In this document: positions 1-64,000 of the stretch, in pieces
How the letters are laid out: each line of letters begins with the position of its first letter
How positions within the stretch are numbered: the stretch's first letter is position 1
Assembly (NCBI RefSeq): GCF_009687865.1
Contig: NZ_BLAE01000060.1
Location: 1-64,000 of the forward strand
Direction of reading: 5' to 3'
Length of the DNA: 64,000 bases
Source: Acrocarpospora macrocephala
GTDB lineage: Bacteria; Actinomycetota; Actinomycetes; Streptosporangiales; Streptosporangiaceae
Made by a program: the position numbers and the translations under genes
Notes under the pieces: generated by a model
Told to the model about the DNA's origin: nothing
Databases searched by the model: none
What the model saw: only the letters and a program-made list of their open reading frames with translations

Positions 1-2
1 GG

Positions 3-458
3 GTGGGTGGGAGAACCCACCTCACCAAGTGGCTTGGAACGGAGGCAGTTGATGGGAGTTTGCTGGCCTGTGTTCAGCCGTTCGGGCTCTATCCGCCGGA
101 CCATCCGGTCGCCGTGGGGACGGTCGCTGCGGTTGAGGAGTCTCTGGTCGATGGTTATGGGGTCTATCGGTATTTGGAGGACACCTTCTACGGGGGTGGA
201 AGGTGGGTGTTGCTTGCCGGGTTCCTGGGGTTGAACCATGTTGCCGCTGGGAGGACTGGGGCGGCTATGGCGTGTCTGCGGTGGATGGCGGCGCAGGGCG
301 ACGCTGACGGGGAGTTGCCGGAGCAGGTTTCTGATCGGTTGTTGGCGCCTGGGCGTCGGCAGGAGTGGGTCGAGCGGTGGGGGCCGGTGGCCAGTCCGTT
401 GTTGTGGTCGCATGGGATGTATTTGATGCTCGCGGATGAATTGGGAGTGGTCGCATGA
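3..458 (+). CDS. Glycoside hydrolase family 15 (glucoamylase-like), C-terminal part
   Basis: The reading frame is open to the left edge, so this is the C-terminal ~150 residues of a longer protein. The piece has the end of a GH15 (alpha/alpha)6 barrel: a GELPEQ segment, where GH15 enzymes carry their catalytic-base Glu, and a SPLLWSHGMYL segment typical of the last barrel helices. GH15 enzymes release glucose or trehalose-derived glucose from alpha-glucosides. The stop overlaps the ATG of the GH31 gene by 4 bp (ATGA), so the two are probably co-translated. The GTG at position 3 is unlikely to be the real start. Confidence 0.8.
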   Translation: MGGRTHLTKWLGTEAVDGSLLACVQPFGLYPPDHPVAVGTVAAVEESLVDGYGVYRYLEDTFYGGGRWVLLAGFLGLNHVAAGRTGAAMACLRWMAAQGDADGELPEQVSDRLLAPGRRQEWVERWGPVASPLLWSHGMYLMLADELGVVA

Positions 459-2656
459 TCCGGCATCGTCCGATGGGGTCGGGGCATCCGTACGCCGAGA
501 CCGAGGATCAGCGGGTGCCCGCCCGGCCGCTTGAGGGGGAGAGCGTGGAGTTGCGGGTGCGGGCGGCGGCGAACGTCGATGCCGTGGTGTGCGAGTGGGT
601 GGCCGACGGGACGCCGATCGAGTTGCCCATGGAGAAGGCGAGCGCCGCTGCGGAAGGAACGAGCGCCGGGGATGGCGGACATCTCGCGTCGGCTCAGGCC
701 AAGGCCACGAGGGCGGCGGCTGCGGGCAGCTGGTCGGTTCGGTCACCGGTGCTGCGGGCCGGATCGCGGTACGCCTACCGGTTCCGGGCGGCCACAGCCG
801 ACGGCGCAAGCCGTACCTCCCGATGGTTTGAGGTGACGGCGGCGAGTTGGCGGGAGAGCGGCGGGAACCTGGAAGGGGCCGATCGGGTCGTTCCGGGAAG
901 CGTCCGGTGGCTGCACGACGGCGACGGGCTCCTACGGGTGCGATTCGATATCACGATAAATCCGGACGAGCACGTGGTCGGCTTCGGAGAACGTTTCGAC
1001 GCCGTCGACCAGCGGGGCCGGACCCTCGACGCGGTGGTGTTCGAGCAGTACAAGAACCAAGGAACACTAGGCCGCACATATCTGCCCATGCCCTTCTTTT
1101 TCGTGATCGGCCCAAACGGCAGCCACGGCTGGCACGTGCAAACCTCCGCACGAGTCTGGTTCGACGTCGGCGCCTCCGACCCAGGACTCCTCCGCGTCGA
1201 GGCGGAAACAAGCGGCGACCTCACGCTGCACGCCTACGAAGGTTCCCCCACCGAAATCCTCGCCCAGTTCGTCAAAGACGTCGGCGCGCCCGAAGAACTC
1301 CCCTCGTGGGTGTTCCGCCTCTGGGCCAGCGCCAACGAGTGGAACACCCAGGCCCGCGTACTCACCGAAATGAACCAGCACCGCGACCTGGACATCCCCG
1401 TCGGCGCCCTCGTGATCGAGGCATGGAGCGACGAATCCACCTTCACCGCATTCCGCGGCGCACAATACGACCCCACGGAACACCCTCACACCTGGGCGGA
1501 CTACAGCTTCACACACGACTCCCCCTGGCCCGACCCCAAAGCCATGATCGACGAACTCCACGCCAGGGACATCAAGGTCATCCTCTGGCAGATCCCCCTG
1601 CAGAAGATGCGCCCCCACCCCACCGGCCAGGCCGCCATCGACGCCCGCCAACTCGTCGAGAAGGGCTACGGCGTCCGCGAAGCAGACGGCCGCCCGTACC
1701 GCAACAGAGGCTGGTGGTTCCCCCTCGCCCTGATGCCCGACCTGAGCTCCCAGGAAATCCGCGACTGGTGGACGGCCAAACGCCGCTACCTCGTCGACGA
1801 ACTGGACATCGACGGCTTCAAAACCGACGGCGGCGAACACGCCTGGGGCCACGACCTCCGCTACACCGACGGCCGCCGCGGCTCAGACGGCAACAACCTC
1901 GTCCCCGTCAACTACGCCCGCGCCTTCGGCGACCTCCTCCGCTCCTGCGGCAAACCCCCCGTGACGTTCAGCCGCGCCGGCTTCACCGGCTCCCAGGCAC
2001 ACGGCGCCTTCTGGGCCGGCGACGAGGCCTCCACCTGGACCGCCTTCCGCTCCTCGATCACCGCCGGAATCACCGCCTCAGCCTGCGGCATCGTCTACTG
2101 GGGCTGGGACATCGCGGGTTTCTCCGGCCCGATCCCGGACGGGGAGCTCTACCTCCGCGCCGCCGGAACCTCCTGCTTCATGCCGATCATGCAGTACCAC
2201 TCCGAGTACAACCACCACCGCCAGCCCAAAGGCGACCGCACCCCGTGGAACATCGCCGAACGCACCGGCGACCCCCGGGTGATCCCCGTCTTCCGCAAAT
2301 TCGCACACCTACGCGAGCGACTCGTGCCGTACCTCACCGAACAGGCGAGAGCCGCAGTGCACGGCGGCGCCCCCCTGATGCGCGGCCTGTTCTTCGACCA
2401 CCCCACCGACCCGGAGATCTGGCGCTTCCCACTCCAGTACCAGCTGGGCGACGCACTCCTGGTGATCCCGGTCACCGAACCCGGCGTCGACCAGGTCACC
2501 GGCTACCTGCCCGCAGGCGCCTGGGTAGACGTGTGGACCGGCACGGAACACCAGGGAGCCCGAGAGGTCACGCTACCCGCACCGATCGAACGCCCCCCGG
2601 TGCTCTGCCGCGCCGAACGCTGGACCGACCTGGCAGAGAGCTTCTCGACTATTTGA
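455..2656 (+). CDS. GH31 family alpha-glucosidase/alpha-xylosidase
   Basis: This 733-aa protein has an N-terminal beta-sandwich and a GH31 barrel. The nucleophile region reads DGFKTDGGEHAWG (KxDxxE type), and the proposed acid/base Asp lies in SRAGFTGSQAHGAFWAGDE. A C-terminal beta domain follows from about residue 620. No signal peptide is visible, so it probably acts in the cytoplasm on alpha-linked oligosaccharides brought in by the ABC importer encoded convergently next door. It starts inside the stop of the GH15 gene and ends 8 bp inside the end of the convergent permease gene. Whether it prefers glucosides or xylosides cannot be told from sequence. Confidence 0.88.
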   Translation: MIRHRPMGSGHPYAETEDQRVPARPLEGESVELRVRAAANVDAVVCEWVADGTPIELPMEKASAAAEGTSAGDGGHLASAQAKATRAAAAGSWSVRSPVLRAGSRYAYRFRAATADGASRTSRWFEVTAASWRESGGNLEGADRVVPGSVRWLHDGDGLLRVRFDITINPDEHVVGFGERFDAVDQRGRTLDAVVFEQYKNQGTLGRTYLPMPFFFVIGPNGSHGWHVQTSARVWFDVGASDPGLLRVEAETSGDLTLHAYEGSPTEILAQFVKDVGAPEELPSWVFRLWASANEWNTQARVLTEMNQHRDLDIPVGALVIEAWSDESTFTAFRGAQYDPTEHPHTWADYSFTHDSPWPDPKAMIDELHARDIKVILWQIPLQKMRPHPTGQAAIDARQLVEKGYGVREADGRPYRNRGWWFPLALMPDLSSQEIRDWWTAKRRYLVDELDIDGFKTDGGEHAWGHDLRYTDGRRGSDGNNLVPVNYARAFGDLLRSCGKPPVTFSRAGFTGSQAHGAFWAGDEASTWTAFRSSITAGITASACGIVYWGWDIAGFSGPIPDGELYLRAAGTSCFMPIMQYHSEYNHHRQPKGDRTPWNIAERTGDPRVIPVFRKFAHLRERLVPYLTEQARAAVHGGAPLMRGLFFDHPTDPEIWRFPLQYQLGDALLVIPVTEPGVDQVTGYLPAGAWVDVWTGTEHQGAREVTLPAPIERPPVLCRAERWTDLAESFSTI

Positions 2657-3509
2657 CTGAGCCGGCCATGAGGCCCTGGACGAAGAAACGCTGGAACAAG
2701 AGGAAGACGGCCAGCGGGACGAGTAGGGACAGGAAGGCGCCTGGGGCCAGGACGTCGATGTTGGCGCCGAACTGGCGTACCTGGGATTGCAGGGCCACCG
2801 TGATGGGCTGGTTGGACTGGTCTGCGAAGACCAGGGCTACCAGGAGGTCGTTCCAGACCCAGAGGAACTGGAAGATGCCCAGGGAGGCTATCGCGGGCAG
2901 GCCGAGCGGGAGGACCACGCGGGCGATGATGCGCCATTCGCCGGCGCCGTCGAGGCGGGCGGCGTCGATCAGCTGGCGCGGGATTTCCAGGAAGCAGTCG
3001 CGGAGGAGGAAGATCGCGAAGGGGAGGCCGAAGGCGACGTGGAAGAGGACGACGCCGGCGAGGGAGCCGAACACGCCGAGTGCGCCGTACAGCTTGGCGA
3101 CGGGGATGAGAGCGACCTGTACGGGCACCACGAGCAGGCAGACCACGGCAAGGAAGATCCAGTCGTGGCCGGGAAACTTCAGGAACGCGAAGGCGTACGC
3201 GGCCAGTGCGGCGATGCCGACGACGAGCAGCGTGGCGGACAGGGTGATGATGAGGGTGTTGGTCAAGGAGCCGGTGATGGCCGGGTTGTCCAGCAGGGTC
3301 GCGTAGTTCGCGAAGGTCAGCTGAGCGGGATATCTCAGCGCGTTCCACCAGCCGTTGGTGGAGTTGTCGCCTTCCTCGCGCAGGGAGGCGATGAGCAGTC
3401 CGAAGGTGGGGACGAGCCAGAACAGCGCGATCAGTGCGAGCACGCCCTGGAGCACGGTCCCGCGCAGCCGTCCACCGTCGCCGCGTGCGTGACGTGACGT
3501 CAGAGTCAC
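2649..3509 (-). CDS. Carbohydrate ABC transporter permease (MalG type)
   Basis: This 286-aa integral membrane protein has about six hydrophobic segments. The EAA-like cytoplasmic loop IPRQLIDAARLDGAGEW contacts the ATPase in MalG-family permeases. I chose the GTG at 3509 because it overlaps the stop of the upstream permease as GTGA; the in-frame extension further upstream is only a shadow of that permease. It is the last gene of the leftward operon binding protein, permease 1, permease 2. No ATPase gene is present here, as is common in actinomycetes that share one MsiK-type ATPase among sugar importers. Confidence 0.9.
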   Translation of the reverse strand: MTLTSRHARGDGGRLRGTVLQGVLALIALFWLVPTFGLLIASLREEGDNSTNGWWNALRYPAQLTFANYATLLDNPAITGSLTNTLIITLSATLLVVGIAALAAYAFAFLKFPGHDWIFLAVVCLLVVPVQVALIPVAKLYGALGVFGSLAGVVLFHVAFGLPFAIFLLRDCFLEIPRQLIDAARLDGAGEWRIIARVVLPLGLPAIASLGIFQFLWVWNDLLVALVFADQSNQPITVALQSQVRQFGANIDVLAPGAFLSLLVPLAVFLLFQRFFVQGLMAGSVK

Positions 3510-4801
3510 CGTTGCTCCCGGCGGAATCGTCGCAGGTTGAACAGCATGGCGGGGAGGACGAGGACGAACAGGACGATGCCTATCGCGCTGCCCATGCCTT
3601 GATCGTTTCCTCCGCCGAAGGACACGTTCCAGAGTTGAAGCGCCAGCACGGTCGCATTGGACTGCACGGAACCGGGCGCGAGAATGTACACGAGGTCGAA
3701 GATCTTCAGGACGTTGATGACGAGCGTGACGAACACGACTCCAAGCACCGGCGCGAGCAGCGGGACGGTGATTCGCCGGAACACCTGCCATTCGCTCGCG
3801 CCGTCGATGCGGGCGGCCTCCAGCGAGTCCCGCGGGATGGCGGCGAGTCCCGCGGCGATGAGGACCATCGCGAAACCGGCGTAGATCCACAGGTACGCCG
3901 CGATGATGGACGGCGTGACCAGGCCGGGGCCGAGCCAGGTCACTCCGGCGTACGGCTGAGCGAAATTGGCTTCCGGCAAGCGCAGCCGGAAGCCGCCTGA
4001 GGTGAGGCCGGCGAAGCGGAACGTGCCGTCGGAACGGGTCATCGCCGTGGCGGCGACCCGATCGCCGATCACGGCCTCGACGCTGATGCCGGGCAGCCCC
4101 TTCTCACCCGGGTCGATGACGCCTTCGCGTCCGCCGCCACCGGAGGCGAAGTCGAGCCACACCGTTCCGGCGAGCCCGCTGCCGGGCGGCGGTGCCGCGG
4201 CTTGGGACGCCGAGGCCGGGACGTCTCCGGCCTTCACCCCGACGAGGGGCAGCGCGGCCGGAGCGCCCGGTGCGTGAGTGCCGGTCGTCGTCAAAGCGCC
4301 GGCGATCACGCTGAGCTCCTCGCCCGGCCTGGGGCGGGCGTCGGGATAGCCGGACGGCGGCGCGAAGGTGTCGTGCAGGCCGACGAGCACCGCGTTGACG
4401 ATGCCCTTCTCCGGATCCTGGTCGTACACCATCCGGAAGATCACGCCGGAGGCCAGGAAGGAGATGGCGATGGGCATGAAGACGACCGTTTTGAACGCGG
4501 TGGCGAATCGGACCCGCTCGGTCAGTACGGCGAACATCAGCCCGACGACGGTGACCAGCGTCGGGGCGACGATCACCCAGACCAGGTTGTTCCGCAGCGC
4601 CGTGAACGTCCCGGAGTCGGTGAAAAGACGCAGGTAGTTACCCAAGCCGGTCCACTGTCCGCCGGCGTCGAGCAGGCTGCGTACGAGCGAGTAGCCAACC
4701 GGGTACAGCACGAGCGCCGCGAGCAGCCCCAAGGCCGGGAACAGCAGGACCACCGCGAACCGGCCACGCCGTGCCGATGTGCCTGCCTTGGTCGGGTTCA
4801 T
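3506..4801 (-). CDS. Carbohydrate ABC transporter permease (MalF type) with a large extracytoplasmic insert
   Basis: This 431-aa protein is much longer than the ~300 aa usual for the family. Normal MalF-type helices occupy the first ~115 residues and the last ~170, with the EAA loop IPRDSLEAARIDGASEW. Between them, at roughly residues 130-255, lies a soluble insert containing a GTVWLDF...GVIDPGEKGLPGISVEA...DGTFRFAGL segment. That resembles SdrD-B/Cna-B type immunoglobulin-like domains. The insert should face outside, where MalF P2-type loops dock the binding protein. The ATG at 4801 overlaps the stop of the binding-protein gene (ATGA). Confidence 0.88.
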   Translation of the reverse strand: MNPTKAGTSARRGRFAVVLLFPALGLLAALVLYPVGYSLVRSLLDAGGQWTGLGNYLRLFTDSGTFTALRNNLVWVIVAPTLVTVVGLMFAVLTERVRFATAFKTVVFMPIAISFLASGVIFRMVYDQDPEKGIVNAVLVGLHDTFAPPSGYPDARPRPGEELSVIAGALTTTGTHAPGAPAALPLVGVKAGDVPASASQAAAPPPGSGLAGTVWLDFASGGGGREGVIDPGEKGLPGISVEAVIGDRVAATAMTRSDGTFRFAGLTSGGFRLRLPEANFAQPYAGVTWLGPGLVTPSIIAAYLWIYAGFAMVLIAAGLAAIPRDSLEAARIDGASEWQVFRRITVPLLAPVLGVVFVTLVINVLKIFDLVYILAPGSVQSNATVLALQLWNVSFGGGNDQGMGSAIGIVLFVLVLPAMLFNLRRFRREQR

Positions 4802-6117
4802 TGGCCGGAGTACGCGGCCTTGGCGTCGGCTTCCAGCTGGCGTTGCGCGGCCTGGACGTCCTGGCCGGCGAGGAAGTCCTGCAGGTCCTTGAACTCGCCG
4901 GACCCCTTGGTGCCGCCGAACGCCGACGGGGCCAGGTCCGACATGTCGAAGCGGAAGTTGTCCCCGGCGGCCACGATCTGCTGCCCGATCTGGCGGGAGG
5001 TCTCGTCGGGGTACGCGGCGGCGTCCAGGGCCTTGTTCGCGGAGGTGAAACCGCCGCCCGCGACCATCAGCTTCGCGGCCTCCGGGGTGGCGAGGTACGC
5101 CAGGAACCGCTGGGACGCCGGATTGTCGGTGAACGCGACGGCCACGTTGCCGCCGCCGACCACGACGGGCGGCGAATCGTTGATCGAGGGGAAGGGGAAG
5201 AACTTGGCGTCCTCCCCGACCTTGCTGCCGGTGCTGGAGGCGATGGCGCCGGCCACGAAGCTGCCCTCGTACACGATCGCGGACGTGGGCCGGTCGCTGA
5301 ACGCGTTCGCGACCGAGGTCGGGAAGTCGGCCTGGAGCGCCTTGGCGGGGTCGCCGACCAGGGCGCGGTTCGACCACAGTCCCTTGAGCGTGTCGAGCGC
5401 GGCGGTAACGGTCGGGTCGGTCCACGGGATCTGGTGTTTGGCCAGCTTGTCGTAGTTCTCCAGCCCCGCGGTGCGGATGTAGACGTTCTCGAACCAGTCG
5501 GTCAGCGTCCAGCCGTCGGCGCCGCCGATGGAGACCGGGGTGGTCACCCCCGAATCGGACAGGGTCTGCGCGGCCTGGAGGAATTCGGGCCAGGTGGCGG
5601 GGGCCCGCGTGATGCCCGCCTCGGCGAAGGCGCCGGTGCGGTACCAGACGGTCGACTTGTTGGAGGCGTCGACCCAGACGCCGTACAGGGTGCCGTCGAC
5701 GCTGCCGAGCTCGGTCCAGATGGAGCCGTAGCCGGCCTTGACGGCGGCGGCGACGTCGGCGCTCGCGGATTTCAGGTTCCCCGCCTTGGCGAACTGGCCC
5801 ATCAGGCCGGGTTGCGGGAGGACCCCGATGTCCGGCGGCGAACCGCCCTGGATCTTGGTGCCGAGCACGGCGGCGATGTCGTCGCCCGTGGCGACGTACT
5901 CGGCGGTCACGCCCGTCCTGGCCTTGAAGTCGTCGAGCAGCGTCTGGAAGGTCTGCTGCTCCTTGCCGGTCCAGACGGCGGCGACCGTGAGGGTCCCGCC
6001 GCGCGACGGGGATGGGCCGGCGCCCGGTTCGCCGGCCGAGCAGCCGGTGATCGCTATCAGACTCGCCGCGGCGGCGAGGGCCGCGCGGGTGTGCCACGGG
6101 GATCGGGGGGTGCGCAT
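4798..6117 (-). CDS. Extracellular sugar-binding lipoprotein of the ABC importer
   Basis: This 439-aa protein begins with a basic stretch, a hydrophobic segment and a lipobox (LIAITGC), so it should be lipid-anchored outside the membrane. The rest is a family-1 type solute-binding fold: GGTLTVAAVWTGKE near the N-terminus and aromatic ligand-pocket stretches such as DGWTLTDWFENVY. A strong ribosome binding site (AAGGAGGAAA) precedes the ATG at 6117. It is the first gene of the importer operon and is divergent from the ROK regulator. The neighbours (GH15, GH31, GH13, ROK kinase) suggest alpha-glucosides such as maltodextrin or trehalose as substrate. Confidence 0.9.
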   Translation of the reverse strand: MRTPRSPWHTRAALAAAASLIAITGCSAGEPGAGPSPSRGGTLTVAAVWTGKEQQTFQTLLDDFKARTGVTAEYVATGDDIAAVLGTKIQGGSPPDIGVLPQPGLMGQFAKAGNLKSASADVAAAVKAGYGSIWTELGSVDGTLYGVWVDASNKSTVWYRTGAFAEAGITRAPATWPEFLQAAQTLSDSGVTTPVSIGGADGWTLTDWFENVYIRTAGLENYDKLAKHQIPWTDPTVTAALDTLKGLWSNRALVGDPAKALQADFPTSVANAFSDRPTSAIVYEGSFVAGAIASSTGSKVGEDAKFFPFPSINDSPPVVVGGGNVAVAFTDNPASQRFLAYLATPEAAKLMVAGGGFTSANKALDAAAYPDETSRQIGQQIVAAGDNFRFDMSDLAPSAFGGTKGSGEFKDLQDFLAGQDVQAAQRQLEADAKAAYSGQ

Positions 6118-6234
6118 GTGTTTCCTCCTTGCGCGGACGCGGCCAGGGGCCGCAGATAATGTCCTGGACTCTAACTTTTTAATCCAGACGACGTCAAGAA
6201 TTAACAGGAGTTCCCACGTGGGTATGCTGAGACG
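6118..6234. promoter_or_regulatory. Divergent control region of the sugar importer and ROK regulator genes
   Basis: This is the only gap between the divergent binding-protein and ROK genes. It holds an inverted repeat CTGGA (6164-6168) / TCCAG (6183-6187) around an AT-rich core, CTAACTTTTTAA. A stretch of the form CCTG(g)ACTnnAACTT recurs, on the opposite strand, in the gap before the SIS gene (about 9170-9187). NagC/XylR-type ROK repressors bind AT-rich operators, so this is a candidate operator for the adjacent regulator. The motif is inferred from two copies only. Confidence 0.4.
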
Positions 6235-7485
6235 GTGACCATTGAAGGTTCGCGTCTCGCACAAAGTTCGGGGCCGCCGACGACCGCCGACCTGCGCAGG
6301 GAGAACCTCGGGCGCGTGCTGCGCCTGGTGCACCAGGAAGGGCCGACCACGCGAGCGTCGATCACCGAGCGGCTGGGACTCGCCCGCAACACCGTGGGCG
6401 TCCTGCTGGACGCCCTGGTGACAGCCGGCCTGCTGGCGGAACGCTCCCCCGCGCTGGCCGGCACCCGGGGCCGCCCGTCGCCCATCATCGACACCGTGCC
6501 GGCCAGGGCGGGCGTGCTCGCCGTGGATCTGGCCGTGGACGCGGTGCGCCTCGCCGTGGTCGGGCTCGGGGGCCGGGTGCTCAGCCGCAAGGAGTGGGCG
6601 CACGACCCCGAGGGCTCCGCCGAGGCCGGCGTCGCCACGCTGGTCGAGGTGCTGCGGGACCTGGCCAGGCGCCGGCGCCGGGCAGGAGCCGCCTTTCAGG
6701 CGGTCGGCGTGGCGTGCTGGGGGATCGTCCGAGGCTATGACGGTTTCGTCTACAACGCGCCCAACATCGGCTGGCGGGACGTCGCCCTGGGCGCGGCGCT
6801 CGCCGACGGCCTGTCCGCTCGCGCCGGAGGACGTCCGCTGGTCCAGGCGATCTCGGTGGCCAACGACGCCGATCTCGGCGCGATCGCCGAGTTCCGCCGC
6901 GGCGCCGGCGCCGGCGCCCGTCGGCTGCTGTACGTGCACAGCAACGTCGGCGTCGGCGGCGGCATCATCGACCAGGGGCACCTGCTCGCCGCAGCCGGCG
7001 GGTACGTCGGCGAGATCGGCCACATGACCGTCAACCCGCAGGGCATCCGGTGCCACTGCGGCGCGACCGGCTGCTGGGAGACGGAGGTCGACGAGCGCGC
7101 CCTGCTGCGCGCCGCGGGCGTCGGCGCCGAGCTGGAAGGAAAGGCGGCCAAGGACGCGGTCGCCCGGGTCCTCGCCGACGCCGCCGCGCGCGAGCGTACG
7201 GCGTCGGCGGCGGTACGGCGGATCGCGGCCTCGCTGGGGGCGGGACTGGCCAGCCTGGTCCACATCCTGGGCCCGGACCGGATCGTGCTCGGCGGCTACC
7301 TGGCCGACCTGCTGGCACTCGCGCCCAGCACGATCAGGGGACCCCTGCGCGAGCGCGGCTTCTCCCCTGAGGCCAGGGACATCGTGATCCGGCCCGCGGC
7401 CTGCGGCGAGGACGCCGCGATCCTGGGCGCGGCCGAGCACGCCTTCGAGACGCTGTTCGCGGACCCGCTCGCCGTCGTGGCCTGA
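6235..7485 (+). CDS. ROK-family transcriptional repressor (NagC/XylR type)
   Basis: This 416-aa protein has an N-terminal winged helix at about residues 20-75 (ENLGRVLRLVHQ...TRASITERLGLARNTVGVLLDALVTAGLL), followed by a ROK sugar-binding domain. The domain contains the EIGHMTV motif and an intact zinc signature CHCGATGCWE. Such proteins repress transport and catabolic genes until a sugar or sugar phosphate binds. It is divergent from the ABC importer and upstream of the glycosidase/kinase cluster, so it probably controls both. The GTG at 6235 has no clear ribosome binding site; the nearby ATG at 6225 opens only a 4-codon frame. Confidence 0.88.
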   Translation: MTIEGSRLAQSSGPPTTADLRRENLGRVLRLVHQEGPTTRASITERLGLARNTVGVLLDALVTAGLLAERSPALAGTRGRPSPIIDTVPARAGVLAVDLAVDAVRLAVVGLGGRVLSRKEWAHDPEGSAEAGVATLVEVLRDLARRRRRAGAAFQAVGVACWGIVRGYDGFVYNAPNIGWRDVALGAALADGLSARAGGRPLVQAISVANDADLGAIAEFRRGAGAGARRLLYVHSNVGVGGGIIDQGHLLAAAGGYVGEIGHMTVNPQGIRCHCGATGCWETEVDERALLRAAGVGAELEGKAAKDAVARVLADAAARERTASAAVRRIAASLGAGLASLVHILGPDRIVLGGYLADLLALAPSTIRGPLRERGFSPEARDIVIRPAACGEDAAILGAAEHAFETLFADPLAVVA

Positions 7486-9113
7486 TCAGAAGGATCGATC
7501 GCTCAGGACGGCGGCGCTCACGCCGGCCAAGGTGAGCCCGCCTGACGCCGGTCCGGTCGCGAGCGTGAGACGCAGCTCAGGCGGCAGGCCGGAGATCCGC
7601 CGCTCCCGCGAGTCGAAGTTGATCACAACGACGACCCGCTCCTCGCCGCTCCGGCGTTCATAGGCCAGCAGACCGTCGCCGAGGCGGAGCTCGCGGTAGG
7701 CGCCCGCGCGCAACGCCGCCGAGCGCCGGCGCAGCGCGAGCAACCTGCGCGTCAGCCGCAGGGTGCTCTCCGGATCGGCCCGCTGGGCGGCCACGCTGAG
7801 GGCCTTGGCGTCCGGGGGCAGCGGCAGCCAGGGCTGGGCGGCCGTGGTGAATCCGGCCGCGTGGCCGGTGGTCCAGGGCATGGGCGCGCGGCCGAGGTCG
7901 CGGTTGAACGCCGGATCGCGCCGCCCCCACGGGTCGCGTTCCTGGCCAGGGGGACCGGGGAGTCCGGCAGTCCCAGCTCGTCGCCGTAGTACAGGACCGG
8001 TGTGCCGGCCAGGGTCAGCAGCAGCACGAGCAGGCAGCGCGCCTGGTCCTGCCCGTACCGGCCGGCGACCCGCGGCTCGTCGTGGCTGCCGAGCACGACG
8101 GTCGTACGCCCGCCCGCCGGGATGGCCGCCTCGACCGCGGCGATGGCGTCCCGGAAGGCGGTGGCGTCCCACGGGAGCGCCGGCAGGGTCAGGTTCATCG
8201 GCATGTGGATCTCGTCCAGGGCCTGCCCGTAGAAGCCGGCCCAGTGGCCGAGGCCGGCCCCGGGCTCGGGCACGATCTCGGCGATCGACAGCCGCGGCCC
8301 CGCGGGCCTGTGCTCGTCGAGCAGTCGGCGGATCCGCCGGTACAGCGGGTGGATGTCCGGATGGCCCCGGTCGTGCAGGTGCCGCAACCGGTCGTACTCG
8401 CCGAGGTTCTTCGGATGCCCCCCTGTCACGGGTGCCGCGGCCGGGTTGTCGCGCAACCGCGCGTCCTTGAGCACGTGCTCGGCGGCGTCGATGCGGAAGC
8501 CGTCCACGCCGCGGTCCATCCAGAACCGCAGCACGTTCAGCATCGCCTCCTCGACCTGCGGGTTGCGCCAGTTGAGGTCGGGGATCTCCGGCAGGAACGA
8601 GTGCAGGTAGTACTGCCCGCTCGTCTCGTCCCACGTCCACGCCGAGCCGCCGAAGACGGCGATCCAGTTGTTCGGCGGGCCGCCGCCCGGCCCGGGATCA
8701 GCCCAGATGTACCAGTCACGCTTGCCGGACTCCCGGGAGCCGCGCGACTCCGCGAACCAGGGATGCCGGATCGAGGTGTTGCTTGCGACGAAGTCGACCA
8801 GCACCCGGATGCCCCGCCGATGCGCCTCCTCGACGAGGGCGTCGAAGTCGTCCAGCGTGCCCATGATCAGGTCCACCGAGCAGTGGTCGGCCACGTCGTA
8901 CCCGAAGTCGACGGCGGGCGAGGCGTAGAACGGCGACAGCCAGATCGCGTCGACGCCCAGCCAGGACAGGTAGTCCAGGCGCTGACGGAGACCGCCCAGG
9001 TCACCGATCCCGTCGCCGTCGAAGTCCTGAAAGCTGCGGGGGTAGATGTGATAGATCACCGCGTCCTCCCACCACAACGTCGTGGGGGCGGTCGCCAGGG
9101 CATGGGGTCTCAT
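7486..9113 (-). pseudogene. GH13 alpha-glucosidase (oligo-1,6-glucosidase/trehalulase type), interrupted by a frameshift
   Basis: Two overlapping frames together make a normal ~540-aa GH13 enzyme. The first (from ATG 9113) carries the N-terminus WWEDAVIYHIYPRSFQD, DGFRIDAAEHV with the nucleophile Asp, and HDEPR. It runs out of sense at PDSPVPLARN. The expected continuation GQERDPWGRRDPAFNRD and the C-terminal beta domain lie in another frame. One extra C in the C5 run (G5 at 7949-7953 on the + strand) would restore PVPPGQERDPWG. This is either a real one-base deletion or a sequencing error in a homopolymer. Conserved region I reads DFVASNTS, not the usual DxxxNH. Confidence 0.85.
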
Positions 9114-9249
9114 CGCTGTCCGTTCCAGAGGGTACGGCTTGACGCCTCGCGTACCGACGCTCTAGCGTCCTTTTAAGTTCTAGTCAGGAACATAAACGCT
9201 GAGGGCCGATCGGGCAACCCCGCCGGCCGGAGATCGAGAGGTCCCTTTC
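9114..9249. promoter_or_regulatory. Divergent control region between GH13 and SIS genes
   Basis: The 136-bp gap between the GH13 and SIS genes contains an AT-rich stretch, CCTTTTAAGTTCTAGTCAGG (9169-9188). Read on the minus strand it matches the CCTGACTnnAACTT pattern also found upstream of the sugar ABC importer. It is a plausible second operator of the ROK repressor, placing the kinase and isomerase under the same control. This rests on visual similarity only. Confidence 0.35.
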
Positions 9250-9855
9250 GTGCCGAAAGACATAGTCGAGCAGTACCTCGCCGAGTTGTACGCGGCGACC
9301 GCCGCCGTGGACCACGCGCAGCTCAACGGGATCGCCGACGTCCTGATGCGGGCCTGGGAGACCGGCGCGACGATCTACACCCTCGGCAACGGCGGCTCCG
9401 CGTCGCTCGCCTCCCACCTCGCCTGCGACCTGGCCAAGAACACCTCCCCCGACCTCGGCACCGGCCCCTCGGTGCCGGGCGCCCGCCGGCTGCGCGTCGT
9501 CGCCCTGGCCGACAACTCCGCGCTGCTCACCGCGCTCGGCAACGACATCGACTTCGCCGACATCTACATGGAACAGCTCAAGATCGTCCTCACCGCCCGG
9601 GACACGGTCCTGGCCATCAGCGGCTCCGGGGCCAGCCCGAACGTGCTGCGCGCCATGCGGTACGCCCGCCTGCTCGGCGCGACCACCATCGCCTTCACGA
9701 GCACCCGCGCCACCGCGCGGCAGATGCTCGACCTCGCCGATCACGCGCTCCTGGCCCCGGTGGAGGTCATGGAACAGATCGAGGACCTGCACGTGATCTA
9801 CAACCACGTGCTCGCCACCGTCCTGCGGGAGCGAATCGCCCAGCGGGTCGCCTGA
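9250..9855 (+). CDS. SIS-domain phosphosugar isomerase (GmhA-like)
   Basis: This 201-aa single SIS domain has the phosphosugar-binding features of GmhA/DiaA-like proteins. These include TLGNGGSASLASHLACDLAKN at residues ~40-60, ISGSGASPNVLRAMRYAR at ~120-140 and a C-terminal helix VEVMEQIEDLHVIYNHVL. SIS proteins isomerise or bind phosphosugars. With a ROK kinase starting 2 bp downstream, it may process the sugar phosphate that the kinase makes. True GmhA needs a heptose pathway, for which there is no sign here, so the substrate is unknown. Confidence 0.82.
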   Translation: MPKDIVEQYLAELYAATAAVDHAQLNGIADVLMRAWETGATIYTLGNGGSASLASHLACDLAKNTSPDLGTGPSVPGARRLRVVALADNSALLTALGNDIDFADIYMEQLKIVLTARDTVLAISGSGASPNVLRAMRYARLLGATTIAFTSTRATARQMLDLADHALLAPVEVMEQIEDLHVIYNHVLATVLRERIAQRVA

Positions 9856-9857
9856 CC

Positions 9858-10826
9858 GTGGGCGCGACAAGGAACGGCGTCCTGGTGGCCGTCGACATCG
9901 GCGGCACGAAGACCGCGCTCGCGATCGCGGCCCCGCCGCCGGAGGCGAACGGCGCCTACCTCGCGCGGCGGCGATTCCCCACCCCCGCGACCGGCCGGGA
10001 AACCCTCGACACGCTGCTCGCCATCACCCGCGAACTGGCCGCGGACCACGCGGTGGCCGGCATCGGCGTCTCCTTCGGCGGCCAGGTCAGAACCGACCGG
10101 CCGCCCCACCTGAAATCCCTCGTCGTACCCGGCTGGGAGATCCTGGACCTGCGCGCCGAGTTCGCCCGCGCCTTCGGCGGCGCCCCCACTCTGATCGCCA
10201 ACGACGGTGAAGCGGCAGCCCACGGCGAGTACGTCAGCATGCCGGCCGGGGCGCGCCGCGACACCCTCGCGTACATCACCGTCAGCACCGGCGTCGGCGG
10301 CGCGTTCCTGCTCAACGGCCGCCCCCACCGGGGCCGCCACGGCCTCGCGGCCGAGGTCGGCCACATCCCCGTCCGCCCCGGCGGCCGCTGCCCCTGCGGC
10401 GGAACCGGCCACCTGGAGGCGTACGCCTCCGGCCCCGCCATCGCCCAAGCGGCCGAAGCCAGGCTGACCAACGCACGATCATCCCTGCACGACGTAATCC
10501 GCGAACGAGGCTCCCTCACCGCCAAGGACATCGACCAGGCCGCCCGCCACGGCGACGCCTTCGCCACCATGATCCTCGGCGAGGCCGGCACCCTCGTCGG
10601 CCGCGCCGCCGCCCTCATCGGCCTGCTCCTCGACCCCGACGCCATCATCATCGGCGGCGGAGTGGCCCAAGCCGGCGACGCCTTCTGGCACCCCCTCCAC
10701 ACCGCCGCCCGCCTCGACGCCCTCCACCCCACCGAGATACTCCCCGCCCGCCTCGGCCCCGACAGCGCCCTCCGCGGAGCCCTCGAACTCGCCCGCATGG
10801 CCGCCACGGAACTCCCGCCAAAGTAG
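9858..10826 (+). CDS. ROK-family sugar kinase
   Basis: This 322-aa protein has a DIGGTKTALAIA phosphate-binding motif near residue 13, a catalytic Asp in LIANDGEAAAHGEY, TGVGGAFLLNG, and the sugar-binding EVGH motif. ROK kinases phosphorylate glucose, N-acetylmannosamine or related sugars. The zinc signature is altered: it reads CPCGGTGHLE, where CxCGxxGCxE is expected, so a His stands in for the third Cys. There is no DNA-binding domain. It is co-transcribed with the SIS gene and fits as the kinase for glucose released by the GH15/GH31/GH13 enzymes. Confidence 0.88.
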   Translation: MGATRNGVLVAVDIGGTKTALAIAAPPPEANGAYLARRRFPTPATGRETLDTLLAITRELAADHAVAGIGVSFGGQVRTDRPPHLKSLVVPGWEILDLRAEFARAFGGAPTLIANDGEAAAHGEYVSMPAGARRDTLAYITVSTGVGGAFLLNGRPHRGRHGLAAEVGHIPVRPGGRCPCGGTGHLEAYASGPAIAQAAEARLTNARSSLHDVIRERGSLTAKDIDQAARHGDAFATMILGEAGTLVGRAAALIGLLLDPDAIIIGGGVAQAGDAFWHPLHTAARLDALHPTEILPARLGPDSALRGALELARMAATELPPK

Positions 10827-10866
10827 CGTCCGAGCACGTCCAGAACCGCGCGCGGGGCCGACACCG

Positions 10867-11142
10867 TTACTTGCAGATGGGAACGCAGACCCACTTGTCG
10901 TGCCAGAGCCAGCAATGCTCACACGGATCGGCGAGGTCCCGAGCGCCCTGCGCGGCAATCGAAACACGCTGTATCCCCAACGGCGCGAGCAGGCTCCCGA
11001 GCCCCGCCTCGTCACCCGCTTCGACGGCGGCGCTGAACTTGTCCTCGAAGTCCTTGTCATACTTGAGCAGGATGGCTAGCTCGTGGTACTGCCGGGCGTG
11101 ATTCAGCAGGTCATCCGCGGCAGGCCGAACATCGTAGGTCAT
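10867..11142 (-). CDS. Small protein with a Cys-rich C-terminal tail, unknown function
   Basis: This 91-aa protein starts at ATG 11142. The first ~70 residues are acidic and helical-looking (DLLNHARQYHELAILLKYDKDFEDKFSAAVE). The last 20 residues are different in character, with four Cys and three Trp (PCEHCWLWHDKWVCVPIC). A leader-like body plus a short Cys/aromatic tail recalls ribosomally made peptide precursors or small metal-binding proteins. No maturation enzyme is encoded nearby, so no function is assigned. It lies downstream of the DsbA-like gene on the same strand, with a 122-bp gap after the 77-aa gene. Confidence 0.6.
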   Translation of the reverse strand: MTYDVRPAADDLLNHARQYHELAILLKYDKDFEDKFSAAVEAGDEAGLGSLLAPLGIQRVSIAAQGARDLADPCEHCWLWHDKWVCVPICK

Positions 11143-11264
11143 GCGACGAGTTCTCCCCGAGGAAAAGCAGCCGAAGCCCGCCAGTGAAGGACCTTTACCC
11201 GACCGCGTCATGAACCTGGCACGGCGCCCGTCGTCGAGTGGGACGGGCTCGCCGCATCGCAGGA

Positions 11265-11498
11265 TCAGTCCTCCCGGACACCACCGACGGCGTTGATCTG
11301 CTCGGCGGTGAGGCCGGTGAGCAGGGCGACGCGGGCAAGGTTGGAGCCGTCGAGCTTGCCGGGTTGGGTCGATGACAGGGGCGGGAGCAGGCAGGCGTCG
11401 CCTTCGCACAGGGCCGCGTCGGCGTCGCCGAGGACCGTCAGCAGCCCTGTCGGTGCGTCGGGTTCGGGGGTCTGATCGGTTCTCGCGGGGCTGCTCAT
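11265..11498 (-). CDS. Small acidic protein with a CxxxxC motif, partner of the DsbA-like protein
   Basis: This 77-aa protein starts at an ATG that overlaps the stop of the DsbA/FrnE-like gene (ATGA), so translation is probably coupled. It contains the segment GDADAALCEGDACLLPP and a C-terminal helix ARVALLTGLTAEQINAV. I do not recognise a family. The Cys pair four residues apart and the coupling to a thiol oxidoreductase suggest a redox-related role, which is inference. Confidence 0.6.
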   Translation of the reverse strand: MSSPARTDQTPEPDAPTGLLTVLGDADAALCEGDACLLPPLSSTQPGKLDGSNLARVALLTGLTAEQINAVGGVRED

Positions 11499-12148
11499 GC
11501 CGCGTTCTCCTTCACCTTGGTCAGTACGTCGGCGAACGTCGTGGCGTCCTGGGCGCCGGAGACCGCGTACCTGCCGTCGAAGACGAAGAACGGGACGCCC
11601 CGGATGCCGTACCGCGCGGCCTGTTGCAGGTCGGCGCGCACGTCCGAGAGGTGTTCGTCGCTGTTGAGCGATCGCACGACGTCGTCGCGATCGAGACCGA
11701 TCTCCGCGGCGAGGTCCGCGAGTTCGCTGACGCGGCCCACGTGCCGGCCTTCGGTGAAATAGGCCGCCATCAGCCGTTCTTTCATCTCCGCCTGGCGTCC
11801 GCGTGCCTTCGCATAGTGCAGCAGCTCGTGTGCCCGGAGGGTTTTGGTCGGCTTGAGCCGGCCATAGTCGAACTCGAGTCCGACGGAGTGCGCGAGTTTC
11901 AAGACGTTCTGCTCCATTTCGCGCGCCTGCGCCAGAGTGACGCCCATTTTTTGCGCGATGAGCTGCACGTGGCTTTCTTCGACGTCCTCGGGTGTGTCGG
12001 GCGCGAGCTCGAAGGAGTGGAACTCGACCTCGACCGGCAGGCCGGACGCGGCGGCGCCCGCCTCGAACTTGCGCTTCCCGATGTAGCAGAACGGGCACGC
12101 GATGTCGGACCAGATGTCGACCTTTATGGTGCTGACCACGGCTGCCAA
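11495..12148 (-). CDS. DsbA-family oxidoreductase (FrnE-like)
   Basis: This 217-aa protein has a CPFC redox site near residue 18 (DIACPFCYIGKRKFE), a helical insertion at ~60-150, and the cis-Pro loop GIRGVPFFVFDGRYAVSGAQ. This matches FrnE/2-hydroxychromene-2-carboxylate isomerase-like DsbA proteins of the cytoplasm; no signal peptide is present. Such proteins act as disulfide isomerases or reductases, often in stress responses. It is divergent from a TetR regulator, with palindromes between them, so TetR control is likely. Confidence 0.9.
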   Translation of the reverse strand: MAAVVSTIKVDIWSDIACPFCYIGKRKFEAGAAASGLPVEVEFHSFELAPDTPEDVEESHVQLIAQKMGVTLAQAREMEQNVLKLAHSVGLEFDYGRLKPTKTLRAHELLHYAKARGRQAEMKERLMAAYFTEGRHVGRVSELADLAAEIGLDRDDVVRSLNSDEHLSDVRADLQQAARYGIRGVPFFVFDGRYAVSGAQDATTFADVLTKVKENAA

Positions 12149-12246
12149 CCTCGTTTCTCCCGTGATAAGTTGAGCTTCGCCTCAAGTTACCTTCCGTACG
12201 GTAACACCAACTTGAGGGAGCCATCAAGTTAGGGGGTGAGACCAGC
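12149..12246. promoter_or_regulatory. TetR-type operator between dsbA-like and tetR genes
   Basis: The 98-bp divergent gap contains nested inverted repeats. The inner one is GTTACC (12186-12191) / GGTAAC (12200-12205) around CCGTACGG, a common form of TetR/AcrR operator. The outer arms are CCTCAAGTT (12180-12188) and AACTTGAGG (12209-12217). Further half-sites AAGTTGAG and CAAGTT lie on either side. It probably controls both divergent genes. Confidence 0.6.
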
Positions 12247-12837
12247 ATGGCGCCTGCGGACAGTACGAGGGCGTTGCGCCGTGACGCTCGGGAGAACCTG
12301 GAAAAGCTCACGGCGGCGGCGGTCAAGGTGTTCCTGGCTCAGGGTTTCTGCGCCCCGCTGGAGGAGGTGGCCCGTGCCGCGGGGGTGAGCATCGGCACGC
12401 TCTACAACCGGTTCGGCACCCGCGAAGCGCTCATCGACGCCGTGGTTCCGGTCATCGCCGCGGACCGTACGGGCAGGCTGGCGGCGCAGGCGCAGGCGCA
12501 GCCCGACCCGTGGTCGCGGTTCCGGTTCTACGTGACGCGCCTGCTCGAGCTCCAGGCCGCTTCTCCCCCGGTCGACGACATCATGGCCCGCCGTTACCCC
12601 GGTTCGCAGGAGCTGACCAACCACTGCGACGACGCCCTCGCCCACGCGGCCCGGTTCATCGAGGCGGCCCAGGCCGACGGCAGTCTGCGCGGGGACTTCC
12701 GGATCGCCGACCTGACCGCCATGTTCCTCGCGAACTCCGGCATCCTGCGCGCGGCCACGACGGTCGAGGAGGACGCCTGGCGGCGACACCTCGAGTTCGT
12801 TCTGGACGGCCTACACGTCCACCGCGCGGCGGTTTAA
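12247..12837 (+). CDS. TetR-family transcriptional regulator
   Basis: This 196-aa protein has an N-terminal TetR helix-turn-helix at about residues 15-62 (LEEVARAAGVSIGTLYNRFGTREALIDAV) and a helical ligand-binding domain. TetR proteins typically repress themselves and a divergent gene until an effector binds. Here the divergent partner is the DsbA/FrnE-like oxidoreductase, so an oxidant or small toxic compound could be the signal. That last step is inference from context. Confidence 0.9.
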   Translation: MAPADSTRALRRDARENLEKLTAAAVKVFLAQGFCAPLEEVARAAGVSIGTLYNRFGTREALIDAVVPVIAADRTGRLAAQAQAQPDPWSRFRFYVTRLLELQAASPPVDDIMARRYPGSQELTNHCDDALAHAARFIEAAQADGSLRGDFRIADLTAMFLANSGILRAATTVEEDAWRRHLEFVLDGLHVHRAAV

Positions 12838-12888
12838 CCCCTCGCGTCCAGGGCAGACGGAGTTCCCCCCGTCTTAAGGCTGGTAACG

Positions 12889-14097
12889 ATGGGCATCGCG
12901 TGGGGTCTGTTCGGCCGGGACATCGCGGTCGATCTGGGTACCGCCAACACACTGGTCTACGTCCGCCGCAAGGGGATCGTCCTGAACGAGCCCTCAGTCG
13001 TGGCGATCAACCTGCACAACGATCGGATCGTCGCCGTCGGCAAGGCGGCCAAGCGGATGATCGGCCGCACCCCACCGCACATCGCCACGATCCGGCCGCT
13101 CAAGGACGGCGTCATCGCCGACCTGGACGCGGCCGAGCGCATGCTGCGGCACTTCATCAGGAAGGCGCACCGCAGCCGGTTCCTGTCCAGGCCCCGGATC
13201 GTGGTGGCCGTGCCGAGCGGCACGACCGGGATCGAGCAGCGCGCGGTCAAGGAGGCCGCCTACGAGGCCGGGGCCCGGCGGGTGCACATCGTCGAGGAGG
13301 CCATGGCCGCCGCGATCGGGTCGGGGCTGCGGGTCAGCGAGGCGACCGGGAGCATGGTCGTGGACATCGGCGGCGGCACCACCGAGGTGGCGATCGTGTC
13401 GCTGGGCGGGACCGTGGTGGCCAAGTCGATCCGGGTCGGCGGCGACGAGCTGGACGAGGCGATCATCACCTTCGTCAAGAAGGAGCACGCCCTCCTGCTC
13501 GGGGAGCACACCGCGGAACGGATCAAGATCACGCTCGGGGCCGTACAGGACGAGCGGTCGGCCGACGCGCCGAAGGGGCGGCATCGGACCGGCTTGCCGG
13601 TGGAACCGGTGGCCGACGAGGAGGCAGCCGAGGAACCGCCGGAGCGGACCGTGCCCGCGGCTCGCGGGTGGAACCCGTTCCGGCGGGCCGACCAGCCGTC
13701 GCAGGCCCCGCCAGGGGAGGCGGCGGCCGAGCCCGAGGTGACGACGATGACGATCCGGGGGCGGGATCTCGTCACCGGGCTGCCGAAGACCGCCGAGATC
13801 AACCGGGCCGAGATCAGCGAGGCCATCGAGGGCCAGGTCCAGACGATCATCGACGCGGTGCAGAGCACGCTCGACCAGTGTCCCGCCGAGCTGGCCGGAG
13901 ACCTGCTGGACAACGGGATCGTGCTCACCGGGGGCGGCGCCCTGCTGCGCGGCCTGGCGCATCGGCTCGGCAAGGCCACCGGCATGCCGATCCACCTCGT
14001 CGAGCGGCCGCTCTACTCGGTGGCGCTCGGCGCGGGACAGTGCGTCGAGCGGTTCGACGCGCTGCGCGAGGTCTTCCTGCCAGACTCCCGCCGCTAG
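12889..14097 (+). CDS. mreB: Rod shape-determining protein MreB with a ~65-residue internal insertion
   Basis: MreB is the bacterial actin that directs lateral wall synthesis. The actin signatures are present: IAVDLGTANTLVYV (phosphate 1), VVDIGGGTTEVAIVS (phosphate 2) and IVLTGGGALLRGL (adenosine). At 402 aa it is longer than the usual ~340. Between AERIKITLGAVQ and MTIRGRDLVTGLPKT, normally about ten residues apart, sits a Pro/Glu/Arg-rich, probably disordered insert at residues ~220-285. It is the first gene of an mre/rod operon. A promoter is expected in the short gap after tetR. Confidence 0.95.
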   Translation: MGIAWGLFGRDIAVDLGTANTLVYVRRKGIVLNEPSVVAINLHNDRIVAVGKAAKRMIGRTPPHIATIRPLKDGVIADLDAAERMLRHFIRKAHRSRFLSRPRIVVAVPSGTTGIEQRAVKEAAYEAGARRVHIVEEAMAAAIGSGLRVSEATGSMVVDIGGGTTEVAIVSLGGTVVAKSIRVGGDELDEAIITFVKKEHALLLGEHTAERIKITLGAVQDERSADAPKGRHRTGLPVEPVADEEAAEEPPERTVPAARGWNPFRRADQPSQAPPGEAAAEPEVTTMTIRGRDLVTGLPKTAEINRAEISEAIEGQVQTIIDAVQSTLDQCPAELAGDLLDNGIVLTGGGALLRGLAHRLGKATGMPIHLVERPLYSVALGAGQCVERFDALREVFLPDSRR

Positions 14098-14106
14098 GAA
14101 ACGCCG

Positions 14107-14829
14107 ATGAGAAGCCGCCCGGCCCGCGTGCTGCTGCTGCTCGCCGCCGTCTCCCTCCTGCTCATCGCCCTGGACCGCTGGACCCCGCTCGACCCGCTCC
14201 GCCGCGCCGGTTCCCTGCTGTACGGCACGACCGCCTCGCTCATCGCCGCCGCGACCAGGATCGGCGACAACGCGGACCGATTACGCGCCCTGGAACGCGA
14301 GAACGCGGCCCTTCGCGCCGACAACTTCACCCGGCGGCAGACCCCTGCGGCGATCACCTTGCCGGATCGCGCCTACCGCGGCCTGCCCGCCCACGCCGTC
14401 GGCTTCGCCCCCGGGACCATCACCATCGACATCGGCACCGGCGACGGCGTCACCCGCGACCTCACCGTCCTGAACGCCGACGGCCTGATCGGCCGCGTCA
14501 CCTGGGCCGGCCCGACCACCGCCACCGTCTCCCTGCTCACCGACCGCGCTTCCTCGATCGGCGCCCGGGTGCCCTCCGGCGAGGTGGGCACGATCACCGG
14601 CCACGACGACCTGCTGCTGTTGCGCCTGCTGAACCCCCAGGCCGCTCTCACGCCCGGCGACAGGGTGACCACGCTCGGCTCCGACAATCACCGGCCCTAC
14701 ATCCCCGGCGTGCCCATCGGTGAGGTCATCCGAGTCGACCCCACCCCGGGCGCGTCCACCCAGACCGCCCTGGTCCGCCCGTACGCCGCGCTCACCACCG
14801 TCGATCTGGTCACGGTGGTGCTCCCGTGA
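14107..14829 (+). CDS. mreC: Rod shape-determining protein MreC
   Basis: This 240-aa protein has one N-terminal membrane segment (residues ~9-25), a short coiled coil (DRLRALERENAALRADNF) and the MreC beta domain (GDGVTRDLTVLNADGLIGRV, GDRVTTLGSD). MreC links the cytoplasmic MreB to the periplasmic wall synthases and activates PBP2/RodA. It starts 9 bp after mreB and its stop overlaps the mreD start. Confidence 0.93.
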   Translation: MRSRPARVLLLLAAVSLLLIALDRWTPLDPLRRAGSLLYGTTASLIAAATRIGDNADRLRALERENAALRADNFTRRQTPAAITLPDRAYRGLPAHAVGFAPGTITIDIGTGDGVTRDLTVLNADGLIGRVTWAGPTTATVSLLTDRASSIGARVPSGEVGTITGHDDLLLLRLLNPQAALTPGDRVTTLGSDNHRPYIPGVPIGEVIRVDPTPGASTQTALVRPYAALTTVDLVTVVLP

Positions 14830-15326
14830 TGGCCGTCGTGCTGGTGCTGCTCGCGCCGGTGGCGCAGTTGATGGTGATCGGCCGGTGGGGTGGTCCCGAG
14901 CTGGCGCTGGTGGCCGTCGTGGTGCTGGCGCGGGCGGCGGGAACGGGGGCGGTGCTCGGGTTCGTGGCGGGGATCGCGGCGGATGTCGCGCCACCGGCGG
15001 AGCACACGATCGGGACCGGCGCCCTGGTCCTCACCTTCGCGGGGTACGCCGCCGGGCAGCTGGGCGCTCGCCGGTTCCAGGAGCGTTCCCTGTCGGCCTT
15101 CGGCGAGCGGTCCGCGGCAGAGAGGTCGGCGGCCTCCTGGGTCGGGCTGCTCGGCGTGATCACGGTGGCGGCCACCCTGGCGCTGGCCGGGCTCGACCTA
15201 GACGATCTCGCTTGGCAGGTCGGGTGGAACCTGGGGGCGGTGGTCGCGTGCGCCGTCGCGGTGGTGGGACTGTCGCGGCGGCGGATGAGGGCCGGGCGGG
15301 CTGTGCTGCGGAGGCGGTATGCCTAG
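14826..15326 (+). CDS. mreD: Rod shape-determining membrane protein MreD
   Basis: This 166-aa, very hydrophobic protein has about five membrane segments, as expected for MreD. Its position between mreC and the PBP2 gene supports the call more than sequence conservation, which is weak in this family. The start is either GTG 14826, overlapping the mreC stop, or ATG 14829. Confidence 0.88.
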   Translation: MMAVVLVLLAPVAQLMVIGRWGGPELALVAVVVLARAAGTGAVLGFVAGIAADVAPPAEHTIGTGALVLTFAGYAAGQLGARRFQERSLSAFGERSAAERSAASWVGLLGVITVAATLALAGLDLDDLAWQVGWNLGAVVACAVAVVGLSRRRMRAGRAVLRRRYA

Positions 15327-17022
15327 GCCGGGGCGGCTGCTCGTGTTGCACGTGGTCATCGGGGCGATGCTGATCACGTTGCTCGGGCGGCTCTGGTACC
15401 TGCAGGTGGCCGACGGCCCGGCCTACGTGCGGGCGGCGGCGGAGACGCGGGTCCGGACCGTGGCCATCGCGCCCGTGCGCGGCAGGATCCTGGACGCGAC
15501 CGGCCTGCCGCTGGTGGCCAACCGCACGGTGCCGGTCGTGGCGGTGGACTACATGGCGCTCACCCATCAGGCCGATGGAGGGCGCGCTGTGCTGGCGCGG
15601 CTGGCCGAGGTGCTGCGGGAGCCGTACGAGCGGGTGGCCGAGCGGGTGCGGTTGTGCGGTGGGGAGGTCCGGCGGCCGTGCTGGCCGGGGTCGCCGTACC
15701 AGCCGATTCCGGTGGCGGGCGAGGTGGACGTGCCGACGGCGCTGCAGATCACCGAGCGGCAGGAGGAGTTTCCCGGCGTCAGCACCGAACTCCAGCCGAT
15801 TCGCACGTATCCGCTGGGTCCGGCCGCCGTGCACACCCTGGGCTACGTCCAGGCCGGGACCGGGCAGGACGGTCTGGAGGCCGGGTACGACCGCGAGCTG
15901 GCGGGAACCCCCGGCCGCCGGGACGTGGTCGTGGGCAGCACCGGCGAGGTGGCGCACGTCCTGCGCGAGATCCCACCGGTCCCGGGGGCCGATCTCGTGA
16001 CCAGTCTCGACGCGCGGATCCAGCAGGTCAGCGAGCGCGCGCTCGCGGACGCCATCGCCGGGGCCCGGCGGCGGGGGCTGCCCGCGGACTCGGGCGCCGC
16101 CGTCGTGCTGGAGGCGGCGACCGGCCGGGTGACCGCGCTGGCGGCCAACCCCTCCTACAACCCGGAGGTGTGGACCGGCGGGGTGTCCCAGCGCGAATTC
16201 GAGGCGCTGCCGCTCGCGTCCAGGGCCGTGCTCGGGCAGTGGCCGCCCGGTTCGACGTGGAAGGTCGCCTCGGTGGCCGCCGCCGCGAAAGCCGGGTACG
16301 ACCTGTCCGCGAGCTACGACTGTCCCGGGAACTACCGGGTGGGCGACCGGTCGTTCCGCAACTTCGGCGGCCTCGCGCTCGGCCGGATGGACCTGCGCGA
16401 AGCCCTCGTGCAGTCCTGCGACACGATCTTCTACCGGATCGCGGACGAGCTCTGGGCCGACCGCAGGGACGGCGTCCTGGGCGAGGTGGCCAAGGGATTC
16501 GGGTTCGGCGCCAGGACCGGCGTCGACCTGCCTAGTGAGGCCAAAGGCGCGGTGCCCGGCACCGGCGACCTGCCGGGGCACGCGGCCAACTTCGCCATCG
16601 GCCAGGGAGACGTCCTGGTCACGCCGCTGCAACTGGCCCGCGCCTACGCCGCGATAGCCAACGGCGGCACGCTGTTCAGCCCCCGCGTGGCCAAGGCCGT
16701 CGTCCGCCCCGGCGGCGAAGTCATCCGGACGATCACCCCGCCGTCCGGACGTGTTCCGGTCCCGCCTGACGTCCTGGCGTTCATCCGCGACGCCCTGACC
16801 GACGTCCCCCGGACCGGCACGGCCGCCACCGCCTTCACCGGCTTCGCCCATTCCATCGCCGGCAAGACCGGAACAGCCGAAGTGTCCGGCCGTGCGGACA
16901 CGTCCTGGTTCGCCTCGTTCGACCAGCGGCACGTGGTGGTCGTGGTCGTCTCCCAGGGCGGCACCGGCGCGGAAACCGCGGCCCCTGCCGCCCGCGCGAT
17001 CTGGGAGGGCATCTCCCTATGA
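15319..17022 (+). CDS. mrdA: Penicillin-binding protein 2 (elongation transpeptidase)
   Basis: This 567-aa class B PBP has an N-terminal membrane anchor (residues ~6-25) and a dimerisation/pedestal domain with RGRILDATGLPL. The transpeptidase domain has all three active-site motifs: STWK (Ser at ~312), SCD (~366) and KTGTAE (~516). It cross-links peptidoglycan during elongation together with RodA. The start overlaps the mreD stop and the stop overlaps the rodA start, so the whole cluster should be one transcript. Confidence 0.95.
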   Translation: MPRPGRLLVLHVVIGAMLITLLGRLWYLQVADGPAYVRAAAETRVRTVAIAPVRGRILDATGLPLVANRTVPVVAVDYMALTHQADGGRAVLARLAEVLREPYERVAERVRLCGGEVRRPCWPGSPYQPIPVAGEVDVPTALQITERQEEFPGVSTELQPIRTYPLGPAAVHTLGYVQAGTGQDGLEAGYDRELAGTPGRRDVVVGSTGEVAHVLREIPPVPGADLVTSLDARIQQVSERALADAIAGARRRGLPADSGAAVVLEAATGRVTALAANPSYNPEVWTGGVSQREFEALPLASRAVLGQWPPGSTWKVASVAAAAKAGYDLSASYDCPGNYRVGDRSFRNFGGLALGRMDLREALVQSCDTIFYRIADELWADRRDGVLGEVAKGFGFGARTGVDLPSEAKGAVPGTGDLPGHAANFAIGQGDVLVTPLQLARAYAAIANGGTLFSPRVAKAVVRPGGEVIRTITPPSGRVPVPPDVLAFIRDALTDVPRTGTAATAFTGFAHSIAGKTGTAEVSGRADTSWFASFDQRHVVVVVVSQGGTGAETAAPAARAIWEGISL

Positions 17023-18152
17023 CGATCGTCAGAGATCCCCACCTGGGCGGGCGTTCCTGGGTGAGCGCGGGGCGAGGGTGGGCGCCCGAGCGGGGTGGCG
17101 TGGACTGGGTGCTGGCCGGGGTGGCCGTGACCCTGTCGGGGATCGGGTTGCTGCTGGTCTGGTCGTCGGGGGGCGCGGAGCTGGCGCGGCGGCAGGGGGT
17201 GGCCGTCGGGCTCGGCTTGGTGGCCATGGCGGTTCTGGCTCGGCTCGACCTTCGGGTGCTGCGGTCGTTCACGCCGGTGTTCTCCCTGGTCGCGGCCGTG
17301 CTGCTGGCCGCGGTGCTGCCGCTCGGGGATCGGGTCAACGGGGCGCGGTCCTGGCTGGATCTGGGGTTGCGGTTCCAGCCGTCGGAGCTGGCCAAGGTCG
17401 CGCTGGTGCTCGTGGTGGCGGTGCCGCTGGCGCACGGGGAACATGGGCCGAGGGCGCGCGGCGTGCTGGCGGCGCTCGGGCTGGCGGGGCTGCCGATCGG
17501 GCTGATCATGCTGCAGCCGGACCTCGGCACGGCGCTGGTGTTCACCGCGACCACGGCCGGCGCGGTGCTCGTGTCCGGGGCGAGCAAGCGCCTGATCGCG
17601 GGGCTGGTGCTCGCCTCGGCCGGGGCGGTGGCCTGGCTGGTGACGGTGGCGCGGCCGTACCAGCTCGAGCGGCTCGCGGTGTTGCTCGATCCTTCGGCCG
17701 ATCCGGACGGCAGCGGGTACACGGCGGCGCAGGCGAAGATCGCGATCGGCTCGGGCGGGTTGCTCGGGCGGGGGCTGTTCCAGGGCGAGCAGACGGCCGG
17801 GGGGTTCGTGCCCGAGCAGCACACCGACTTCATCTTCACCGTCGCCGGTGAGGAGCTGGGGTTCGCCGGGTGCGCCGTGATCCTGCTGCTGGTCACGGCG
17901 CTGCTCTGGCGCGGGCTGCGGATCGCCGCGGCCAGCGCCTCGCCGTACGGGCGGGTGGTGGCGGGGGCGGTCGTGAGCTGGCTGGCGTTCCAGGCGTTCG
18001 TGAACGTCGGGATGACCGTCGGGCTGATGCCCATCACCGGCCTGCCGCTGCCCTTCGTCTCCTTCGGCGGCTCGGCCACCATCGCCTGCCTGGCCGCCGT
18101 CGGCCTGCTCCAGTGCGTACGCCGGACCAGGTCAGCGATCATCTCTGGTTAG
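17019..18152 (+). CDS. rodA: RodA (SEDS-family peptidoglycan glycosyltransferase)
   Basis: This 377-aa polytopic protein has SEDS signatures: GARSWLDLGLRFQPSELAKVALV, the catalytic-region loop with QAKIAIGSGGLLGRGLFQGEQ, and PEQHTDFIFTVAGEELGF. RodA polymerises glycan strands with PBP2. It is the last gene of the mre operon and ends 7 bp from the convergent Clp_N gene. Confidence 0.95.
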   Translation: MTIVRDPHLGGRSWVSAGRGWAPERGGVDWVLAGVAVTLSGIGLLLVWSSGGAELARRQGVAVGLGLVAMAVLARLDLRVLRSFTPVFSLVAAVLLAAVLPLGDRVNGARSWLDLGLRFQPSELAKVALVLVVAVPLAHGEHGPRARGVLAALGLAGLPIGLIMLQPDLGTALVFTATTAGAVLVSGASKRLIAGLVLASAGAVAWLVTVARPYQLERLAVLLDPSADPDGSGYTAAQAKIAIGSGGLLGRGLFQGEQTAGGFVPEQHTDFIFTVAGEELGFAGCAVILLLVTALLWRGLRIAAASASPYGRVVAGAVVSWLAFQAFVNVGMTVGLMPITGLPLPFVSFGGSATIACLAAVGLLQCVRRTRSAIISG

Positions 18153-18159
18153 CGCGGGG

Positions 18160-18870
18160 TTACGCGTCGCCGAGCAATCGTGTCATTTCCTGCTCGACGC
18201 GTTCCTTGGTCACCCCCAGCCGTGCGAACTCCGCCACGACCGGGCCGTCCCCGAGGGAGAGGAGACCCAGCAGCACGTGCTCGACGCCGACGTGGTCGTG
18301 GCCGAGTCGTAGCGCCTCAGCGTGCGTGAGCTCCAGTGCCTGCTTGCCCTGTGCCGCGAACGGGACGGGCCCAGTGGGCGCGGTCTCGCTTGGGGGTTCG
18401 AGCCGGCTGGTGATCGATTCTCGGACAACGTCCAGCGGGACTCCAAGAGCCTCGATGGCCTTGGCCGCCGATGTCTCCGGCTGATGCAGGAGCGCGAGGG
18501 TGATGTGCTCGGGGCCGATGTGATCATGCCGTGCCCGCTGGGCCTCCTGTTGAGCCTGCACCACCGCGGCGCGCGCCTCATCGGTATAGCGGGCGAAGGT
18601 CCGGAGGTCCGCCTCGGCATTGTCGGGGGGCACTCTGCGAACGAACCTTTTCTGGGCGGCCTGTTTGGTGACGCCCAAGCTCTGGCCGATCTCGCTCCAT
18701 GTGGCGCCTGAGACCCTGGCCAAGGCCACGAAGTGACCGACCAGGAGATCGGCTTGCTCACCGAGATGCTCGCCGACGACCACGGCCTCCGTGAGGTAAT
18801 CCAGGGCGTCCCCATCGGGACGACGGTCCTTGATGACGGAGATGAGATCGTCCAACCGAGGTATATCCAT
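18160..18870 (-). CDS. Clp_N repeat protein with an N-terminal helix-turn-helix
   Basis: This 236-aa protein has a helix-turn-helix at residues ~55-78 (ATWSEIGQSLGVTKQAAQKRF). Two Clp N-terminal repeats follow, at ~92-150 (DHIGPEHITLALLHQPE) and ~172-230 (DHVGVEHVLLGLLSLGD). Clp_N repeats bind substrates or adaptors of ClpC/ClpA; there is no ATPase domain here. The combination suggests a transcription regulator that senses, or is delivered to, Clp protease. Two palindromes cover its promoter, which appears leaderless: -35 TTGACG, 17 bp, -10 TACAGT, 6 bp, ATG. The left end of the transposon lies 51 bp upstream. Confidence 0.85.
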   Translation of the reverse strand: MDIPRLDDLISVIKDRRPDGDALDYLTEAVVVGEHLGEQADLLVGHFVALARVSGATWSEIGQSLGVTKQAAQKRFVRRVPPDNAEADLRTFARYTDEARAAVVQAQQEAQRARHDHIGPEHITLALLHQPETSAAKAIEALGVPLDVVRESITSRLEPPSETAPTGPVPFAAQGKQALELTHAEALRLGHDHVGVEHVLLGLLSLGDGPVVAEFARLGVTKERVEQEMTRLLGDA

Positions 18871-18872
18871 GC

Positions 18873-18917
18873 GTCAACTGTAGGTTGACGAGAACGTGCC
18901 GTCAACCGCAAGTTGAC
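18873..18917 (-). promoter_or_regulatory. Leaderless promoter of the Clp_N gene with two GTCAAC-N5-GTTGAC operators
   Basis: On the minus strand TTGACG (18900-18905) and TACAGT (18877-18882) are separated by 17 bp, and the ATG follows the -10 by 6 bp, so the message should be leaderless. Two perfect palindromes of the form GTCAAC-N5-GTTGAC lie at 18873-18889 and 18901-18917, 28 bp apart. One covers the -10 and the other the -35. The layout suits repression by the HTH-containing product itself. The last C of the distal palindrome is also the first base of the transposon target duplication. Confidence 0.7.
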
Positions 18918-18921
18918 GATC
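18917..18921. repeat. Target-site duplication CGATC, left copy
   Basis: The 5 bp CGATC directly before the transposon's left TG are repeated directly after its right CA. Five base pairs is the duplication size known for Tn7-family transposition. Confidence 0.8.
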
Positions 18922-18966
18922 TGAGACTGCCAGAGATAGTTGTCACTTCCCATCGATAACTGTCAC
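18922..18966 (-). repeat. Transposon left end: terminal inverted repeat and TnsB-type sites
   Basis: Two sites read on the minus strand: GTGACAACTATCTCTGG starting at 18946 and GTGACAGTTATCGATGGG starting at 18966, 20 bp apart. The second matches the outermost right-end site (GTGACAGTTATCGCTGGG) at all but one position. The outer site belongs to the 25-bp terminal repeat that begins TGAGACTGCCAG. Confidence 0.8.
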
Positions 18967-19077
18967 CAAGATCGGTAGCGTAGCCCGCTCCTGCGGGGCT
19001 GGACAGTGACATCCTCGTGAGTCCGGCCTGTTCCGACCCTTGCTCGTGGGTGGGTCCCGAAGGCTTCCGAGCAGGAC

Positions 19078-22000
19078 CTAGTACGGCAGTTCGCTGCCCG
19101 ACCACAGGCGGAGGCTGCTCCAGGCGACGTTCAGCGCCGCCGTCGCCGTCATGATCCCGAAGACGGCGAACACGTTCACCCCGGACAGGGGCGGGATCCA
19201 GTGCCGGACCAGCCCGTCGGCCAGGCACCAGGCGCCCGGTGTCAGCGACAGGAGACGGAGCGCTCCCAGGACCGGGACCGCCTGGCGGGGCAGCGGGGTG
19301 TCGCCCTGAGGATGCAGCCGGACGGCCAGCGCGATCTGGGCGAATTTGATGGGCGCGGTGATGGCGATGCCGAGCGTCGTCCCGAGAAAGGGAAACCAGT
19401 TCAGTGACGACTGCCGGACGCTCCGGGCCGGCCGCAGCGCGGCCGCCGCCCCGATCAAGGCGACCCCGGCGGTGATCCAGAACGGCCCGCGTTCTCCGCC
19501 GCCGAGGTAGGCCACCAGGCCGACGGCCACCCAGGTCAGTGCCAGGCTCACCGGATAGAAGAACGCCGTGATCAGCACGCGCTCCAGGATGTGCGCGGCG
19601 ACATCCCGGCGGGAGGCGCGCACGGGGGCAGGCCGCTCCTCGGTCCGGAAGGTGCGCAGGTCGTGGATCCGCGCCCAGATCCGGCCCGGCAGGCCAGGGT
19701 CGAGGGCCTGCGCCGCCGGGGCGGCGGCCATCAGGTAGGACGTCAGCCGCCCCGGCACCGAGGATGCGCCGGTGCCGACGGCGGCTACGGCGCCCCTGGC
19801 GATTAGCCCGACCGGGTCGTCCCCGGCTCTGGCCAGACCCGCCAGCAGCTCGGGCCGATCCACACGCAGCCGGTGTGCGTACCGGTCGGCGTCCGCCAGG
19901 ACGTCTCCGGCGGCCTCGCGGGGCAGCGCGAGCCCGAGGTCGATCAACGCGGCCACGGTGTCCGGATCGGCCGCCCCCTGTTCTGCGACCAGCTCCCGCA
20001 GCGCCTGGACCTGTGCGGCGTCCAGGCCGGAGGCGGTCCAGACGCAGGCGGCCACCAGTTCCGCCAGCGCCCCGGGGGCCGCCGCCAACTCGGGCGAGCG
20101 GATGAGGGCGAGCGCGGCGTCGACGGCGTCGGGGGAGCCCATGCGGATCAGCGCGGTGAACGCCCGGAACCGGCCCTGCGGACCGCCCTCGCGATCCAGC
20201 ATCCCGCCCGCGTGCACGACCGCCGCGACATCCCCGAGGTCTTCCAGCGTGGCCGGATCATGAGCCCTGCCGTCGTAGGCGGCGAGCGTCGCCTGGGACA
20301 GCAGGGCGCGGGCGTCGTCCGGCAGCCGCAGCGGGCGGCGGCCGAGCGGCGGGTCGGCTTCGAGATCGTTCAGATCGTGCACCGCGTCCGCGAGGGCGTC
20401 CCTCATCAGCTCGGGCCGGCCGAGACCGGACATGGTGTGCAGCACCCGGGCCAGGATCGCCGTCTCCCCGAGTCCCACGGCCGGCCGGATCATCGCCGCG
20501 AGCAGCGGCATGACCTGTTTGGGCGGGTTGAGGTAGGAGTCGAGCCCGGCGATGGTCCGCAGCGCCCGGCGCAGCGCGCGCCGGCCGTCCGAGGGCGAGC
20601 CCAGGACGCGGTGGGTGTCGGCGAGAGCGGCCCAGGTCCGCAGGTCGTCGGCGGCGTTGATGTGGCCTTCGCGCCGTCGCGAGTACCGCAGTCCGTCGCG
20701 TAGCCCACGCCGCGAGTCCCTCCGGGAGCCCCACGTGCGGCGCATGCCGTGGGTGTCGGCGAGGGCGATCCCGTAGCGGAGGGCTCCGCCCAGGGCGCGG
20801 AAGACGCCGCCCCTGCGGGGACGTCCGCGCCCGATCTCCGCGACGAGCTTCCTGGCCGCCTCGGCGTCACCGGCGCGGGCCAGCTGGTAGGCCAGCTCTG
20901 CCTTGGCCGGATCGTGCCGGTGGCCGGCCGGCGTCCGGGCGGCGATCAGCCGCAGCCCGGTCACGTCTCCGGCGGAGGCGCGGGCGGGCGCCAGCCGGCG
21001 GACCAGGGCGGCGTAGTCGAGCGTGCCGTCCGGGGCGGTGTCCAGGGCGGTGTCCACGGCGCGGGCCCAGTCGAGCCGGGCCGTGTCGACGATCCTGGTG
21101 ATCGTCTTCGAGGTCTCCCCGGGCGCTGCCCGCAGATCGGCGGCCAGGGCTAGCAGCACCTCCACGACCCCGCCGTGACCCGCGCGCAGCCGGGCGGTCA
21201 GGGTGATGGCCTCGGCGAAGCGCCGGTCCGCGTCCTGGCCCGTGTGGTGCAACGCGGTCGCGAGCCGGGCGGCGGCGTAGCAGCGGGTGAGCAGGCCGCG
21301 CTCCTGCTCCTCCTGGAGGATCGCGGGTTCAAGCGGCTCCCGCTGGTTCAGCGCGTCCAGCCGGGTCGCGCCCAGGCGGGTGTGGTCGACCTGCCGCTGC
21401 TCCTCGTCGCAGAGCCGGTCCAGCTCCCGGTCGGCCTTGGCGGCCAGCCGCCGGACCCCGTCGGCTTCGGGCCGCACGAGCGCGTCGGCCCAGGCGAGGA
21501 TGGCGGCCTCGTCCGCCCGGAGCCGCATGTCCGGCAGCAGGCCGGCCCGGTGGACGCGGGTGAAGTGGTCGGAGTCCCAGGTGGTCGGATCGTCGAAGTC
21601 GCGCTCGCGCAGCAGCAGGTCCAAGCCCCGGTCGACGTTACGGTGCCCGCTGCCCAGCCCCGCGGCCAGGTCGAGCGCCGTGCGGGCCCGTTCCGGTTCG
21701 CCCCCCTCGGCCGCGCCGACCGCGACCACGGCCAGCGAGATCAGGGTGCGACCGTATCGGGAGAACGGCGGGCGCTGGTCCTGGCTCGCGATCTGGCCGA
21801 TCATCATGTCGAGCGTGTCGCCTCGGCCGCTCGCGGCCAAGGCCCGCGCCAGCGCCCGCAGCGGCTCGACCAGGGCGTGGTCGTTGTCGTCGAGTTCGTA
21901 GTCGACGCTGTAGAGCGCAGTCAGGGCCGCGTCCAGACGCGGGTGCGGTTCGGGATCGGCCGAAGCCAGGTCGGTGTACGCCTCGGTGACCAGCAGCCAC

Positions 22001-22587
22001 GAGGACGCGCCCTGTGCCGAGGTGGCCGACAGCCGGGCGTGCGCCTGCCCGGCCAGGTCCCCGGCCGGGAGGCCGAGCTCGGTGAGCCCCCGGGCGGCCG
22101 CCGCGAGCAGTCGTCCCGCCTGGGCGTCGTCGGCGAGCGTGGCGGCCGTCGTCGCGGACCGGTGCCACAACTCGGCGGCCTGTCCCGGCTCCTGGCCTCG
22201 CGCGACCGCCTGGAAGGCTCTGGCCTGCTCGTACCGGCCGGTGATCATGGCCACGGAGGCGAGCGCCTGGCTTCCCCTGCCGTCGGCCGTGAGCGCGGTC
22301 AGGGCCTGGGGCGGCAGCTCGGTGACGATGGCGTTCAGTGTGGCGGCCAGGACGCACAGCCGGAGGAACGCGGGCAGTTCGCCGGGCCCTTCGGGGCGGT
22401 GCGCCAGCGCCAGAGAGACGTCGCGGGACAGTGACTGGTAGGCGTCGAGGCCGAAGTGCTCGCGCTTGCGATCCAGCCAGAGCGGGGTGATCAGCCCCCG
22501 GAGCTTGGCGATCTCGCCGCTGGCGGCGTGGTGTTCGGCCAGGTGCTCCAGGGCGTAACGGATCTGTTCCTGGTCGGGGGTCGTCAC
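19078..22587 (-). CDS. Large helical-repeat protein with C-terminal membrane domain, third gene of the NLR cargo
   Basis: This 1169-aa protein is of unrecognised family. Residues ~1-960 are rich in Ala, Leu and Arg and read as TPR/alpha-solenoid helices (for example AELWHRSATTAATLADDAQAGRLL and LAYQLARAGDAEAARKLVAEIG). Residues ~985-1165 hold four or five membrane segments (VLITAFFYPVSLALTWVAVGLVAYL, PFWITAGVALIGAAAAL, FLGTTLGIAITAPI, VFAVFGIMTATAALNVAW). The ATG overlaps the stop of the NLR-like ATPase gene (ATGA), so the two are translated together. In STAND systems such repeats usually sense a ligand or scaffold partners. A membrane-anchored sensor or effector platform for the ATPase is a reasonable inference. 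Confidence 0.75.
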   Translation of the reverse strand: MTTPDQEQIRYALEHLAEHHAASGEIAKLRGLITPLWLDRKREHFGLDAYQSLSRDVSLALAHRPEGPGELPAFLRLCVLAATLNAIVTELPPQALTALTADGRGSQALASVAMITGRYEQARAFQAVARGQEPGQAAELWHRSATTAATLADDAQAGRLLAAAARGLTELGLPAGDLAGQAHARLSATSAQGASSWLLVTEAYTDLASADPEPHPRLDAALTALYSVDYELDDNDHALVEPLRALARALAASGRGDTLDMMIGQIASQDQRPPFSRYGRTLISLAVVAVGAAEGGEPERARTALDLAAGLGSGHRNVDRGLDLLLRERDFDDPTTWDSDHFTRVHRAGLLPDMRLRADEAAILAWADALVRPEADGVRRLAAKADRELDRLCDEEQRQVDHTRLGATRLDALNQREPLEPAILQEEQERGLLTRCYAAARLATALHHTGQDADRRFAEAITLTARLRAGHGGVVEVLLALAADLRAAPGETSKTITRIVDTARLDWARAVDTALDTAPDGTLDYAALVRRLAPARASAGDVTGLRLIAARTPAGHRHDPAKAELAYQLARAGDAEAARKLVAEIGRGRPRRGGVFRALGGALRYGIALADTHGMRRTWGSRRDSRRGLRDGLRYSRRREGHINAADDLRTWAALADTHRVLGSPSDGRRALRRALRTIAGLDSYLNPPKQVMPLLAAMIRPAVGLGETAILARVLHTMSGLGRPELMRDALADAVHDLNDLEADPPLGRRPLRLPDDARALLSQATLAAYDGRAHDPATLEDLGDVAAVVHAGGMLDREGGPQGRFRAFTALIRMGSPDAVDAALALIRSPELAAAPGALAELVAACVWTASGLDAAQVQALRELVAEQGAADPDTVAALIDLGLALPREAAGDVLADADRYAHRLRVDRPELLAGLARAGDDPVGLIARGAVAAVGTGASSVPGRLTSYLMAAAPAAQALDPGLPGRIWARIHDLRTFRTEERPAPVRASRRDVAAHILERVLITAFFYPVSLALTWVAVGLVAYLGGGERGPFWITAGVALIGAAAALRPARSVRQSSLNWFPFLGTTLGIAITAPIKFAQIALAVRLHPQGDTPLPRQAVPVLGALRLLSLTPGAWCLADGLVRHWIPPLSGVNVFAVFGIMTATAALNVAWSSLRLWSGSELPY

Positions 22588-23798
22588 GGCGGGCTCTCAC
22601 CGAACAGCAACTGCTCCAGATGGTTGGCGATCTTCCGGTTGGTGCCCGCCAGGTCGATGTCGCCGATCTCGTCCTTGGCTTGAAGGAAGTCGCGGAAGCT
22701 CGCGTGGTAGATGCGGTGCCGTCCGCCCTCCACGTGGACGAACTCCCGCCAGACCCGCAGCGCCTCCACCACCCGGCTGAGGGGCAGCCGCGTCCAGGCC
22801 GCCAGTTGCGCGGGGCTGACCGGTTCACGCGCCGCGGCCAGGTAGACGATCACCGGCTGGCGGTAAGTGAGCCAGGTCTCGAAGTCGGCACCGCGCATCA
22901 GCCGCCAGTGGCTTTCGTAGTAGGCCTGGAGCCCCTGCGGCAGATCGCCCAGACCGCCGGCCCCCAGCCGGCCCTCCTCGATCGCGGGCAGCACGTGGTG
23001 CAGATACATGAAGTTGCCCTCGGCCTTGCCGAGCAGTGTCGTCACGAACAGGGCCGGAGCGATGCCCTGGGCGGCGAGCAGGTCGCGCATCCTGGGCCGG
23101 GCCGCGAAGATCTCCAAGTACTCGGTGACGTCGGCCAGGTTGGCCGCCGCTCCGGCGTCCAGCAGGAAGAACTCCCGGGACTCGACCTGTAATCGCAGGT
23201 CGGCGTGGTCGCGCGGGCGGGTCGACACGACGAGGAACACGCCGTCGGGCAGCCTTGGCGGCAGGTAGAGCAGGTTCTCGCGTGGGTCTCCGGCGTGTGA
23301 CACCTCGTCGAGGGCGTCCAGCACCACCACGACCGGCTCCGGCCGGGACCGCGCGGCCTCGGCCAGCAGCCCGCTGAGGAACACCCCGTCCCTGGACGCC
23401 TCCACCGGCAGCAACGGCGGCCGGTCCAGTTGGTACGCCGCGATGATCTGGGCGCTGACGTTCTCCAGGAACTGCTCGGGGCGGTTCACCCCGAGCGCGG
23501 CGACCACGAAGTGGTGCGGATAGCCGCGTTCGGCGACCACATGGGCGAGCAGGGACGTCTTGCCGACCCCGGGCACACCCTCGATGATGAAGTATCCCGA
23601 CGAGCGGGCCGCGACGAACCGGTCGATGGCGTCGACCGCGAACCGTCGGCCGACGAACCCGGTGGTCTTGTCGGCGATCAGGTCGGTGAAACTGATCAGT
23701 TTGCGGGCCAGCGGCGCGTAGGCCTCGCCGTGGAAATGCTGGTAAATGGTGTTGTCGTCGCCGATCACCACGCCACGGGAATCCGTGATCCAGTTCAC
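22584..23798 (-). CDS. NLR-like STAND/NACHT ATPase with an N-terminal amyloid-type motif
   Basis: This 404-aa protein starts at GTG 23798, which has no ribosome binding site but is preceded by GATAAT and 6 bp, as in leaderless messages. Residues 7-22 (SRGVVIGDDNTIYQHF) nearly repeat the C-terminal motif of the divergent 112-aa protein. Walker A is GVPGVGKTS (74-82) and Walker B VVVVLDALDE (156-165), with STRPRD as a sensor and a winged-helix region ending YHASFRDFL, a hallmark of bacterial STAND proteins. There are no repeats C-terminal to it; the overlapping downstream gene probably supplies them. NLRs with such a short motif in place of an effector domain recruit a partner carrying the same motif through amyloid-like templating. 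Confidence 0.85.
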   Translation of the reverse strand: MNWITDSRGVVIGDDNTIYQHFHGEAYAPLARKLISFTDLIADKTTGFVGRRFAVDAIDRFVAARSSGYFIIEGVPGVGKTSLLAHVVAERGYPHHFVVAALGVNRPEQFLENVSAQIIAAYQLDRPPLLPVEASRDGVFLSGLLAEAARSRPEPVVVVLDALDEVSHAGDPRENLLYLPPRLPDGVFLVVSTRPRDHADLRLQVESREFFLLDAGAAANLADVTEYLEIFAARPRMRDLLAAQGIAPALFVTTLLGKAEGNFMYLHHVLPAIEEGRLGAGGLGDLPQGLQAYYESHWRLMRGADFETWLTYRQPVIVYLAAAREPVSPAQLAAWTRLPLSRVVEALRVWREFVHVEGGRHRIYHASFRDFLQAKDEIGDIDLAGTNRKIANHLEQLLFGESPP

Positions 23799-23877
23799 AT
23801 CCCGATTATCACTGCTCCGGTACGAATTGTGCTGCGACAATGACGGCGATTCACCCCGACTCCGGCGGAGGTCACCC
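23799..23877. promoter_or_regulatory. Divergent promoter region of the NLR and motif-effector genes
   Basis: Only 79 bp separate the two divergent genes. On the minus strand GATAAT lies 6 bp before the NLR's GTG, pointing to a leaderless transcript. On the plus strand GGCGGAGG precedes the effector ATG at normal spacing, so that message has a leader. Divergent arrangement over so short a gap suggests joint regulation. Confidence 0.5.
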
Positions 23878-24216
23878 ATGGACCCGGTCACCCTGATCCT
23901 TGAGGCTCTCGCGGCGGGGGCGGCGGCCGGTGTCACCGCCGGTGTCACCGACGCCTACACCGGTCTGAAGAACCTGCTGGTCCGGCGCTTCGGCGACGAT
24001 CCCGCCCTGGAGGACGCCGGCCAGGACCCGGATCTCCTGCGTGAACTGCTCGGCGGCCTCGGCGATGACCCGGAGGTCCTGCGGGCCGCTTCGGCCGTGC
24101 TCGAATCGGCCGACCCGCAGGGTGCCGCCGCCGGCAAATACACGGTCACCGTGTACGGCAGCAAGGGCGTTACCATCGGCGACCACAACCAGATCACTCA
24201 GCACTTCACTGAATGA
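23878..24216 (+). CDS. Bell-type small effector candidate with C-terminal amyloid-type motif
   Basis: This 112-aa protein's N-terminal ~80 residues are helical. They open with a hydrophobic, Ala/Gly-rich helix (TLILEALAAGAAAGVTAGVTDAY) and continue DAYTGLKNLLVRRFGDDPALEDAGQ, DLLRELL and VLRAASAVL. This pattern fits bacterial Bell-type domains, the presumed counterparts of fungal HeLo pore-forming domains. Residues 95-110 (SKGVTIGDHNQITQHF) match the NLR's N-terminal motif at 11 of 16 positions, including GV, IGD, N, I and QHF. The inferred role is a membrane-attacking cell-death effector activated when the NLR nucleates its motif. The Bell assignment rests on pattern recognition and needs a profile search. 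Confidence 0.75.
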   Translation: MDPVTLILEALAAGAAAGVTAGVTDAYTGLKNLLVRRFGDDPALEDAGQDPDLLRELLGGLGDDPEVLRAASAVLESADPQGAAAGKYTVTVYGSKGVTIGDHNQITQHFTE

Positions 24217-24463
24217 ACTCCCCGATGGTGCCGGCTGGCCGGTGACGAGGTGACCGAACGCCCGAAAGTAGCCGTACATCGTCCTTCGGCACGTTCGCAC
24301 GGATCCGCCGGGCCGTCTCTGGTCCTTTGATGAACGCGTCGCGGTCGCCTGCGATGACCAGCATCGGCATGGTCATACCGGCCAGTCCGGTGTCGGAGTA
24401 GATCGGCAGGGCGCATGCTTCATGCGCCTGCATGCCCCAGCCTTTCCCGTTTCGGTCATTCAC
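24206..24463 (-). pseudogene. Remnant of an alpha/beta-hydrolase C-terminus
   Basis: The minus-strand reading TMPMLVIAGDRDAFIKGPETARRIRANVPKDDVRLLSG looks like the C-terminal part of an alpha/beta hydrolase, with the acid residue in GDRD. The catalytic-His segment (GHLVTGQPA) then appears in another frame, and GTIGEFIQ in the first frame again, so two frameshifts are needed. The N-terminal two thirds and the nucleophile elbow are absent. It overlaps the end of the effector gene by 11 bp and is decaying cargo. Confidence 0.6.
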
Positions 24464-24674
24464 CAGCCTTAGGCAGCACGACCTCCACCGGCCGGGATCG
24501 GATCTCCTGGATCAGTTTCCCGAGGAGTTTCCTGCAGGGAGCTAGGAGTCTGCTCTGGCCTGTTCCAGTCAACCGCGCTGCTTCGATATCCGTCTATCTG
24601 ATAGCGCCCAGGTCAGTGTGGGGTGTCACTATCAAGTACCGCTGCGCCAGACATCGGTTGCTAGATGGCTGGCT
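24464..24674. other. Intergenic stretch inside the transposon, no feature seen
   Basis: These 211 bp between the hydrolase remnant and tniQ are less GC-rich than the surroundings and contain no convincing coding frame, repeat or hairpin. They probably mark old junctions of cargo exchange. Confidence 0.4.
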
Positions 24675-26299
24675 CTAGGGCGCCCGCCGGTAGCTGCGCG
24701 TGACGAAAAGTTGCTGGCGGGCGTATTGCTGGTGGAGGGCGGACAGGCCGACCGCTGCGCCGAGTTCGGCCCAGCTCACGGGCTTGGGGAGACTTCTGGC
24801 GACGGTGAGTGCTTCGTATTCGTCCCTGTCGAGTTGGTGGAGGATCTGGCGGGTTCGCTCGATGGTCAGCGTCACGAGCGCGATCGCGGCATCCGGCGTT
24901 GGATTCGGGTCAGAGCGGACTGCGGCCAAGGCGTCCTCGAGCGGGAGGAGTTCCCCACGTTCTCGCCATGCCAAAGCGGCGGGTCCCGAAGCGTAGTAGT
25001 CGGTAAGCAACTCCAGCCCGGTCAGTGCCGGTGTGGTCGATCTGGTGGATTTAGGAGGCGGCGAGGGGTTGAGGTTGCGCGGAGGTAGGCGTCTGAGGGC
25101 TTCTGCGAGGGCGGGAGATCGCCGGGAACTGGTGCGGATGGCCTCGGCCGTCTGCTGGTCGTGCTTGGCGCGGGCGATGAGGTCGTGGAACGTGTCGCGT
25201 GCGCTTTCTGGTGAAGGCTTGTTGAGAAGCTTGCGCGTGATGCAGAGCAGGGCGGCGCGGGCGAGAGAGTTGGCCGGTGAAGCGGCCCAGGGGGAGCGGA
25301 AGCCTTGCCTGATGGGGGTGGTGGAGGCGTCTTGATGCCGCAGGCGCAGCTCGACTTCGCGTCGATCGCCGCGGCGAGCGTGGAGGATGGGCAGAGTCGG
25401 CGGGTTGCTGGCCAGGAGAGCAACACCAGGCTGGCCGTGAGGGCGGTGTCGGTGAAGTACTGGAACGGATCGACGGCCCTGCCCAAGACCGTGGGTTGTG
25501 GTGCCAGGGGTCCTTCGGGTTGGACGTAGCCAAGCAGCTCTGTCTGAAGCTTGAGGAGGCGGCGCAGGTCGGAAGCGTCCAGCGGGGTGTCGGCGTATGC
25601 GGTGGTGTCGGTGAGCATCGCTCCGCAGGCCTGTTTGCGTGGCCTGAGCGCGTCGGGGATCTTCTCCAGGGTGATTCCGACGGTGGCGCGGCATTGCAGA
25701 GGATGCAGGCCGGGATCGGTTGCCCGGTCGATCGCGCAGGGCGGGGATTGCGAGTTGGTGGTGCGCAGGCAGGAGCCGCAGCGGTCGGATAGGAGTGTCA
25801 TGTGCGCCGGGCAGATGAAAACTGTGGGCAGATGCCAGTGTTTGCGCCAAGGGCCGCCGAGTTCGGTCTGGATGGGGCTGCCGTCACCGGTCAGGCATTG
25901 AGGGCACCAGCGGCTGGCGGCGGTGAAGACCCAGGGAATCTCGAAGGCGGGGCGGCGGTCATCGGGGGATCTGGTGCCTCGCCGGTCGGCATGCCGGTGG
26001 GGTTGTAGGGCGGTGAAGGACGCCATCTGCAGGTTCTCGGCTTCTTGCCCGGTGAGGCGAGTGCTGTGGGCGAAGGCGCGGAGGGTGGAGGCGTCGTCGA
26101 AGGAGGCGAGCCGGCGGCTGGGGATGTGGTGGGGTATGTGGGCCGGAAGACCGAGTCGCTTGACGGGAGGAACGAGGCCGGTCAGGACGGCTAGCTGGGA
26201 GGGGGCGATCTCCAGCCGGTAGGAGAGCCGCAGGAGATAACCGCGAAGCGATTCATCGGGCAGCGGGTCCAGGCTCCGGGGCAGAGGAAGGGTGTCCAT
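24675..26299 (-). pseudogene. tniQ: TniQ/TnsD-family target-site protein, frameshifted
   Basis: The N-terminal frame starts at ATG 26299 (MDTLPLPRSLDPLPDESLRGYLLRLSYR). It carries TniQ hallmarks, including zinc-ligand clusters WCPQC, FICPAHMTLL and CGSC. Sense is lost after CACGIK at about 25,330, where low-complexity Pro appears. The continuation (DASTTPIRQGFRSPWAASPANSLARAALL) lies in another frame and runs to the TAG at 24675, ending in a helix-turn-helix-like region (VSWAELGAAVGLSALHQQYARQQL). A one-base gain or two-base loss would explain it. TniQ proteins choose the insertion site and recruit TnsC. Intact length would be ~540 aa. Confidence 0.75.
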
Positions 26300-26324
26300 G
26301 TCCGTTCCGTGGTCGGTTCTGTGG

Positions 26325-27593
26325 TCAGCTCGCTGAGGGCCTGCTGGCCGGTCCCCGGTCGTCAAAGACCGTGTTGCGGCCGCGTTTGGCGGGGGGCGAG
26401 GTTGCCGGAGGGGCAGGAATTTCGGGGATCTCCCCGGCTTCAGGGTCGCGTCCGGAGACGTCGCGCAACTCGATGGCAATGCCATCCAGGAGGCTGACGG
26501 TGAGTTTCTCTGTGCCGCTGTCGATCGCGGCCGCGCAGCCGTCTTCGATGAGCCGTTCCAGCAGGCCGACGACTCCCTGGGTGCGGCGGAACAGGTATTC
26601 CGGCATGTCGCCGGTGGTCAGCATGCCCGGTTCGGCACGGAACAGCCGCAGGCAGTCCTCCATGCCGGCCAGGTGGTGGGCCCAGGTCGCGATACCGGCC
26701 GGAGTGTCGTAGCGGAAGGGGTTGAGGTCGATCAGATCGAAGCGCCGGTCGGTCTGCGTCCCGGCCTCGTCGTTGAAGTAGCTCTTGCCGCCCTTGCGGG
26801 GTGGGAAGTGCCATTGGCCGGATGCCGGGTCGTGGTGTCCACCGGTCAGCAGGCCTGATTTTCGGATGCCGACTCCCACGAGGATGAGCGTGACGTTCAT
26901 GCTCATCAGCCCGCGCATCAGGTCGAGGGCGTCCTGGTCGGCTTCGCGGTGCATCTTCAGCCGGGTCACATCGTCCAGGATCAGTACGCGGGTGCCATGG
27001 TCACGCAGCGATGCGCGGACCAGTCGGCAGAGCTGGGGCAGGGTCGCGCCCCGGGGGATCGGTGCGCCGAAGAAGTCGAGGATGGCTTCGCAGACGCTCT
27101 TCGGCTTGGCGGTCACGGGTGTCTGGACGTAGGCGACCGGGGCGTGCAGATCCCTGGTTCCCGCGACGGCGTCAGGGTTGAGCTGCTGGTGCAGATCACG
27201 CAGGAAGTCCTCGAAGGCGGCCGCGCTGTCGCAGACCGTTTCCGTCTTCCCCTGGAAACCGCCCCCGGAGATCATCAGACCGGACTGCGTGGTCGCCTTG
27301 GTCTTCAGCAGGTTGTTCTGGATCCGGAACCGCATCAGCCGGTCGACGGCCGCGCTCATCGGGGTCTCCAGCAACGGCAGGTTGACGTGCGTGGCGGTGC
27401 GGTGCAGGTCATGCAGCGCTTTGCGGCGCGGGCCCAGCCGGCGGTAGTCCGCCAGCGTCAGCCGCGGTGCCGGGAGGAAGGATGCCCGGCTGAGCCGATA
27501 ATGCTGCCAGCCCGCGAGGGTCTCGCGGTCCGGTGGCGGTGCCGGGAGCACGAACGGACTGACAACATCTCCGGGAGGCTCAGGCTGAGTCAT
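26325..27593 (-). CDS. tnsC: TnsC/TniB-like transposition AAA+ ATPase
   Basis: This 422-aa protein has Walker A GGGFQGKTET (residues ~110-118), Walker B VLILDDVTRL and a sensor region LILVGVGIRKSGLL. These proteins polymerise on DNA, connect TniQ-marked targets to the TnsAB transposase and regulate immunity. The ATG overlaps the end of the tnsB-like frame (ATGA). The gene looks intact, unlike its neighbours on both sides. Confidence 0.88.
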   Translation of the reverse strand: MTQPEPPGDVVSPFVLPAPPPDRETLAGWQHYRLSRASFLPAPRLTLADYRRLGPRRKALHDLHRTATHVNLPLLETPMSAAVDRLMRFRIQNNLLKTKATTQSGLMISGGGFQGKTETVCDSAAAFEDFLRDLHQQLNPDAVAGTRDLHAPVAYVQTPVTAKPKSVCEAILDFFGAPIPRGATLPQLCRLVRASLRDHGTRVLILDDVTRLKMHREADQDALDLMRGLMSMNVTLILVGVGIRKSGLLTGGHHDPASGQWHFPPRKGGKSYFNDEAGTQTDRRFDLIDLNPFRYDTPAGIATWAHHLAGMEDCLRLFRAEPGMLTTGDMPEYLFRRTQGVVGLLERLIEDGCAAAIDSGTEKLTVSLLDGIAIELRDVSGRDPEAGEIPEIPAPPATSPPAKRGRNTVFDDRGPASRPSAS

Positions 27594-28441
27594 GTCCGCT
27601 GTCCTCCGGGCTCTCTGCCGTGTCCACGGCAGGCAACAGGAACAGGTTGCCGCGGCCGGTAGCTGTCTCCCAGGCGGGGAGGCAGGCTGGACTGCTGAGG
27701 AACCGCCGCTTCACGTCGGCGCCTCCGTTCGGCATCAACCGCCCTAACCGCCAGTGCGGGGCGCTGCGTCATGGGCAGGACCAGCTGGCGCAGCAGCACC
27801 TCGCGCGAGGCCATGCTCATCCGCGAGCGTCGTAACGACTCCTGCCGAACCTCATAGATCGCTTCCAGGACCAGGTCGGTGACGCTGGGATGGCCGCCTC
27901 CCGGCCGGAGCCACCGGCCGTCCGCGCAGCCCAACGCGCCAAAACGTCGCTTGCGGACCTCCCACCTGATCAACGTCCGGTAGCCGACCTTGTCCAGTGC
28001 CAGCAACCGGGCGTGCTCACGGTCGAGCATGCGCAGTTCGGCGACCTTCGCGTGGCGCCTCTGGGTGAGCGTGGTGATCGCCGGGTCGTAGGCCGCCTTC
28101 GGCTCGCCCGGGCCGGGCCGTGTGGGGGCGCCGCCGCGGAAGCCGGTGGCGACTTCCAGCAGGTGCGCCATCCGTAAGGCGACCAGGTCCTGCTGATGGG
28201 GTGTCAGATCGTCGAGCACGGCTGGCTGACGGCTGCCCTTGGCCGGCGATCCCGCGGCCTGCGGTTCCATTCCGAAGCCTGCGTGAGTGATCAAATACCG
28301 GATGTTCATGCGCTCCCGCAGCCCGTTCTCGCTGGTCAGCACTACCCGGCTGTGCTGAGGTTCGAGTCGATCGACCACCCAGCGCATGCCATGCATCTCC
28401 AGGTCCGAGCCGACCGCAAGGTTCAGTAATCCCGCACTCAT
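27590..28441 (-). pseudogene. tnsB: TnsB-like transposase reduced to its N-terminal DNA-binding part
   Basis: This 283-aa frame has the N-terminal features of TnsB/TniA-like transposases (MRWVVDRLEPQHSRVVLTSENG..., DREHARLLALDKVGYRTLIRWEVRKRRFG, a winged-helix domain and HPSVTDLVLEAI). TnsB normally runs to 600-700 aa with an RNase-H DDE core, and none of that core is here. From about 27,750 to 27,580 an alternative frame (RRFLSSPACLPAW...RGNLFLLPAVD) has the high third-position GC of real genes, whereas the open frame does not. That is what an internal deletion joining the N-terminus to the original C-terminal tail would leave. It starts overlapping the tnsA stop. Confidence 0.7.
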
Positions 28442-29280
28442 CGCCCGTCCTCCTCGCCGGGGTAAATGATCGAGTCGTCGGTGAGCGGGCGAGCCAGGTC
28501 AACGCCTGCCCGCCGCCACCACAACAGGTGCAGCAGCTGCGCGCGAGCGACCGCCGGGGCGATCGTGCCGGACACCAGCGTGCCGAAGGAGCAGGGCCCG
28601 GATCGCGTCCTGTCCAGGATGAGCGGCCGCAGCTCCAATGGATCAGACGACGACCGGCGCTGGGAGGAGATGCCGTCCAGCGTCGTCATCACCTGCTGCC
28701 GCCAGCCAGCCACCACCAGATACCGCCACCCGCAGGCCAGCGCGACCTCCGCCGTGGCGGCGAACTTCACCCGGTCCTCCGCGCCGATCCGGCCCTGAGG
28801 GCGGACATCGATCAGCCAGGTCCCCGTAGTAGTGATCACCAGGACATCGGGGGCATGCTTCACAGCGCCGTCTGGCGTGACGAAGTGCAGCCAAAACGGC
28901 TGACACAACAGCGTGGCGATCCCGCCCAGGAAGTCCAGTGCGAGCAGGAGCTTGGCTTCCTGCAGACTCTCAAATCCCACCTGCAGCCCCGTACTGACCA
29001 TGAAGGCCAGCCCGGGCCTATGTCTTTGCCCCGTCCGCCATGTGAACCGGCGCACCGGCTCAGCCCGATGCACCTCGAACGAGGGGATGTCACGGACGGG
29101 ACAGACCACTTCCGCGCTGTTGACCCGCCACGACGTCGTCCATCTCCGAGACCAGTCCGGGCTCATGGTCCAGCCGAGCTCGCTCCAGGACACCGCTCCC
29201 GGATTTCCGACGATCAGGTCCAGTAGGCCACAGCGGTGCGAGAGAACCTCGCTTGTGTCAGACCGTCCCAGCGGTACCAT
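28438..29280 (-). CDS. tnsA: TnsA-like transposon endonuclease
   Basis: This 280-aa protein is the first gene from the right end. The nuclease core reads FESLQEAKLLLALDF (Glu), CQPFWLHF, KHAPDVLVITTTGTWLIDVRP (Asp then DxR, where many family members have a Lys), then FAATAEVALACGWRYLVV. TnsA cuts the 5' ends of the element so that transposition is cut-and-paste. The ATG at 29280 gives the longest form. An ATG at 29166 (MSPDWSRRWTTSWR) is an equally good start by family resemblance. The C-terminal part may contact TnsC. Confidence 0.82.
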   Translation of the reverse strand: MVPLGRSDTSEVLSHRCGLLDLIVGNPGAVSWSELGWTMSPDWSRRWTTSWRVNSAEVVCPVRDIPSFEVHRAEPVRRFTWRTGQRHRPGLAFMVSTGLQVGFESLQEAKLLLALDFLGGIATLLCQPFWLHFVTPDGAVKHAPDVLVITTTGTWLIDVRPQGRIGAEDRVKFAATAEVALACGWRYLVVAGWRQQVMTTLDGISSQRRSSSDPLELRPLILDRTRSGPCSFGTLVSGTIAPAVARAQLLHLLWWRRAGVDLARPLTDDSIIYPGEEDGR

Positions 29281-29326
29281 CGCACCACCGTAGAAATCAC
29301 GAAACGTTCGGATCTATATACACAGA

Positions 29327-29490
29327 GTGACAGTTGTGTCCTAGCAGAATGATCACGGTGACAACAACCGCAAGCGACCCCGCCCAGGTGACAATCACGC
29401 CTGGGAACAAGTGACAAATACCGCTGGGCAAGAGGTGCCGAGGACCTCGACGCGGCAGGCACTCAGTGACAGTTATCGCTGGGGGTCACA
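29327..29490 (+). repeat. Transposon right end: five TnsB-type sites and terminal inverted repeat
   Basis: Five direct sites begin GTGACA at 29327, 29358, 29388, 29411 and 29466. The last two read GTGACAAATACCGCTGGG and GTGACAGTTATCGCTGGG, with the others more degenerate. The outermost site forms the terminal inverted repeat ending GGGGGTCACA at 29490. An asymmetric end with more sites than the other side is typical of Tn7-like elements, where the tnsA-proximal right end holds a dense array. Confidence 0.8.
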
Positions 29491-29495
29491 CGATC
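29491..29495. repeat. Target-site duplication CGATC, right copy
   Basis: This is the second copy of the 5-bp duplication flanking the transposon. Only 5 bp separate it from the stop codon of the membrane-protein gene at 29501. Confidence 0.8.
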
Positions 29496-29500
29496 GCACC

Positions 29501-30439
29501 TCAGCCTGGCACGGGTGTCTGGGGGACCGGCTTTCCGCGTCGGGCCAGCACGAACATGATGACGGCCGGGATGAGCAGGCCGAGCGAGCCGAACAGCCAG
29601 GAGCCGGTCATCCAGAGGACCAGCAGGTCGTAGCCGGTCATGAGCAGCACCGGGACGGCGGCCAGCACGATCGTGCGTCGACCGGTCGCGGTGCGGGCGG
29701 CCTGGCCCGCGAGGACCGCCAGCACGGTGAGCGGCAACATGAACAGGATGGCCTCCGTCTCGTAGCCCAGGGAACCGATCGTCTCGTAGAACCAGTTCTC
29801 GAACTGGTAGAGCTGCGGCAGCCCCGCGCCGACCAGCAGCGCCGACCAGCCGAGCACTTTCCGGTACGGCACGACCGGCCGGTCCGGGCGCAGCGTCACC
29901 AGCACCGCGACCAGCACGACCGGCGCGAACTGGAGAACGACGGGTAACGGCTGGCTGGAACTGAACGAGTACATGTCAGAGAAATCGAGAGGCAACACCT
30001 GCGGCAGCGACCAGGCCAGATAGCCGGCCGCCCAGGCCCAGGCCGCCCCCGCCGCCAGCCAGCGCGGCGCGCGCAGAATCAGCACGGCCACCAGCGCCAG
30101 CGCTAAACCGAACGCGGTCGCGGGCGCCCAGAAATACCCGTTCCAGAACAAGAACAGGGACTGAGGGACCAGCTCGCAGGCCAGCACCAGCGTCGCGACC
30201 AGCCCCGCCAGCGCGAACGCGCTCCGCCAGGACGGGCCCGACTCCGGGCCGAAGGCGTGCCGGAGCCGGATCCGCGCCGCTCCCCGGATCAGGTCGGCCG
30301 ATTCCGCGACCTTCGGACGGGTGCGCCCCGGCTCCGCACCCGCCATCAGGACCCCGAGCATCTCCTCCTCGTGCACCGCGCGATGCGCCTGCGGATACCA
30401 CCGCAGCAGCCGCCGGTACCGGGCTTCCAGATCGGTCAT
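29501..30439 (-). CDS. Polytopic membrane protein paired with a PadR regulator
   Basis: This 312-aa protein has an N-terminal cytoplasmic stretch LEARYRRLLRWYPQAHRAVHEEEMLGVLMAG, common in actinomycete membrane proteins that follow PadR genes, then about eight hydrophobic segments. The biochemical role is unknown. The start overlaps the PadR stop (ATGA), so PadR probably controls it. The transposon inserted 5 bp past its stop codon and separated it from the Clp_N gene, which would otherwise be the next gene on the same strand. Confidence 0.75.
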   Translation of the reverse strand: MTDLEARYRRLLRWYPQAHRAVHEEEMLGVLMAGAEPGRTRPKVAESADLIRGAARIRLRHAFGPESGPSWRSAFALAGLVATLVLACELVPQSLFLFWNGYFWAPATAFGLALALVAVLILRAPRWLAAGAAWAWAAGYLAWSLPQVLPLDFSDMYSFSSSQPLPVVLQFAPVVLVAVLVTLRPDRPVVPYRKVLGWSALLVGAGLPQLYQFENWFYETIGSLGYETEAILFMLPLTVLAVLAGQAARTATGRRTIVLAAVPVLLMTGYDLLVLWMTGSWLFGSLGLLIPAVIMFVLARRGKPVPQTPVPG

Positions 30440-30774
30440 GGCATCCCCCAGGCCGTGCTGAAACGCTGCCGCAGCCGGGTGGTGGCGGCGTTGGCGTGCC
30501 GGGTGATCCGGTCCACCTCCTCGGCCAGGCGGGTCGCGCCTTCGCCGGTGAGCCGGTAGTAGCGGCGCACCCGGCCGTCGACGATCTCTTCGCGATCGGC
30601 CTCGATCAGTCCTTCGGCGCGAAGCCGGTCGAGAGCGGCGTACAGGGTCCCCGCCCTCAGCACCACTCGCCCCTCGGAGATCTCGGCCACGTCGGTGATC
30701 ACGCCGTAGCCGTGCTGCGGCCCCGCCGCGAGCGCGGTCAGGATCAGGAACGTCGGCTCCTGCATCTGTCTCAT
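30436..30774 (-). CDS. PadR-family transcriptional regulator
   Basis: This 112-aa protein is a PadR winged helix (EPTFLILTALAAGPQHGYGVITDVAEIS, LRAGTLYAALDRLRAEGLIEAD, RRYYRLTGEGATRLAEEVDR). PadR proteins repress membrane-transport or stress genes, often including themselves. It is translationally coupled to the membrane-protein gene, and an AT-rich inverted repeat lies just upstream. Confidence 0.9.
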   Translation of the reverse strand: MRQMQEPTFLILTALAAGPQHGYGVITDVAEISEGRVVLRAGTLYAALDRLRAEGLIEADREEIVDGRVRRYYRLTGEGATRLAEEVDRITRHANAATTRLRQRFSTAWGMP

Positions 30775-30782
30775 GTCATCTA

Positions 30783-30805
30783 TATATACCGCTCATCGGT
30801 ACATA
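30783..30805 (-). promoter_or_regulatory. Candidate PadR operator
   Basis: The inverted repeat TATATACC (30783-30790) - 7 bp - GGTACATA (30798-30805) lies 9 bp upstream of the PadR start. PadR regulators bind AT-rich dyads of this type, so autoregulation is likely. It also fills most of the gap to the NACHT gene's end. Confidence 0.55.
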
Positions 30806-30833
30806 GTGCGGGCTTTACCCGCTGATCTGACGG

Positions 30834-33800
30834 TCACGCCTCCTCTTCCGGAGCCGGAAGCAGATGTGGCGCGCACTTCCCCAAAATGCGCTGGAACGGA
30901 TTCTGGAACCGCCGGGTCTTCGACGACACGGCCTTGCCTAGGAGCAACGCCAAGCCTGCCGAGGCCACGACGACGACCCAGCCTGCCCAGGTCCCGATCG
31001 ACGGCTCCAGCCACGCGACGGTGGTGACCGCGCCATAGATGAGGAACCCGGACGCGACGATAAAGCCCCCGAATAGCATGGTGAACCCGCTCACCCCGCC
31101 AAGGAGATCGTTGGACAGCTTGCCCATGTCCTCCAACACGACGATCACTACGCTGGCGATCACGACGACGGTGGCCACCGCAACGATCCAGGCGATCCAT
31201 GCCGGACCAAACGTCCACGATCCGGTGATTGTGCCCCACAGCCTCACGGATCCCGCTATCGCAAAACACCACGCCAGCAGCCCCCACACGATGGTTCGGA
31301 TCAGCCGCAGCACGCGTGGCTCCGGTGTGCGCTCCGCCAGCGCCTCCCAGTCCTGCCGGCTGCAGCGCCTGGCTCCGAAGCTGGCCACCAGTATGAGCCC
31401 GACGCGCCAGTCGAGGGCGCGGATTATTTGCCTGCTGGCTCCGCCCTCTACGGTTTTGTCGATGACCCGGTCCGCCAAGGCCTGAGCGGCGACCTGCACA
31501 CGCGGTTCAACGGTCCCTGAAAGTGCCGCCAGCCCCACGTTCTCAAGCATCGCGTAGCTCTCCTGGGGAGAGCCCCGAACATGCGCCAGGACGGAGACGC
31601 CGGGAACGTGCTCGCGTAGCTCGTCCATCCGCTTTTTCGTGATGGCATCCATCGACCACACCACCCGCTCACCACCACGGGACCCCAGCCTGGCGGCGTG
31701 CAACGGCAATGCGATCAACGGAGTCACCGGAGGCAGCGGGCCGAGGGCGTCCGCCCTGATGCCCTCGCTGATAAGCCAGGCGACCCTGCCCACGACCGAC
31801 GACAGACGCGGCGACCACTCCCGCCGGTAGGGCTTGACGACCCACTCCAGGCGCTCACCGGGCACGACCTCATCGCGACGGTCCTTGTCCAGCACGGCCC
31901 GTACGTCGTCGCTGTTCAGCAGCACCGCCAGCCACCATGCGGCCGACAGGCGCGCGGACTCCGGCGCGGGGGAATCCGGCGCGAGCAGGGGCACCAGCGC
32001 CTCGGCGGCGGCCGGGGTGCCGATCAGGCCGATGTCGTCGATCGCCCAGAGCAGACCCCGGTGCGCGGCCTTTCGCAGCGGGGGGATCGCCAGCTCTCCC
32101 ATCGAGCGCAGCTCAGCGCGGGCGAACGGGTCCAACGACGCCTGCTCGGTCAGCGCGGCCCCGGCCTCGGAATGGCCGGAGGCGGCGAGCACGCGGATCG
32201 CCTGGCGCCAGGGCTCGCCGATGGCGGGCGCGGGAACCGGCAGGCGATCCGCAGGCTCGCCGACGGCGCCTGGATGCGCCTGGCCGACCATGCGCAGGAG
32301 CGTGTCCAGCACCGTCCTACCGCGCGGGCCGCCGACGCCCGCGAGCGCGCCCAGTGCGCGGACGGTCGAGTCCGCCAGCACGACGCCTGAGGTCAGCTGG
32401 CCGAGGAAGTGGCCGATGACCTCGTCGGCGAACGCGCTCTCGACCCGAGTGGCCTCGGCCAGGCAGCGCACGACCAGCACGCGTCCCTCGTCGCTCTCGC
32501 CGGTGTAGATCGCCCGCAGCAGCGGCGCCGAGTCGTCGGCTACCAGGCCACACCACAGCCGGACGACCTCACGCCACGTCTCGGGATGACGCCGATAATG
32601 CTGGAGTAGTTCCTCCCAGTTCTTCCCCAGCTCCAGCGCCGCCAGGTATTCCTGCAACGTCAGGTGCCGGAAGCCGTAGAGCTCCTCGGCCCCCTCCAGG
32701 CGGATCAGCAACCGGCTGCGCTCGACGATCTCGCGGATCACCTCGTCGGCCTCCGCGCGGTCGAGGTTGAAGTCGTCGCCCTCGGCCCGGATGACCGCCA
32801 GCAGATCCCGGCGGGTGATGGCCCTGCGGTCGCCGCGGCCGTCGGCCTCCTGCCTGCTCATCAGCATCAGCGCGACCTTGCGCAGGATCGCCAGCTTGAT
32901 GGCGGGACCGTGCCGGGTGACCTGGCCGAGGCCCCGGGCCTCGTCGCGGCGGAGCAGGTACGCGACGGCCTTCTCGTAGAACTCCGAGCGTGAGCGCGGC
33001 ATCCGCTCGCCCCGTTCGCCGAACACGCCCTCCAGGTGCAGGTACGCGATCATCGTGAGCAGCATCGGGCTCCGCGCCAGGCTCAGCACGGGGCGGTTGG
33101 CCTGGAGCGCGCCGAACAGCGACTCCATCCGCTCGTCGTCCTTGAGCAGGTGCCGCAGCAGCAGGCGCAGCGCCGCGTCATCGAGGTCGGCGACCTTCAT
33201 CGGCGGGCCGAACTCGGCGGCCAGCTCGCCGTCGTAGACCTCGTCGCGGCAGGTCACGACCATCGGGCAACTGTGGTGCCGCTGGGCCAGGTCCTTCAGC
33301 TCGGCCAGCGCCGCGGCGTAGCGGTCGCGCAGCACCTCGTCCAGGCCGTCGAAGTACAGGCGCAACCGGCCCTCCCCGAGGGCGGCGTCGAGCTGCTTGA
33401 GCGTGAACTGCCACTTGCCATGGCTCAGCGCCCGGGCGACCAAGTCCTTCAGCGTCGCGCCGCTGGTGCCGTACAGGTGCAGGTCGACGAGCACGGGGAC
33501 GGACGGGTCGCGGCGCGGGTCCCTGGTCCACTCCAGCATCAGGTGTTTGAGCAGCATCGACTTCCCGGCGCCCGGTTCGCCGACGACCACGGCGCGGTCC
33601 GCTTTGCGCAGCCGCTCCTCGACGTCGAGTCGCTCGCCGTCGGATTCATACCGTACGGGGATGTAGACCTCCTCGACGGCGATCGGGGCGTCGTCGCGGC
33701 GGAAGCCCATCGTGTGGGTGCCGTAGTTCTTGCGGACAGCGGCGACATACAGCTTCAGCGCGCGGCGCTTGAGCAGGTTGTGCTCGGGCCCGGCCTGCAG

Positions 33801-33944
33801 GCGGTCCAGCAAGCGCTTGCCGAGCTCCTCGACGATGCCGCCGGTGAACTTGTCGGCGATCCACAGCAATACGAACAGCGCGAGCAGCGCGCCGCCATAG
33901 GGCAGCAGTGAGCTGACGGATTCCGCCGGCACAGTGGTCCCCAT
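30834..33944 (-). CDS. Membrane-anchored NACHT (STAND) ATPase with HEAT-like repeats
   Basis: This 1036-aa protein starts at ATG 33944. One membrane segment lies at residues ~13-31 (LLPYGGALLALFVLLWIADKF). The NACHT module has Walker A VVGEPGAGKSMLLKH (~122-135), Walker B LRLYFDGLDEVL (~195-206) and the sensor VVTCRDEVYD. A winged-helix region with YGFRHLTLQEYLAALELG follows. HEAT-like helices run from ~500 to 870, and four or more membrane segments from ~905 to 1010. Bacterial NACHT proteins of this kind act in antiphage defence or programmed death. It has no amyloid-type motif and is unrelated to the NLR in the transposon. No separate effector gene is adjacent. Confidence 0.85.
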   Translation of the reverse strand: MGTTVPAESVSSLLPYGGALLALFVLLWIADKFTGGIVEELGKRLLDRLQAGPEHNLLKRRALKLYVAAVRKNYGTHTMGFRRDDAPIAVEEVYIPVRYESDGERLDVEERLRKADRAVVVGEPGAGKSMLLKHLMLEWTRDPRRDPSVPVLVDLHLYGTSGATLKDLVARALSHGKWQFTLKQLDAALGEGRLRLYFDGLDEVLRDRYAAALAELKDLAQRHHSCPMVVTCRDEVYDGELAAEFGPPMKVADLDDAALRLLLRHLLKDDERMESLFGALQANRPVLSLARSPMLLTMIAYLHLEGVFGERGERMPRSRSEFYEKAVAYLLRRDEARGLGQVTRHGPAIKLAILRKVALMLMSRQEADGRGDRRAITRRDLLAVIRAEGDDFNLDRAEADEVIREIVERSRLLIRLEGAEELYGFRHLTLQEYLAALELGKNWEELLQHYRRHPETWREVVRLWCGLVADDSAPLLRAIYTGESDEGRVLVVRCLAEATRVESAFADEVIGHFLGQLTSGVVLADSTVRALGALAGVGGPRGRTVLDTLLRMVGQAHPGAVGEPADRLPVPAPAIGEPWRQAIRVLAASGHSEAGAALTEQASLDPFARAELRSMGELAIPPLRKAAHRGLLWAIDDIGLIGTPAAAEALVPLLAPDSPAPESARLSAAWWLAVLLNSDDVRAVLDKDRRDEVVPGERLEWVVKPYRREWSPRLSSVVGRVAWLISEGIRADALGPLPPVTPLIALPLHAARLGSRGGERVVWSMDAITKKRMDELREHVPGVSVLAHVRGSPQESYAMLENVGLAALSGTVEPRVQVAAQALADRVIDKTVEGGASRQIIRALDWRVGLILVASFGARRCSRQDWEALAERTPEPRVLRLIRTIVWGLLAWCFAIAGSVRLWGTITGSWTFGPAWIAWIVAVATVVVIASVVIVVLEDMGKLSNDLLGGVSGFTMLFGGFIVASGFLIYGAVTTVAWLEPSIGTWAGWVVVVASAGLALLLGKAVSSKTRRFQNPFQRILGKCAPHLLPAPEEEA

Positions 33945-34000
33945 TCGATCAGAACGGTCGATCCCCCGATGCCCGGGATTATCCCATCGTCGGGCTGCCG

Positions 34001-34014
34001 CGGAGTGCACTCCG
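34001..34014. promoter_or_regulatory. Perfect 14-bp palindrome upstream of the NACHT gene
   Basis: CGGAGTGCACTCCG lies 57 bp upstream of the NACHT start and 166 bp upstream of the divergent cvnA. It is a possible operator, but no regulator is identified. The rest of the 235-bp gap shows only a weak CTGATT/AATCAG inverted repeat at 34096-34119. Confidence 0.4.
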
Positions 34015-34179
34015 TGATTCACATTCCGCGCCGGCACCGGTGTTTCCGGCAGTTGAGCGGAGTTGCGGGCGGGGCAGGAGGAGAACTATGTTGCTCTGAT
34101 TGTGGCGGCGCATAATCAGCGCTGCCGTGCGTTCGGGGGCGCTGCATGATGGCGCCAGCACCCGAGCGAGACGAGAGCC

Positions 34180-36420
34180 ATGGGTTTCAGACGTGACACC
34201 ATTCGGTCCAAGGCGTTCTCCCTGCTCGTGGTCCCGCTGCTGTCGCTGACGGCGATCTGGGCCTATACGGCGGTCACGGCCATCGGCGAAGCGACCACGC
34301 TGCTGGGGATCGCGGCACGTTACAGCTCCTATCTGGGTCCCGTGGAGGGCCTCAACAACAACATCCGCGAAGAACGCAGGCTCAGCGTTGTCGCGCTCCA
34401 CGACGATGACGATGACCGCGCGCGCGGCGAGCTGACCAGGCAGCGCAGGGCCACGGACAAGGCCCTGGACGTGTTCCGGGCGGCCACCGCCGAGCAGGAC
34501 CCGCAGACCCTGCCTGAGCAGACCACCGAACTGATCACCCAGTTGGACGGGCTGTCGGCGACCCGGCGGTCGGTCGACACGGGCACCAGCACCGGCCTGA
34601 CCGCGATGCGCGTCTACAGCGACCTGGTGGACGGGATCTACAGCTTCATGGCCGGTCTGGCCCGCAACGACGGCATGTCGCTGGAGCAGTATTCGCAGAT
34701 CCGCTCGCTCGGGTCGCTCGAACTGGCGGTGGACCTGCTGGCCCGCGAGCAGAGCCTGATCGCCGACGCGGTGGCCAAGAAGGATCTCGCGCCGTCCACC
34801 CACACGGCCTTCAGCGAGCTGGCCAGCAGTCGGAAGTTCCTGCTCCGCAACGGCCACAGCGACCTGAGCCCGGAGTTGCGCGTGGAGCTGGAGCGGATCT
34901 TCGCGCTGCCCGTGTACAGCGGGGTGGTGGCGGGCGAGGACCGCATCATCGCGTTCGTGCCGACGCCGGGCGAACTGCCGTACGAGCTGGAGCAGTGGGT
35001 TCGGGACGCCGGCGAGGTGAGCGCCGCCATCGAGCGGGTCACCGCGGCCGCGATCGAGCGCGCGCTCGACGACGCCGAGTCCCGGATCACCGCCGTGTTC
35101 ACCAGGACCGCGCTGATCAGCGGCCTCGGCCTGATCGCGGTCGTGCTGTCGATCCTGGTCTCGGTCCGGTTCGGCCGCCGCCTGGTCCGCGAGCTGAGCG
35201 ACCTGCAGGAGTCGGCGGTCGACATCGCCAGAACCCGGCTGCCCGATCTGGTACGGCGGCTGCGCGGCGGCGACAGCGTGGACCCGGCCGAGGAGACCCC
35301 CACCATGGCGGAGGGGCGGACGGCCGAGGTCAGGCAGGTCTCCGAGGCGTTCAACTCGGTGCTCAGCGAGGCCGTGCGGGCCTCGGTCGGGCAGGCGGAA
35401 CTGCGCCGCAGCGTCGGCCAGGTCTTCCTCAACCTGGCCAGGCGCAGCCAGTCGCTGCTGCACCGCCAGCTCAGCCTGCTGGAGGTGATGGAGCACCGGG
35501 AGGAGGAGCCGGAGACGCTGGAGGACCTGTTCCGGCTCGACCACCTGTCCACCCGCATGCGCCGCCACGCCGAGAACCTGATCATCCTCTCCGGTTCCGC
35601 GCCGAGCCGCCGCTGGCGGGAGCCGGTGCCGATCTTCGACCTGGTCCGCGGCTCGGTCACCGAGGTGGAGGACTACACCCGGGTCACCGTGCACGAGATG
35701 CGGCACGCGCCGACCGTGGTCGGCACCGCCGTCACCGACCTGATGCACCTGGTGGCCGAGCTGATCGAGAACGCCACCGTGTTCTCGCCGCCGGGCACCC
35801 GGGTGTTCGTCCGCGGCGAGATCGCCGCCAACGGCTACGCCATCGAGATCGAGGACCGCGGCCTCGGTCTCGAGCCGGCCAAGCTGGAGGCGCTCAACCG
35901 GCGGCTGGCCGAACCGCCCGAGTTCGACCTGGCCGACAGCGAGCGGCTCGGCCTGTTCGTGGTGGCCCGGCTGGCCGCCCGGCACGGGGTGAAGGTGGTC
36001 CTCCGCCCGTCCCCGTACGACGGGGTGACGGCGATCGTGATGATCCCGCCGAGCATGCTGGCCGCCGCCGACGAGCGCGCCGGAACCATGCCCACCCGCC
36101 CGGTACGGCACCAGCCACCCCCGCCGCCACCCCCGGCACGCACCCCACCGCCCACGCCGTCCGCACCGCCGCCGCCGCTCGTCGTGAGCGAAGACGACGA
36201 TATGGAAGGGTTGCCGCAGCGGGTGCCGCAAACTCATCTCGCCGCCCAGTTGCGGGGCGCCGAGCCGGAACGGCCGAGCAACCAAGCTGACATCGACGCG
36301 TCCACGGCGGAGCGGCGGGCCGGTCTGATGACGGCCATGCAGCGCGGCTGGGAACGCGGGCGCAGGGAAACGGGTCAGCCCGACCTGTACGGCACACGAA
36401 AGGACACGACGGATGGCTGA
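34180..36420 (+). CDS. cvnA: Conservon sensor kinase-like protein CvnA (nitrate/nitrite-sensing domain)
   Basis: This 746-aa protein has an N-terminal membrane segment (~14-33), a NIT-type helical extracellular domain, and a second membrane segment at ~308-328 followed by a HAMP-like stretch. The histidine-kinase-like region has a LNLARRSQSLLHRQLSLLEVMEHREE helix and an ATPase domain with ELIENATVFSPPGT (N box), DRGLGL (G1) and GLFVVARLAARHGV (G2). The tail is Pro-rich and disordered. In conservons this protein is thought to signal to the downstream roadblock and GTPase proteins, much as a receptor complex does. It overlaps cvnB by 8 bp. Confidence 0.9.
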   Translation: MGFRRDTIRSKAFSLLVVPLLSLTAIWAYTAVTAIGEATTLLGIAARYSSYLGPVEGLNNNIREERRLSVVALHDDDDDRARGELTRQRRATDKALDVFRAATAEQDPQTLPEQTTELITQLDGLSATRRSVDTGTSTGLTAMRVYSDLVDGIYSFMAGLARNDGMSLEQYSQIRSLGSLELAVDLLAREQSLIADAVAKKDLAPSTHTAFSELASSRKFLLRNGHSDLSPELRVELERIFALPVYSGVVAGEDRIIAFVPTPGELPYELEQWVRDAGEVSAAIERVTAAAIERALDDAESRITAVFTRTALISGLGLIAVVLSILVSVRFGRRLVRELSDLQESAVDIARTRLPDLVRRLRGGDSVDPAEETPTMAEGRTAEVRQVSEAFNSVLSEAVRASVGQAELRRSVGQVFLNLARRSQSLLHRQLSLLEVMEHREEEPETLEDLFRLDHLSTRMRRHAENLIILSGSAPSRRWREPVPIFDLVRGSVTEVEDYTRVTVHEMRHAPTVVGTAVTDLMHLVAELIENATVFSPPGTRVFVRGEIAANGYAIEIEDRGLGLEPAKLEALNRRLAEPPEFDLADSERLGLFVVARLAARHGVKVVLRPSPYDGVTAIVMIPPSMLAAADERAGTMPTRPVRHQPPPPPPPARTPPPTPSAPPPPLVVSEDDDMEGLPQRVPQTHLAAQLRGAEPERPSNQADIDASTAERRAGLMTAMQRGWERGRRETGQPDLYGTRKDTTDG

Positions 36421-36826
36421 ACTCGCGAAGGAGCTGGACTGGCTGCTCGACGACCTGATCCGGCGCACACCCGGTGTCCTGCACGCGATCGTGCTCTCCG
36501 CGGACGGGCTGGCGATGGGCGGCTCCCAAGGCCTGACCCGCGAGGACACCGAACATCTGGCGGCGATCGCGGCCGGCAGCCACAGCCTGGCCCAAGGGGC
36601 GGGGCGGCGGTTCGGGGTCGGCGGGGTCCGGCAGACGATCATCGAGCTGGACGCGGCGTTCCTGTTCGTCACCGCGGCCGGGGACGGCGCCAGGCTGGCC
36701 GTCATGACCGCCGCGGACGCCGATCTCGGGGTGGTCACCTACGAACTGACCATGCTGGTGAAACGGGTCGGGGAGCATCTGAGCACGCGACCACGGGCCG
36801 CGAGCGGGCAGGTTCATGGGCGCTGA
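36413..36826 (+). CDS. cvnB: Conservon roadblock/LC7 protein CvnB
   Basis: This 137-aa single roadblock/LC7 domain (LDWLLDDLIRRTPGVLHAIVLSADGLAMG, LFVTAAGDGARLAVMTAADADLGVVTYELTMLV) is the usual second protein of a conservon. Roadblock domains bind and regulate small GTPases, here most likely CvnD. It overlaps cvnA and cvnC. Confidence 0.92.
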   Translation: MAELAKELDWLLDDLIRRTPGVLHAIVLSADGLAMGGSQGLTREDTEHLAAIAAGSHSLAQGAGRRFGVGGVRQTIIELDAAFLFVTAAGDGARLAVMTAADADLGVVTYELTMLVKRVGEHLSTRPRAASGQVHGR

Positions 36827-37169
36827 GGAAGACCCGGGGCCGCTGGTCCGCATGTACGCGGTGACCGGCGGGCGGGCCCGGCCGATCGGGGAGGCGTTCG
36901 ACGTCGTCGCGGTGGTGACGACGCTCGGCATGCCGTACGAGCCGGTGGGGTTGTCGCCGGAGCACATCACGGTGCTCCGGATGTGCGTCCGGCCGACGAC
37001 GGTGGCCGATATCGGCGTGCACCTGCGCCTGCCGCTCAACATCACCCGCGTGCTGCTGAGCGACCTGCGGCGGGAGGGCCTGGTGTCGATCGACCGCCCG
37101 GTGGCCTCCGCCGCCGCCATGAACGAGCGGATCTATCAGGAAGTGCTCAATGGACTACGCACGCTCTGA
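36816..37169 (+). CDS. cvnC: Conservon DUF742 protein CvnC
   Basis: This 117-aa DUF742 protein (PLVRMYAVTGGRARP at the N-terminus, LSPEHITVLRMCVRPTTVADIGVHLRLPLNITRVLLSDLRREGLV) has a winged-helix-like look. It is the standard third conservon member. Its exact role is unknown. It starts 11 bp inside cvnB and ends 20 bp inside cvnD. Confidence 0.9.
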   Translation: MGAEEDPGPLVRMYAVTGGRARPIGEAFDVVAVVTTLGMPYEPVGLSPEHITVLRMCVRPTTVADIGVHLRLPLNITRVLLSDLRREGLVSIDRPVASAAAMNERIYQEVLNGLRTL

Positions 37170-37722
37170 GACCTTGGCGATCAAGATCCTGGTCGCGGGC
37201 GGCTTCGGCGTGGGCAAGACCACGATGGTGTCGGCGGTGAGCGAGATCCAGCCGCTGCACACCGAGGAGCTGCTCAGCGACCGCAGCGCGGCGGTGGACG
37301 ACACGACCGGGGTGGAGATGAAACTCACCACCACGGTCGCGCTCGACTTCGGCCGCATCACGCTACGCGAGGGCCTGTGGATCTACCTGTTCGGCACACC
37401 GGGCCAGGACCGCTTCTGGTTCATGTGGGATGAACTGTCCATCGGCGCCCTCGGCGCGGTAGTGATCGCCGACACCCGCCGCCTCAACGAGGCGTTCCCC
37501 GCGGTGGACTACTTCGAACAACGAAAAATCCCATTCGTAGTAACCGTGAACTGCTTCGACGGCGCCCGCCGCCACTCACCGGAGGCCGTGCGCAAGGCCC
37601 TCGCCCTACCGGAACACGTGCCGGTGGTGCTCTCCGACGTCCGCGACCGAGATTCGGTGAAGGAGATCCTGCTCACCCTGGTACGGCACGCCCGCGAGCA
37701 CGCGCCCTCGTTAACCGCCTAG
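37150..37722 (+). CDS. cvnD: Conservon small GTPase-like protein CvnD
   Basis: This 190-aa Ras-like ATP/GTP-binding protein has a P-loop GGFGVGKTTMVSAVSE, a switch-II region LFGTPGQDRFWFMW and a base-recognition region VTVNCFDGA. It is the last conservon gene. In Streptomyces, conservon complexes affect differentiation and secondary metabolism. Its stop overlaps the end of the convergent WD40 gene by 12 bp. Confidence 0.92.
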   Translation: MDYARSETLAIKILVAGGFGVGKTTMVSAVSEIQPLHTEELLSDRSAAVDDTTGVEMKLTTTVALDFGRITLREGLWIYLFGTPGQDRFWFMWDELSIGALGAVVIADTRRLNEAFPAVDYFEQRKIPFVVTVNCFDGARRHSPEAVRKALALPEHVPVVLSDVRDRDSVKEILLTLVRHAREHAPSLTA

Positions 37723-39540
37723 GTCCCACATCCGGATCCGTTCGTCGCGGCCGGCCCGGATCAGCAGGGTGCGGCCGTTCAGGTAGGTCAGCTCGATGAC
37801 GCCGTAGCGGCGGTCGACGCTGATCGGCGGGCCGAGCTGGGTGCCGTCGATCAGGTTCCAGACGCGGGCCGTGTCGTCCTCGGCGGTGGTGACCGCGATC
37901 GGGCGGTCGCCGATGACGCCGGTCCTGATGTGGACGATCGTGCCGTCGTGGCCGTTGAGCTGGCGGAGCTCGCGGCCGGTGCGCAGGTCCCAGACGCGGA
38001 CGACGGGGCCGGCGCCGCTGAGCACGAGGGTCGTGCAGCTCACCTGGGCGACGTCGGGCCGGGCCTCCCGGGAGCCGGGTGAGCGCACGTCGAGGATGGT
38101 GCCGAGGCGGCGGCCGGTGTACAGATCCCAGATCCTGATCCGGTTCCTGACGTCGATCACGACGTCCCGGTCGGCCAGCTGGGTGACGACGGCGCGGGTG
38201 ACCGGCTGCTCGCCGGTGATCGGGATGGGCGCGCCGATCGGCGCGCGGGTGGCCAGGTCGCGCAGGCGGACCCGGCCGGACTCCTCGCCGAGATGGGCGG
38301 GGCGACCGTGGAAGGAGAGAATCCAGCCGGCGCCCAATCCCGGCAGTATCGGTTCGAGCGCACCCGTGGCTCCGAGCTCCCAATAACGCAACTCGTCATC
38401 CCAGGTACTCAAAATTGGCTTCATCCCCGGAATGTCAGTGAAGAGCGGATATTTCACCGTTGGGGCAGTATCACGCAGGACCTCGACGCGTTGGCGGGTG
38501 GCCAGGTCCCACACCATGACCGTGCCGTCTGCGCCGCCGGAGACGAGGATCCTGCGGCCGTCGCGCTCGGCTACGGCGAAGGACTCGATCTCGTCGGTGT
38601 GGCCGATCGGGGTCGTGGCGGCGAGCTGCGTCGCGGTGGTGAGATCCCAGAGGCGGAGCGCGTTGTCGCCGCCTCCGGTGAGCGCGACCGGACGGCCGTC
38701 CAGGTCGCCGACGGCCAGGTGGACCTGGTCGTAGACCAGCCGGGTGTACCCGTTGGGCTGCGCGGGCGGCGGGTGGCCGGGCAGCCGGGCGATCTCCTTC
38801 CGCGTCGCCGGATCCCAGAGCGAGACCGTGCCGGCCGGCGGATAGGCGGTCCCGAGCTCGTAGCGGTCGGTGCCGAGGTTGACGGTGAGCAGCACGGCCC
38901 TGCCGCCGATCGTCGCCGTGCGCACGGTCGAGAAGTCGCCGTCGATCTTGCCGGCCTTCGTCCCCGAGGCGAGGTCCCAGAGGGTGACGTCGTCGGGGCC
39001 TGGTTCGTTCTCGTCGCCGCCGTTGTCGTTCACGGCCGCGGTGAGCCTGCCGCCAAGGGTGAACAGGACCATCGCGTGGACGTTGTTGTCCTCGCCGAGA
39101 TACATGATCGGCGCGATCAGGCGGCCGGTGCCCGCGTCCACGACCCGCAGCTCGTCCCCTGCCGTGACGCGTACCGTCCGGCCGTTCAGGCGGCCGGTCC
39201 GCACGTCCTCGGTTTCACGGCCGATCTCGCCGCCGCGCTCGGGCTCGCCGAGCGGCGTCAGCCCCGGCAGCGCCCAGGCCCGCAGGGTGCCTTCCTGGCC
39301 GGTGCTGACCGCCACGGTCCGGTCGCCGCGCCGCTCGAAGCCGACGCCGGTGATGTTGGTGTGCTCGTCGCCGCCGAAGGTCTGCGCCGGGCCGAAACCG
39401 GCGGGGGCGGCCGTGCGGGGCCGCTCGTCGCAGAACTTCTGCGGGTACGGCCAGCGAGGGCCGGCCGTACTCGCGGCGGACGAAGCGCGCGGGACGACTC
39501 CGGCCACCAGCAGGACTGCCACGAGCAGCAATCTCCTCAT
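37711..39540 (-). CDS. Secreted WD40-repeat protein
   Basis: This 609-aa protein starts at ATG 39540, giving a clean signal peptide (MRRLLLVAVLLVAGVVPRASSAAS). The longer in-frame start upstream would bury it. About eight or more blades end in WD-type dipeptides (WDLASGT, WDPATRK, WDLTTATQ, WDLATRQ, WDLYTGR, WDLRTGR, WNLIDGT, WDLGG), enough for one or two beta-propellers. Many actinomycete WD40 proteins are attached to kinase or STAND domains; this one stands alone and should be extracytoplasmic. Partners are unknown. Convergent with the conservon. Confidence 0.82.
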   Translation of the reverse strand: MRRLLLVAVLLVAGVVPRASSAASTAGPRWPYPQKFCDERPRTAAPAGFGPAQTFGGDEHTNITGVGFERRGDRTVAVSTGQEGTLRAWALPGLTPLGEPERGGEIGRETEDVRTGRLNGRTVRVTAGDELRVVDAGTGRLIAPIMYLGEDNNVHAMVLFTLGGRLTAAVNDNGGDENEPGPDDVTLWDLASGTKAGKIDGDFSTVRTATIGGRAVLLTVNLGTDRYELGTAYPPAGTVSLWDPATRKEIARLPGHPPPAQPNGYTRLVYDQVHLAVGDLDGRPVALTGGGDNALRLWDLTTATQLAATTPIGHTDEIESFAVAERDGRRILVSGGADGTVMVWDLATRQRVEVLRDTAPTVKYPLFTDIPGMKPILSTWDDELRYWELGATGALEPILPGLGAGWILSFHGRPAHLGEESGRVRLRDLATRAPIGAPIPITGEQPVTRAVVTQLADRDVVIDVRNRIRIWDLYTGRRLGTILDVRSPGSREARPDVAQVSCTTLVLSGAGPVVRVWDLRTGRELRQLNGHDGTIVHIRTGVIGDRPIAVTTAEDDTARVWNLIDGTQLGPPISVDRRYGVIELTYLNGRTLLIRAGRDERIRMWDLGG

Positions 39541-39650
39541 GTCAGTGAGATCACGAAATGTCGCCCGTTGTTCGCGTTGAGACCTCATCGTGACATGCGT
39601 TCTCCGCGGCCGTCGCGCTCGCGCTGGTCGAGCGCGACGGCCGTCCCGGA

Positions 39651-42600
39651 TCAGCTGTAGACGCCGAACTCCCAGAGCGAGTAGCCGTAGGGAGTGCCGC
39701 GCTGGGTCATGTTCACCCGGACGTATCTGGCCGACACGTTCAGGTCGATGCCGTCGAAGCCGCCGTCACCCGTGGTGGTGGTGAAGGCGTTGGTCCAGGT
39801 TGTGCCGTTGGGCGAGGTCTGGACCTGGTACGCCTTGCCGTACGCGGACTCCCAGGCGAGTTGCACGTGCCTGATCGCGGTGGTCGCGCCCAGGTCGACC
39901 TGGATCCACTGTGGGTCGGCCCACTCGCTGGCCCACCGGGAGGTGTAGCTGCCGTCGGTGGCGCGGTTCGGGGTGAAGGGGCCGCCGTCGCCGGTCGCCT
40001 GGGACGTGGACGCGGTGGTCGGCTTGCCGATCGCCACGTTGGTGCCCTGGACCACCGGTGGCACGACCCGGAACGACTTCTGCTCGATGCCGACGTTGCC
40101 GTGGCCGTCGTACGCGTAGACGTACACCTTCCAGACGCCCATCTGCTGCGGCGCGGTCACCGTGAAGCGGCCGGGCGCGGTCTGGGTGAAGCGCACGTGG
40201 TCGAAGCCGCGGTTGCCGTTGATGTGCTTGTTGCTGTACATCAGGTTGTATCTGATCAGGTCGCCGTTGGGGTCGGTGGCGTTGGCCTCCACCGTGAACT
40301 GCTGTCCGGCGGGGACCGCGATGGGGGTGCTCACCGTCATCGAGGTGATCTCGGGCGGGGTGTTGGCCGAGGCCACGCCCGAATAGGCCTGCTTCAGCGC
40401 GTGGTAGCCGTGCCGCCGCCAGCCGCCGGTGAAGGTGTTCAGCCAGACGCCGCCGAAGTCGTTCTCCAGGCCGTAGTGGAACTCGGTGGCCCCGAGCGCG
40501 ACCCCGGTGTGGCCGTGGATGGCGTTCCAGCTGGCCGTGTACATGGCACGTTTCTGCAGGTCGGTCGGCTCGGTCGGGACGCCGTTGACGTCGTTGGGGA
40601 CCTCCCACTCGCCGTCGGGGCCGGCCTCGGTGACGATGTAGGGCTTGGTGTAGCCGCCGCTGATCCAGTCGGTGCGTACGGTGCCGATCGCGCCGTAGGA
40701 GTTCACCGCGAGCAGGTCCAGCGACGGGGAGTGCGCCTTGTAGTACGTCCAGGCGTGGGTGTACGCGTCGGTCGAGGTGACCGGGTGGTTCGGGTCGGCG
40801 GCGTGGATGGCGTCGGCGACCTCGTTGACGAACTTCGCGTACGCCACCCGGCGGGCCTCCACCACGTCGGCCGGGAGACCATGGTCCTGCATGGTCAGGA
40901 TGACCTCGTTGCCGACGTCCCACATCAGCACGCCCTGCCGGTTCTTCAGCGCGTTGACCCGCGCGACGATCTCGTTCTTCACGCTCGTCTTGTACGCGGT
41001 GTCGTTGACGTAGTCGGCGCCCTGGTTGAGCCAGTGCCCGACGATCACCTTGATGCCTTGCTGGGCGGCGCGGTCGAGCAGGACCGGCGTCTGGGTGTCG
41101 TCCACGCCCCAGGTGCGGATCGTGTTGACGCCCATCGCCTTGAGGTCGCGCATGTAGCCGTCGGCGGCGGCCTGCGGCGGGCCGTAGGTCAGGCCCTTGA
41201 TCTCGTACGGCCCGCCGTTGACGGTCAGCTGCCAGTTGCCCTGCGTTCCGGTGACGCGGACGACGCTCGGGCCGGCCGGAGTGGCGGGGTCGGTCATCGG
41301 AGTGGGAGTCGTCCCGGATTGGCGGGCGACCGAAACCCAGTCGACGTTGAGCGTGCCGCCGGAGGTGGTGTCCGCGGTGGGTGTGGTCGTGCCCGCGAGC
41401 GCGTTCGGGAGGGAGCCGCCGATGGCCAGGTCGAAGCGGAGGTAGAAGCCGTGGTGCACGGCGGCCTGCCAGGCGGTCACGCCGACCTGGCTCTCGCGGA
41501 CCACCCAGGTCTGGCGGCCGTCCAGGGAGAAGCGGATCTCCTCGTCCTGCTTGGTCCTGTCGATGATCTGCGTGTACTCGTGGTAGCCGGTCTGGCAGCC
41601 GTCGCAGGAGGCGAAACCGCTGGTGCGGCCGTTGTACTCGTTGCAGACGCCGTCGGGGGCGGTGCCGCAGTGGAGGGTGTTGGCGAGCTGGTTGCGGCCG
41701 TTGACATTCGTCATGATGTCGGTCTCGCCGACGGTGGGCCAGTTGTTGTAGTTGCCGCGGTAGGCGGCGCCGGTGGCGCGGAAGCCGGGCCAGTAGCCGA
41801 GAGGGTTGGCGACGTCGGGCTGCTTGAGGCGGGCACTGAAGCGGAGCATTTCACCGGGTTGGGGGGCGAAGTCGGTGCGCTGGGTTTCGACGCGGCCGGA
41901 GGTCCAGGCGCCGACGCCGTCCTTGAGGGCCTTGATGGCGAGGGTGCCGGTGCCGTCGAGGGAGACGTTGGCGGTGGAGGCGGACATCGTCTCTACTTCG
42001 CCGGTGCCCCAGTTGGCTGCGCCGCCGGGGTATTGGGTGCCGGTGCGGAGGAGCCAGTTGGCGGCGCTGGGGGAGGTTCCGGCGGGGCCGGTGAAGTCGT
42101 CTCGCCAGACTTCGGTCCAGTTGCCGGGGTCGGGGGACGGGGAAGGGCTGGGACTCGGGCTGGGGCTGGGGCTTGTGGTGGTTCCCGCGTGGACGGCGAA
42201 TTCGTAGAGGGAGTAGCCCCAGCCGGTGTTGCGGGCGGTGCCGTGCATGCGGATATAGCGCCCGCTGCCGGAAATATTCAGGGTTTGTGTGCCGCCGGTG
42301 CCGGTGGTGGTTGTGTAGATGTCTGTCCAGGTTGTTGCGTTCGGGGAGGTCTGGATTTTGAAGGCGGTGGCGTAGGCGCCTTCCCAGGTCAGGACGACCT
42401 TGCAGATCTGGTAGGTCGTGCCGAGGTCGATCTGGAGCCACTGCGGGTCGCTGTAGGCGCTGGACCAGCGGGTGACGGTGGGGTTGCCGTCGACGGCGGC
42501 GGAGGCGGGGGTTCCCGCGTTCTCAATCGAGGAGGCGGTGGCGGGTTTGCCCTGGGCGATGTTGAGGGGGTCGCAGGTGGCGGTGGGGGTCGGGGTTGGC

Positions 42601-43103
42601 GTTCCGGTCGTGCCGTACACCTGGAATTCCCAGAGGGAGTAGCCGTAGCCGGTGCCGCGGGCGGTGCCGTACATGCGGATATAGCGCCCGCTGCCGGAAA
42701 TATTCAGGGTTTGTGTGCCGCCGGTGCCGGTGGTGGTTGTGTAGATGTCTGTCCAGGTTGTTGCGTTCGGGGAGGTTTGGATCTTGAACGCGGAGGCGTA
42801 GGCGGCTTCCCAGGTCAGGACTACCTGGGAGACCGTGGCCGTGGAGCCCAGGTCGACCTGGAGCCACTGCGGGTCGCTGAAGGAGCTGGCCCAGCGGGTG
42901 CCGGTCAGGTCGCCGTCGACGGCGGCGGACGCGGCGTAGGCGGCGCCCTCGGAGGAGGAGGCCGTCGCGGGCTTGCCCTGGGACAGCAGGGTGTCGGCGG
43001 CCAGGGCCGGGGTGATGAGCGCCAGGCCGGCCGCGACTAGTGCGGCGATCATGGCGGTGACCAGGCCTAATCGCAGACGGCCTGAGCTGGGTGACGGGTG
43101 CAC
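39651..43103 (-). CDS. Secreted multidomain glycosidase: two F5/8 domains, GH16-like domain, GH2/GH5-type barrel, Ig-like, third F5/8 domain
   Basis: This 1150-aa protein starts at GTG 43103, behind AGGAGAG. The same VHPSxxSGR...RLGL signal peptide opens the DUF1996 protein at 46029. Discoidin (F5/8) carbohydrate-binding domains lie at ~40-165, ~180-305 and ~1010-1150, with a Ser-Pro linker at 310-326. A GH16/laminarinase-like jelly roll spans ~330-595. Its active-site motif reads GETDIMT (E460, D462, T465), where GH16 enzymes have a second Glu. A glycosidase barrel spans ~625-890, with Glu in DVGNEV and VTEAGPDGEWE as likely acid/base and nucleophile. An Ig-like domain follows. It probably attacks a beta-glycan outside the cell and is under the LacI-type operator at 43151. 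Confidence 0.85.
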   Translation of the reverse strand: MHPSPSSGRLRLGLVTAMIAALVAAGLALITPALAADTLLSQGKPATASSSEGAAYAASAAVDGDLTGTRWASSFSDPQWLQVDLGSTATVSQVVLTWEAAYASAFKIQTSPNATTWTDIYTTTTGTGGTQTLNISGSGRYIRMYGTARGTGYGYSLWEFQVYGTTGTPTPTPTATCDPLNIAQGKPATASSIENAGTPASAAVDGNPTVTRWSSAYSDPQWLQIDLGTTYQICKVVLTWEGAYATAFKIQTSPNATTWTDIYTTTTGTGGTQTLNISGSGRYIRMHGTARNTGWGYSLYEFAVHAGTTTSPSPSPSPSPSPSPDPGNWTEVWRDDFTGPAGTSPSAANWLLRTGTQYPGGAANWGTGEVETMSASTANVSLDGTGTLAIKALKDGVGAWTSGRVETQRTDFAPQPGEMLRFSARLKQPDVANPLGYWPGFRATGAAYRGNYNNWPTVGETDIMTNVNGRNQLANTLHCGTAPDGVCNEYNGRTSGFASCDGCQTGYHEYTQIIDRTKQDEEIRFSLDGRQTWVVRESQVGVTAWQAAVHHGFYLRFDLAIGGSLPNALAGTTTPTADTTSGGTLNVDWVSVARQSGTTPTPMTDPATPAGPSVVRVTGTQGNWQLTVNGGPYEIKGLTYGPPQAAADGYMRDLKAMGVNTIRTWGVDDTQTPVLLDRAAQQGIKVIVGHWLNQGADYVNDTAYKTSVKNEIVARVNALKNRQGVLMWDVGNEVILTMQDHGLPADVVEARRVAYAKFVNEVADAIHAADPNHPVTSTDAYTHAWTYYKAHSPSLDLLAVNSYGAIGTVRTDWISGGYTKPYIVTEAGPDGEWEVPNDVNGVPTEPTDLQKRAMYTASWNAIHGHTGVALGATEFHYGLENDFGGVWLNTFTGGWRRHGYHALKQAYSGVASANTPPEITSMTVSTPIAVPAGQQFTVEANATDPNGDLIRYNLMYSNKHINGNRGFDHVRFTQTAPGRFTVTAPQQMGVWKVYVYAYDGHGNVGIEQKSFRVVPPVVQGTNVAIGKPTTASTSQATGDGGPFTPNRATDGSYTSRWASEWADPQWIQVDLGATTAIRHVQLAWESAYGKAYQVQTSPNGTTWTNAFTTTTGDGGFDGIDLNVSARYVRVNMTQRGTPYGYSLWEFGVYS
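42246..42350 (-). repeat. 105-bp internal direct repeat, copy in F5/8 domain 2
   Basis: These 105 bp appear identical, base for base, to 42672-42776, 426 bp away in the same gene. They encode the stretch from SPNATTWTDIYTTTTGTGG to the GRYIRM strand of the first two discoidin domains. Identity at third positions means recent duplication or gene conversion. Confidence 0.85.
42672..42776 (-). repeat. 105-bp internal direct repeat, copy in F5/8 domain 1
   Basis: This is the partner of the copy at 42246-42350. The flanking parts of the two domains differ clearly, so the identical block was homogenised separately from the rest. Confidence 0.85.
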
Positions 43104-43150
43104 GGGCTCTCCTCGGAACGGGGGGTGCCGGCCGGGACCGGGAACGTTGG

Positions 43151-43164
43151 GGAGAGCGCTCTCC
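43151..43164. promoter_or_regulatory. LacI-type operator of the multidomain glycosidase gene
   Basis: Perfect palindrome GGAGAGCGCTCTCC, 48 bp upstream of the gene at 43103. On the minus strand a TTGACA -35 lies at 43197-43202, placing the operator about where transcription starts. The sequence resembles the TGGGAGCGCTCCCA operator of CebR-type cellulose regulators in Streptomyces. Confidence 0.75.
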
Positions 43165-43334
43165 ATACCGAGAGATTGGCGCTGCCGGACAAGGGTTGTC
43201 AAGGGGGGATCGTCCCAATCCGAAATGTTCCGCTCACTTTCCCGACACACGATTTTTCTGGATTTATCGGCGTGAGGGGTTCTGAGCTTGGCCATTGACA
43301 CGGATCGGAGCGGGCCCTGACCCTAGGGCCTAAT

Positions 43335-43348
43335 GGAGAGCGCTCTCC
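43335..43348. promoter_or_regulatory. LacI-type operator of the GH3 gene
   Basis: Second copy of GGAGAGCGCTCTCC, 22 bp upstream of the GH3 start. A TTGACA -35 at 43295-43300 lies 34 bp before it, so a bound repressor would block initiation. Confidence 0.75.
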
Positions 43349-43370
43349 GTACTCGACGAGAGGACCTGGC

Positions 43371-45830
43371 GTGATCGACGACGAGCTCGACCACCTGGTG
43401 GAGAAACTGGACCTGGCGCAGAAGGTCCGGCTGCTCGCCGGCGCGACGGTGTGGCGTACCCACGCCGAGCCCGCCATCGGGCTGCGCGCCATGATCAGCT
43501 CCGATGGGCCGGTGGGAGTGCGCGGGGAAGGCTGGGACGAGAGGAACACCTCGCCGACCCTGCCCTCGCCCACCGCGCTTGCCGCGACCTGGGACGAGGA
43601 CCTGGTCGAGCGGCTCGGCGCGCTGCTCGCCGCCGAAGCCCGGCGGAAGGGGGTGCACATCCTGCTGGCGCCCACGCTCAACCTGCACCGCTCTGGGCTG
43701 GGTGGTCGCCATTTCGAGTGCTTCTCGGAGGATCCGCTGCTGACCGGGCGGATCGGCGCGGCTTACATCCGGGGCGTGCAATCCGGCGGGGTGGCGGCCA
43801 CCGCCAAGCACTTCACCGCGAACGACTCCGAGACCGAGCGGATGACGGTCGACGTCCGCGTCGACGAACAGGCCCTGCATGAGCTCTATCTGGCCCCCTT
43901 CGAGGAAGCGGTCAACGCCGGAGCCTGGGTCATCATGTCCGGATATAACGCGGTAAATGGGACGACGATGTCGGAGAGTCCTCTGCTCGCGGATCCGTTG
44001 AAGGAGCGCTGGGGGTTCGACGGGGTCGTCATCTCCGATTGGGGCGGAGTGCGCTCCACTCTGGCTTCTGCACGGGCCGCGCAGGATCTGGCCATGCCCG
44101 GTCCGAACGCGTACTGGGGTGACGCTCTCCTGGCCGCCGTACGATCCGGTGAGGTTCCCGAGTCCGCCATCGACGACAAGGTCCGCCGCATCCTGCGCCT
44201 GGCCGAGCGCGTGGGGGCGCTGGATCCCGGCGGAGATGACGTGATGGACGCGACCGCTGAGGGGCACCGGCCGCGCGCCCTCGCGTCGCGAGGCGGTCAT
44301 GGTGACCCGGTTCCCGATCGCACCGCCGCGTTGTTGCGGCAGGCGGTTGCCGCGGGATGTGTCTTGTTGCGGAACGAGGGCGCCTTGTTGCCGCTCGACC
44401 CCGCAAGCCTGCGGCGAGTGGCCGTGATCGGGCCGAACGCGGCGGCCGTCCGGATCCAGGGCGGGGGAAGCGCCGGGGTATATCCGGATTCCGTCGTCTC
44501 GCCGCTGGAAGGCATTCGCGATGCTTTGTGCGGAACCGCCGAGGTCGCGTACGCCCCTGGGGTGTCGACAACCGATCTCCCCACACCACTGGAAACCGTG
44601 AACGCCCGCAATCCCCGCACCGGCGAACCCGGCCTGCTCGTCAGGATCCTGGACGCCGACGAAGTGGAGATCCATGCCGAACATCGCCTGACTGGCCGCC
44701 TCCTGGAACCAACCGTGGTCGACTCCGCCGCGACCGTCGAAGTCCGCGCCCTGCTAAATCCGGCTATATCCGGAAATTGGCGGCTGGCTGTCGCCGGATG
44801 GGGGCGGGTCACCCTGGAAGCCGACGGCCGTACGCTCCTGGACGAGGAGATCCCGCGCGACACCGACGACCCCGCGACCGTGCACCTGCACCCGCCCTAC
44901 CGCACCGCGCACCTCGCCCTCACCGCGCAGACCCCCGTCGAACTCGTCGCCAGGCGGCAGCTCGCCCCCGACACCGGCCGCGCCACCGTACTCGCCGCCG
45001 ATCCACCCCGCCTCGACGACGATCGCGAACTCGCCGCCGCCGCCGACCTGGCCCGGACCTGCGACATCGCCGTCGTCGTCATCGGCACCACCGAAGAGAT
45101 CGAAAGCGAGGGCCGCGACCGCACCACCCTCGCCCTCCCCGGCCGCCAGAACGACCTGGTCACCACCGTCGCCGCCGCCAACCCGCGCACCATCGTGATC
45201 GTCAACTCCGGCGGCCCGATCGCCATGCCCTGGCACACCCAGATCCCCGCCCTCCTGCTGACCTGGTTCCCCGGCCAGCAGGCCGGCCACGGCCTCGCCG
45301 ACATCCTGCTCGGCGGCACAGAACCCGGCGGCCGCCTCCCCACCACCTGGAACGATTCACCCATCGCCACAACCACCCCCACCGCGGGCGCCCTCACCTA
45401 CACCGAATCCCTCGACATCGGCTACCGCGCCTGGCTCCGCCACCCCGACTCCCCCACCTACTGGTTCGGCCACGGCCTCGGCTACACCACCTGGTCGTAC
45501 GAGTCCATCACCGCCGACAACCCCCTAACCATCCGCGTACGCCTCCGCAACACCGGCCCCCGCCCCGGCCGCGAACTCGTCCAGCTCTACCTCTCCCACC
45601 CCGGCCCCACGATCTCCCGCCCCCACCGCTGGCTGGCCGCTTACGCCCCCGCCACCGCGGATCCCGGCGAATGCACTGAAGTGGTCCTTCGCCTGACCGC
45701 CCGGTCGTACCAGCACTGGTCGACCGTCCACCACTCCTGGCAAACCGACCCCGGGCCTTACGTCGTCCTCGCCGGCCCCTCCGCCGGCGCCCTCCCGCTC
45801 ACCACCACGATCACGCCCCCGGTCGGATGA
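43371..45830 (+). CDS. GH3 family beta-glucosidase with PA14-like insertion
   Basis: This 819-aa protein starts at GTG 43371 behind AGAGGACC. The GH3 (alpha/beta)8 domain has KHFTANDSETER and the nucleophile Asp in VISDWGGVRST. A PA14-like insert (~residues 390-520, GLLVRILDADEVEIHAEHRLTG) interrupts the second domain, as in several beta-glucosidases. A C-terminal fibronectin-III-like domain follows. No signal peptide is present, so it should act in the cytoplasm on short beta-glucosides made by the secreted enzymes next door. It shares the LacI-type operator with them. Confidence 0.92.
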   Translation: MIDDELDHLVEKLDLAQKVRLLAGATVWRTHAEPAIGLRAMISSDGPVGVRGEGWDERNTSPTLPSPTALAATWDEDLVERLGALLAAEARRKGVHILLAPTLNLHRSGLGGRHFECFSEDPLLTGRIGAAYIRGVQSGGVAATAKHFTANDSETERMTVDVRVDEQALHELYLAPFEEAVNAGAWVIMSGYNAVNGTTMSESPLLADPLKERWGFDGVVISDWGGVRSTLASARAAQDLAMPGPNAYWGDALLAAVRSGEVPESAIDDKVRRILRLAERVGALDPGGDDVMDATAEGHRPRALASRGGHGDPVPDRTAALLRQAVAAGCVLLRNEGALLPLDPASLRRVAVIGPNAAAVRIQGGGSAGVYPDSVVSPLEGIRDALCGTAEVAYAPGVSTTDLPTPLETVNARNPRTGEPGLLVRILDADEVEIHAEHRLTGRLLEPTVVDSAATVEVRALLNPAISGNWRLAVAGWGRVTLEADGRTLLDEEIPRDTDDPATVHLHPPYRTAHLALTAQTPVELVARRQLAPDTGRATVLAADPPRLDDDRELAAAADLARTCDIAVVVIGTTEEIESEGRDRTTLALPGRQNDLVTTVAAANPRTIVIVNSGGPIAMPWHTQIPALLLTWFPGQQAGHGLADILLGGTEPGGRLPTTWNDSPIATTTPTAGALTYTESLDIGYRAWLRHPDSPTYWFGHGLGYTTWSYESITADNPLTIRVRLRNTGPRPGRELVQLYLSHPGPTISRPHRWLAAYAPATADPGECTEVVLRLTARSYQHWSTVHHSWQTDPGPYVVLAGPSAGALPLTTTITPPVG

Positions 45831-45841
45831 TCTCGCTCAAT

Positions 45842-45855
45842 GGAGAGCGCTCTCC
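45842..45855. promoter_or_regulatory. LacI-type operator, distal site of the DUF1996 gene
   Basis: Third copy of GGAGAGCGCTCTCC, 11 bp after the GH3 stop and 121 bp before the fourth copy. It may allow looping or just add repression of the downstream gene. Confidence 0.65.
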
Positions 45856-45928
45856 ATCGAGCGGTCGTACCATCACACCGGTTTCACGCGTGTGAACTGG
45901 GGATTTCGGATTGAGCGAGTCGGGTGTC

Positions 45929-45976
45929 TTGACAAGGTCGGATAAGGAGGGACAGTCTCACTGGAGAGCGCTCTCC
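45929..45976 (+). promoter_or_regulatory. Promoter and proximal LacI-type operator of the DUF1996 gene
   Basis: TTGACA at 45929-45934, a 16-bp spacer and GACAGT at 45951-45956 form a likely promoter. The fourth GGAGAGCGCTCTCC (45963-45976) follows immediately, over the expected start of transcription. Confidence 0.7.
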
Positions 45977-46028
45977 CCCTCGTGGTCCGTTTGGACGGCG
46001 GGGCACCCCCCATGCGTAAGGAGAGGCT

Positions 46029-47378
46029 GTGCATCCATCCAGAAGATCGGGTCGGTATCGGTTAGGCCTGGTCGTCGCCACCCTGGTCGCGCTGGTCGGC
46101 GCGGGACTGACGGTCGTCGGCACCGCGTCGGCGGCGGACAGTTTGTTGTCGCAGGGTCGGCCGGCTTCGGCGTCGTCCACTGAGGGCGGGGGCTACGGAG
46201 CCGGGGCGGCCGTCGACGGGAACAACGGGACCCGGTGGGCCAGCGCGTTCAGCGATCCGCAGTGGATCCAGGTCGATCTCGGGGCCACGGCGACGATCTC
46301 CCAGGTCGTGCTGGCCTGGGAAGGCGCGTACGGCAAGAGCTTCAAGATCCAGACATCCCCCAACACCACCACGTGGACGGACATCTACTCCACCACGACC
46401 GGCACCGGCGGCACCCAGACCCTCAACGTGACCGGTTCCGGACGCTACGTCCGCATGTACGGCACCGCCCGCGGCACCGGCTACGGCTACTCCCTCTGGG
46501 AGTTCAAGGTGTACGGCACCGGCGGCAGCGGCTCCACCCCCATGCCCAGCCCGACCTTCACCGACGAGGTCACCCACCACGAGTTCCAGGCCAACTGCGC
46601 CTTCACCCAAAACCGCCCGGACGACCCGATCGTCTACCCGGGCCTGCCGGGCGCGTCCCACATGCACACCTTCGTCGGCAACACCACGACCAACGCGAGC
46701 AGCACGGCGGCGTCCCTCCTCGCGGGGAGCACCTCCTGCACCAACCCGCACGACCGCTCCGCCTACTGGTTCCCGAGCTTCTACAAGGGCGCCGACCTGA
46801 TCCAGCCCATCGGTGACCAGGTCATCTACTACAAGTCCGGCATCCTCGAATACTGGCGGGTCCAGTCGTTCCCGCAGGGGCTGCGGTTCGTGGTCGGCAG
46901 CCCGACCGCGACCCTGGAGCAGTTCCGCGACTCCCCCGGCACCGTCGAAGGCTTCGAATGCGGAAATATCTCCTTTAGCTGGGATATTCCGACCAACTGC
47001 CCGGCGGGGAGCCAGGTGAACGTCCGCTACCAGGCGCCCAGCTGCTGGGACGGCGTCAACCTGGACAGCGCTAACCACAAGTCTCACATGTCCTACCCGG
47101 TCAGCGGCTACTGCCCGGAGTCCCACCCGGTCGCCGTACCGATGCTCGAATTCAAGATCGCCTTCCCGGCGAGCGGCGACCTCACCCAGGCCCGCCTCTC
47201 CAGCGGGCGCGGCTACACCTGGCACTACGACTTCTTCAACGCCTGGGACAACCCCGCCATCCTGCAGGCCCTGGTCACGCACTGCATCAACGGCGGCCTC
47301 CAGTGCAACCCGCGCGGCTACGACCAGTACAAACCCCACCGCGGCGCGGCTCTCACCCCCGCCTTCGAACTCCCCTGA
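46029..47378 (+). CDS. Secreted DUF1996 protein with N-terminal F5/8 carbohydrate-binding domain
   Basis: This 449-aa protein starts at GTG 46029 behind AAGGAGAG. A signal peptide covers ~1-36. A discoidin domain at ~38-168 is very close to those of the giant glycosidase (SQGRPASASSTEGGGYGAGAAVDG...). A DUF1996 domain spans ~180-445 (HHEFQANCAF, ASHMHTFVGN, RSAYWFPSFY, WDGVNLDSANHKSHMSYP). DUF1996 proteins occur in fungi and actinomycetes near polysaccharide-degrading genes. Conserved His and acidic residues suggest metal or glycan chemistry, but the activity is not established. Co-regulated with the GH3 and multidomain enzymes through the shared operator. Confidence 0.85.
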   Translation: MHPSRRSGRYRLGLVVATLVALVGAGLTVVGTASAADSLLSQGRPASASSTEGGGYGAGAAVDGNNGTRWASAFSDPQWIQVDLGATATISQVVLAWEGAYGKSFKIQTSPNTTTWTDIYSTTTGTGGTQTLNVTGSGRYVRMYGTARGTGYGYSLWEFKVYGTGGSGSTPMPSPTFTDEVTHHEFQANCAFTQNRPDDPIVYPGLPGASHMHTFVGNTTTNASSTAASLLAGSTSCTNPHDRSAYWFPSFYKGADLIQPIGDQVIYYKSGILEYWRVQSFPQGLRFVVGSPTATLEQFRDSPGTVEGFECGNISFSWDIPTNCPAGSQVNVRYQAPSCWDGVNLDSANHKSHMSYPVSGYCPESHPVAVPMLEFKIAFPASGDLTQARLSSGRGYTWHYDFFNAWDNPAILQALVTHCINGGLQCNPRGYDQYKPHRGAALTPAFELP

Positions 47379-47490
47379 CCCCGAAGAAACGCTGACCCCG
47401 ACGAACTCTGACACCGACGAACCCTGACCGCAAAATCCTGACCCGAGGAATCCTGACTCGAGGAATCTCGACCCCAACGAAACGCTGACC
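47375..47490 (+). repeat. Degenerate tandem repeat, 14-17 bp unit
   Basis: About eight units of the type CTGACCCCGACGAAnC run head to tail from the DUF1996 stop codon, which is part of the first unit, to the hairpin at 47491. Units vary in length and sequence, so this is an old array. Function unknown. Confidence 0.6.
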
Positions 47491-47538
47491 GCACGTGCCC
47501 GGACCCGGCACCCGGCGCACCCGGGCCCGGGCACGTGC
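47491..47538 (+). terminator. Strong hairpin downstream of the DUF1996 gene
   Basis: Arms GCACGTGCCCGG (47491-47502) and CCGGGCACGTGC (47527-47538) pair perfectly, with a GC-rich 24-base loop that can pair further. There is no U-run, as is usual for actinomycete terminators. From here to 47774 I see no other feature apart from the 5' region of the LuxR gene. Confidence 0.6.
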
Positions 47539-47774
47539 CCCACATATGCTGATTTAGCTCGATATTTCGCCTCAATGGCGGTGGCGACCGACATGTGCGC
47601 CGACGACCTCTGACCGTGTCCTTCCGCGATGCCCTGTGGCACTGTCGGTGAATGGGATTCGATCCGAATCCACGGCCGCCGCGTCCAACCACCGCCGATC
47701 AAACCGAACGCTCCGCCTTAACGGCCGTTCAGCGGTTCAATCGTGCGTACGACGGTTGTCCACGGAGGCGAGGC

Positions 47775-50700
47775 GTGATCGTGCCGGAAAGTGGTTTCGT
47801 CGGGCGGGAACGCGAACTCGCCGTTCTCAACCAGGCCTGGGAGAGCGCCCAGCACAACGAGACACGGATCATCAGCATCGACGGCGATCCGGGTATCGGG
47901 AAAACCGCATTAGTACGCCGTTTCCTCCGCGAAGCCAAACCGGAATCCCTCGTCTGGGCCAGCGGCGACGAAGCGGAGATCGATCTCCCCTGGGGTGTGC
48001 TCACCCAGATCGCCCAAGCCCTCCCGGCGATCGGATCCCCGAGCACCCCCTGGGAGGCGCGCGCGGACCCCGTGTTCATCGGCCACGCGCTGGCCCGCGA
48101 ACTGCAGGACCGCAAGGATCTGATCCTCGTCATCGACGACGCCCACTGGGCCGACCGCCTCTCGCTGGCCACCATCCGCCTGGCCGCCCGCCGCCTGCTG
48201 GCCGACCCGATCCTGCTCATCGTGATCCACCAGACGCCCGGCCCGCTCGACCGCATCATCCACGACGGCCCTGCTCCGACCCTCGACGACAACTGGCGCC
48301 GCCTTTTCGACTCCGACCGGGGCCTACGCCTCTCCCTCCACGGCCTGACCGCCCCCGACCTGATCCGCCTGGCCGTCGATCACGGCCACCCCGGCCTCTC
48401 CCCCGGCGGCGCCGCCCGCCTCCACACCCACACCGGCGGGCACCCCCTGCACGCCCGCCACCTCCTGAACGAACTCCCCCTCCACGCCATCAACTACGGC
48501 CACGGCCCTCTCCCCGCTCCCCGAACCCTGACCACCACCCTCAGATCCCACCTCGAACGATGTTCCCCCGCGACCCGAAACGTCCTCGCCGCGGCTGCCG
48601 TCCTCGGCACCAAATCCACCCTCACCGCCCTCCGCACCCTGATGGAAACGCCGACCCTCGCCACGGAGGCGATCGAGCCGGGCCCACTGGGGGATATACC
48701 CGGATCGCCAGTTGCCGAGGAGACCTTCAGAAAGGCCGTTACCGAGGCGATCGACCTTCGCCTGCTGGAGGAGGTGCCCGGCTCGGCAGGAATGGAGCTG
48801 GGATTTCCCGGAACGATGGTGCGAGGGCTGGTCTATCACGAGATCGATCGCGGCTGGCGGCGCGAGTTGCACCGGCGGGCCGCGCGGCGGGGTGGAGCCG
48901 GAGCGCTATGGCATCGGATCGCCGGTGCCGAAGGGCAGAACGAGGAACTGGCCAGAGATGTCGAACGGGCAGCACGGGATCAACTGGCCCAGGGCTGGAT
49001 ACCACTAGCGGCCATGCTGTGGCGCCATGCCCTGGAACTGACGCCAGCAGGGCCGACGCGGGGACCTCGGCTACTGGCGGCGGTCGAGGCGTTGCTGGTA
49101 GCAGGGGATATCGCGACAAGCCTGGAATATCAGGGCGAGGTTGCCAGCCTCTCATCGGAAGGCGATATCCAGCGACAAAGCGAAATCGCCGACCGGCCAT
49201 CGGGGCACGAAATCCCCCGACCGGGCGAGGCCGCCAGCCTCACATCGGACAGCGGCATCCCTCGAACGAGCGGCGTTGTCGGCCTCTCATCGGAAGGCGG
49301 CATCCAGCGACAAAGCGAAATCGCCGACCGGCCATCGGGGCACGAAATCCCCCGACCGGGCGAGGCCGCCAGCCTCACATCGGACAGCGGCATCCCTCGA
49401 ACGAGCGGCGTTGTCGGCCTCTCATCGGAAGGCGGCATCCAACGACGAAGCGGGGTCGCCGACCGGTCGCGGGGGGACGGAATCTCTCGGCCGGGCGAGG
49501 TCGCCGACCTGTCGTCCGGGGACGGTATCCGGCGGTGGGCCGACTATGTGCTGGGATATCAGCTTTTGCTGACCGGGCAGGTTGGCGAAGCGGCGGGGGC
49601 GTTGCGGCGGGCGTTGGTGTCGGGTGAGCGGCACGTGCGGGAGCCCGTGGATCTGGAGGCCAGGATCGCGTCCCAGTTGACCATCCTCGGCGTGCTGACC
49701 GTGTCGTACCCGGAAATGATTCAGCACGCGACGACGGCGGTGGCGACCGCGAAGGAGCCGTGGGTCGCGGCGTTCGCGTGGTTTGCGAAGTCGATCGGGC
49801 TGGCGGTGGTCGGGCGGAGCGGGGAGGCGCTTGCCGCGCTCGCGGGGGTGGACGCGCCGGGGGCGCCGTCGGGGCTGGACGGGCTGGTGGCGCGGGGGAT
49901 GATCCGGCTGTGGACCGATGACTTGGAGGGCGGCCGGAGCGATCTGGCGTCGGCGGTGAACCGGGCCACGCGGGGCGAGCCGTTGCGGGTGGGGCAGGCG
50001 CTGGGCTTTCTCGGGGAGGCCGAATACCGGCTGGGCGCGCTCGGCGAGGCCGTGCTGCACGCGGAGCTCGCGGTCGGTGACGCGGAGGACAACAGCCGCG
50101 TCTGGGACTACGCGATGCTGCACGCGATCGCCTGCTATCCGCTCGCGGCGCAGGCGGAATGGGCCAGGGCCGAGGCTCACGCGGAGCAGGCCACCAGGTG
50201 GGCGCGCCAGGTGGGAACCCCGGCGGGGGTCGTGTACGCGGCGGCGGCGCAAGCCGTACTCGCTCAGGCCAGGGATGACGCGGCGTGGCTGCTGGCGGCG
50301 GCCGAGAAGGCGGAGGCGATCTATCCGGTGGAGGAGCCGGGCACGCACCTGCTCGGGCCGGTGCTGGCGGACGCGCTTTCGCGATTGGGAAGAGCCACCG
50401 AAGCCGCCGAAGCGCTGGCGCGGTTCCAGGTTCGGCTCGGGTCGTCTCGCCGCAGGTCGGTCGAGATGTGTGTGGCCCGGGTGAAGGCCCAGATCGCGGC
50501 CGCTTCCGGACGGCACCAGGAGGCGCTGGACGAATACCGCGTCGCCCTGCGAATCGCCCGGGAGACCGGCATGCGCCTGGAAGCGGCGCGGATCGAACTG
50601 TCCGTCGGCCGGTGCCTGCACGCGCTGGGCCGCCGCGCGGGGGCCGAACGTTCCTTCCGTATCGCGATTGAACGGTTCACCGCGATCGGCGCGAACGCCT

Positions 50701-51014
50701 ACATAATCCAGACCCTGGACGCCGCCAGCCAGGCCGGAATGACCTTGGACGCGCCCCCGGCCGCGCTGGCCGCTCTCACCCCCGCCGAACGCGCGGTCGT
50801 CACGCTGGCCGCCGCCGGGAATTCCAACCGGGAGATCGCCGAACGCCTGGTGCTCAGCGTGAAAACCATCGAATTCCACCTCACCAACGTGTTCAGAAAA
50901 CTCGACATCGGCACCCGCGACGAACTCCGCCAGGTGCTGCCAGAACCAGGGTGGCCACACGAAATCCCTGGGGTTCACCCCGGAAGCCCCGGCAGCACCC
51001 GCGACCTACGCTGA
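47775..51014 (+). CDS. LuxR-family regulator with N-terminal AAA ATPase (LAL type) and a repeat-array linker
   Basis: I chose GTG 47775 because GGAGG lies 6 bp upstream and the protein then opens with the usual SGFVGRERELAVL. The ATG at 47652 would add 41 atypical residues. The protein is 1079 aa, with Walker A GDPGIGKTAL (37-46), Walker B LILVIDDAHWAD (116-127) and helical TPR-like regions. A C-terminal LuxR helix-turn-helix (LTPAERAVVTLAAAGNSNREIAERLVLSVKTIEFHLTNVFRKL) follows. In the middle, residues ~455-590 are a 15-residue repeat array. LAL regulators activate secondary-metabolism or sugar genes in response to ligands. There is no obvious target cluster beside it. Confidence 0.88.
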   Translation: MIVPESGFVGRERELAVLNQAWESAQHNETRIISIDGDPGIGKTALVRRFLREAKPESLVWASGDEAEIDLPWGVLTQIAQALPAIGSPSTPWEARADPVFIGHALARELQDRKDLILVIDDAHWADRLSLATIRLAARRLLADPILLIVIHQTPGPLDRIIHDGPAPTLDDNWRRLFDSDRGLRLSLHGLTAPDLIRLAVDHGHPGLSPGGAARLHTHTGGHPLHARHLLNELPLHAINYGHGPLPAPRTLTTTLRSHLERCSPATRNVLAAAAVLGTKSTLTALRTLMETPTLATEAIEPGPLGDIPGSPVAEETFRKAVTEAIDLRLLEEVPGSAGMELGFPGTMVRGLVYHEIDRGWRRELHRRAARRGGAGALWHRIAGAEGQNEELARDVERAARDQLAQGWIPLAAMLWRHALELTPAGPTRGPRLLAAVEALLVAGDIATSLEYQGEVASLSSEGDIQRQSEIADRPSGHEIPRPGEAASLTSDSGIPRTSGVVGLSSEGGIQRQSEIADRPSGHEIPRPGEAASLTSDSGIPRTSGVVGLSSEGGIQRRSGVADRSRGDGISRPGEVADLSSGDGIRRWADYVLGYQLLLTGQVGEAAGALRRALVSGERHVREPVDLEARIASQLTILGVLTVSYPEMIQHATTAVATAKEPWVAAFAWFAKSIGLAVVGRSGEALAALAGVDAPGAPSGLDGLVARGMIRLWTDDLEGGRSDLASAVNRATRGEPLRVGQALGFLGEAEYRLGALGEAVLHAELAVGDAEDNSRVWDYAMLHAIACYPLAAQAEWARAEAHAEQATRWARQVGTPAGVVYAAAAQAVLAQARDDAAWLLAAAEKAEAIYPVEEPGTHLLGPVLADALSRLGRATEAAEALARFQVRLGSSRRRSVEMCVARVKAQIAAASGRHQEALDEYRVALRIARETGMRLEAARIELSVGRCLHALGRRAGAERSFRIAIERFTAIGANAYIIQTLDAASQAGMTLDAPPAALAALTPAERAVVTLAAAGNSNREIAERLVLSVKTIEFHLTNVFRKLDIGTRDELRQVLPEPGWPHEIPGVHPGSPGSTRDLR
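49140..49545 (+). repeat. In-frame tandem repeats in the LuxR gene (135 bp = 3 x 45 bp)
   Basis: Two nearly identical 135-bp units (starting near 49148 and 49283) and part of a third (near 49418) encode 45 residues each. Each unit is three 15-residue subunits of the form xxxIxRxxExAxxxS: EGGIQRQSEIADRPS, GHEIPRPGEAASLTS and DSGIPRTSGVVGLSS. Nine subunits can be counted, the last blending into helical sequence (GDGIRRWADYVLGYQ). Confidence 0.9.
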
Positions 51015-51138
51015 TCGTCAAACCCACCCCGTATTAACGAGAAACCCATCCCAACCAGCCGCATGGACACCGTCGAGGTGATCCGCCGCTGCGGCTGCCA
51101 GATCACGTCTTTCTCATTAATAGGAGGCCTGACCCCTC

Positions 51139-52155
51139 ATGCGCAGACGATCAGTGATCGCTTTGATCGCCACCGCCATCCTGGCCCTGCCCGGCCATTC
51201 GCTCGCCTCGTCCCACCACGGCCCCACCAACGGCTTCTCCGCCAAGGGCCCGTGGAATACGAAGATCCCCCGCTATGTACGACTCGCGCCCAACTCCCAG
51301 GCCATCGTCGACAACATCAAGCTCGACAAGGAACAGAATTTCGGCTCGTGGGCCATCAACACCGACGAATACTCGGCCCCCATCTACACCGTCGGCCGCC
51401 ACACCCCGAAGAAGAAGTGGACCTTCTCCGACTGCCTCAACCTCCCCCACCTGGCCCCGGTGATCGCCGACAGCCTGGCCGCCGTCCCCACCCCACCTGA
51501 CATGATCGTCTCCAAGGGCACCGACGCCTCGGTCGCGATCTACCAGCCGTCCACCGACACCTACTGGGACTTCTGGCGCGCCGAGAAGGACGCCGCCGGG
51601 AACTGGTCGGCCTGCTGGGGCGGCAAGATCGAGCACTACTCCAAGAACCCCGGCATCTTCGACAACCCGCTCGGCGCGACCGCCACCGGCCTGCCCTTCG
51701 GCGCGTTCTCGATCCGGATCGAGGAGCTCCGCCGCGGCCGCATCGACCACGCCCTGAACATCGTCACGGTGCGAACCCGAGCGAACTGCAACTCCTGGCC
51801 GGCCTCCCGCAACGACGGCTGGGTCGAAGGCGCCGACATCCCGTGCGAGGGCCAGCGTTTCCGCCTGGACCCGACCTTCGACGTCAGCACCCTCACCAGC
51901 CCCGCCGCCCGCACGATCGCCCGGGCCATGCAGGAGTACGGCCTGATCATGACCGACAAGGGCGGCGCCCTGGTCACCTACGCCGAAGACCCTCGCCCGT
52001 ACATGGCCAGCAACGGCGGCGTCGACCCCTACACCCTGCTCTTCGACCCCACCGACCTGGTCCCCGACGGCGTGGAGAAATACCTCGTGCTCTCCGAGAT
52101 CCCGGTCGAACGCCTGCAGGCCCTCCCCCTCGACTACGGCCGCCCCAGGCCGTGA
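51139..52155 (+). CDS. Secreted protein of unknown function
   Basis: This 338-aa protein has a good signal peptide (MRRRSVIALIATAILALPGHSLAS), and AGGAGG precedes the ATG. The mature part is rich in Trp, Tyr and Pro with beta character (TDTYWDFWRAEKDAAGNWSACWGGKIEHYSKNPG, GLPFGAFSIRIEELRRGRIDHALNI) and two or three Cys pairs. It resembles extracellular beta-sandwich or glycan-binding proteins, but I do not recognise the family. The strong hairpin after it suggests a single-gene transcript. The 124 bp before it show nothing else. Confidence 0.7.
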   Translation: MRRRSVIALIATAILALPGHSLASSHHGPTNGFSAKGPWNTKIPRYVRLAPNSQAIVDNIKLDKEQNFGSWAINTDEYSAPIYTVGRHTPKKKWTFSDCLNLPHLAPVIADSLAAVPTPPDMIVSKGTDASVAIYQPSTDTYWDFWRAEKDAAGNWSACWGGKIEHYSKNPGIFDNPLGATATGLPFGAFSIRIEELRRGRIDHALNIVTVRTRANCNSWPASRNDGWVEGADIPCEGQRFRLDPTFDVSTLTSPAARTIARAMQEYGLIMTDKGGALVTYAEDPRPYMASNGGVDPYTLLFDPTDLVPDGVEKYLVLSEIPVERLQALPLDYGRPRP

Positions 52156-52161
52156 ACCGGT

Positions 52162-52206
52162 CGGTCCGGGCGGTAAGCGGTAACCCCCACCACGCCGCCC
52201 GGACCG
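52162..52206 (+). terminator. Rho-independent-type hairpin after the secreted protein gene
   Basis: CGGTCCGGGCGG (52162-52173) pairs perfectly with CCGCCCGGACCG (52195-52206), giving a 12-bp stem just past the stop codon at 52155, followed by TTAAGGGTTT. A clear terminator. Confidence 0.75.
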
Positions 52207-52250
52207 TTAAGGGTTTCCCCTGATCCGCTTATTCGGGGATAATTCCGGCA

Positions 52251-52973
52251 GTGGAGTCCCCTGACCGGATTGGCCTCGTGAACGAGAACCGGAATGCCCT
52301 TGTGGTCCGCGGCGGCTGGGAAGGGCACCAGCCGGTCGCCGCCACCGACCTGTTCATCCCCTACCTCCGCGACCAGCACTTCGACGTGCGCGTGTGCGAT
52401 TCGCCGGAACCTTACGCGGACGCCGCGTACATGGCGACCGTCGACCTGATCGTGCAGTGCCTGTCGATGGGCGAGATCACCTCTGAGCAGTGTTCCGGGC
52501 TGTCGGCCGCCGTAAGCGCGGGGACCGGTCTGGCCGGTTGGCACGGCGGCATCGTCGACTCCTTCCGGAACAACCCCGACTACCTGCACCTGGTCGGCGG
52601 CCAGTTCGCCTGCCATCCGGCGAAGCCGCCGCACGAGCAGGTGGACGGCGCGCAGGACAACTGTTTCATCCCGTATCGCGTGACCATGCTGCCCGAGGCG
52701 GCCGATCACCCGATCACCACGGGCTTGGCTGACTTCGACCTCGTCACCGAGCAGTACTGGGTGCTCGCCGACGACTACAACGACGTGCTCGCCACGACCA
52801 CCCATCCGGCCCGCGCTCCGTGGCATCGCGCGGTCACCGTGCCCGCCATCTGGACCAGGAGCTGGGGTGCGGGCCGCGTCTTCGTCGCCACGCCCGGCCA
52901 TGACCTGAACGTGCTCCGGGACCCCAGCGTCCGTACCGTCATCGAGCGAGGGATGGCATGGGCGAGCAGGTGA
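52251..52973 (+). CDS. ThuA-like protein (trehalose-utilisation type, class-I amidotransferase fold)
   Basis: This 240-aa ThuA domain has NALVVRGGWEGHQPV near the N-terminus, TGLAGWHGGIVDSF and a terminal GRVFVATPGHDLNVLRDPSVRTVIERGMAWA. ThuA-like proteins partner with Gfo/Idh/MocA dehydrogenases in 3-keto-sugar or disaccharide metabolism. Here the next gene, overlapping by 16 bp, is exactly such a dehydrogenase. The start could also be GTG 52278; neither candidate has a strong ribosome binding site. Confidence 0.85.
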   Translation: MESPDRIGLVNENRNALVVRGGWEGHQPVAATDLFIPYLRDQHFDVRVCDSPEPYADAAYMATVDLIVQCLSMGEITSEQCSGLSAAVSAGTGLAGWHGGIVDSFRNNPDYLHLVGGQFACHPAKPPHEQVDGAQDNCFIPYRVTMLPEAADHPITTGLADFDLVTEQYWVLADDYNDVLATTTHPARAPWHRAVTVPAIWTRSWGAGRVFVATPGHDLNVLRDPSVRTVIERGMAWASR

Positions 52974-54040
52974 ATGTCGGGATCGTCGGGTGCGGGGCGA
53001 TCTCAGGGGCGTACACGGCGACTATCGGGCGGTTGCCCGGATTGCGCCTGGCGGCCGTGGCGGATCTGGACGCCGCGCGGGCGGAGGCGGTGGCCGTGGC
53101 CAATGACGCCCGTGCCCTGCCGGTAGCCGAGCTGGTCGCCGACCCCGGCGTGGATGTGGTGCTCAACCTGACCGTCCCGGCCGCGCACGCCGGTGTGGCG
53201 CTGGCCGCGATCGCCGCGGGCAAGGACGTGTACGGCGAGAAGCCGCTCGCCGCCACCAAAGCCGAAGCCCTGCAGGTCATGCGCGCCGCGGCAGCCGCAG
53301 GGGTGCGCCTGGGCTGCGCGCCCGACACCGTCCTGGGCACGGGGGTCCAGTCCGCCCGCCGACATGTCGACGACGGCCTGATCGGCACGCCCATCGCCGC
53401 CACCGCGGTCATGGTCACTCCTGGCCACGAACGCTGGCATCCCAATCCCGACTTCTACTACGCTCCCGGCGGCGGCCCGCTTCTCGACATGGGGCCCTAC
53501 TACATCACTGCGCTGATCCACCTGCTCGGCCCGGTTAGCAGGGTTAGCGGCGCCGCCGGTCATGCCCGCCCCGAGCGGACCATCGCCTCAGGCCCGCGCG
53601 CGGGCGCGACGATCCCCGTGACCGTCGACACGCACGTCACCGGAATCCTCATTCACGACTCCGGCGCTCTCTCCACGCTGGTGATGAGCTTCGACGCCGC
53701 CGCGACCAGGGCGGCGCCCATCGAAGTCCACGGCGAGAAAGCATCCCTGATCGTTCCCGACCCCAACACCTTCGACGGCGACGTCCTCATCCACCCCATC
53801 GACGGCACTTGGCAGCCCCTGCCCACCCGGGCGGGCTACCAAAACGCCTCCCGAGGCTACGGCCTGGCCGACCTCACAACCACGCCACCCGGCGAACTCC
53901 CCCGTGCCTCAGCACCCCTGGCCCTGCACGTCCTGGACATCATGGAATCCCTCCTCACCTCCACCACCACAGCCCAGGCCATCCCCATCACCACCACCTG
54001 CGCCCGCCCCGACCCGGTCCCCCTGACGGAACCCTTCTAA
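52958..54040 (+). CDS. Gfo/Idh/MocA-family NAD(P)-dependent oxidoreductase
   Basis: This 360-aa protein has an N-terminal Rossmann fold (VGIVGCGAISGAYTATI) and GKDVYGEKPLAATKAEA with the conserved EKP. The C-terminal alpha/beta domain has GGGPLLDMGPYYITALIHLLGPV, containing the DxGxYxxxxL/H signature. These enzymes oxidise or reduce sugars and inositols. Coupling to ThuA suggests a keto-sugar intermediate. It is convergent with the DUF1989 gene across 75 bp. Confidence 0.9.
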   Translation: MGEQVNVGIVGCGAISGAYTATIGRLPGLRLAAVADLDAARAEAVAVANDARALPVAELVADPGVDVVLNLTVPAAHAGVALAAIAAGKDVYGEKPLAATKAEALQVMRAAAAAGVRLGCAPDTVLGTGVQSARRHVDDGLIGTPIAATAVMVTPGHERWHPNPDFYYAPGGGPLLDMGPYYITALIHLLGPVSRVSGAAGHARPERTIASGPRAGATIPVTVDTHVTGILIHDSGALSTLVMSFDAAATRAAPIEVHGEKASLIVPDPNTFDGDVLIHPIDGTWQPLPTRAGYQNASRGYGLADLTTTPPGELPRASAPLALHVLDIMESLLTSTTTAQAIPITTTCARPDPVPLTEPF

Positions 54041-54059
54041 AGTCGAACGCGGCCCGAGC

Positions 54060-54075
54060 GTGCCGCCACCGGCAC
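54060..54075. terminator. Small hairpin between convergent genes
   Basis: GTGCCG (54060-54065) - CCAC - CGGCAC (54070-54075) lies between the convergent dehydrogenase and DUF1989 genes and could end both transcripts. The stem is short. Confidence 0.35.
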
Positions 54076-54115
54076 AAGTGGGCCCGGCCATGAGGCTGGG
54101 CGTGTGCCACATTGA

Positions 54116-54781
54116 TCACGTCTCGTCGGCCGGTCCCCCGCTCACGGTCACCTCCATCTCAGTGAGGTGGTAGGCGTTGCACGGATTGTGCTCCTCGGGG
54201 CAGTTCGACAGGCCGACGTAAACGTCGGCGAGGGCCTCCAGGACGATCCGGTCGCCGGGCGAGGTGGTCGGTTCCTTGATCTCCATCCGCCCGTCCGGGT
54301 GGTGGGCGATGTTCATGAACAGCGAGATGCACATGTCCGGGGAGATCTTCTGCGTGTCCAGCCCGAGTTCCGCCCAGTCGGCGGTCAGGTTGTCGTAGCA
54401 GGTGAAGGTCTGGCCGGTGCCGTACCGGATGGCGTTGGACCACTGCGAGCAGTAGCCGCCGGTCATGTTGTGGATGCCGTTGTCGTCGTGGACCACCCGG
54501 AACATGGGGGCGCATTTGGTCGAGTAGACCACGTGGCCCTCCTTCAGGTCCCATCTGCCGGAACTCACCCGGGAGAACATGCAGGACAGGCGCTCGTCCT
54601 GGTCATCCACCATGGCGGCGATCAGGTCCATCACCTGCTGGCCGCGCACGTCGACGACGGTCAGCGTCTGCCCGGCGCGAAGCTTGAGCGCCAGCCTGCC
54701 ACGCGGCGGGACCAAGGTGGTGCCCGTCGAGGTCCAGCCGTTGCGGTCGGCGGTCCCGGTGTCGGTCATTGTGTCGGTCAT
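54116..54781 (-). CDS. DUF1989 (urea carboxylase-associated family) protein
   Basis: This 221-aa protein of the DUF1989 family has LKLRAGQTLTVVDVRGQQVMDLIA, CMFSRVSSGRWDLKEGHVVYSTKCAPMFRVVHDDNG, MCISLFMNIAHHPDGRMEI and NPCNAYHLTEMEV. Relatives sit beside urea carboxylase/allophanate hydrolase and amine-degrading genes; the fold is cupin-like. The ATG at 54781 has GGAGACC upstream. A GTG at 54826, overlapping the hyuB stop, is a possible longer start. It is the last gene of the leftward hydantoin operon. Confidence 0.82.
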   Translation of the reverse strand: MTDTMTDTGTADRNGWTSTGTTLVPPRGRLALKLRAGQTLTVVDVRGQQVMDLIAAMVDDQDERLSCMFSRVSSGRWDLKEGHVVYSTKCAPMFRVVHDDNGIHNMTGGYCSQWSNAIRYGTGQTFTCYDNLTADWAELGLDTQKISPDMCISLFMNIAHHPDGRMEIKEPTTSPGDRIVLEALADVYVGLSNCPEEHNPCNAYHLTEMEVTVSGGPADET

Positions 54782-54822
54782 TGCAGGGTCTCCATGGGAC
54801 TCAATAGGCGGATGAAAGGACG

Positions 54823-56361
54823 TCACGGCGTGCCGAATCCGCCGCCGCCGGGGGTGCGGAGCAGAATGCGGGACCCGGGGGCCAGGACCGTCCGGCTCTT
54901 GGGCTCGGCGACCGGCACATCGTCGATGCGCAGCGCGCCGGGCAGGCCGTCCGCGCCGCCCGCGAGGCCGGGCGCCGGATGGTCGATCCGTTCGGTGAGG
55001 AAGATGATGTCCAGCGGCTCGTCATGCAGGCTGCGCAGCACGACCTCCTGGCCGTCGCCGCCGCGCCAGGCCCCCGCGCCGCCGGAGCCCCGCACGATCG
55101 TCTTCCGTTCCACCAGCAGCGGCGTCTGAGCCTCGATCACCTCCACCGGGGTGTTGGAGACGTTGCTCGGCGTGCTGAGCGTGGGATGCCCGTCCTGGCC
55201 CTCGCACGCGCCCTGCCCGCCGTTGAAGCACAGCAGCGAGGCGAACGGGCCGGCGTCGTCCCTGCCGCGTACGCCGACCACCCAGAACGGGGTGCCGGCC
55301 GCCGCCGCGACCCTGGCAGGCAGCGGGCCGAGCAGCGCGCGGGAGAGCACGGCCGGGATGGCGTGCGCCGGGAAGTTGGCGCTGAGCGCAGCGGGTTTGT
55401 CCGGATTGAGCAACGAGCCGTCCGGGATCTTGATCGTGACCGGGCGGAGCGCGCCCTCGTTGTTGGGCAGGTCGGGCGCGAGCAGACAGGCCAGGCCGTA
55501 CCGGGTGTAGCCGAGGGTCGGCGAGCCGGAGTTGATGCCGTACCTGCTCTGGCCGGAGGTGCTGGCGTAGTCCACCACCATCGTGTCCCCGGCGACCTCG
55601 ACGGTCACCGTGATCTGCTTGGGCTCCTCGAACCCGTCCAGCTCGACCGTGGCGCCGTAGGAACCGTCGGGGATGCCCAGGATGGCGGTGCGCACCGCGG
55701 ACTCCGTCGCGGCGCAGATCCGCCGGCCCGCCTCGGTCAGGTCCAGGTCGGGGTCGTCGGACAGCATCGCGGTGATCCGCCGCACGCCGAGGGCGTTGGC
55801 CGCGACCAGCGCGTCCACGTCGCCGAGCACCTGCCGCGGCACCCGCACGTTGCGGGCCAGGATCCGCCGGATCAGCGCGTTCGGGGTCCCGCGTTCGACC
55901 AGTTTCACGGGCGGCAGGCAGAAGCCCTCCTCGAAGATGTCCTGGGCGAAGGCGCCCTCGGAGGCGCCGCCGATGTCGGAGAGGTGGCAGATGCTGGCGA
56001 CGAACGCCACGATCTCCCCGTTGTGGAAGACCGGGGTGGCGGCCGTCAGGTCGGGCAGGTGGGTGTTGCCGACCCACGGGTCGTTGGTGGCGAGCACGTC
56101 GCCCGGCTCCAGCCGGTCCCGGCCGATCTCCTCGACCATGGCCCGGACCGTGCCTGCCACCGTCCCGGTGAACACCGGCACCGACCTGCCGTACTCGACC
56201 AGCAGGTCCAGGTCGGCGGTGAGCACCGCGCAGGCCAGGTCGTTGGACTCGCGGACGACGGAGCTGAACGCCGTCCGCAGCAGCACCGCCGCCATCTCGT
56301 CCGCGACCGAGATCAGCCGCTGCCAGACGATCTGCAGCGTCGCGGCATCCCAGGTCATCAT
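54823..56361 (-). CDS. hyuB: Hydantoinase B/oxoprolinase-type subunit
   Basis: This 512-aa protein matches the HyuB/N-methylhydantoinase B family: QRLISVADEMAAVLLRTAFSSVVRESNDLACAVL, GDVLATNDPWVGNTHLPDLTAATPVF, HLSDIGG, YGINSGSPTLGYTRYGLACLL and RKTIVRGSGGAGAWRGGDGQE. With HyuA it performs ATP-dependent opening of cyclic amides such as hydantoins, 5-oxoproline or N-methylhydantoin. The start may be either Met of the MM pair. It follows the TIM-barrel-like gene by 9 bp. Confidence 0.9.
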   Translation of the reverse strand: MMTWDAATLQIVWQRLISVADEMAAVLLRTAFSSVVRESNDLACAVLTADLDLLVEYGRSVPVFTGTVAGTVRAMVEEIGRDRLEPGDVLATNDPWVGNTHLPDLTAATPVFHNGEIVAFVASICHLSDIGGASEGAFAQDIFEEGFCLPPVKLVERGTPNALIRRILARNVRVPRQVLGDVDALVAANALGVRRITAMLSDDPDLDLTEAGRRICAATESAVRTAILGIPDGSYGATVELDGFEEPKQITVTVEVAGDTMVVDYASTSGQSRYGINSGSPTLGYTRYGLACLLAPDLPNNEGALRPVTIKIPDGSLLNPDKPAALSANFPAHAIPAVLSRALLGPLPARVAAAAGTPFWVVGVRGRDDAGPFASLLCFNGGQGACEGQDGHPTLSTPSNVSNTPVEVIEAQTPLLVERKTIVRGSGGAGAWRGGDGQEVVLRSLHDEPLDIIFLTERIDHPAPGLAGGADGLPGALRIDDVPVAEPKSRTVLAPGSRILLRTPGGGGFGTP

Positions 56362-56370
56362 GGTGGTCTC

Positions 56371-57273
56371 CTAGAGCTCTCTGGTGTCGGACGGGGTGGC
56401 CTCAGGGAACAGCCGGGCGAGGAGCTGCGCGTCCAGGGCGAGTTGCCGGGCGATCCGGCCGACCGCCTCCTCGCTGGGGGCCTCGTCGGCGAAGTCCTGG
56501 GCGGCGTTGCCCGACTTCAGATAGACGGGCGCGGCCACCCGCACCATCTCCGGCACGTCGTAGCCGCGGACGAAGCCGCCGGTGGCGCGCGGGTTGTCGG
56601 TGTGCAGGTCCAGCGCGGCCGGGGTGGCCTGCCGGACCGCGGCGATCATGCGGAGGTCCAGGTCACGCTGAAGGTTGACGGAGTCGGCGCCGAGGCCGGC
56701 CAGGAGCCTGGCGTGCAGCGGGTTGCCCGCGCCCATGTTGGAGGACGCCTTCAGCCGTACGGTGTCGGGCAGCAGCCCGTCGGCCCGCATCCGGTCGAGC
56801 AGCCAGAGCACGCCCTCGTCGAAGACCAGGAAGCCGCGGACCCCGAGCTCGGCGGCGTGCAGCGCGTCGTCGGCGGCGCGCACCACCTGCTCCATGCCGC
56901 GCAGCCGGTAGGCGCTGGCCGCGGCCACCTCCCCGGCGGCGAGCCGCTGACCGCCGATGTCGAACATGCCGCGCGGCCCGATCGCGACCCTCAGCTGTGC
57001 GTCGTGCTCGGCGCACGCCGCCACCAGGTCGGCCAGCTCGGCGTCGAGCAGCCGCATGGTGCCGACCGTGTTGGTCACCTGGTGGAGCCTGATCCCGTAC
57101 GGCCGCAACCGCCCGGCCAGCGCGCGCACGGTCGGGCCGAGCAGGGCACCGGCGACCTCCCACTTGTACCAGCCGCCGTCGGCGAACCTTCCCGTGCTGG
57201 TCGGCGGGGTGTCCGGATCCCGGCCGGGCAGCCCGGCCGCGGCCAGGTAGCCGCGGATCTCGTCGAGCATCAT
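56371..57273 (-). CDS. Protein of unknown function within the hydantoinase operon, possibly a TIM barrel
   Basis: This 300-aa protein starts at ATG 57273, overlapping the hyuA stop. The alternating strand-helix pattern (LRVAIGPRGMFDIGG, GVRGFLVFDEGVLWLLDRM, VRLKASSNMGAGNPLHARLLAGLGADSVNLQRDL, AALDLHTDNPRATGGFV, PVYLKSGNAAQD) looks like a TIM barrel. It recalls U32-like or aldolase-like proteins, but the Cys signature of U32 peptidases is absent. Being between hyuA and hyuB, it probably acts in the same degradation, for example on a ring-opened product. No reaction is assigned. Confidence 0.7.
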   Translation of the reverse strand: MMLDEIRGYLAAAGLPGRDPDTPPTSTGRFADGGWYKWEVAGALLGPTVRALAGRLRPYGIRLHQVTNTVGTMRLLDAELADLVAACAEHDAQLRVAIGPRGMFDIGGQRLAAGEVAAASAYRLRGMEQVVRAADDALHAAELGVRGFLVFDEGVLWLLDRMRADGLLPDTVRLKASSNMGAGNPLHARLLAGLGADSVNLQRDLDLRMIAAVRQATPAALDLHTDNPRATGGFVRGYDVPEMVRVAAPVYLKSGNAAQDFADEAPSEEAVGRIARQLALDAQLLARLFPEATPSDTREL

Positions 57274-59375
57274 GCCGTCGCCCCGCTCCGCTCGGTCCCG
57301 CTCCGCTCGGTCACGGCCCGGCCGGATGATCCTGCGACGGCGATGTGCAGGTTGCCGTGCTCGTCGATCTCGGCCAGGTCGCCGGGGCCGACCACGGCGG
57401 TGCTCTCCGGCATCTGGAACACCGCGGGCCCGACCACCCGGGTGCCGGGCGGCTCCTCAAGCAGGCGCAGCACCGGCGCATCGACCAGGCCGGTCTCGGG
57501 GAACCACACCCGCCTGGTCCGGCCCGCGGCCCCGCCCGAGGCCGCCGGCGGCACCGTGCGCACCAGCTCGGGCCGGTCGAAACGGCCGTAGGCGCGGATC
57601 CGCCAGGTCACCACCTCGGCGTCGCCGTGCTCGGCCGGCACGCCGTAGATCCGGCTGTACTCGGCGGCGAACCTGGCCGCGTACTCCGCCGGGCCGTCCC
57701 CCGGCTCGATCCGCACGTCGATCTCGAACCCCTGGCCGGCGAAGCGCATGTCCGCGGCGTGCTCGAACCGGACGGCGGGTTCTGCCAGCTCCGCCTCCGC
57801 CTGCCGGCGCAGGTCGGCGAAGACCTGCTCGACCGCGTCGGCGGGCCAGGCCGACAGCCGGGTGAGCTGGGTGCGGGACACCTCGACCAGCGGGGGCGCC
57901 ACCAGCAGTCCCGTCGCCGACAGCACTCCCGCCGCGCTGGGCACCACCACCCGGCGCATGCCGAGGATGCGGGCGACCCTGGCGGCGTGCACGGGGGCGG
58001 CGCCGCCGAAGGCCACCATGGTGAAATCCCGGGGGTCGTGGCCGCGCTCGGTGGCGTGCACCCGCATGGCCAGCGCCATGTGCTCGTCCACCACCCGGAC
58101 CACGCCGGCCGCGGCGGCCAGCGGATCCCCGCCGAACGCCGCGCCGAGGTGCTCGGTCATCGCCCGCCCGGCGGCGCCCACGTCCAGGCGCATCCGGCCG
58201 CCGAGGAAGTAGTCCGGGTCCAGGTAGCCGAGCACGGTGTCGGCGTCGGTGACCGTCGGCAGGTCGCCGCCCAGGCCGTACGCGGCGGGGCCTGGGCGGG
58301 AACCGGCGCTGTGCGGGCCCACCTTGAGCAGGCCGAGGTCGTCGAGTGCGGCGATGGAGCCGCCGCCGGCGCCGATCTCCAGCATGTCGACCACCGGCAT
58401 GGTCACCGGCAGGCCGCTGCCGGCTTTGAGCCGGTGCACCCGGCCGACCTCGAAGCCTGACAGCACGCCAGGCTCGCCGTTGGTGATCACGCACACCTTG
58501 GCGGTGGTGCCGCCCATGTCGAAGGCGATCAGGTCGGGCACCCCGAGCAGCGTCCCGATGTGCGCGGCGCCGATCGCGCCCGCGGCCGGTCCCGACTCGA
58601 GCAGCCGCAGCGGGTGGCGGCGCGCGGTCCCGGTGGTGACGACGCCGCCGTTGGACTGCATCAGCACCAGCGGCACCGCCAGGCCCAGGCGGGTCAGCGC
58701 ACGTTCGATGTCCTGGAAGTGCTCACCGGCCACCGGGCGGACGTACGCGTTGGCGACCGTGGTGACCGTGCGCTCGTACTCCCTGATGATCGGCGCCAGC
58801 TCGGCGGAGAGGGTCACCGGGACGCCCGGCAGCCGCTCGGCGAGCGCGGCGGCGACCGCCTGCTCGTGCGCGCCGTCCACGTACGCGTTGATCAGGCAGA
58901 CCGCGACCGACTCCACGCCCAGTCCGGCCAGCCGGTCGGCCACCGCCGCGAGGTCCGCCGGGTCGGGGGCGGTCTCGACCGTGCCGTCCGCGCGGAGCCG
59001 TTCGGCGACCTCCAGCCGCAACTCGCCGGGAACCAGCGGGTCGGGCCTGGCCAGCCGCTGGTCGTAGAGGTCATAGCGCCACTCCCGGCCGATGTCGAGC
59101 ACGTCGCGGAAGCCGCGGGTGGTGACCAGCGCGGTCCGGGCTCCGCGCCGTTCGATCAGCGCGTTGGTGACCAGGGTGGTGGCGCCGACCGCGGGCCGGT
59201 CGATGTCGGCGGCCGTCGCGCCCGCGGCGGCCAGCACCTCCCCGACGCCCTGCTCGATGGCGCGGGAGAAGTCGTCGTAGGTGGTCAGGCACTTGCCCAG
59301 CCAGGCCAGGCCGGTCCGCTCGTCGAGCAGCACCAGGTCGGTGAAGGTGCCTCCGATGTCGAAGCTCACGCGCAC
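57270..59375 (-). CDS. hyuA: Hydantoinase A/oxoprolinase-type ATPase subunit
   Basis: This 701-aa protein starts at GTG 59375 behind GGAGGAGG. The actin-like ATPase features of HyuA are clear: VSFDIGGTFTDLVLLD at the N-terminus, ATTLVTNALIERRGARTALVTTRGFRDVLDIGR, LMQSNGGVV, LLESGPAAGAIGAAHIG, DMGGTTAKV and FGGAAPVHAARVARILGM. It phosphorylates the cyclic amide for ring opening with HyuB. The far C-terminus is a repeated ERSGTERSG stretch. Confidence 0.92.
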   Translation of the reverse strand: MRVSFDIGGTFTDLVLLDERTGLAWLGKCLTTYDDFSRAIEQGVGEVLAAAGATAADIDRPAVGATTLVTNALIERRGARTALVTTRGFRDVLDIGREWRYDLYDQRLARPDPLVPGELRLEVAERLRADGTVETAPDPADLAAVADRLAGLGVESVAVCLINAYVDGAHEQAVAAALAERLPGVPVTLSAELAPIIREYERTVTTVANAYVRPVAGEHFQDIERALTRLGLAVPLVLMQSNGGVVTTGTARRHPLRLLESGPAAGAIGAAHIGTLLGVPDLIAFDMGGTTAKVCVITNGEPGVLSGFEVGRVHRLKAGSGLPVTMPVVDMLEIGAGGGSIAALDDLGLLKVGPHSAGSRPGPAAYGLGGDLPTVTDADTVLGYLDPDYFLGGRMRLDVGAAGRAMTEHLGAAFGGDPLAAAAGVVRVVDEHMALAMRVHATERGHDPRDFTMVAFGGAAPVHAARVARILGMRRVVVPSAAGVLSATGLLVAPPLVEVSRTQLTRLSAWPADAVEQVFADLRRQAEAELAEPAVRFEHAADMRFAGQGFEIDVRIEPGDGPAEYAARFAAEYSRIYGVPAEHGDAEVVTWRIRAYGRFDRPELVRTVPPAASGGAAGRTRRVWFPETGLVDAPVLRLLEEPPGTRVVGPAVFQMPESTAVVGPGDLAEIDEHGNLHIAVAGSSGRAVTERSGTERSGATA

Positions 59376-59437
59376 GCCTGACCGCCTCCTCCGTGATGCC
59401 CGGCCTGGGCGAGTGGGTTGATCATGATCGATTTCCT

Positions 59438-60484
59438 TTACCTGACGGATGCGTAGATCAGCACGGGCAGGACCAGGCCGAGTTGGCCGCCGAACTGGAC
59501 CCTGGCCAGCGCGGTCAGCCGCGCCGCCCCGTTCCTGCCTGTCGAGGCGGCGCGGACCGCCGCGGCGTAGCCCAATCCGGCGGCGGCGCCCAGCAGCGCC
59601 CCGCCGAGCAGCGCGAGCCAGAGCACGCCGGCGGCCCATCCGGCCGCCAGCCCGCCGGCGCCCACCACCAGCAGCGCCCCGGTCGGCAGCGCGCCCACCG
59701 GCCGGGCCGGCAGCCGGCAGGCTGCGGCGCTCAGCAGCACCAGCGCCACGACAGCGCCGGTGATCAGCGGGTCGCCGTCCCGGCCGGCGGCTGCGGCGAC
59801 CTCCCCCGGAAGCACCGAGGTGAACAGACCGAGCACACCGTTGGCGGCGAATGCCACCACGCAGGCGGCGAGCGGCGTCGTGCCGGGGTCGCGTGCCTGT
59901 CTGCCGCCCTCACTGGGACGCGACAATGGCGCCCGATTTCGGCCCACCATCAGCGCGGTAGTCACGAGCAGCGCGATCCCGGCGCCGAAGGCGGCGTTCC
60001 TGTTCCCCAGGCTCGCGGCCAGCCCGGCGCAGCACGCGCCGGCTCCCACCCCGCCCAGCAGGCAGGCGGTGGCGATCGACGCTCCGCGCGGGTGCGCCGT
60101 CAGCGCCGAGGTGGCCACCGGGGCGACGACGCCGAGCGCGACTCCCGTCCCGATCCGCGCCGTCACCAGCACGGCCAGGTCGGGGGAGACCAGATAGAGC
60201 AGCCCTGCGGCGGCGTCGACGACCATCGCCGCGGCCAGCACCCGCCGGGGCGCGGCGCGGGCGATCAGGCCGGCCAGCCGCCCCGTCCCGACCAGGCCCA
60301 TCACGCCGGCGACCGTCGCGCCGTGCACGCTGAACAGCAGCGCGGTCGGCCAGGCCCCGCCGCCGAGCAGCGCCGCGTAGTCCCGGTAGAAAGGACTGGG
60401 GAAGGCGCTGAACGCGGCGGCCACGGCCAGTGCCGCGGCGGGACCGGCCTGGTGGGACCTCTCGACGGCGGGTACGGCGATCAC
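59438..60484 (-). CDS. MFS-type transporter
   Basis: This 348-aa, highly hydrophobic protein has about ten to twelve membrane segments (PTALLFSVHGATVAGVMGLVGTGRLAGLIARAAPRRVL, ARIGTGVALGVVAPVATSALTAHPRGAS, FAANGVLGLFTSVLPGEVA). The GTG at 60484 overlaps the stop of the upstream dehydrogenase-like gene (GTGA); the long in-frame extension further upstream is only its shadow. It is short for an MFS protein. The role is probably export or exchange of an amino-acid-like compound handled by this operon. Confidence 0.82.
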   Translation of the reverse strand: MIAVPAVERSHQAGPAAALAVAAAFSAFPSPFYRDYAALLGGGAWPTALLFSVHGATVAGVMGLVGTGRLAGLIARAAPRRVLAAAMVVDAAAGLLYLVSPDLAVLVTARIGTGVALGVVAPVATSALTAHPRGASIATACLLGGVGAGACCAGLAASLGNRNAAFGAGIALLVTTALMVGRNRAPLSRPSEGGRQARDPGTTPLAACVVAFAANGVLGLFTSVLPGEVAAAAGRDGDPLITGAVVALVLLSAAACRLPARPVGALPTGALLVVGAGGLAAGWAAGVLWLALLGGALLGAAAGLGYAAAVRAASTGRNGAARLTALARVQFGGQLGLVLPVLIYASVR

Positions 60485-61359
60485 AGCCGTGCCTCCCCGC
60501 GGGTAATCCCCAGCAACGCCGCGACCAGCGCCACGTCCGCCACCGCCGAGCCGGCGAGGTCGGCCAGCACCCGGCGGCCCTCCCCGTGACCAGGCCATGC
60601 TCCGGGGGTGAAGATCGCCGTCGCGTCGGCGGCCCGGTCGGTCACCACCAGGTCCCGCGCGCCGGTGCGCCAGGTCTGGCTGCCGTCCAGGCTCACCGCG
60701 ACCCCGCGCTCCGCCAGCGTGCCGAGATCGGCCAGCGCCGTCCGCGCGCCGGTCGCCGACACGGCGAGATCGGCGCCGCGCACCGCCGCCGCCACATCGG
60801 TGGTGACCGAGACCGGGCAGCTCTCCGGCAGCATTCCGGGTGCCGCCTCCGCCCGGGCCGCCGAGGCCGCGGACCGTACGGCCACCCGGACCTCGCGCGG
60901 CGGCAGCACGGCCGCCAGGTAGCGGAGCGTCCACTGGTTGGTCGGCCCGAAGCCGACCAGGGCCAGCCGGGCGGGCGGCTCCGCGCACAGCGCCTGGGCG
61001 GCCGCGGTCGCCGTGGCGGCGGTACGCAGCCAGGTGGCCAGCATCCCTTCGATGAACGCCAGGTTGGCGGCGTCGCCGTACCGGGTGGCCAGGATGGCCG
61101 AGGTGGACACCCCCGGGGACCCGGCGCGTCCTGGCCGGTAGGACGCCCACTTGCTGATGGCCAGTTCGAGTGCGGGCACTACGCCGGCCACGGTGAGGAA
61201 GAAGCCGCCGTCGCCGGTGGACAGGGTCTGCTTGGGAAGCTGGCTGGCCAGCCCCGCCCCCAGGTCGGCGAGCGCGGCGGCCACCGCCGCGGTGAGCGTC
61301 CGCGGCTCGATGCCCGCCGCCGCCACGTCGGCGTCAGTCATCCTCCGCACCGCCGTCAC
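60481..61359 (-). CDS. Ornithine cyclodeaminase/mu-crystallin family protein
   Basis: This 292-aa protein has LSTGDGGFFLTVAGVVPALELAISKWASYRPGR, GVSTSAILATRYGDAANLAFIEGMLATWLRTAATATAAAQAL, a Rossmann loop LALVGFGPTNQWTLRYLA and VSATGARTALA. The family covers ornithine cyclodeaminase, alanine dehydrogenase and ketimine reductase. The usual GxGxQ loop reads GFGPTNQ here. GTG 61359, behind GGGAGCGGG, overlaps the regulator gene by 26 bp; ATG 61341 is an alternative. It could interconvert a cyclic imine or amino acid with the hydantoinase substrate. Confidence 0.82.
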   Translation of the reverse strand: MTAVRRMTDADVAAAGIEPRTLTAAVAAALADLGAGLASQLPKQTLSTGDGGFFLTVAGVVPALELAISKWASYRPGRAGSPGVSTSAILATRYGDAANLAFIEGMLATWLRTAATATAAAQALCAEPPARLALVGFGPTNQWTLRYLAAVLPPREVRVAVRSAASAARAEAAPGMLPESCPVSVTTDVAAAVRGADLAVSATGARTALADLGTLAERGVAVSLDGSQTWRTGARDLVVTDRAADATAIFTPGAWPGHGEGRRVLADLAGSAVADVALVAALLGITRGEARL

Positions 61360-62674
61360 CCCCGCTCCCGTACAGGGCGGCCAGCGCCAGCGAGACCATG
61401 CCGGCGACCGCCCGCAGAAAGGCGGTGCGGGCCGGGTCGAACGCCCGGACAGTACGGCTCACGAAGGCCAGGTCCCCCCAGACCCGCCCGCCGACGAAGA
61501 GCGGGAAGAGCACACAGGCGTGCAGGTCCTCGGCCGACGACATCCGGGCGGTCACCGGGAAGCGGCCGGCCAGCCTGCTCACGTCCGACAGTTGCACGAC
61601 CTTGCCGCTCCGATAGGCGTGCGCGCCCATGAACCCCGGTTCCACCGGATGCCCGGCGGCCAGCGACTGCGTCCACCGGGACGACATCCCCGCCGAGGCC
61701 ACCAGGGTGGAGATGTCCGCGCCCCGGCCGTCCCGCCCCAGCCGGAACACGGTGGCCGCGTCGCAGAAGTTGCGGTCCACGGCCCAGCGCACCACGGCGT
61801 CGGCGAGCGCGGTCACGTCCGGCATGGCGAGCAGGTTGTCGACGATCGAATAGAGCGCGTCGTTCTGGGCGTTGAGTGTGGCCACCGTCTCGCGCAGCCG
61901 CTCCTCGCTCCGGTCGTCCCCGAACTCGGCCACCGGCGGGAGGAACTGGTAACCCACCCCGCGTACGGAGGCGATCCACCGCGATCCGGACGGGGTGTCG
62001 CCCAGCTTGCGGCGCAGCCGCCCGATGTGGATGCGCAGGGTGTTCAGCCCGTCCCCGTGCTTCCACCGCCACACCCCGTGCACGATCTCGTGCGGCGGCA
62101 CCGTCTGCTGCGACCGGCGCATCAGGTAGACGAGCAGGTCGAACTCGTTCTGGCTGAGCTGGACCGCGTCCTCGCCGAGCACACACCGGCGGGCTCCCAG
62201 GTCGACCCGGAGTTCGCCGGCCTGGAGCCAGCGGATCCGCAGCGTCTCGTCGCGGCGCGCTCCCCGGCAGAGCGCGGTCAGCCGGGCGAGCACCTCACGG
62301 GGGCCGCAATGCCGGTCGATCAGCAGGTTCGCGCCGGCGCCGAGCAGCGCGAGGACCTGGTCATGGTCGAGCGGCCCCGCCACCACGGCGATCGGGGAGG
62401 CGCAGGCCGCGCGCAGCGACTTGGTCGCCCTGAGCAGCCAGCCCGGGTTCGCTCCGGCGATCAGGACCAGCCTGGTCTCCCGTACCGACGCCTGGTGCGC
62501 GGCGCGCTGGACGTCCTCGAACGCGCCGACCGCCCACTCCCGTTGCCCCTGGAGGGCCGCCACGGGCGCGAGCGCCGGGCGGTCCGGCTCGCTGCAGAGC
62601 ACCGTCGGGGAGAGCAAGGCGGCCTCCCTGCGGGTCATGATGCGGGCGGGCCGGCCGTACGCGGGTGAGGTCAT
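61334..62674 (-). CDS. Transcription regulator: pseudo-receiver, OmpR-type winged helix, GAF domain
   Basis: This protein of ~446 aa starts at ATG 62674 or the GTG before it. Residues ~20-140 look like a response-regulator receiver, but the strand that should carry the phosphorylated Asp reads RLVLIAGANPG, so phosphorylation is unlikely. A trans_reg_C winged helix follows at ~150-250 (LSQNEFDLLVYLMRRSQQTVPPHEIVHGVWRWKHGDGLNTLRIHIGRLRRKLGD...RGVGYQFLPP). A GAF domain is at ~270-430. It probably senses a small molecule directly through the GAF domain and controls the surrounding operon, within which it is encoded. Confidence 0.82.
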   Translation of the reverse strand: MTSPAYGRPARIMTRREAALLSPTVLCSEPDRPALAPVAALQGQREWAVGAFEDVQRAAHQASVRETRLVLIAGANPGWLLRATKSLRAACASPIAVVAGPLDHDQVLALLGAGANLLIDRHCGPREVLARLTALCRGARRDETLRIRWLQAGELRVDLGARRCVLGEDAVQLSQNEFDLLVYLMRRSQQTVPPHEIVHGVWRWKHGDGLNTLRIHIGRLRRKLGDTPSGSRWIASVRGVGYQFLPPVAEFGDDRSEERLRETVATLNAQNDALYSIVDNLLAMPDVTALADAVVRWAVDRNFCDAATVFRLGRDGRGADISTLVASAGMSSRWTQSLAAGHPVEPGFMGAHAYRSGKVVQLSDVSRLAGRFPVTARMSSAEDLHACVLFPLFVGGRVWGDLAFVSRTVRAFDPARTAFLRAVAGMVSLALAALYGSGGDGGAEDD

Positions 62675-62680
62675 CACGAT

Positions 62681-63472
62681 CTACAGCACCTTGGAGAGGA
62701 AGGATCGGGTGCGTTCGTGCCGGGGATCGGCCAGAACCTGGCGCGGCGTGCCCTGCTCGAGGATCCGGCCGCCGTCCATGAAGGCCACCCGGGTGGCCAC
62801 CTCACGGGCGAAACCCATCTCGTGGGTCACCACGATCATGGTCATGCCGCCGGCCGCGAGGTCGCGCATCACGTCGAGGACCTCGCCGACCAGTTCCGGG
62901 TCGAGCGCGGAGGTCGGCTCGTCGAAGAGCATCAGCTCGGGGCGCATGGCCAGCCCGCGGGCGATGGCGACCCGCTGCTGCTGCCCGCCGGACAGGCTGC
63001 GCGGATAGGCGTTCACCTTGTCGCCCAGCCCGACCCGGTCGAGCAGGGCACGGGCCGCGCGTGTCGCCGGCTCCCGGGGCTGCCGGTTCACCCGGGTGGG
63101 AGCCTCGATCACGTTCTCCAGGACGGTGAGATGCGGGAACAGGTTGAAATGCTGGAAGACCATGCCGATCCGGGCCCGCTGCGCGCGGATCCGGCGCTCG
63201 TGCAGCTCGTGCAGCCTCCCGCCGCGCTCCTCGTAGCCGATCAGCTCGCCGCCGACGTACACCCGTCCCGCGTTGGGGCGCTCCAGGTGGTTGACGCACC
63301 GGAGCAGGGTGGATTTGCCGGACCCCGAGGCGCCGATCAGGCAGAGCACCTCGCCGCGCGCCACCTCCAGGTCGACGCCGTGCAGGACCTGGTGGTCGCC
63401 GAAGCGCTTCCGCACGCCGGTCAGCCGGACCAGCGGCTCGTCCCGCGCGGTCACCGGTTCGGGGCCAGCCAT
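62681..63472 (-). CDS. Polar amino acid ABC transporter ATP-binding protein (GlnQ type)
   Basis: This 263-aa ABC ATPase has Walker [11 protein letters not shown]-loop [17 protein letters not shown], signature [16 protein letters not shown], Walker [15 protein letters not shown] and the switch VTHEMG. The FNLFPH and [11 protein letters not shown] stretches are those of GlnQ/HisP-type importers. ATG 63472 lies 22 bp inside the permease gene. It energises import of an amino acid or analogue feeding the hydantoinase pathway. Confidence 0.93.
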
Positions 63473-64000
63473 CGGCTCCACCTCCCCGCCCGGTAGGGCG
63501 CCGCCGAGCCGTGCCGCGCGGCGAAACCGGCCCCGAGCCGCCGCTCCAGCCGATGTTCGAGCCAGGTCAGCAGGGTGACGACGGCCAGATACCAGATGCT
63601 GACCACGATCAGCACCGGGATGGTCTCGTAGGTGCGGCCGTAGATGAGCTGTCCGGCGTAGAGCAGTTCGGGCAGCGCGATCACGCTGACCACCGAGGAG
63701 TACTTGAGCAGCCCGATCGCCTCGTTGGAGGCCGGGGGGACGATCACCCGCAACGCCTGCGGCAGCACGATCCTGCGGAAACTGTGCGTACGGCTCATGC
63801 CGAGCGCCTGAGCCGCCTCGGTCTGGCCGTGGTCGACCGCGGTGATCCCGGACCTGATGATCTCGCAGAGGTAGGCCGCCTCGTTCAGGGCGAGCCCGAG
63901 GATGGCGGCCGTCCACGGCGAGATCAGGTCGTTGGTCTCGGCGGCCCAGAACTGCGGGCCGAACGGGATCCCGATGGAGATGACCGGGACCAGGATCGCC
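63451..64000 (-). CDS. Polar amino acid ABC transporter permease (HisM/GlnP type), N-terminus outside the window
   Basis: The frame is open to the right edge. The visible ~183 residues include [16 protein letters not shown] and the cytoplasmic EAA loop [33 protein letters not shown], followed by two membrane segments. This is the C-terminal two thirds of a HisM-type permease. It is the most upstream visible gene of the leftward operon. A binding-protein gene is expected just beyond the edge. Confidence 0.9.

Follow-up and report, generated by a model that had tools for sequence, protein, structure and literature searches.

A tandem array of 15-residue units in an Acrocarpospora LuxR-type regulator: probable tolerated growth of a coding minisatellite

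The window, a 64,000-nucleotide stretch of an Acrocarpospora macrocephala contig, carries a regulator gene in which nine in-frame units of 15 residues occupy all 405 bp of positions 49140-49544. We consider it likely that this array reflects ordinary intragenic minisatellite growth in a near-neutral side loop that the protein tolerates, with no tuning function needed. The species series (no array, a short loop, eight units, nine units), the unconstrained evolution of the encoded protein and the predicted side-loop position together point to tolerated growth, and because many genes of this and related genomes hold in-frame arrays of a similar kind, a tuning function is unnecessary to account for it.

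The regulator gene and its repeat array

47775..51014, + strand: regulator gene; open reading frame with GTG start, 1,079 residues; AAA ATPase, helical half, LuxR/GerE
47883..47906, + strand: Walker A motif GDPGIGKT, residues 37-44, read from the sequence
48120..48140, + strand: Walker B-like motif LILVIDD, residues 116-122, read from the sequence
50772..50927, + strand: LuxR/GerE DNA-binding domain, residues 1000-1051 (PF00196, E 2e-13)

The GTG at 47775 was picked as start codon for the purine-rich stretch upstream of it. Pfam places an AAA_16 ATPase at residues 8-149 (E 1e-18), and G37, G40, G42 and K43 of the Walker A motif, like D121 and D122 of the Walker B-like motif, are unchanged across 13/13 aligned orthologs. 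Judged from its sequence, with an N-terminal Walker A ATPase, a C-terminal LuxR helix-turn-helix and a large size, the protein is a LAL-type regulator (MalT-like ATPase/LuxR). The gene downstream (51139-52155) encodes 338 residues with an N terminus that looks signal-like by eye, and it has no Pfam match at E 0.001. Upstream, an intergenic tandem repeat of 15-16 bp (47374-47493) lies immediately after the stop of a DUF1996 gene; it occurs in one place in its own genome and has no blastn match at E 1 within 10-13 kb congener loci.

49140..49544, + strand: site B, array of nine 45-bp units (residues 456-590), a side loop predicted to be disordered (Tandem Repeats Finder, unit comparison, structure models)
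49140..49274, + strand: 135-bp block 1, units 1-3; 131/135 identical to block 2
49275..49409, + strand: 135-bp block 2, units 4-6; 131/135 identical to block 1
49410..49544, + strand: diverged third block, units 7-9; 97-101/135 identity

The nine 15-residue units claimed in the first-pass annotation were borne out as nine in-frame 45-bp units, with Ile at position 10 and Arg at position 12 in 9/9, Ser at 6 in 8/9, Ala at 2 in 7/9 and Glu at 15 in 5/9. Amino-acid self-identity of the array is 0.38, 0.34 and 0.78 at lags of 15, 30 and 45, and 0.00-0.13 at other lags from 9 to 49. Its Tandem Repeats Finder score (599 at period 135) is the highest in the window, and one dinucleotide and one triplet shuffle of ∼390 kb of its own genome yielded no array scoring above 65. 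The same annotation had described 45-residue higher-order repeats that are near-identical in DNA, which holds for blocks 1 and 2, where a 140-bp exact repeat recurs at 135-bp spacing (49167-49306 = 49302-49441), but not for the third block, in which likeness is 41/45 for unit 7 versus unit 4, 35/45 for unit 8 versus unit 5 and 25/45 for unit 9 versus unit 6. Unit 9 finishes with WAD, which also closes the short loop of several orthologs.

Predicted position and divergence among orthologs

An AlphaFold2 model of the window protein, built on a 13-row alignment, had a mean pLDDT of 73.9. Residues 463-582 fell under 50, with block means of 25-33 across most of the stretch; for units of 15 residues, confidence this low speaks against folded repeat domains but is no proof of disorder. 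By this model the array is probably disordered, and its low pLDDT may in part be an effect of the shallow alignment there. Helices 453-461 and 586-599 flank the array, with a low-confidence helix (464-472) after the first. The first-pass annotation had set the array between the ATPase and the helical half, but the helices of that half begin at about residue 347, so that residues 456-590 fall within it. The matching helices of the A. catenulata model (mean pLDDT 82.6), 406-415 and 419-431, are three residues apart. Judged from the helix boundaries of the models, the array is predicted to form a side loop that replaces a hairpin turn within the helical half. An interdomain linker was rejected on this position, which is predicted from models only, and because the array stands inside the helical half in place of a three-residue turn, its length need not shift the spacing of domains.

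The top Foldseek match was a STAND ATPase with TPR (6mfv, E 1.5e-9), at an rmsd of 16.1 over the whole alignment, and the matches also included MalT (8bob, 1hz4). A second structure comparison aligned the TPR part with MalT domain III (1hz4) at Z 24.9 and rmsd 4.5 over 338 residues, with an unrelated TPR-type protein, 8jal, just above it (Z 26.2); the ATPase part matched MalT 8bob at Z 16.1 and rmsd 5.6 over 326 residues.

We compared 20 orthologs, from 19 genomes and Streptomyces acidiscabies, excluding two loci in which the gene is cut by a contig end (L092, L094) and a set of short distant matches (L095-L102). The site B segment is longest in the window protein (152 residues), followed by A. 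pleiomorpha (137), A. corrugata (57) and A. phusangensis (39); the other 16/20 have 25-28 residues (25 in A. catenulata) and no array. A search of 394 class-level genomes, a draw evidently without congeners, returned no ortholog at E 1e-60 beyond the window. The A. pleiomorpha ortholog is 96% identical over the C-terminal 491 residues, and its array aligns with that of the window with a single gap, exactly 45 bp long. Unit 2 of the A. pleiomorpha array resembles a fusion of two adjacent unit types. Repeat number, compared in close relatives as had been proposed, is nine here and eight in A. pleiomorpha, with short loops in two congeners. With in-frame units, a length divisible by three and a copy number that differs between species, the array has the marks of a coding minisatellite/VNTR.

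Identity between blocks 1 and 2 of the window array is 97%, whereas the matching unit pairs of A. pleiomorpha are 82-87% identical (37, 39 and 37 of 45), which supports the rapid and recent change that had been read as recent expansion. Because the two arrays align with one gap, the order of unit types would be older than the split and the near-identity of blocks 1 and 2 younger; to go by these identities, homogenisation or renewed duplication of the window blocks probably followed the split from A. pleiomorpha. Sequence comparison did not link the array to the short loop of A. corrugata (best 24/45, null mean 24.2, reached by 197/300 codon shuffles), and origin of the array from the native turn is thus something that we infer. 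The A. corrugata loop has a borderline 45-base self-period of its own (30/75; 56/1000 shuffles reach it).

Against A. pleiomorpha, array dN/dS is 1.00 (bootstrap 0.58-1.80; 117 codons), a guide rather than a precise rate because unit-to-unit orthology may be blurred by concerted change. The corresponding values are 0.08 (0.02-0.16) for the ATPase part, 0.08 (0.03-0.18) for the pre-array segment and 0.14 (0.08-0.22) for the part after the array. Differences are evenly spread over the codon positions in the array (23/27/19) and third-heavy in the ATPase (7/3/28) and C-terminal parts (15/13/52; p 2e-7). There is no detectable protein-level constraint on the array in this comparison. The comparison with A. 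corrugata, over a short alignment of 37 codons, gave a dN/dS of 0.31 with saturated dS, a value that we do not trust.

We propose that 45-bp units were tandemly duplicated in frame and so lengthened a short turn between two helices of the TPR-like helical half, and that 135-bp blocks would next have been duplicated or homogenised; the mechanism was presumably replication slippage or unequal recombination. The encoded side loop would be hydrophilic and probably disordered, accepted by the fold and presumably without function. Selection would be seen only as an open reading frame while the amino-acid sequence drifts, and the difference in copy number between species would be a by-product.

Two further stretches of the gene, both upstream of the array, are variable.

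48660..48731, + strand: site A, another variable loop, longer here by 24 residues (ortholog comparison; residues 294-309 below pLDDT 50)
48759..49139, + strand: stretch separating site A from the array, with a surplus of synonymous changes on the window lineage (third-position counts)

Site A lies in what we take, from the general architecture of STAND proteins, to be a winged-helix-like region next to the ATPase, a region with a role in STAND switching. The loop has 53 residues in the window protein, 79 in A. pleiomorpha, where 26 residues are tandemly duplicated, 305 in A. phusangensis, with repeats rich in Pro/Asn/Gly, 229 in S. acidiscabies (Gly/Val-rich repeats; an insert of ∼190 residues, L091 4974-5480) and 16-30 in the remaining 16 orthologs. 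Because the repeats of A. phusangensis and S. acidiscabies appear unrelated in sequence, this loop would have been filled at least twice. A third loop, site C, has 43 residues in one genome (G034), 41 in S. acidiscabies and 14-21 in the other 18 orthologs. Work on these regulators should allow for orthologs whose lengths diverge, at two or three loops of fixed position, by hundreds of residues.

The segment at 48759-49139 has 31 third-position differences from A. pleiomorpha in 127 codons, compared with 80 in 779 in the flanks (p 3e-5, uncorrected, for a segment spotted after looking). With the ancestral base agreed by A. corrugata and A. phusangensis, 14/14 segment changes were assigned to the lineage of the window species, and 10 were G to A as read on the coding strand; the same polarisation gave 16 to 22 in the flanks (segment versus flanks p 9e-5, likewise uncorrected). 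Polarised by A. phusangensis alone, the segment counts were 25 to 3; by A. corrugata alone, 16 to 6; and by A. corrugata with A. catenulata, 8 to 2. Segment pS was raised also in the window-corrugata, window-phusangensis and corrugata-phusangensis pairs, and little or not raised between A. pleiomorpha and either A. phusangensis or A. catenulata. In a draw of 100 family genomes, A. pleiomorpha not among them, we found no donor closer than the congeners from which the segment could have been imported. Repeat-driven mutation of neighbouring DNA was rejected as a general effect, since it was not seen at two other arrays: pS in an NRPS was 0.12 between its two repeat loops, 0.14 in the rest and 0.21 in the 102 codons before the first loop, and pS beside a lipoprotein array was 0.07 and 0.11 versus 0.07 and 0.08 for the whole sides. 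Around site A, C-rich third-position usage gives way to G-rich usage in A. pleiomorpha, A. phusangensis and the window species; the switch is weaker in A. corrugata and not clear in A. catenulata.

Array frequency and alternative explanations

Defining a strong array as one with a Tandem Repeats Finder score of 120 or more, we surveyed background stretches that were hand-picked on contigs with earlier matches and are not random. The own-genome sample, which leaves the window itself outside, held 13 strong arrays in 389,452 bases (33/Mb), 11/13 with a period divisible by 3; some of them are true domain repeats by eye (WD40-like, and an Fn3-like protein). A. pleiomorpha had 8 in 278,936 bases (29/Mb) and A. 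catenulata 9 in 120,000 bases (75/Mb), six of these within one stretch; the counts were 9 in 200,000 bases for G034, 5 in 160,000 for two Herbidospora genomes and 3 in 40,000 for G142. Nine Streptomyces-type loci (96,599 bases) had strong arrays in 2/9, nearly all at the S. acidiscabies locus. Strong in-frame minisatellites are thus frequent in every Streptosporangiaceae sample here, and single arrays should be judged against that background. An open frame of A. catenulata (L137 14810-17591; 1,627 codons) contains four strong tandem arrays.

The regulator class was rejected as a repeat hotspot: 40 paralogous regulators, gathered by profile search from five Acrocarpospora genomes, had 5 strong arrays in 4 genes, or 41/Mb, compared with 29-75/Mb in the background samples. 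Among the orthologs, 17 of the 20 were covered by Tandem Repeats Finder, and 5/17 had strong arrays (6 arrays, score of at least 120). They are not significantly richer in arrays than the paralogs (5/17 vs 4/40, p 0.11; 4/16 vs 4/40, p 0.21, with the window and A. pleiomorpha taken as one). An A. corrugata LuxR-type paralog (L195, ORF residues 61-123 and 450-488) has one array right after the Walker A helix and a second further on.

Two array proteins chosen by hand, the lipoprotein and the NRPS, vary likewise in length. The lipoprotein loop has 106 residues in the window species, 110 in A. pleiomorpha and 125, 91 and 71 in other congeners; the NRPS loops have 189 versus 126 and 89 versus 94 residues in the window species and A. 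pleiomorpha, respectively (1,257 A. pleiomorpha codons compared). In both, pN is highest in the loops (lipoprotein 0.072 vs 0.023 and 0.007; NRPS 0.130 and 0.195 vs 0.032), although the lipoprotein loop also has a higher pS (0.25 vs 0.07-0.08) and its pN/pS is not above that of the protein's first part. At the NRPS locus L118 (981-1442 and 2248-2427, − strand), ∼8 copies of a 21-residue unit lie between the condensation and adenylation parts, and a further repeat lies within the condensation part (domain names by eye).

Certain observations do count against the minisatellite reading. The array is stronger than any in the 40 paralogs (599 vs 225), Ile-10 and Arg-12 are invariant in the nine window units, and the gain of repeats at several loops, in several lineages, of the same protein could mean more than tolerance. 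The missing kinship with the A. corrugata loop weighs on the same side. The array might accordingly be a selected adjustable element whose length or bulk alters the switching of the regulator. In favour of this, close species have arrays of different length, several lineages show expansion at two or three loops of the protein, and site A adjoins the ATPase in the part to which the STAND switching role belongs. We nevertheless judge such an element unlikely in view of the side-loop position, a dN/dS near 1, the like variation of other proteins and the 16/20 orthologs that have no array. Tuning through linker length, as the first-pass annotation had it, found no support for similar reasons: the array is a predicted side loop, it shows no purifying selection against A. 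pleiomorpha, and variable arrays occur in other proteins. Tuning keeps a small probability, its positive evidence being length variation, and the models contradict the interdomain linker on which it was premised.

A wider version of this idea strikes us as rather improbable. Sites A and B would be recurrent growth points at which lineages independently add unrelated disordered repeat loops, of ∼250 residues for A. phusangensis, ∼190 for S. acidiscabies and 135 for the window protein. What adjusts an ATP-driven switch would then be how bulky a loop is, whatever its sequence, and repair at the repeats would leave directional mutations nearby. If true, it would account for a frame that is always open although dN/dS is near 1.

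The constancy of Ile-10 and Arg-12 could also mean that the units are short Ile-x-Arg binding motifs that gather a partner several times. This is very unlikely, as each residue is retained in just 6/8 A. pleiomorpha units, pooled unit pairs within the window array have a dN/dS of 0.82 (the pairs not being independent), and most orthologs have no array at all.

The chance that the array or its copy number is an assembly artefact is small. The 275-bp near-perfect repeat stretch, with its 140-bp exact repeat, stands in a draft genome of 166 contigs, and short reads are described as having trouble with tandem repeats (PMC4487206, PMC12817950); against this, A. pleiomorpha has a diverged array, independently assembled, at the same place. 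The existence of the array is therefore safe, and the exact count of nine is provisional. Insertion of a mobile or dispersed repeat is barely credible and was rejected: the array has one place in its own genome, the long match among 150 family genomes is confined to that genome and A. pleiomorpha (the other nine hits span 23-72 bases, E above 1e-5), and 199 other order genomes, a draw without A. pleiomorpha, gave no match at E 1e-8.

Comparison with known systems

Tolerated minisatellite growth, the reading that we prefer, makes this a clean case in which a striking regulator repeat can be weighed against a story of linker tuning. A literature search of titles and abstract openings found none on repeat arrays in this regulator. 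The regulator itself resembles LAL regulators and MalT as described in PMC3282765 (PDB 1hz4, 8bob) in being large, with an N-terminal Walker A, a C-terminal LuxR helix-turn-helix and MalT-like folds. It does not match MalT itself, however: the NCBIfam equivalog NF003420 scores 31.3 bits versus a cut-off of 537 and fits the DNA-binding part only, and Pfam TPR_MalT is below its cut-off (16.2 vs 45). The repeat loop is absent in most orthologs.

Near-identical tandem units of variable number in a bacterial protein recall the Periscope proteins (PMC8201768), whose units are presented there as folded domains of a cell-surface rod, whereas the units here have 15 residues, are predicted to be disordered and bulge from a turn of an apparently cytoplasmic regulator. 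The array also resembles the fast-evolving protein repeats, in which new copies are reported to be under strongly relaxed selection (PMC5120217), and a census reports protein repeats to be enriched in disordered regions (PMC7230257); the array is likewise under relaxed selection and predicted to be disordered. In the account of PMC5120217 each copy is later conserved between orthologs, whereas the units here are still changing between close species.

Bacterial coding minisatellites/VNTRs are described as tandem units of >30 nt with an in-gene length divisible by three and a varying copy number (PMC6749651, PMC12817950), and the array is like them in its in-gene 45-bp units, its variable copy number and its difficulty for short reads. 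The Mycobacterium tuberculosis VNTR work, as presented in PMC12817950, stresses promoter repeats with phenotypes, whereas here the repeat is a loop of a regulator whose variation is known between species only.
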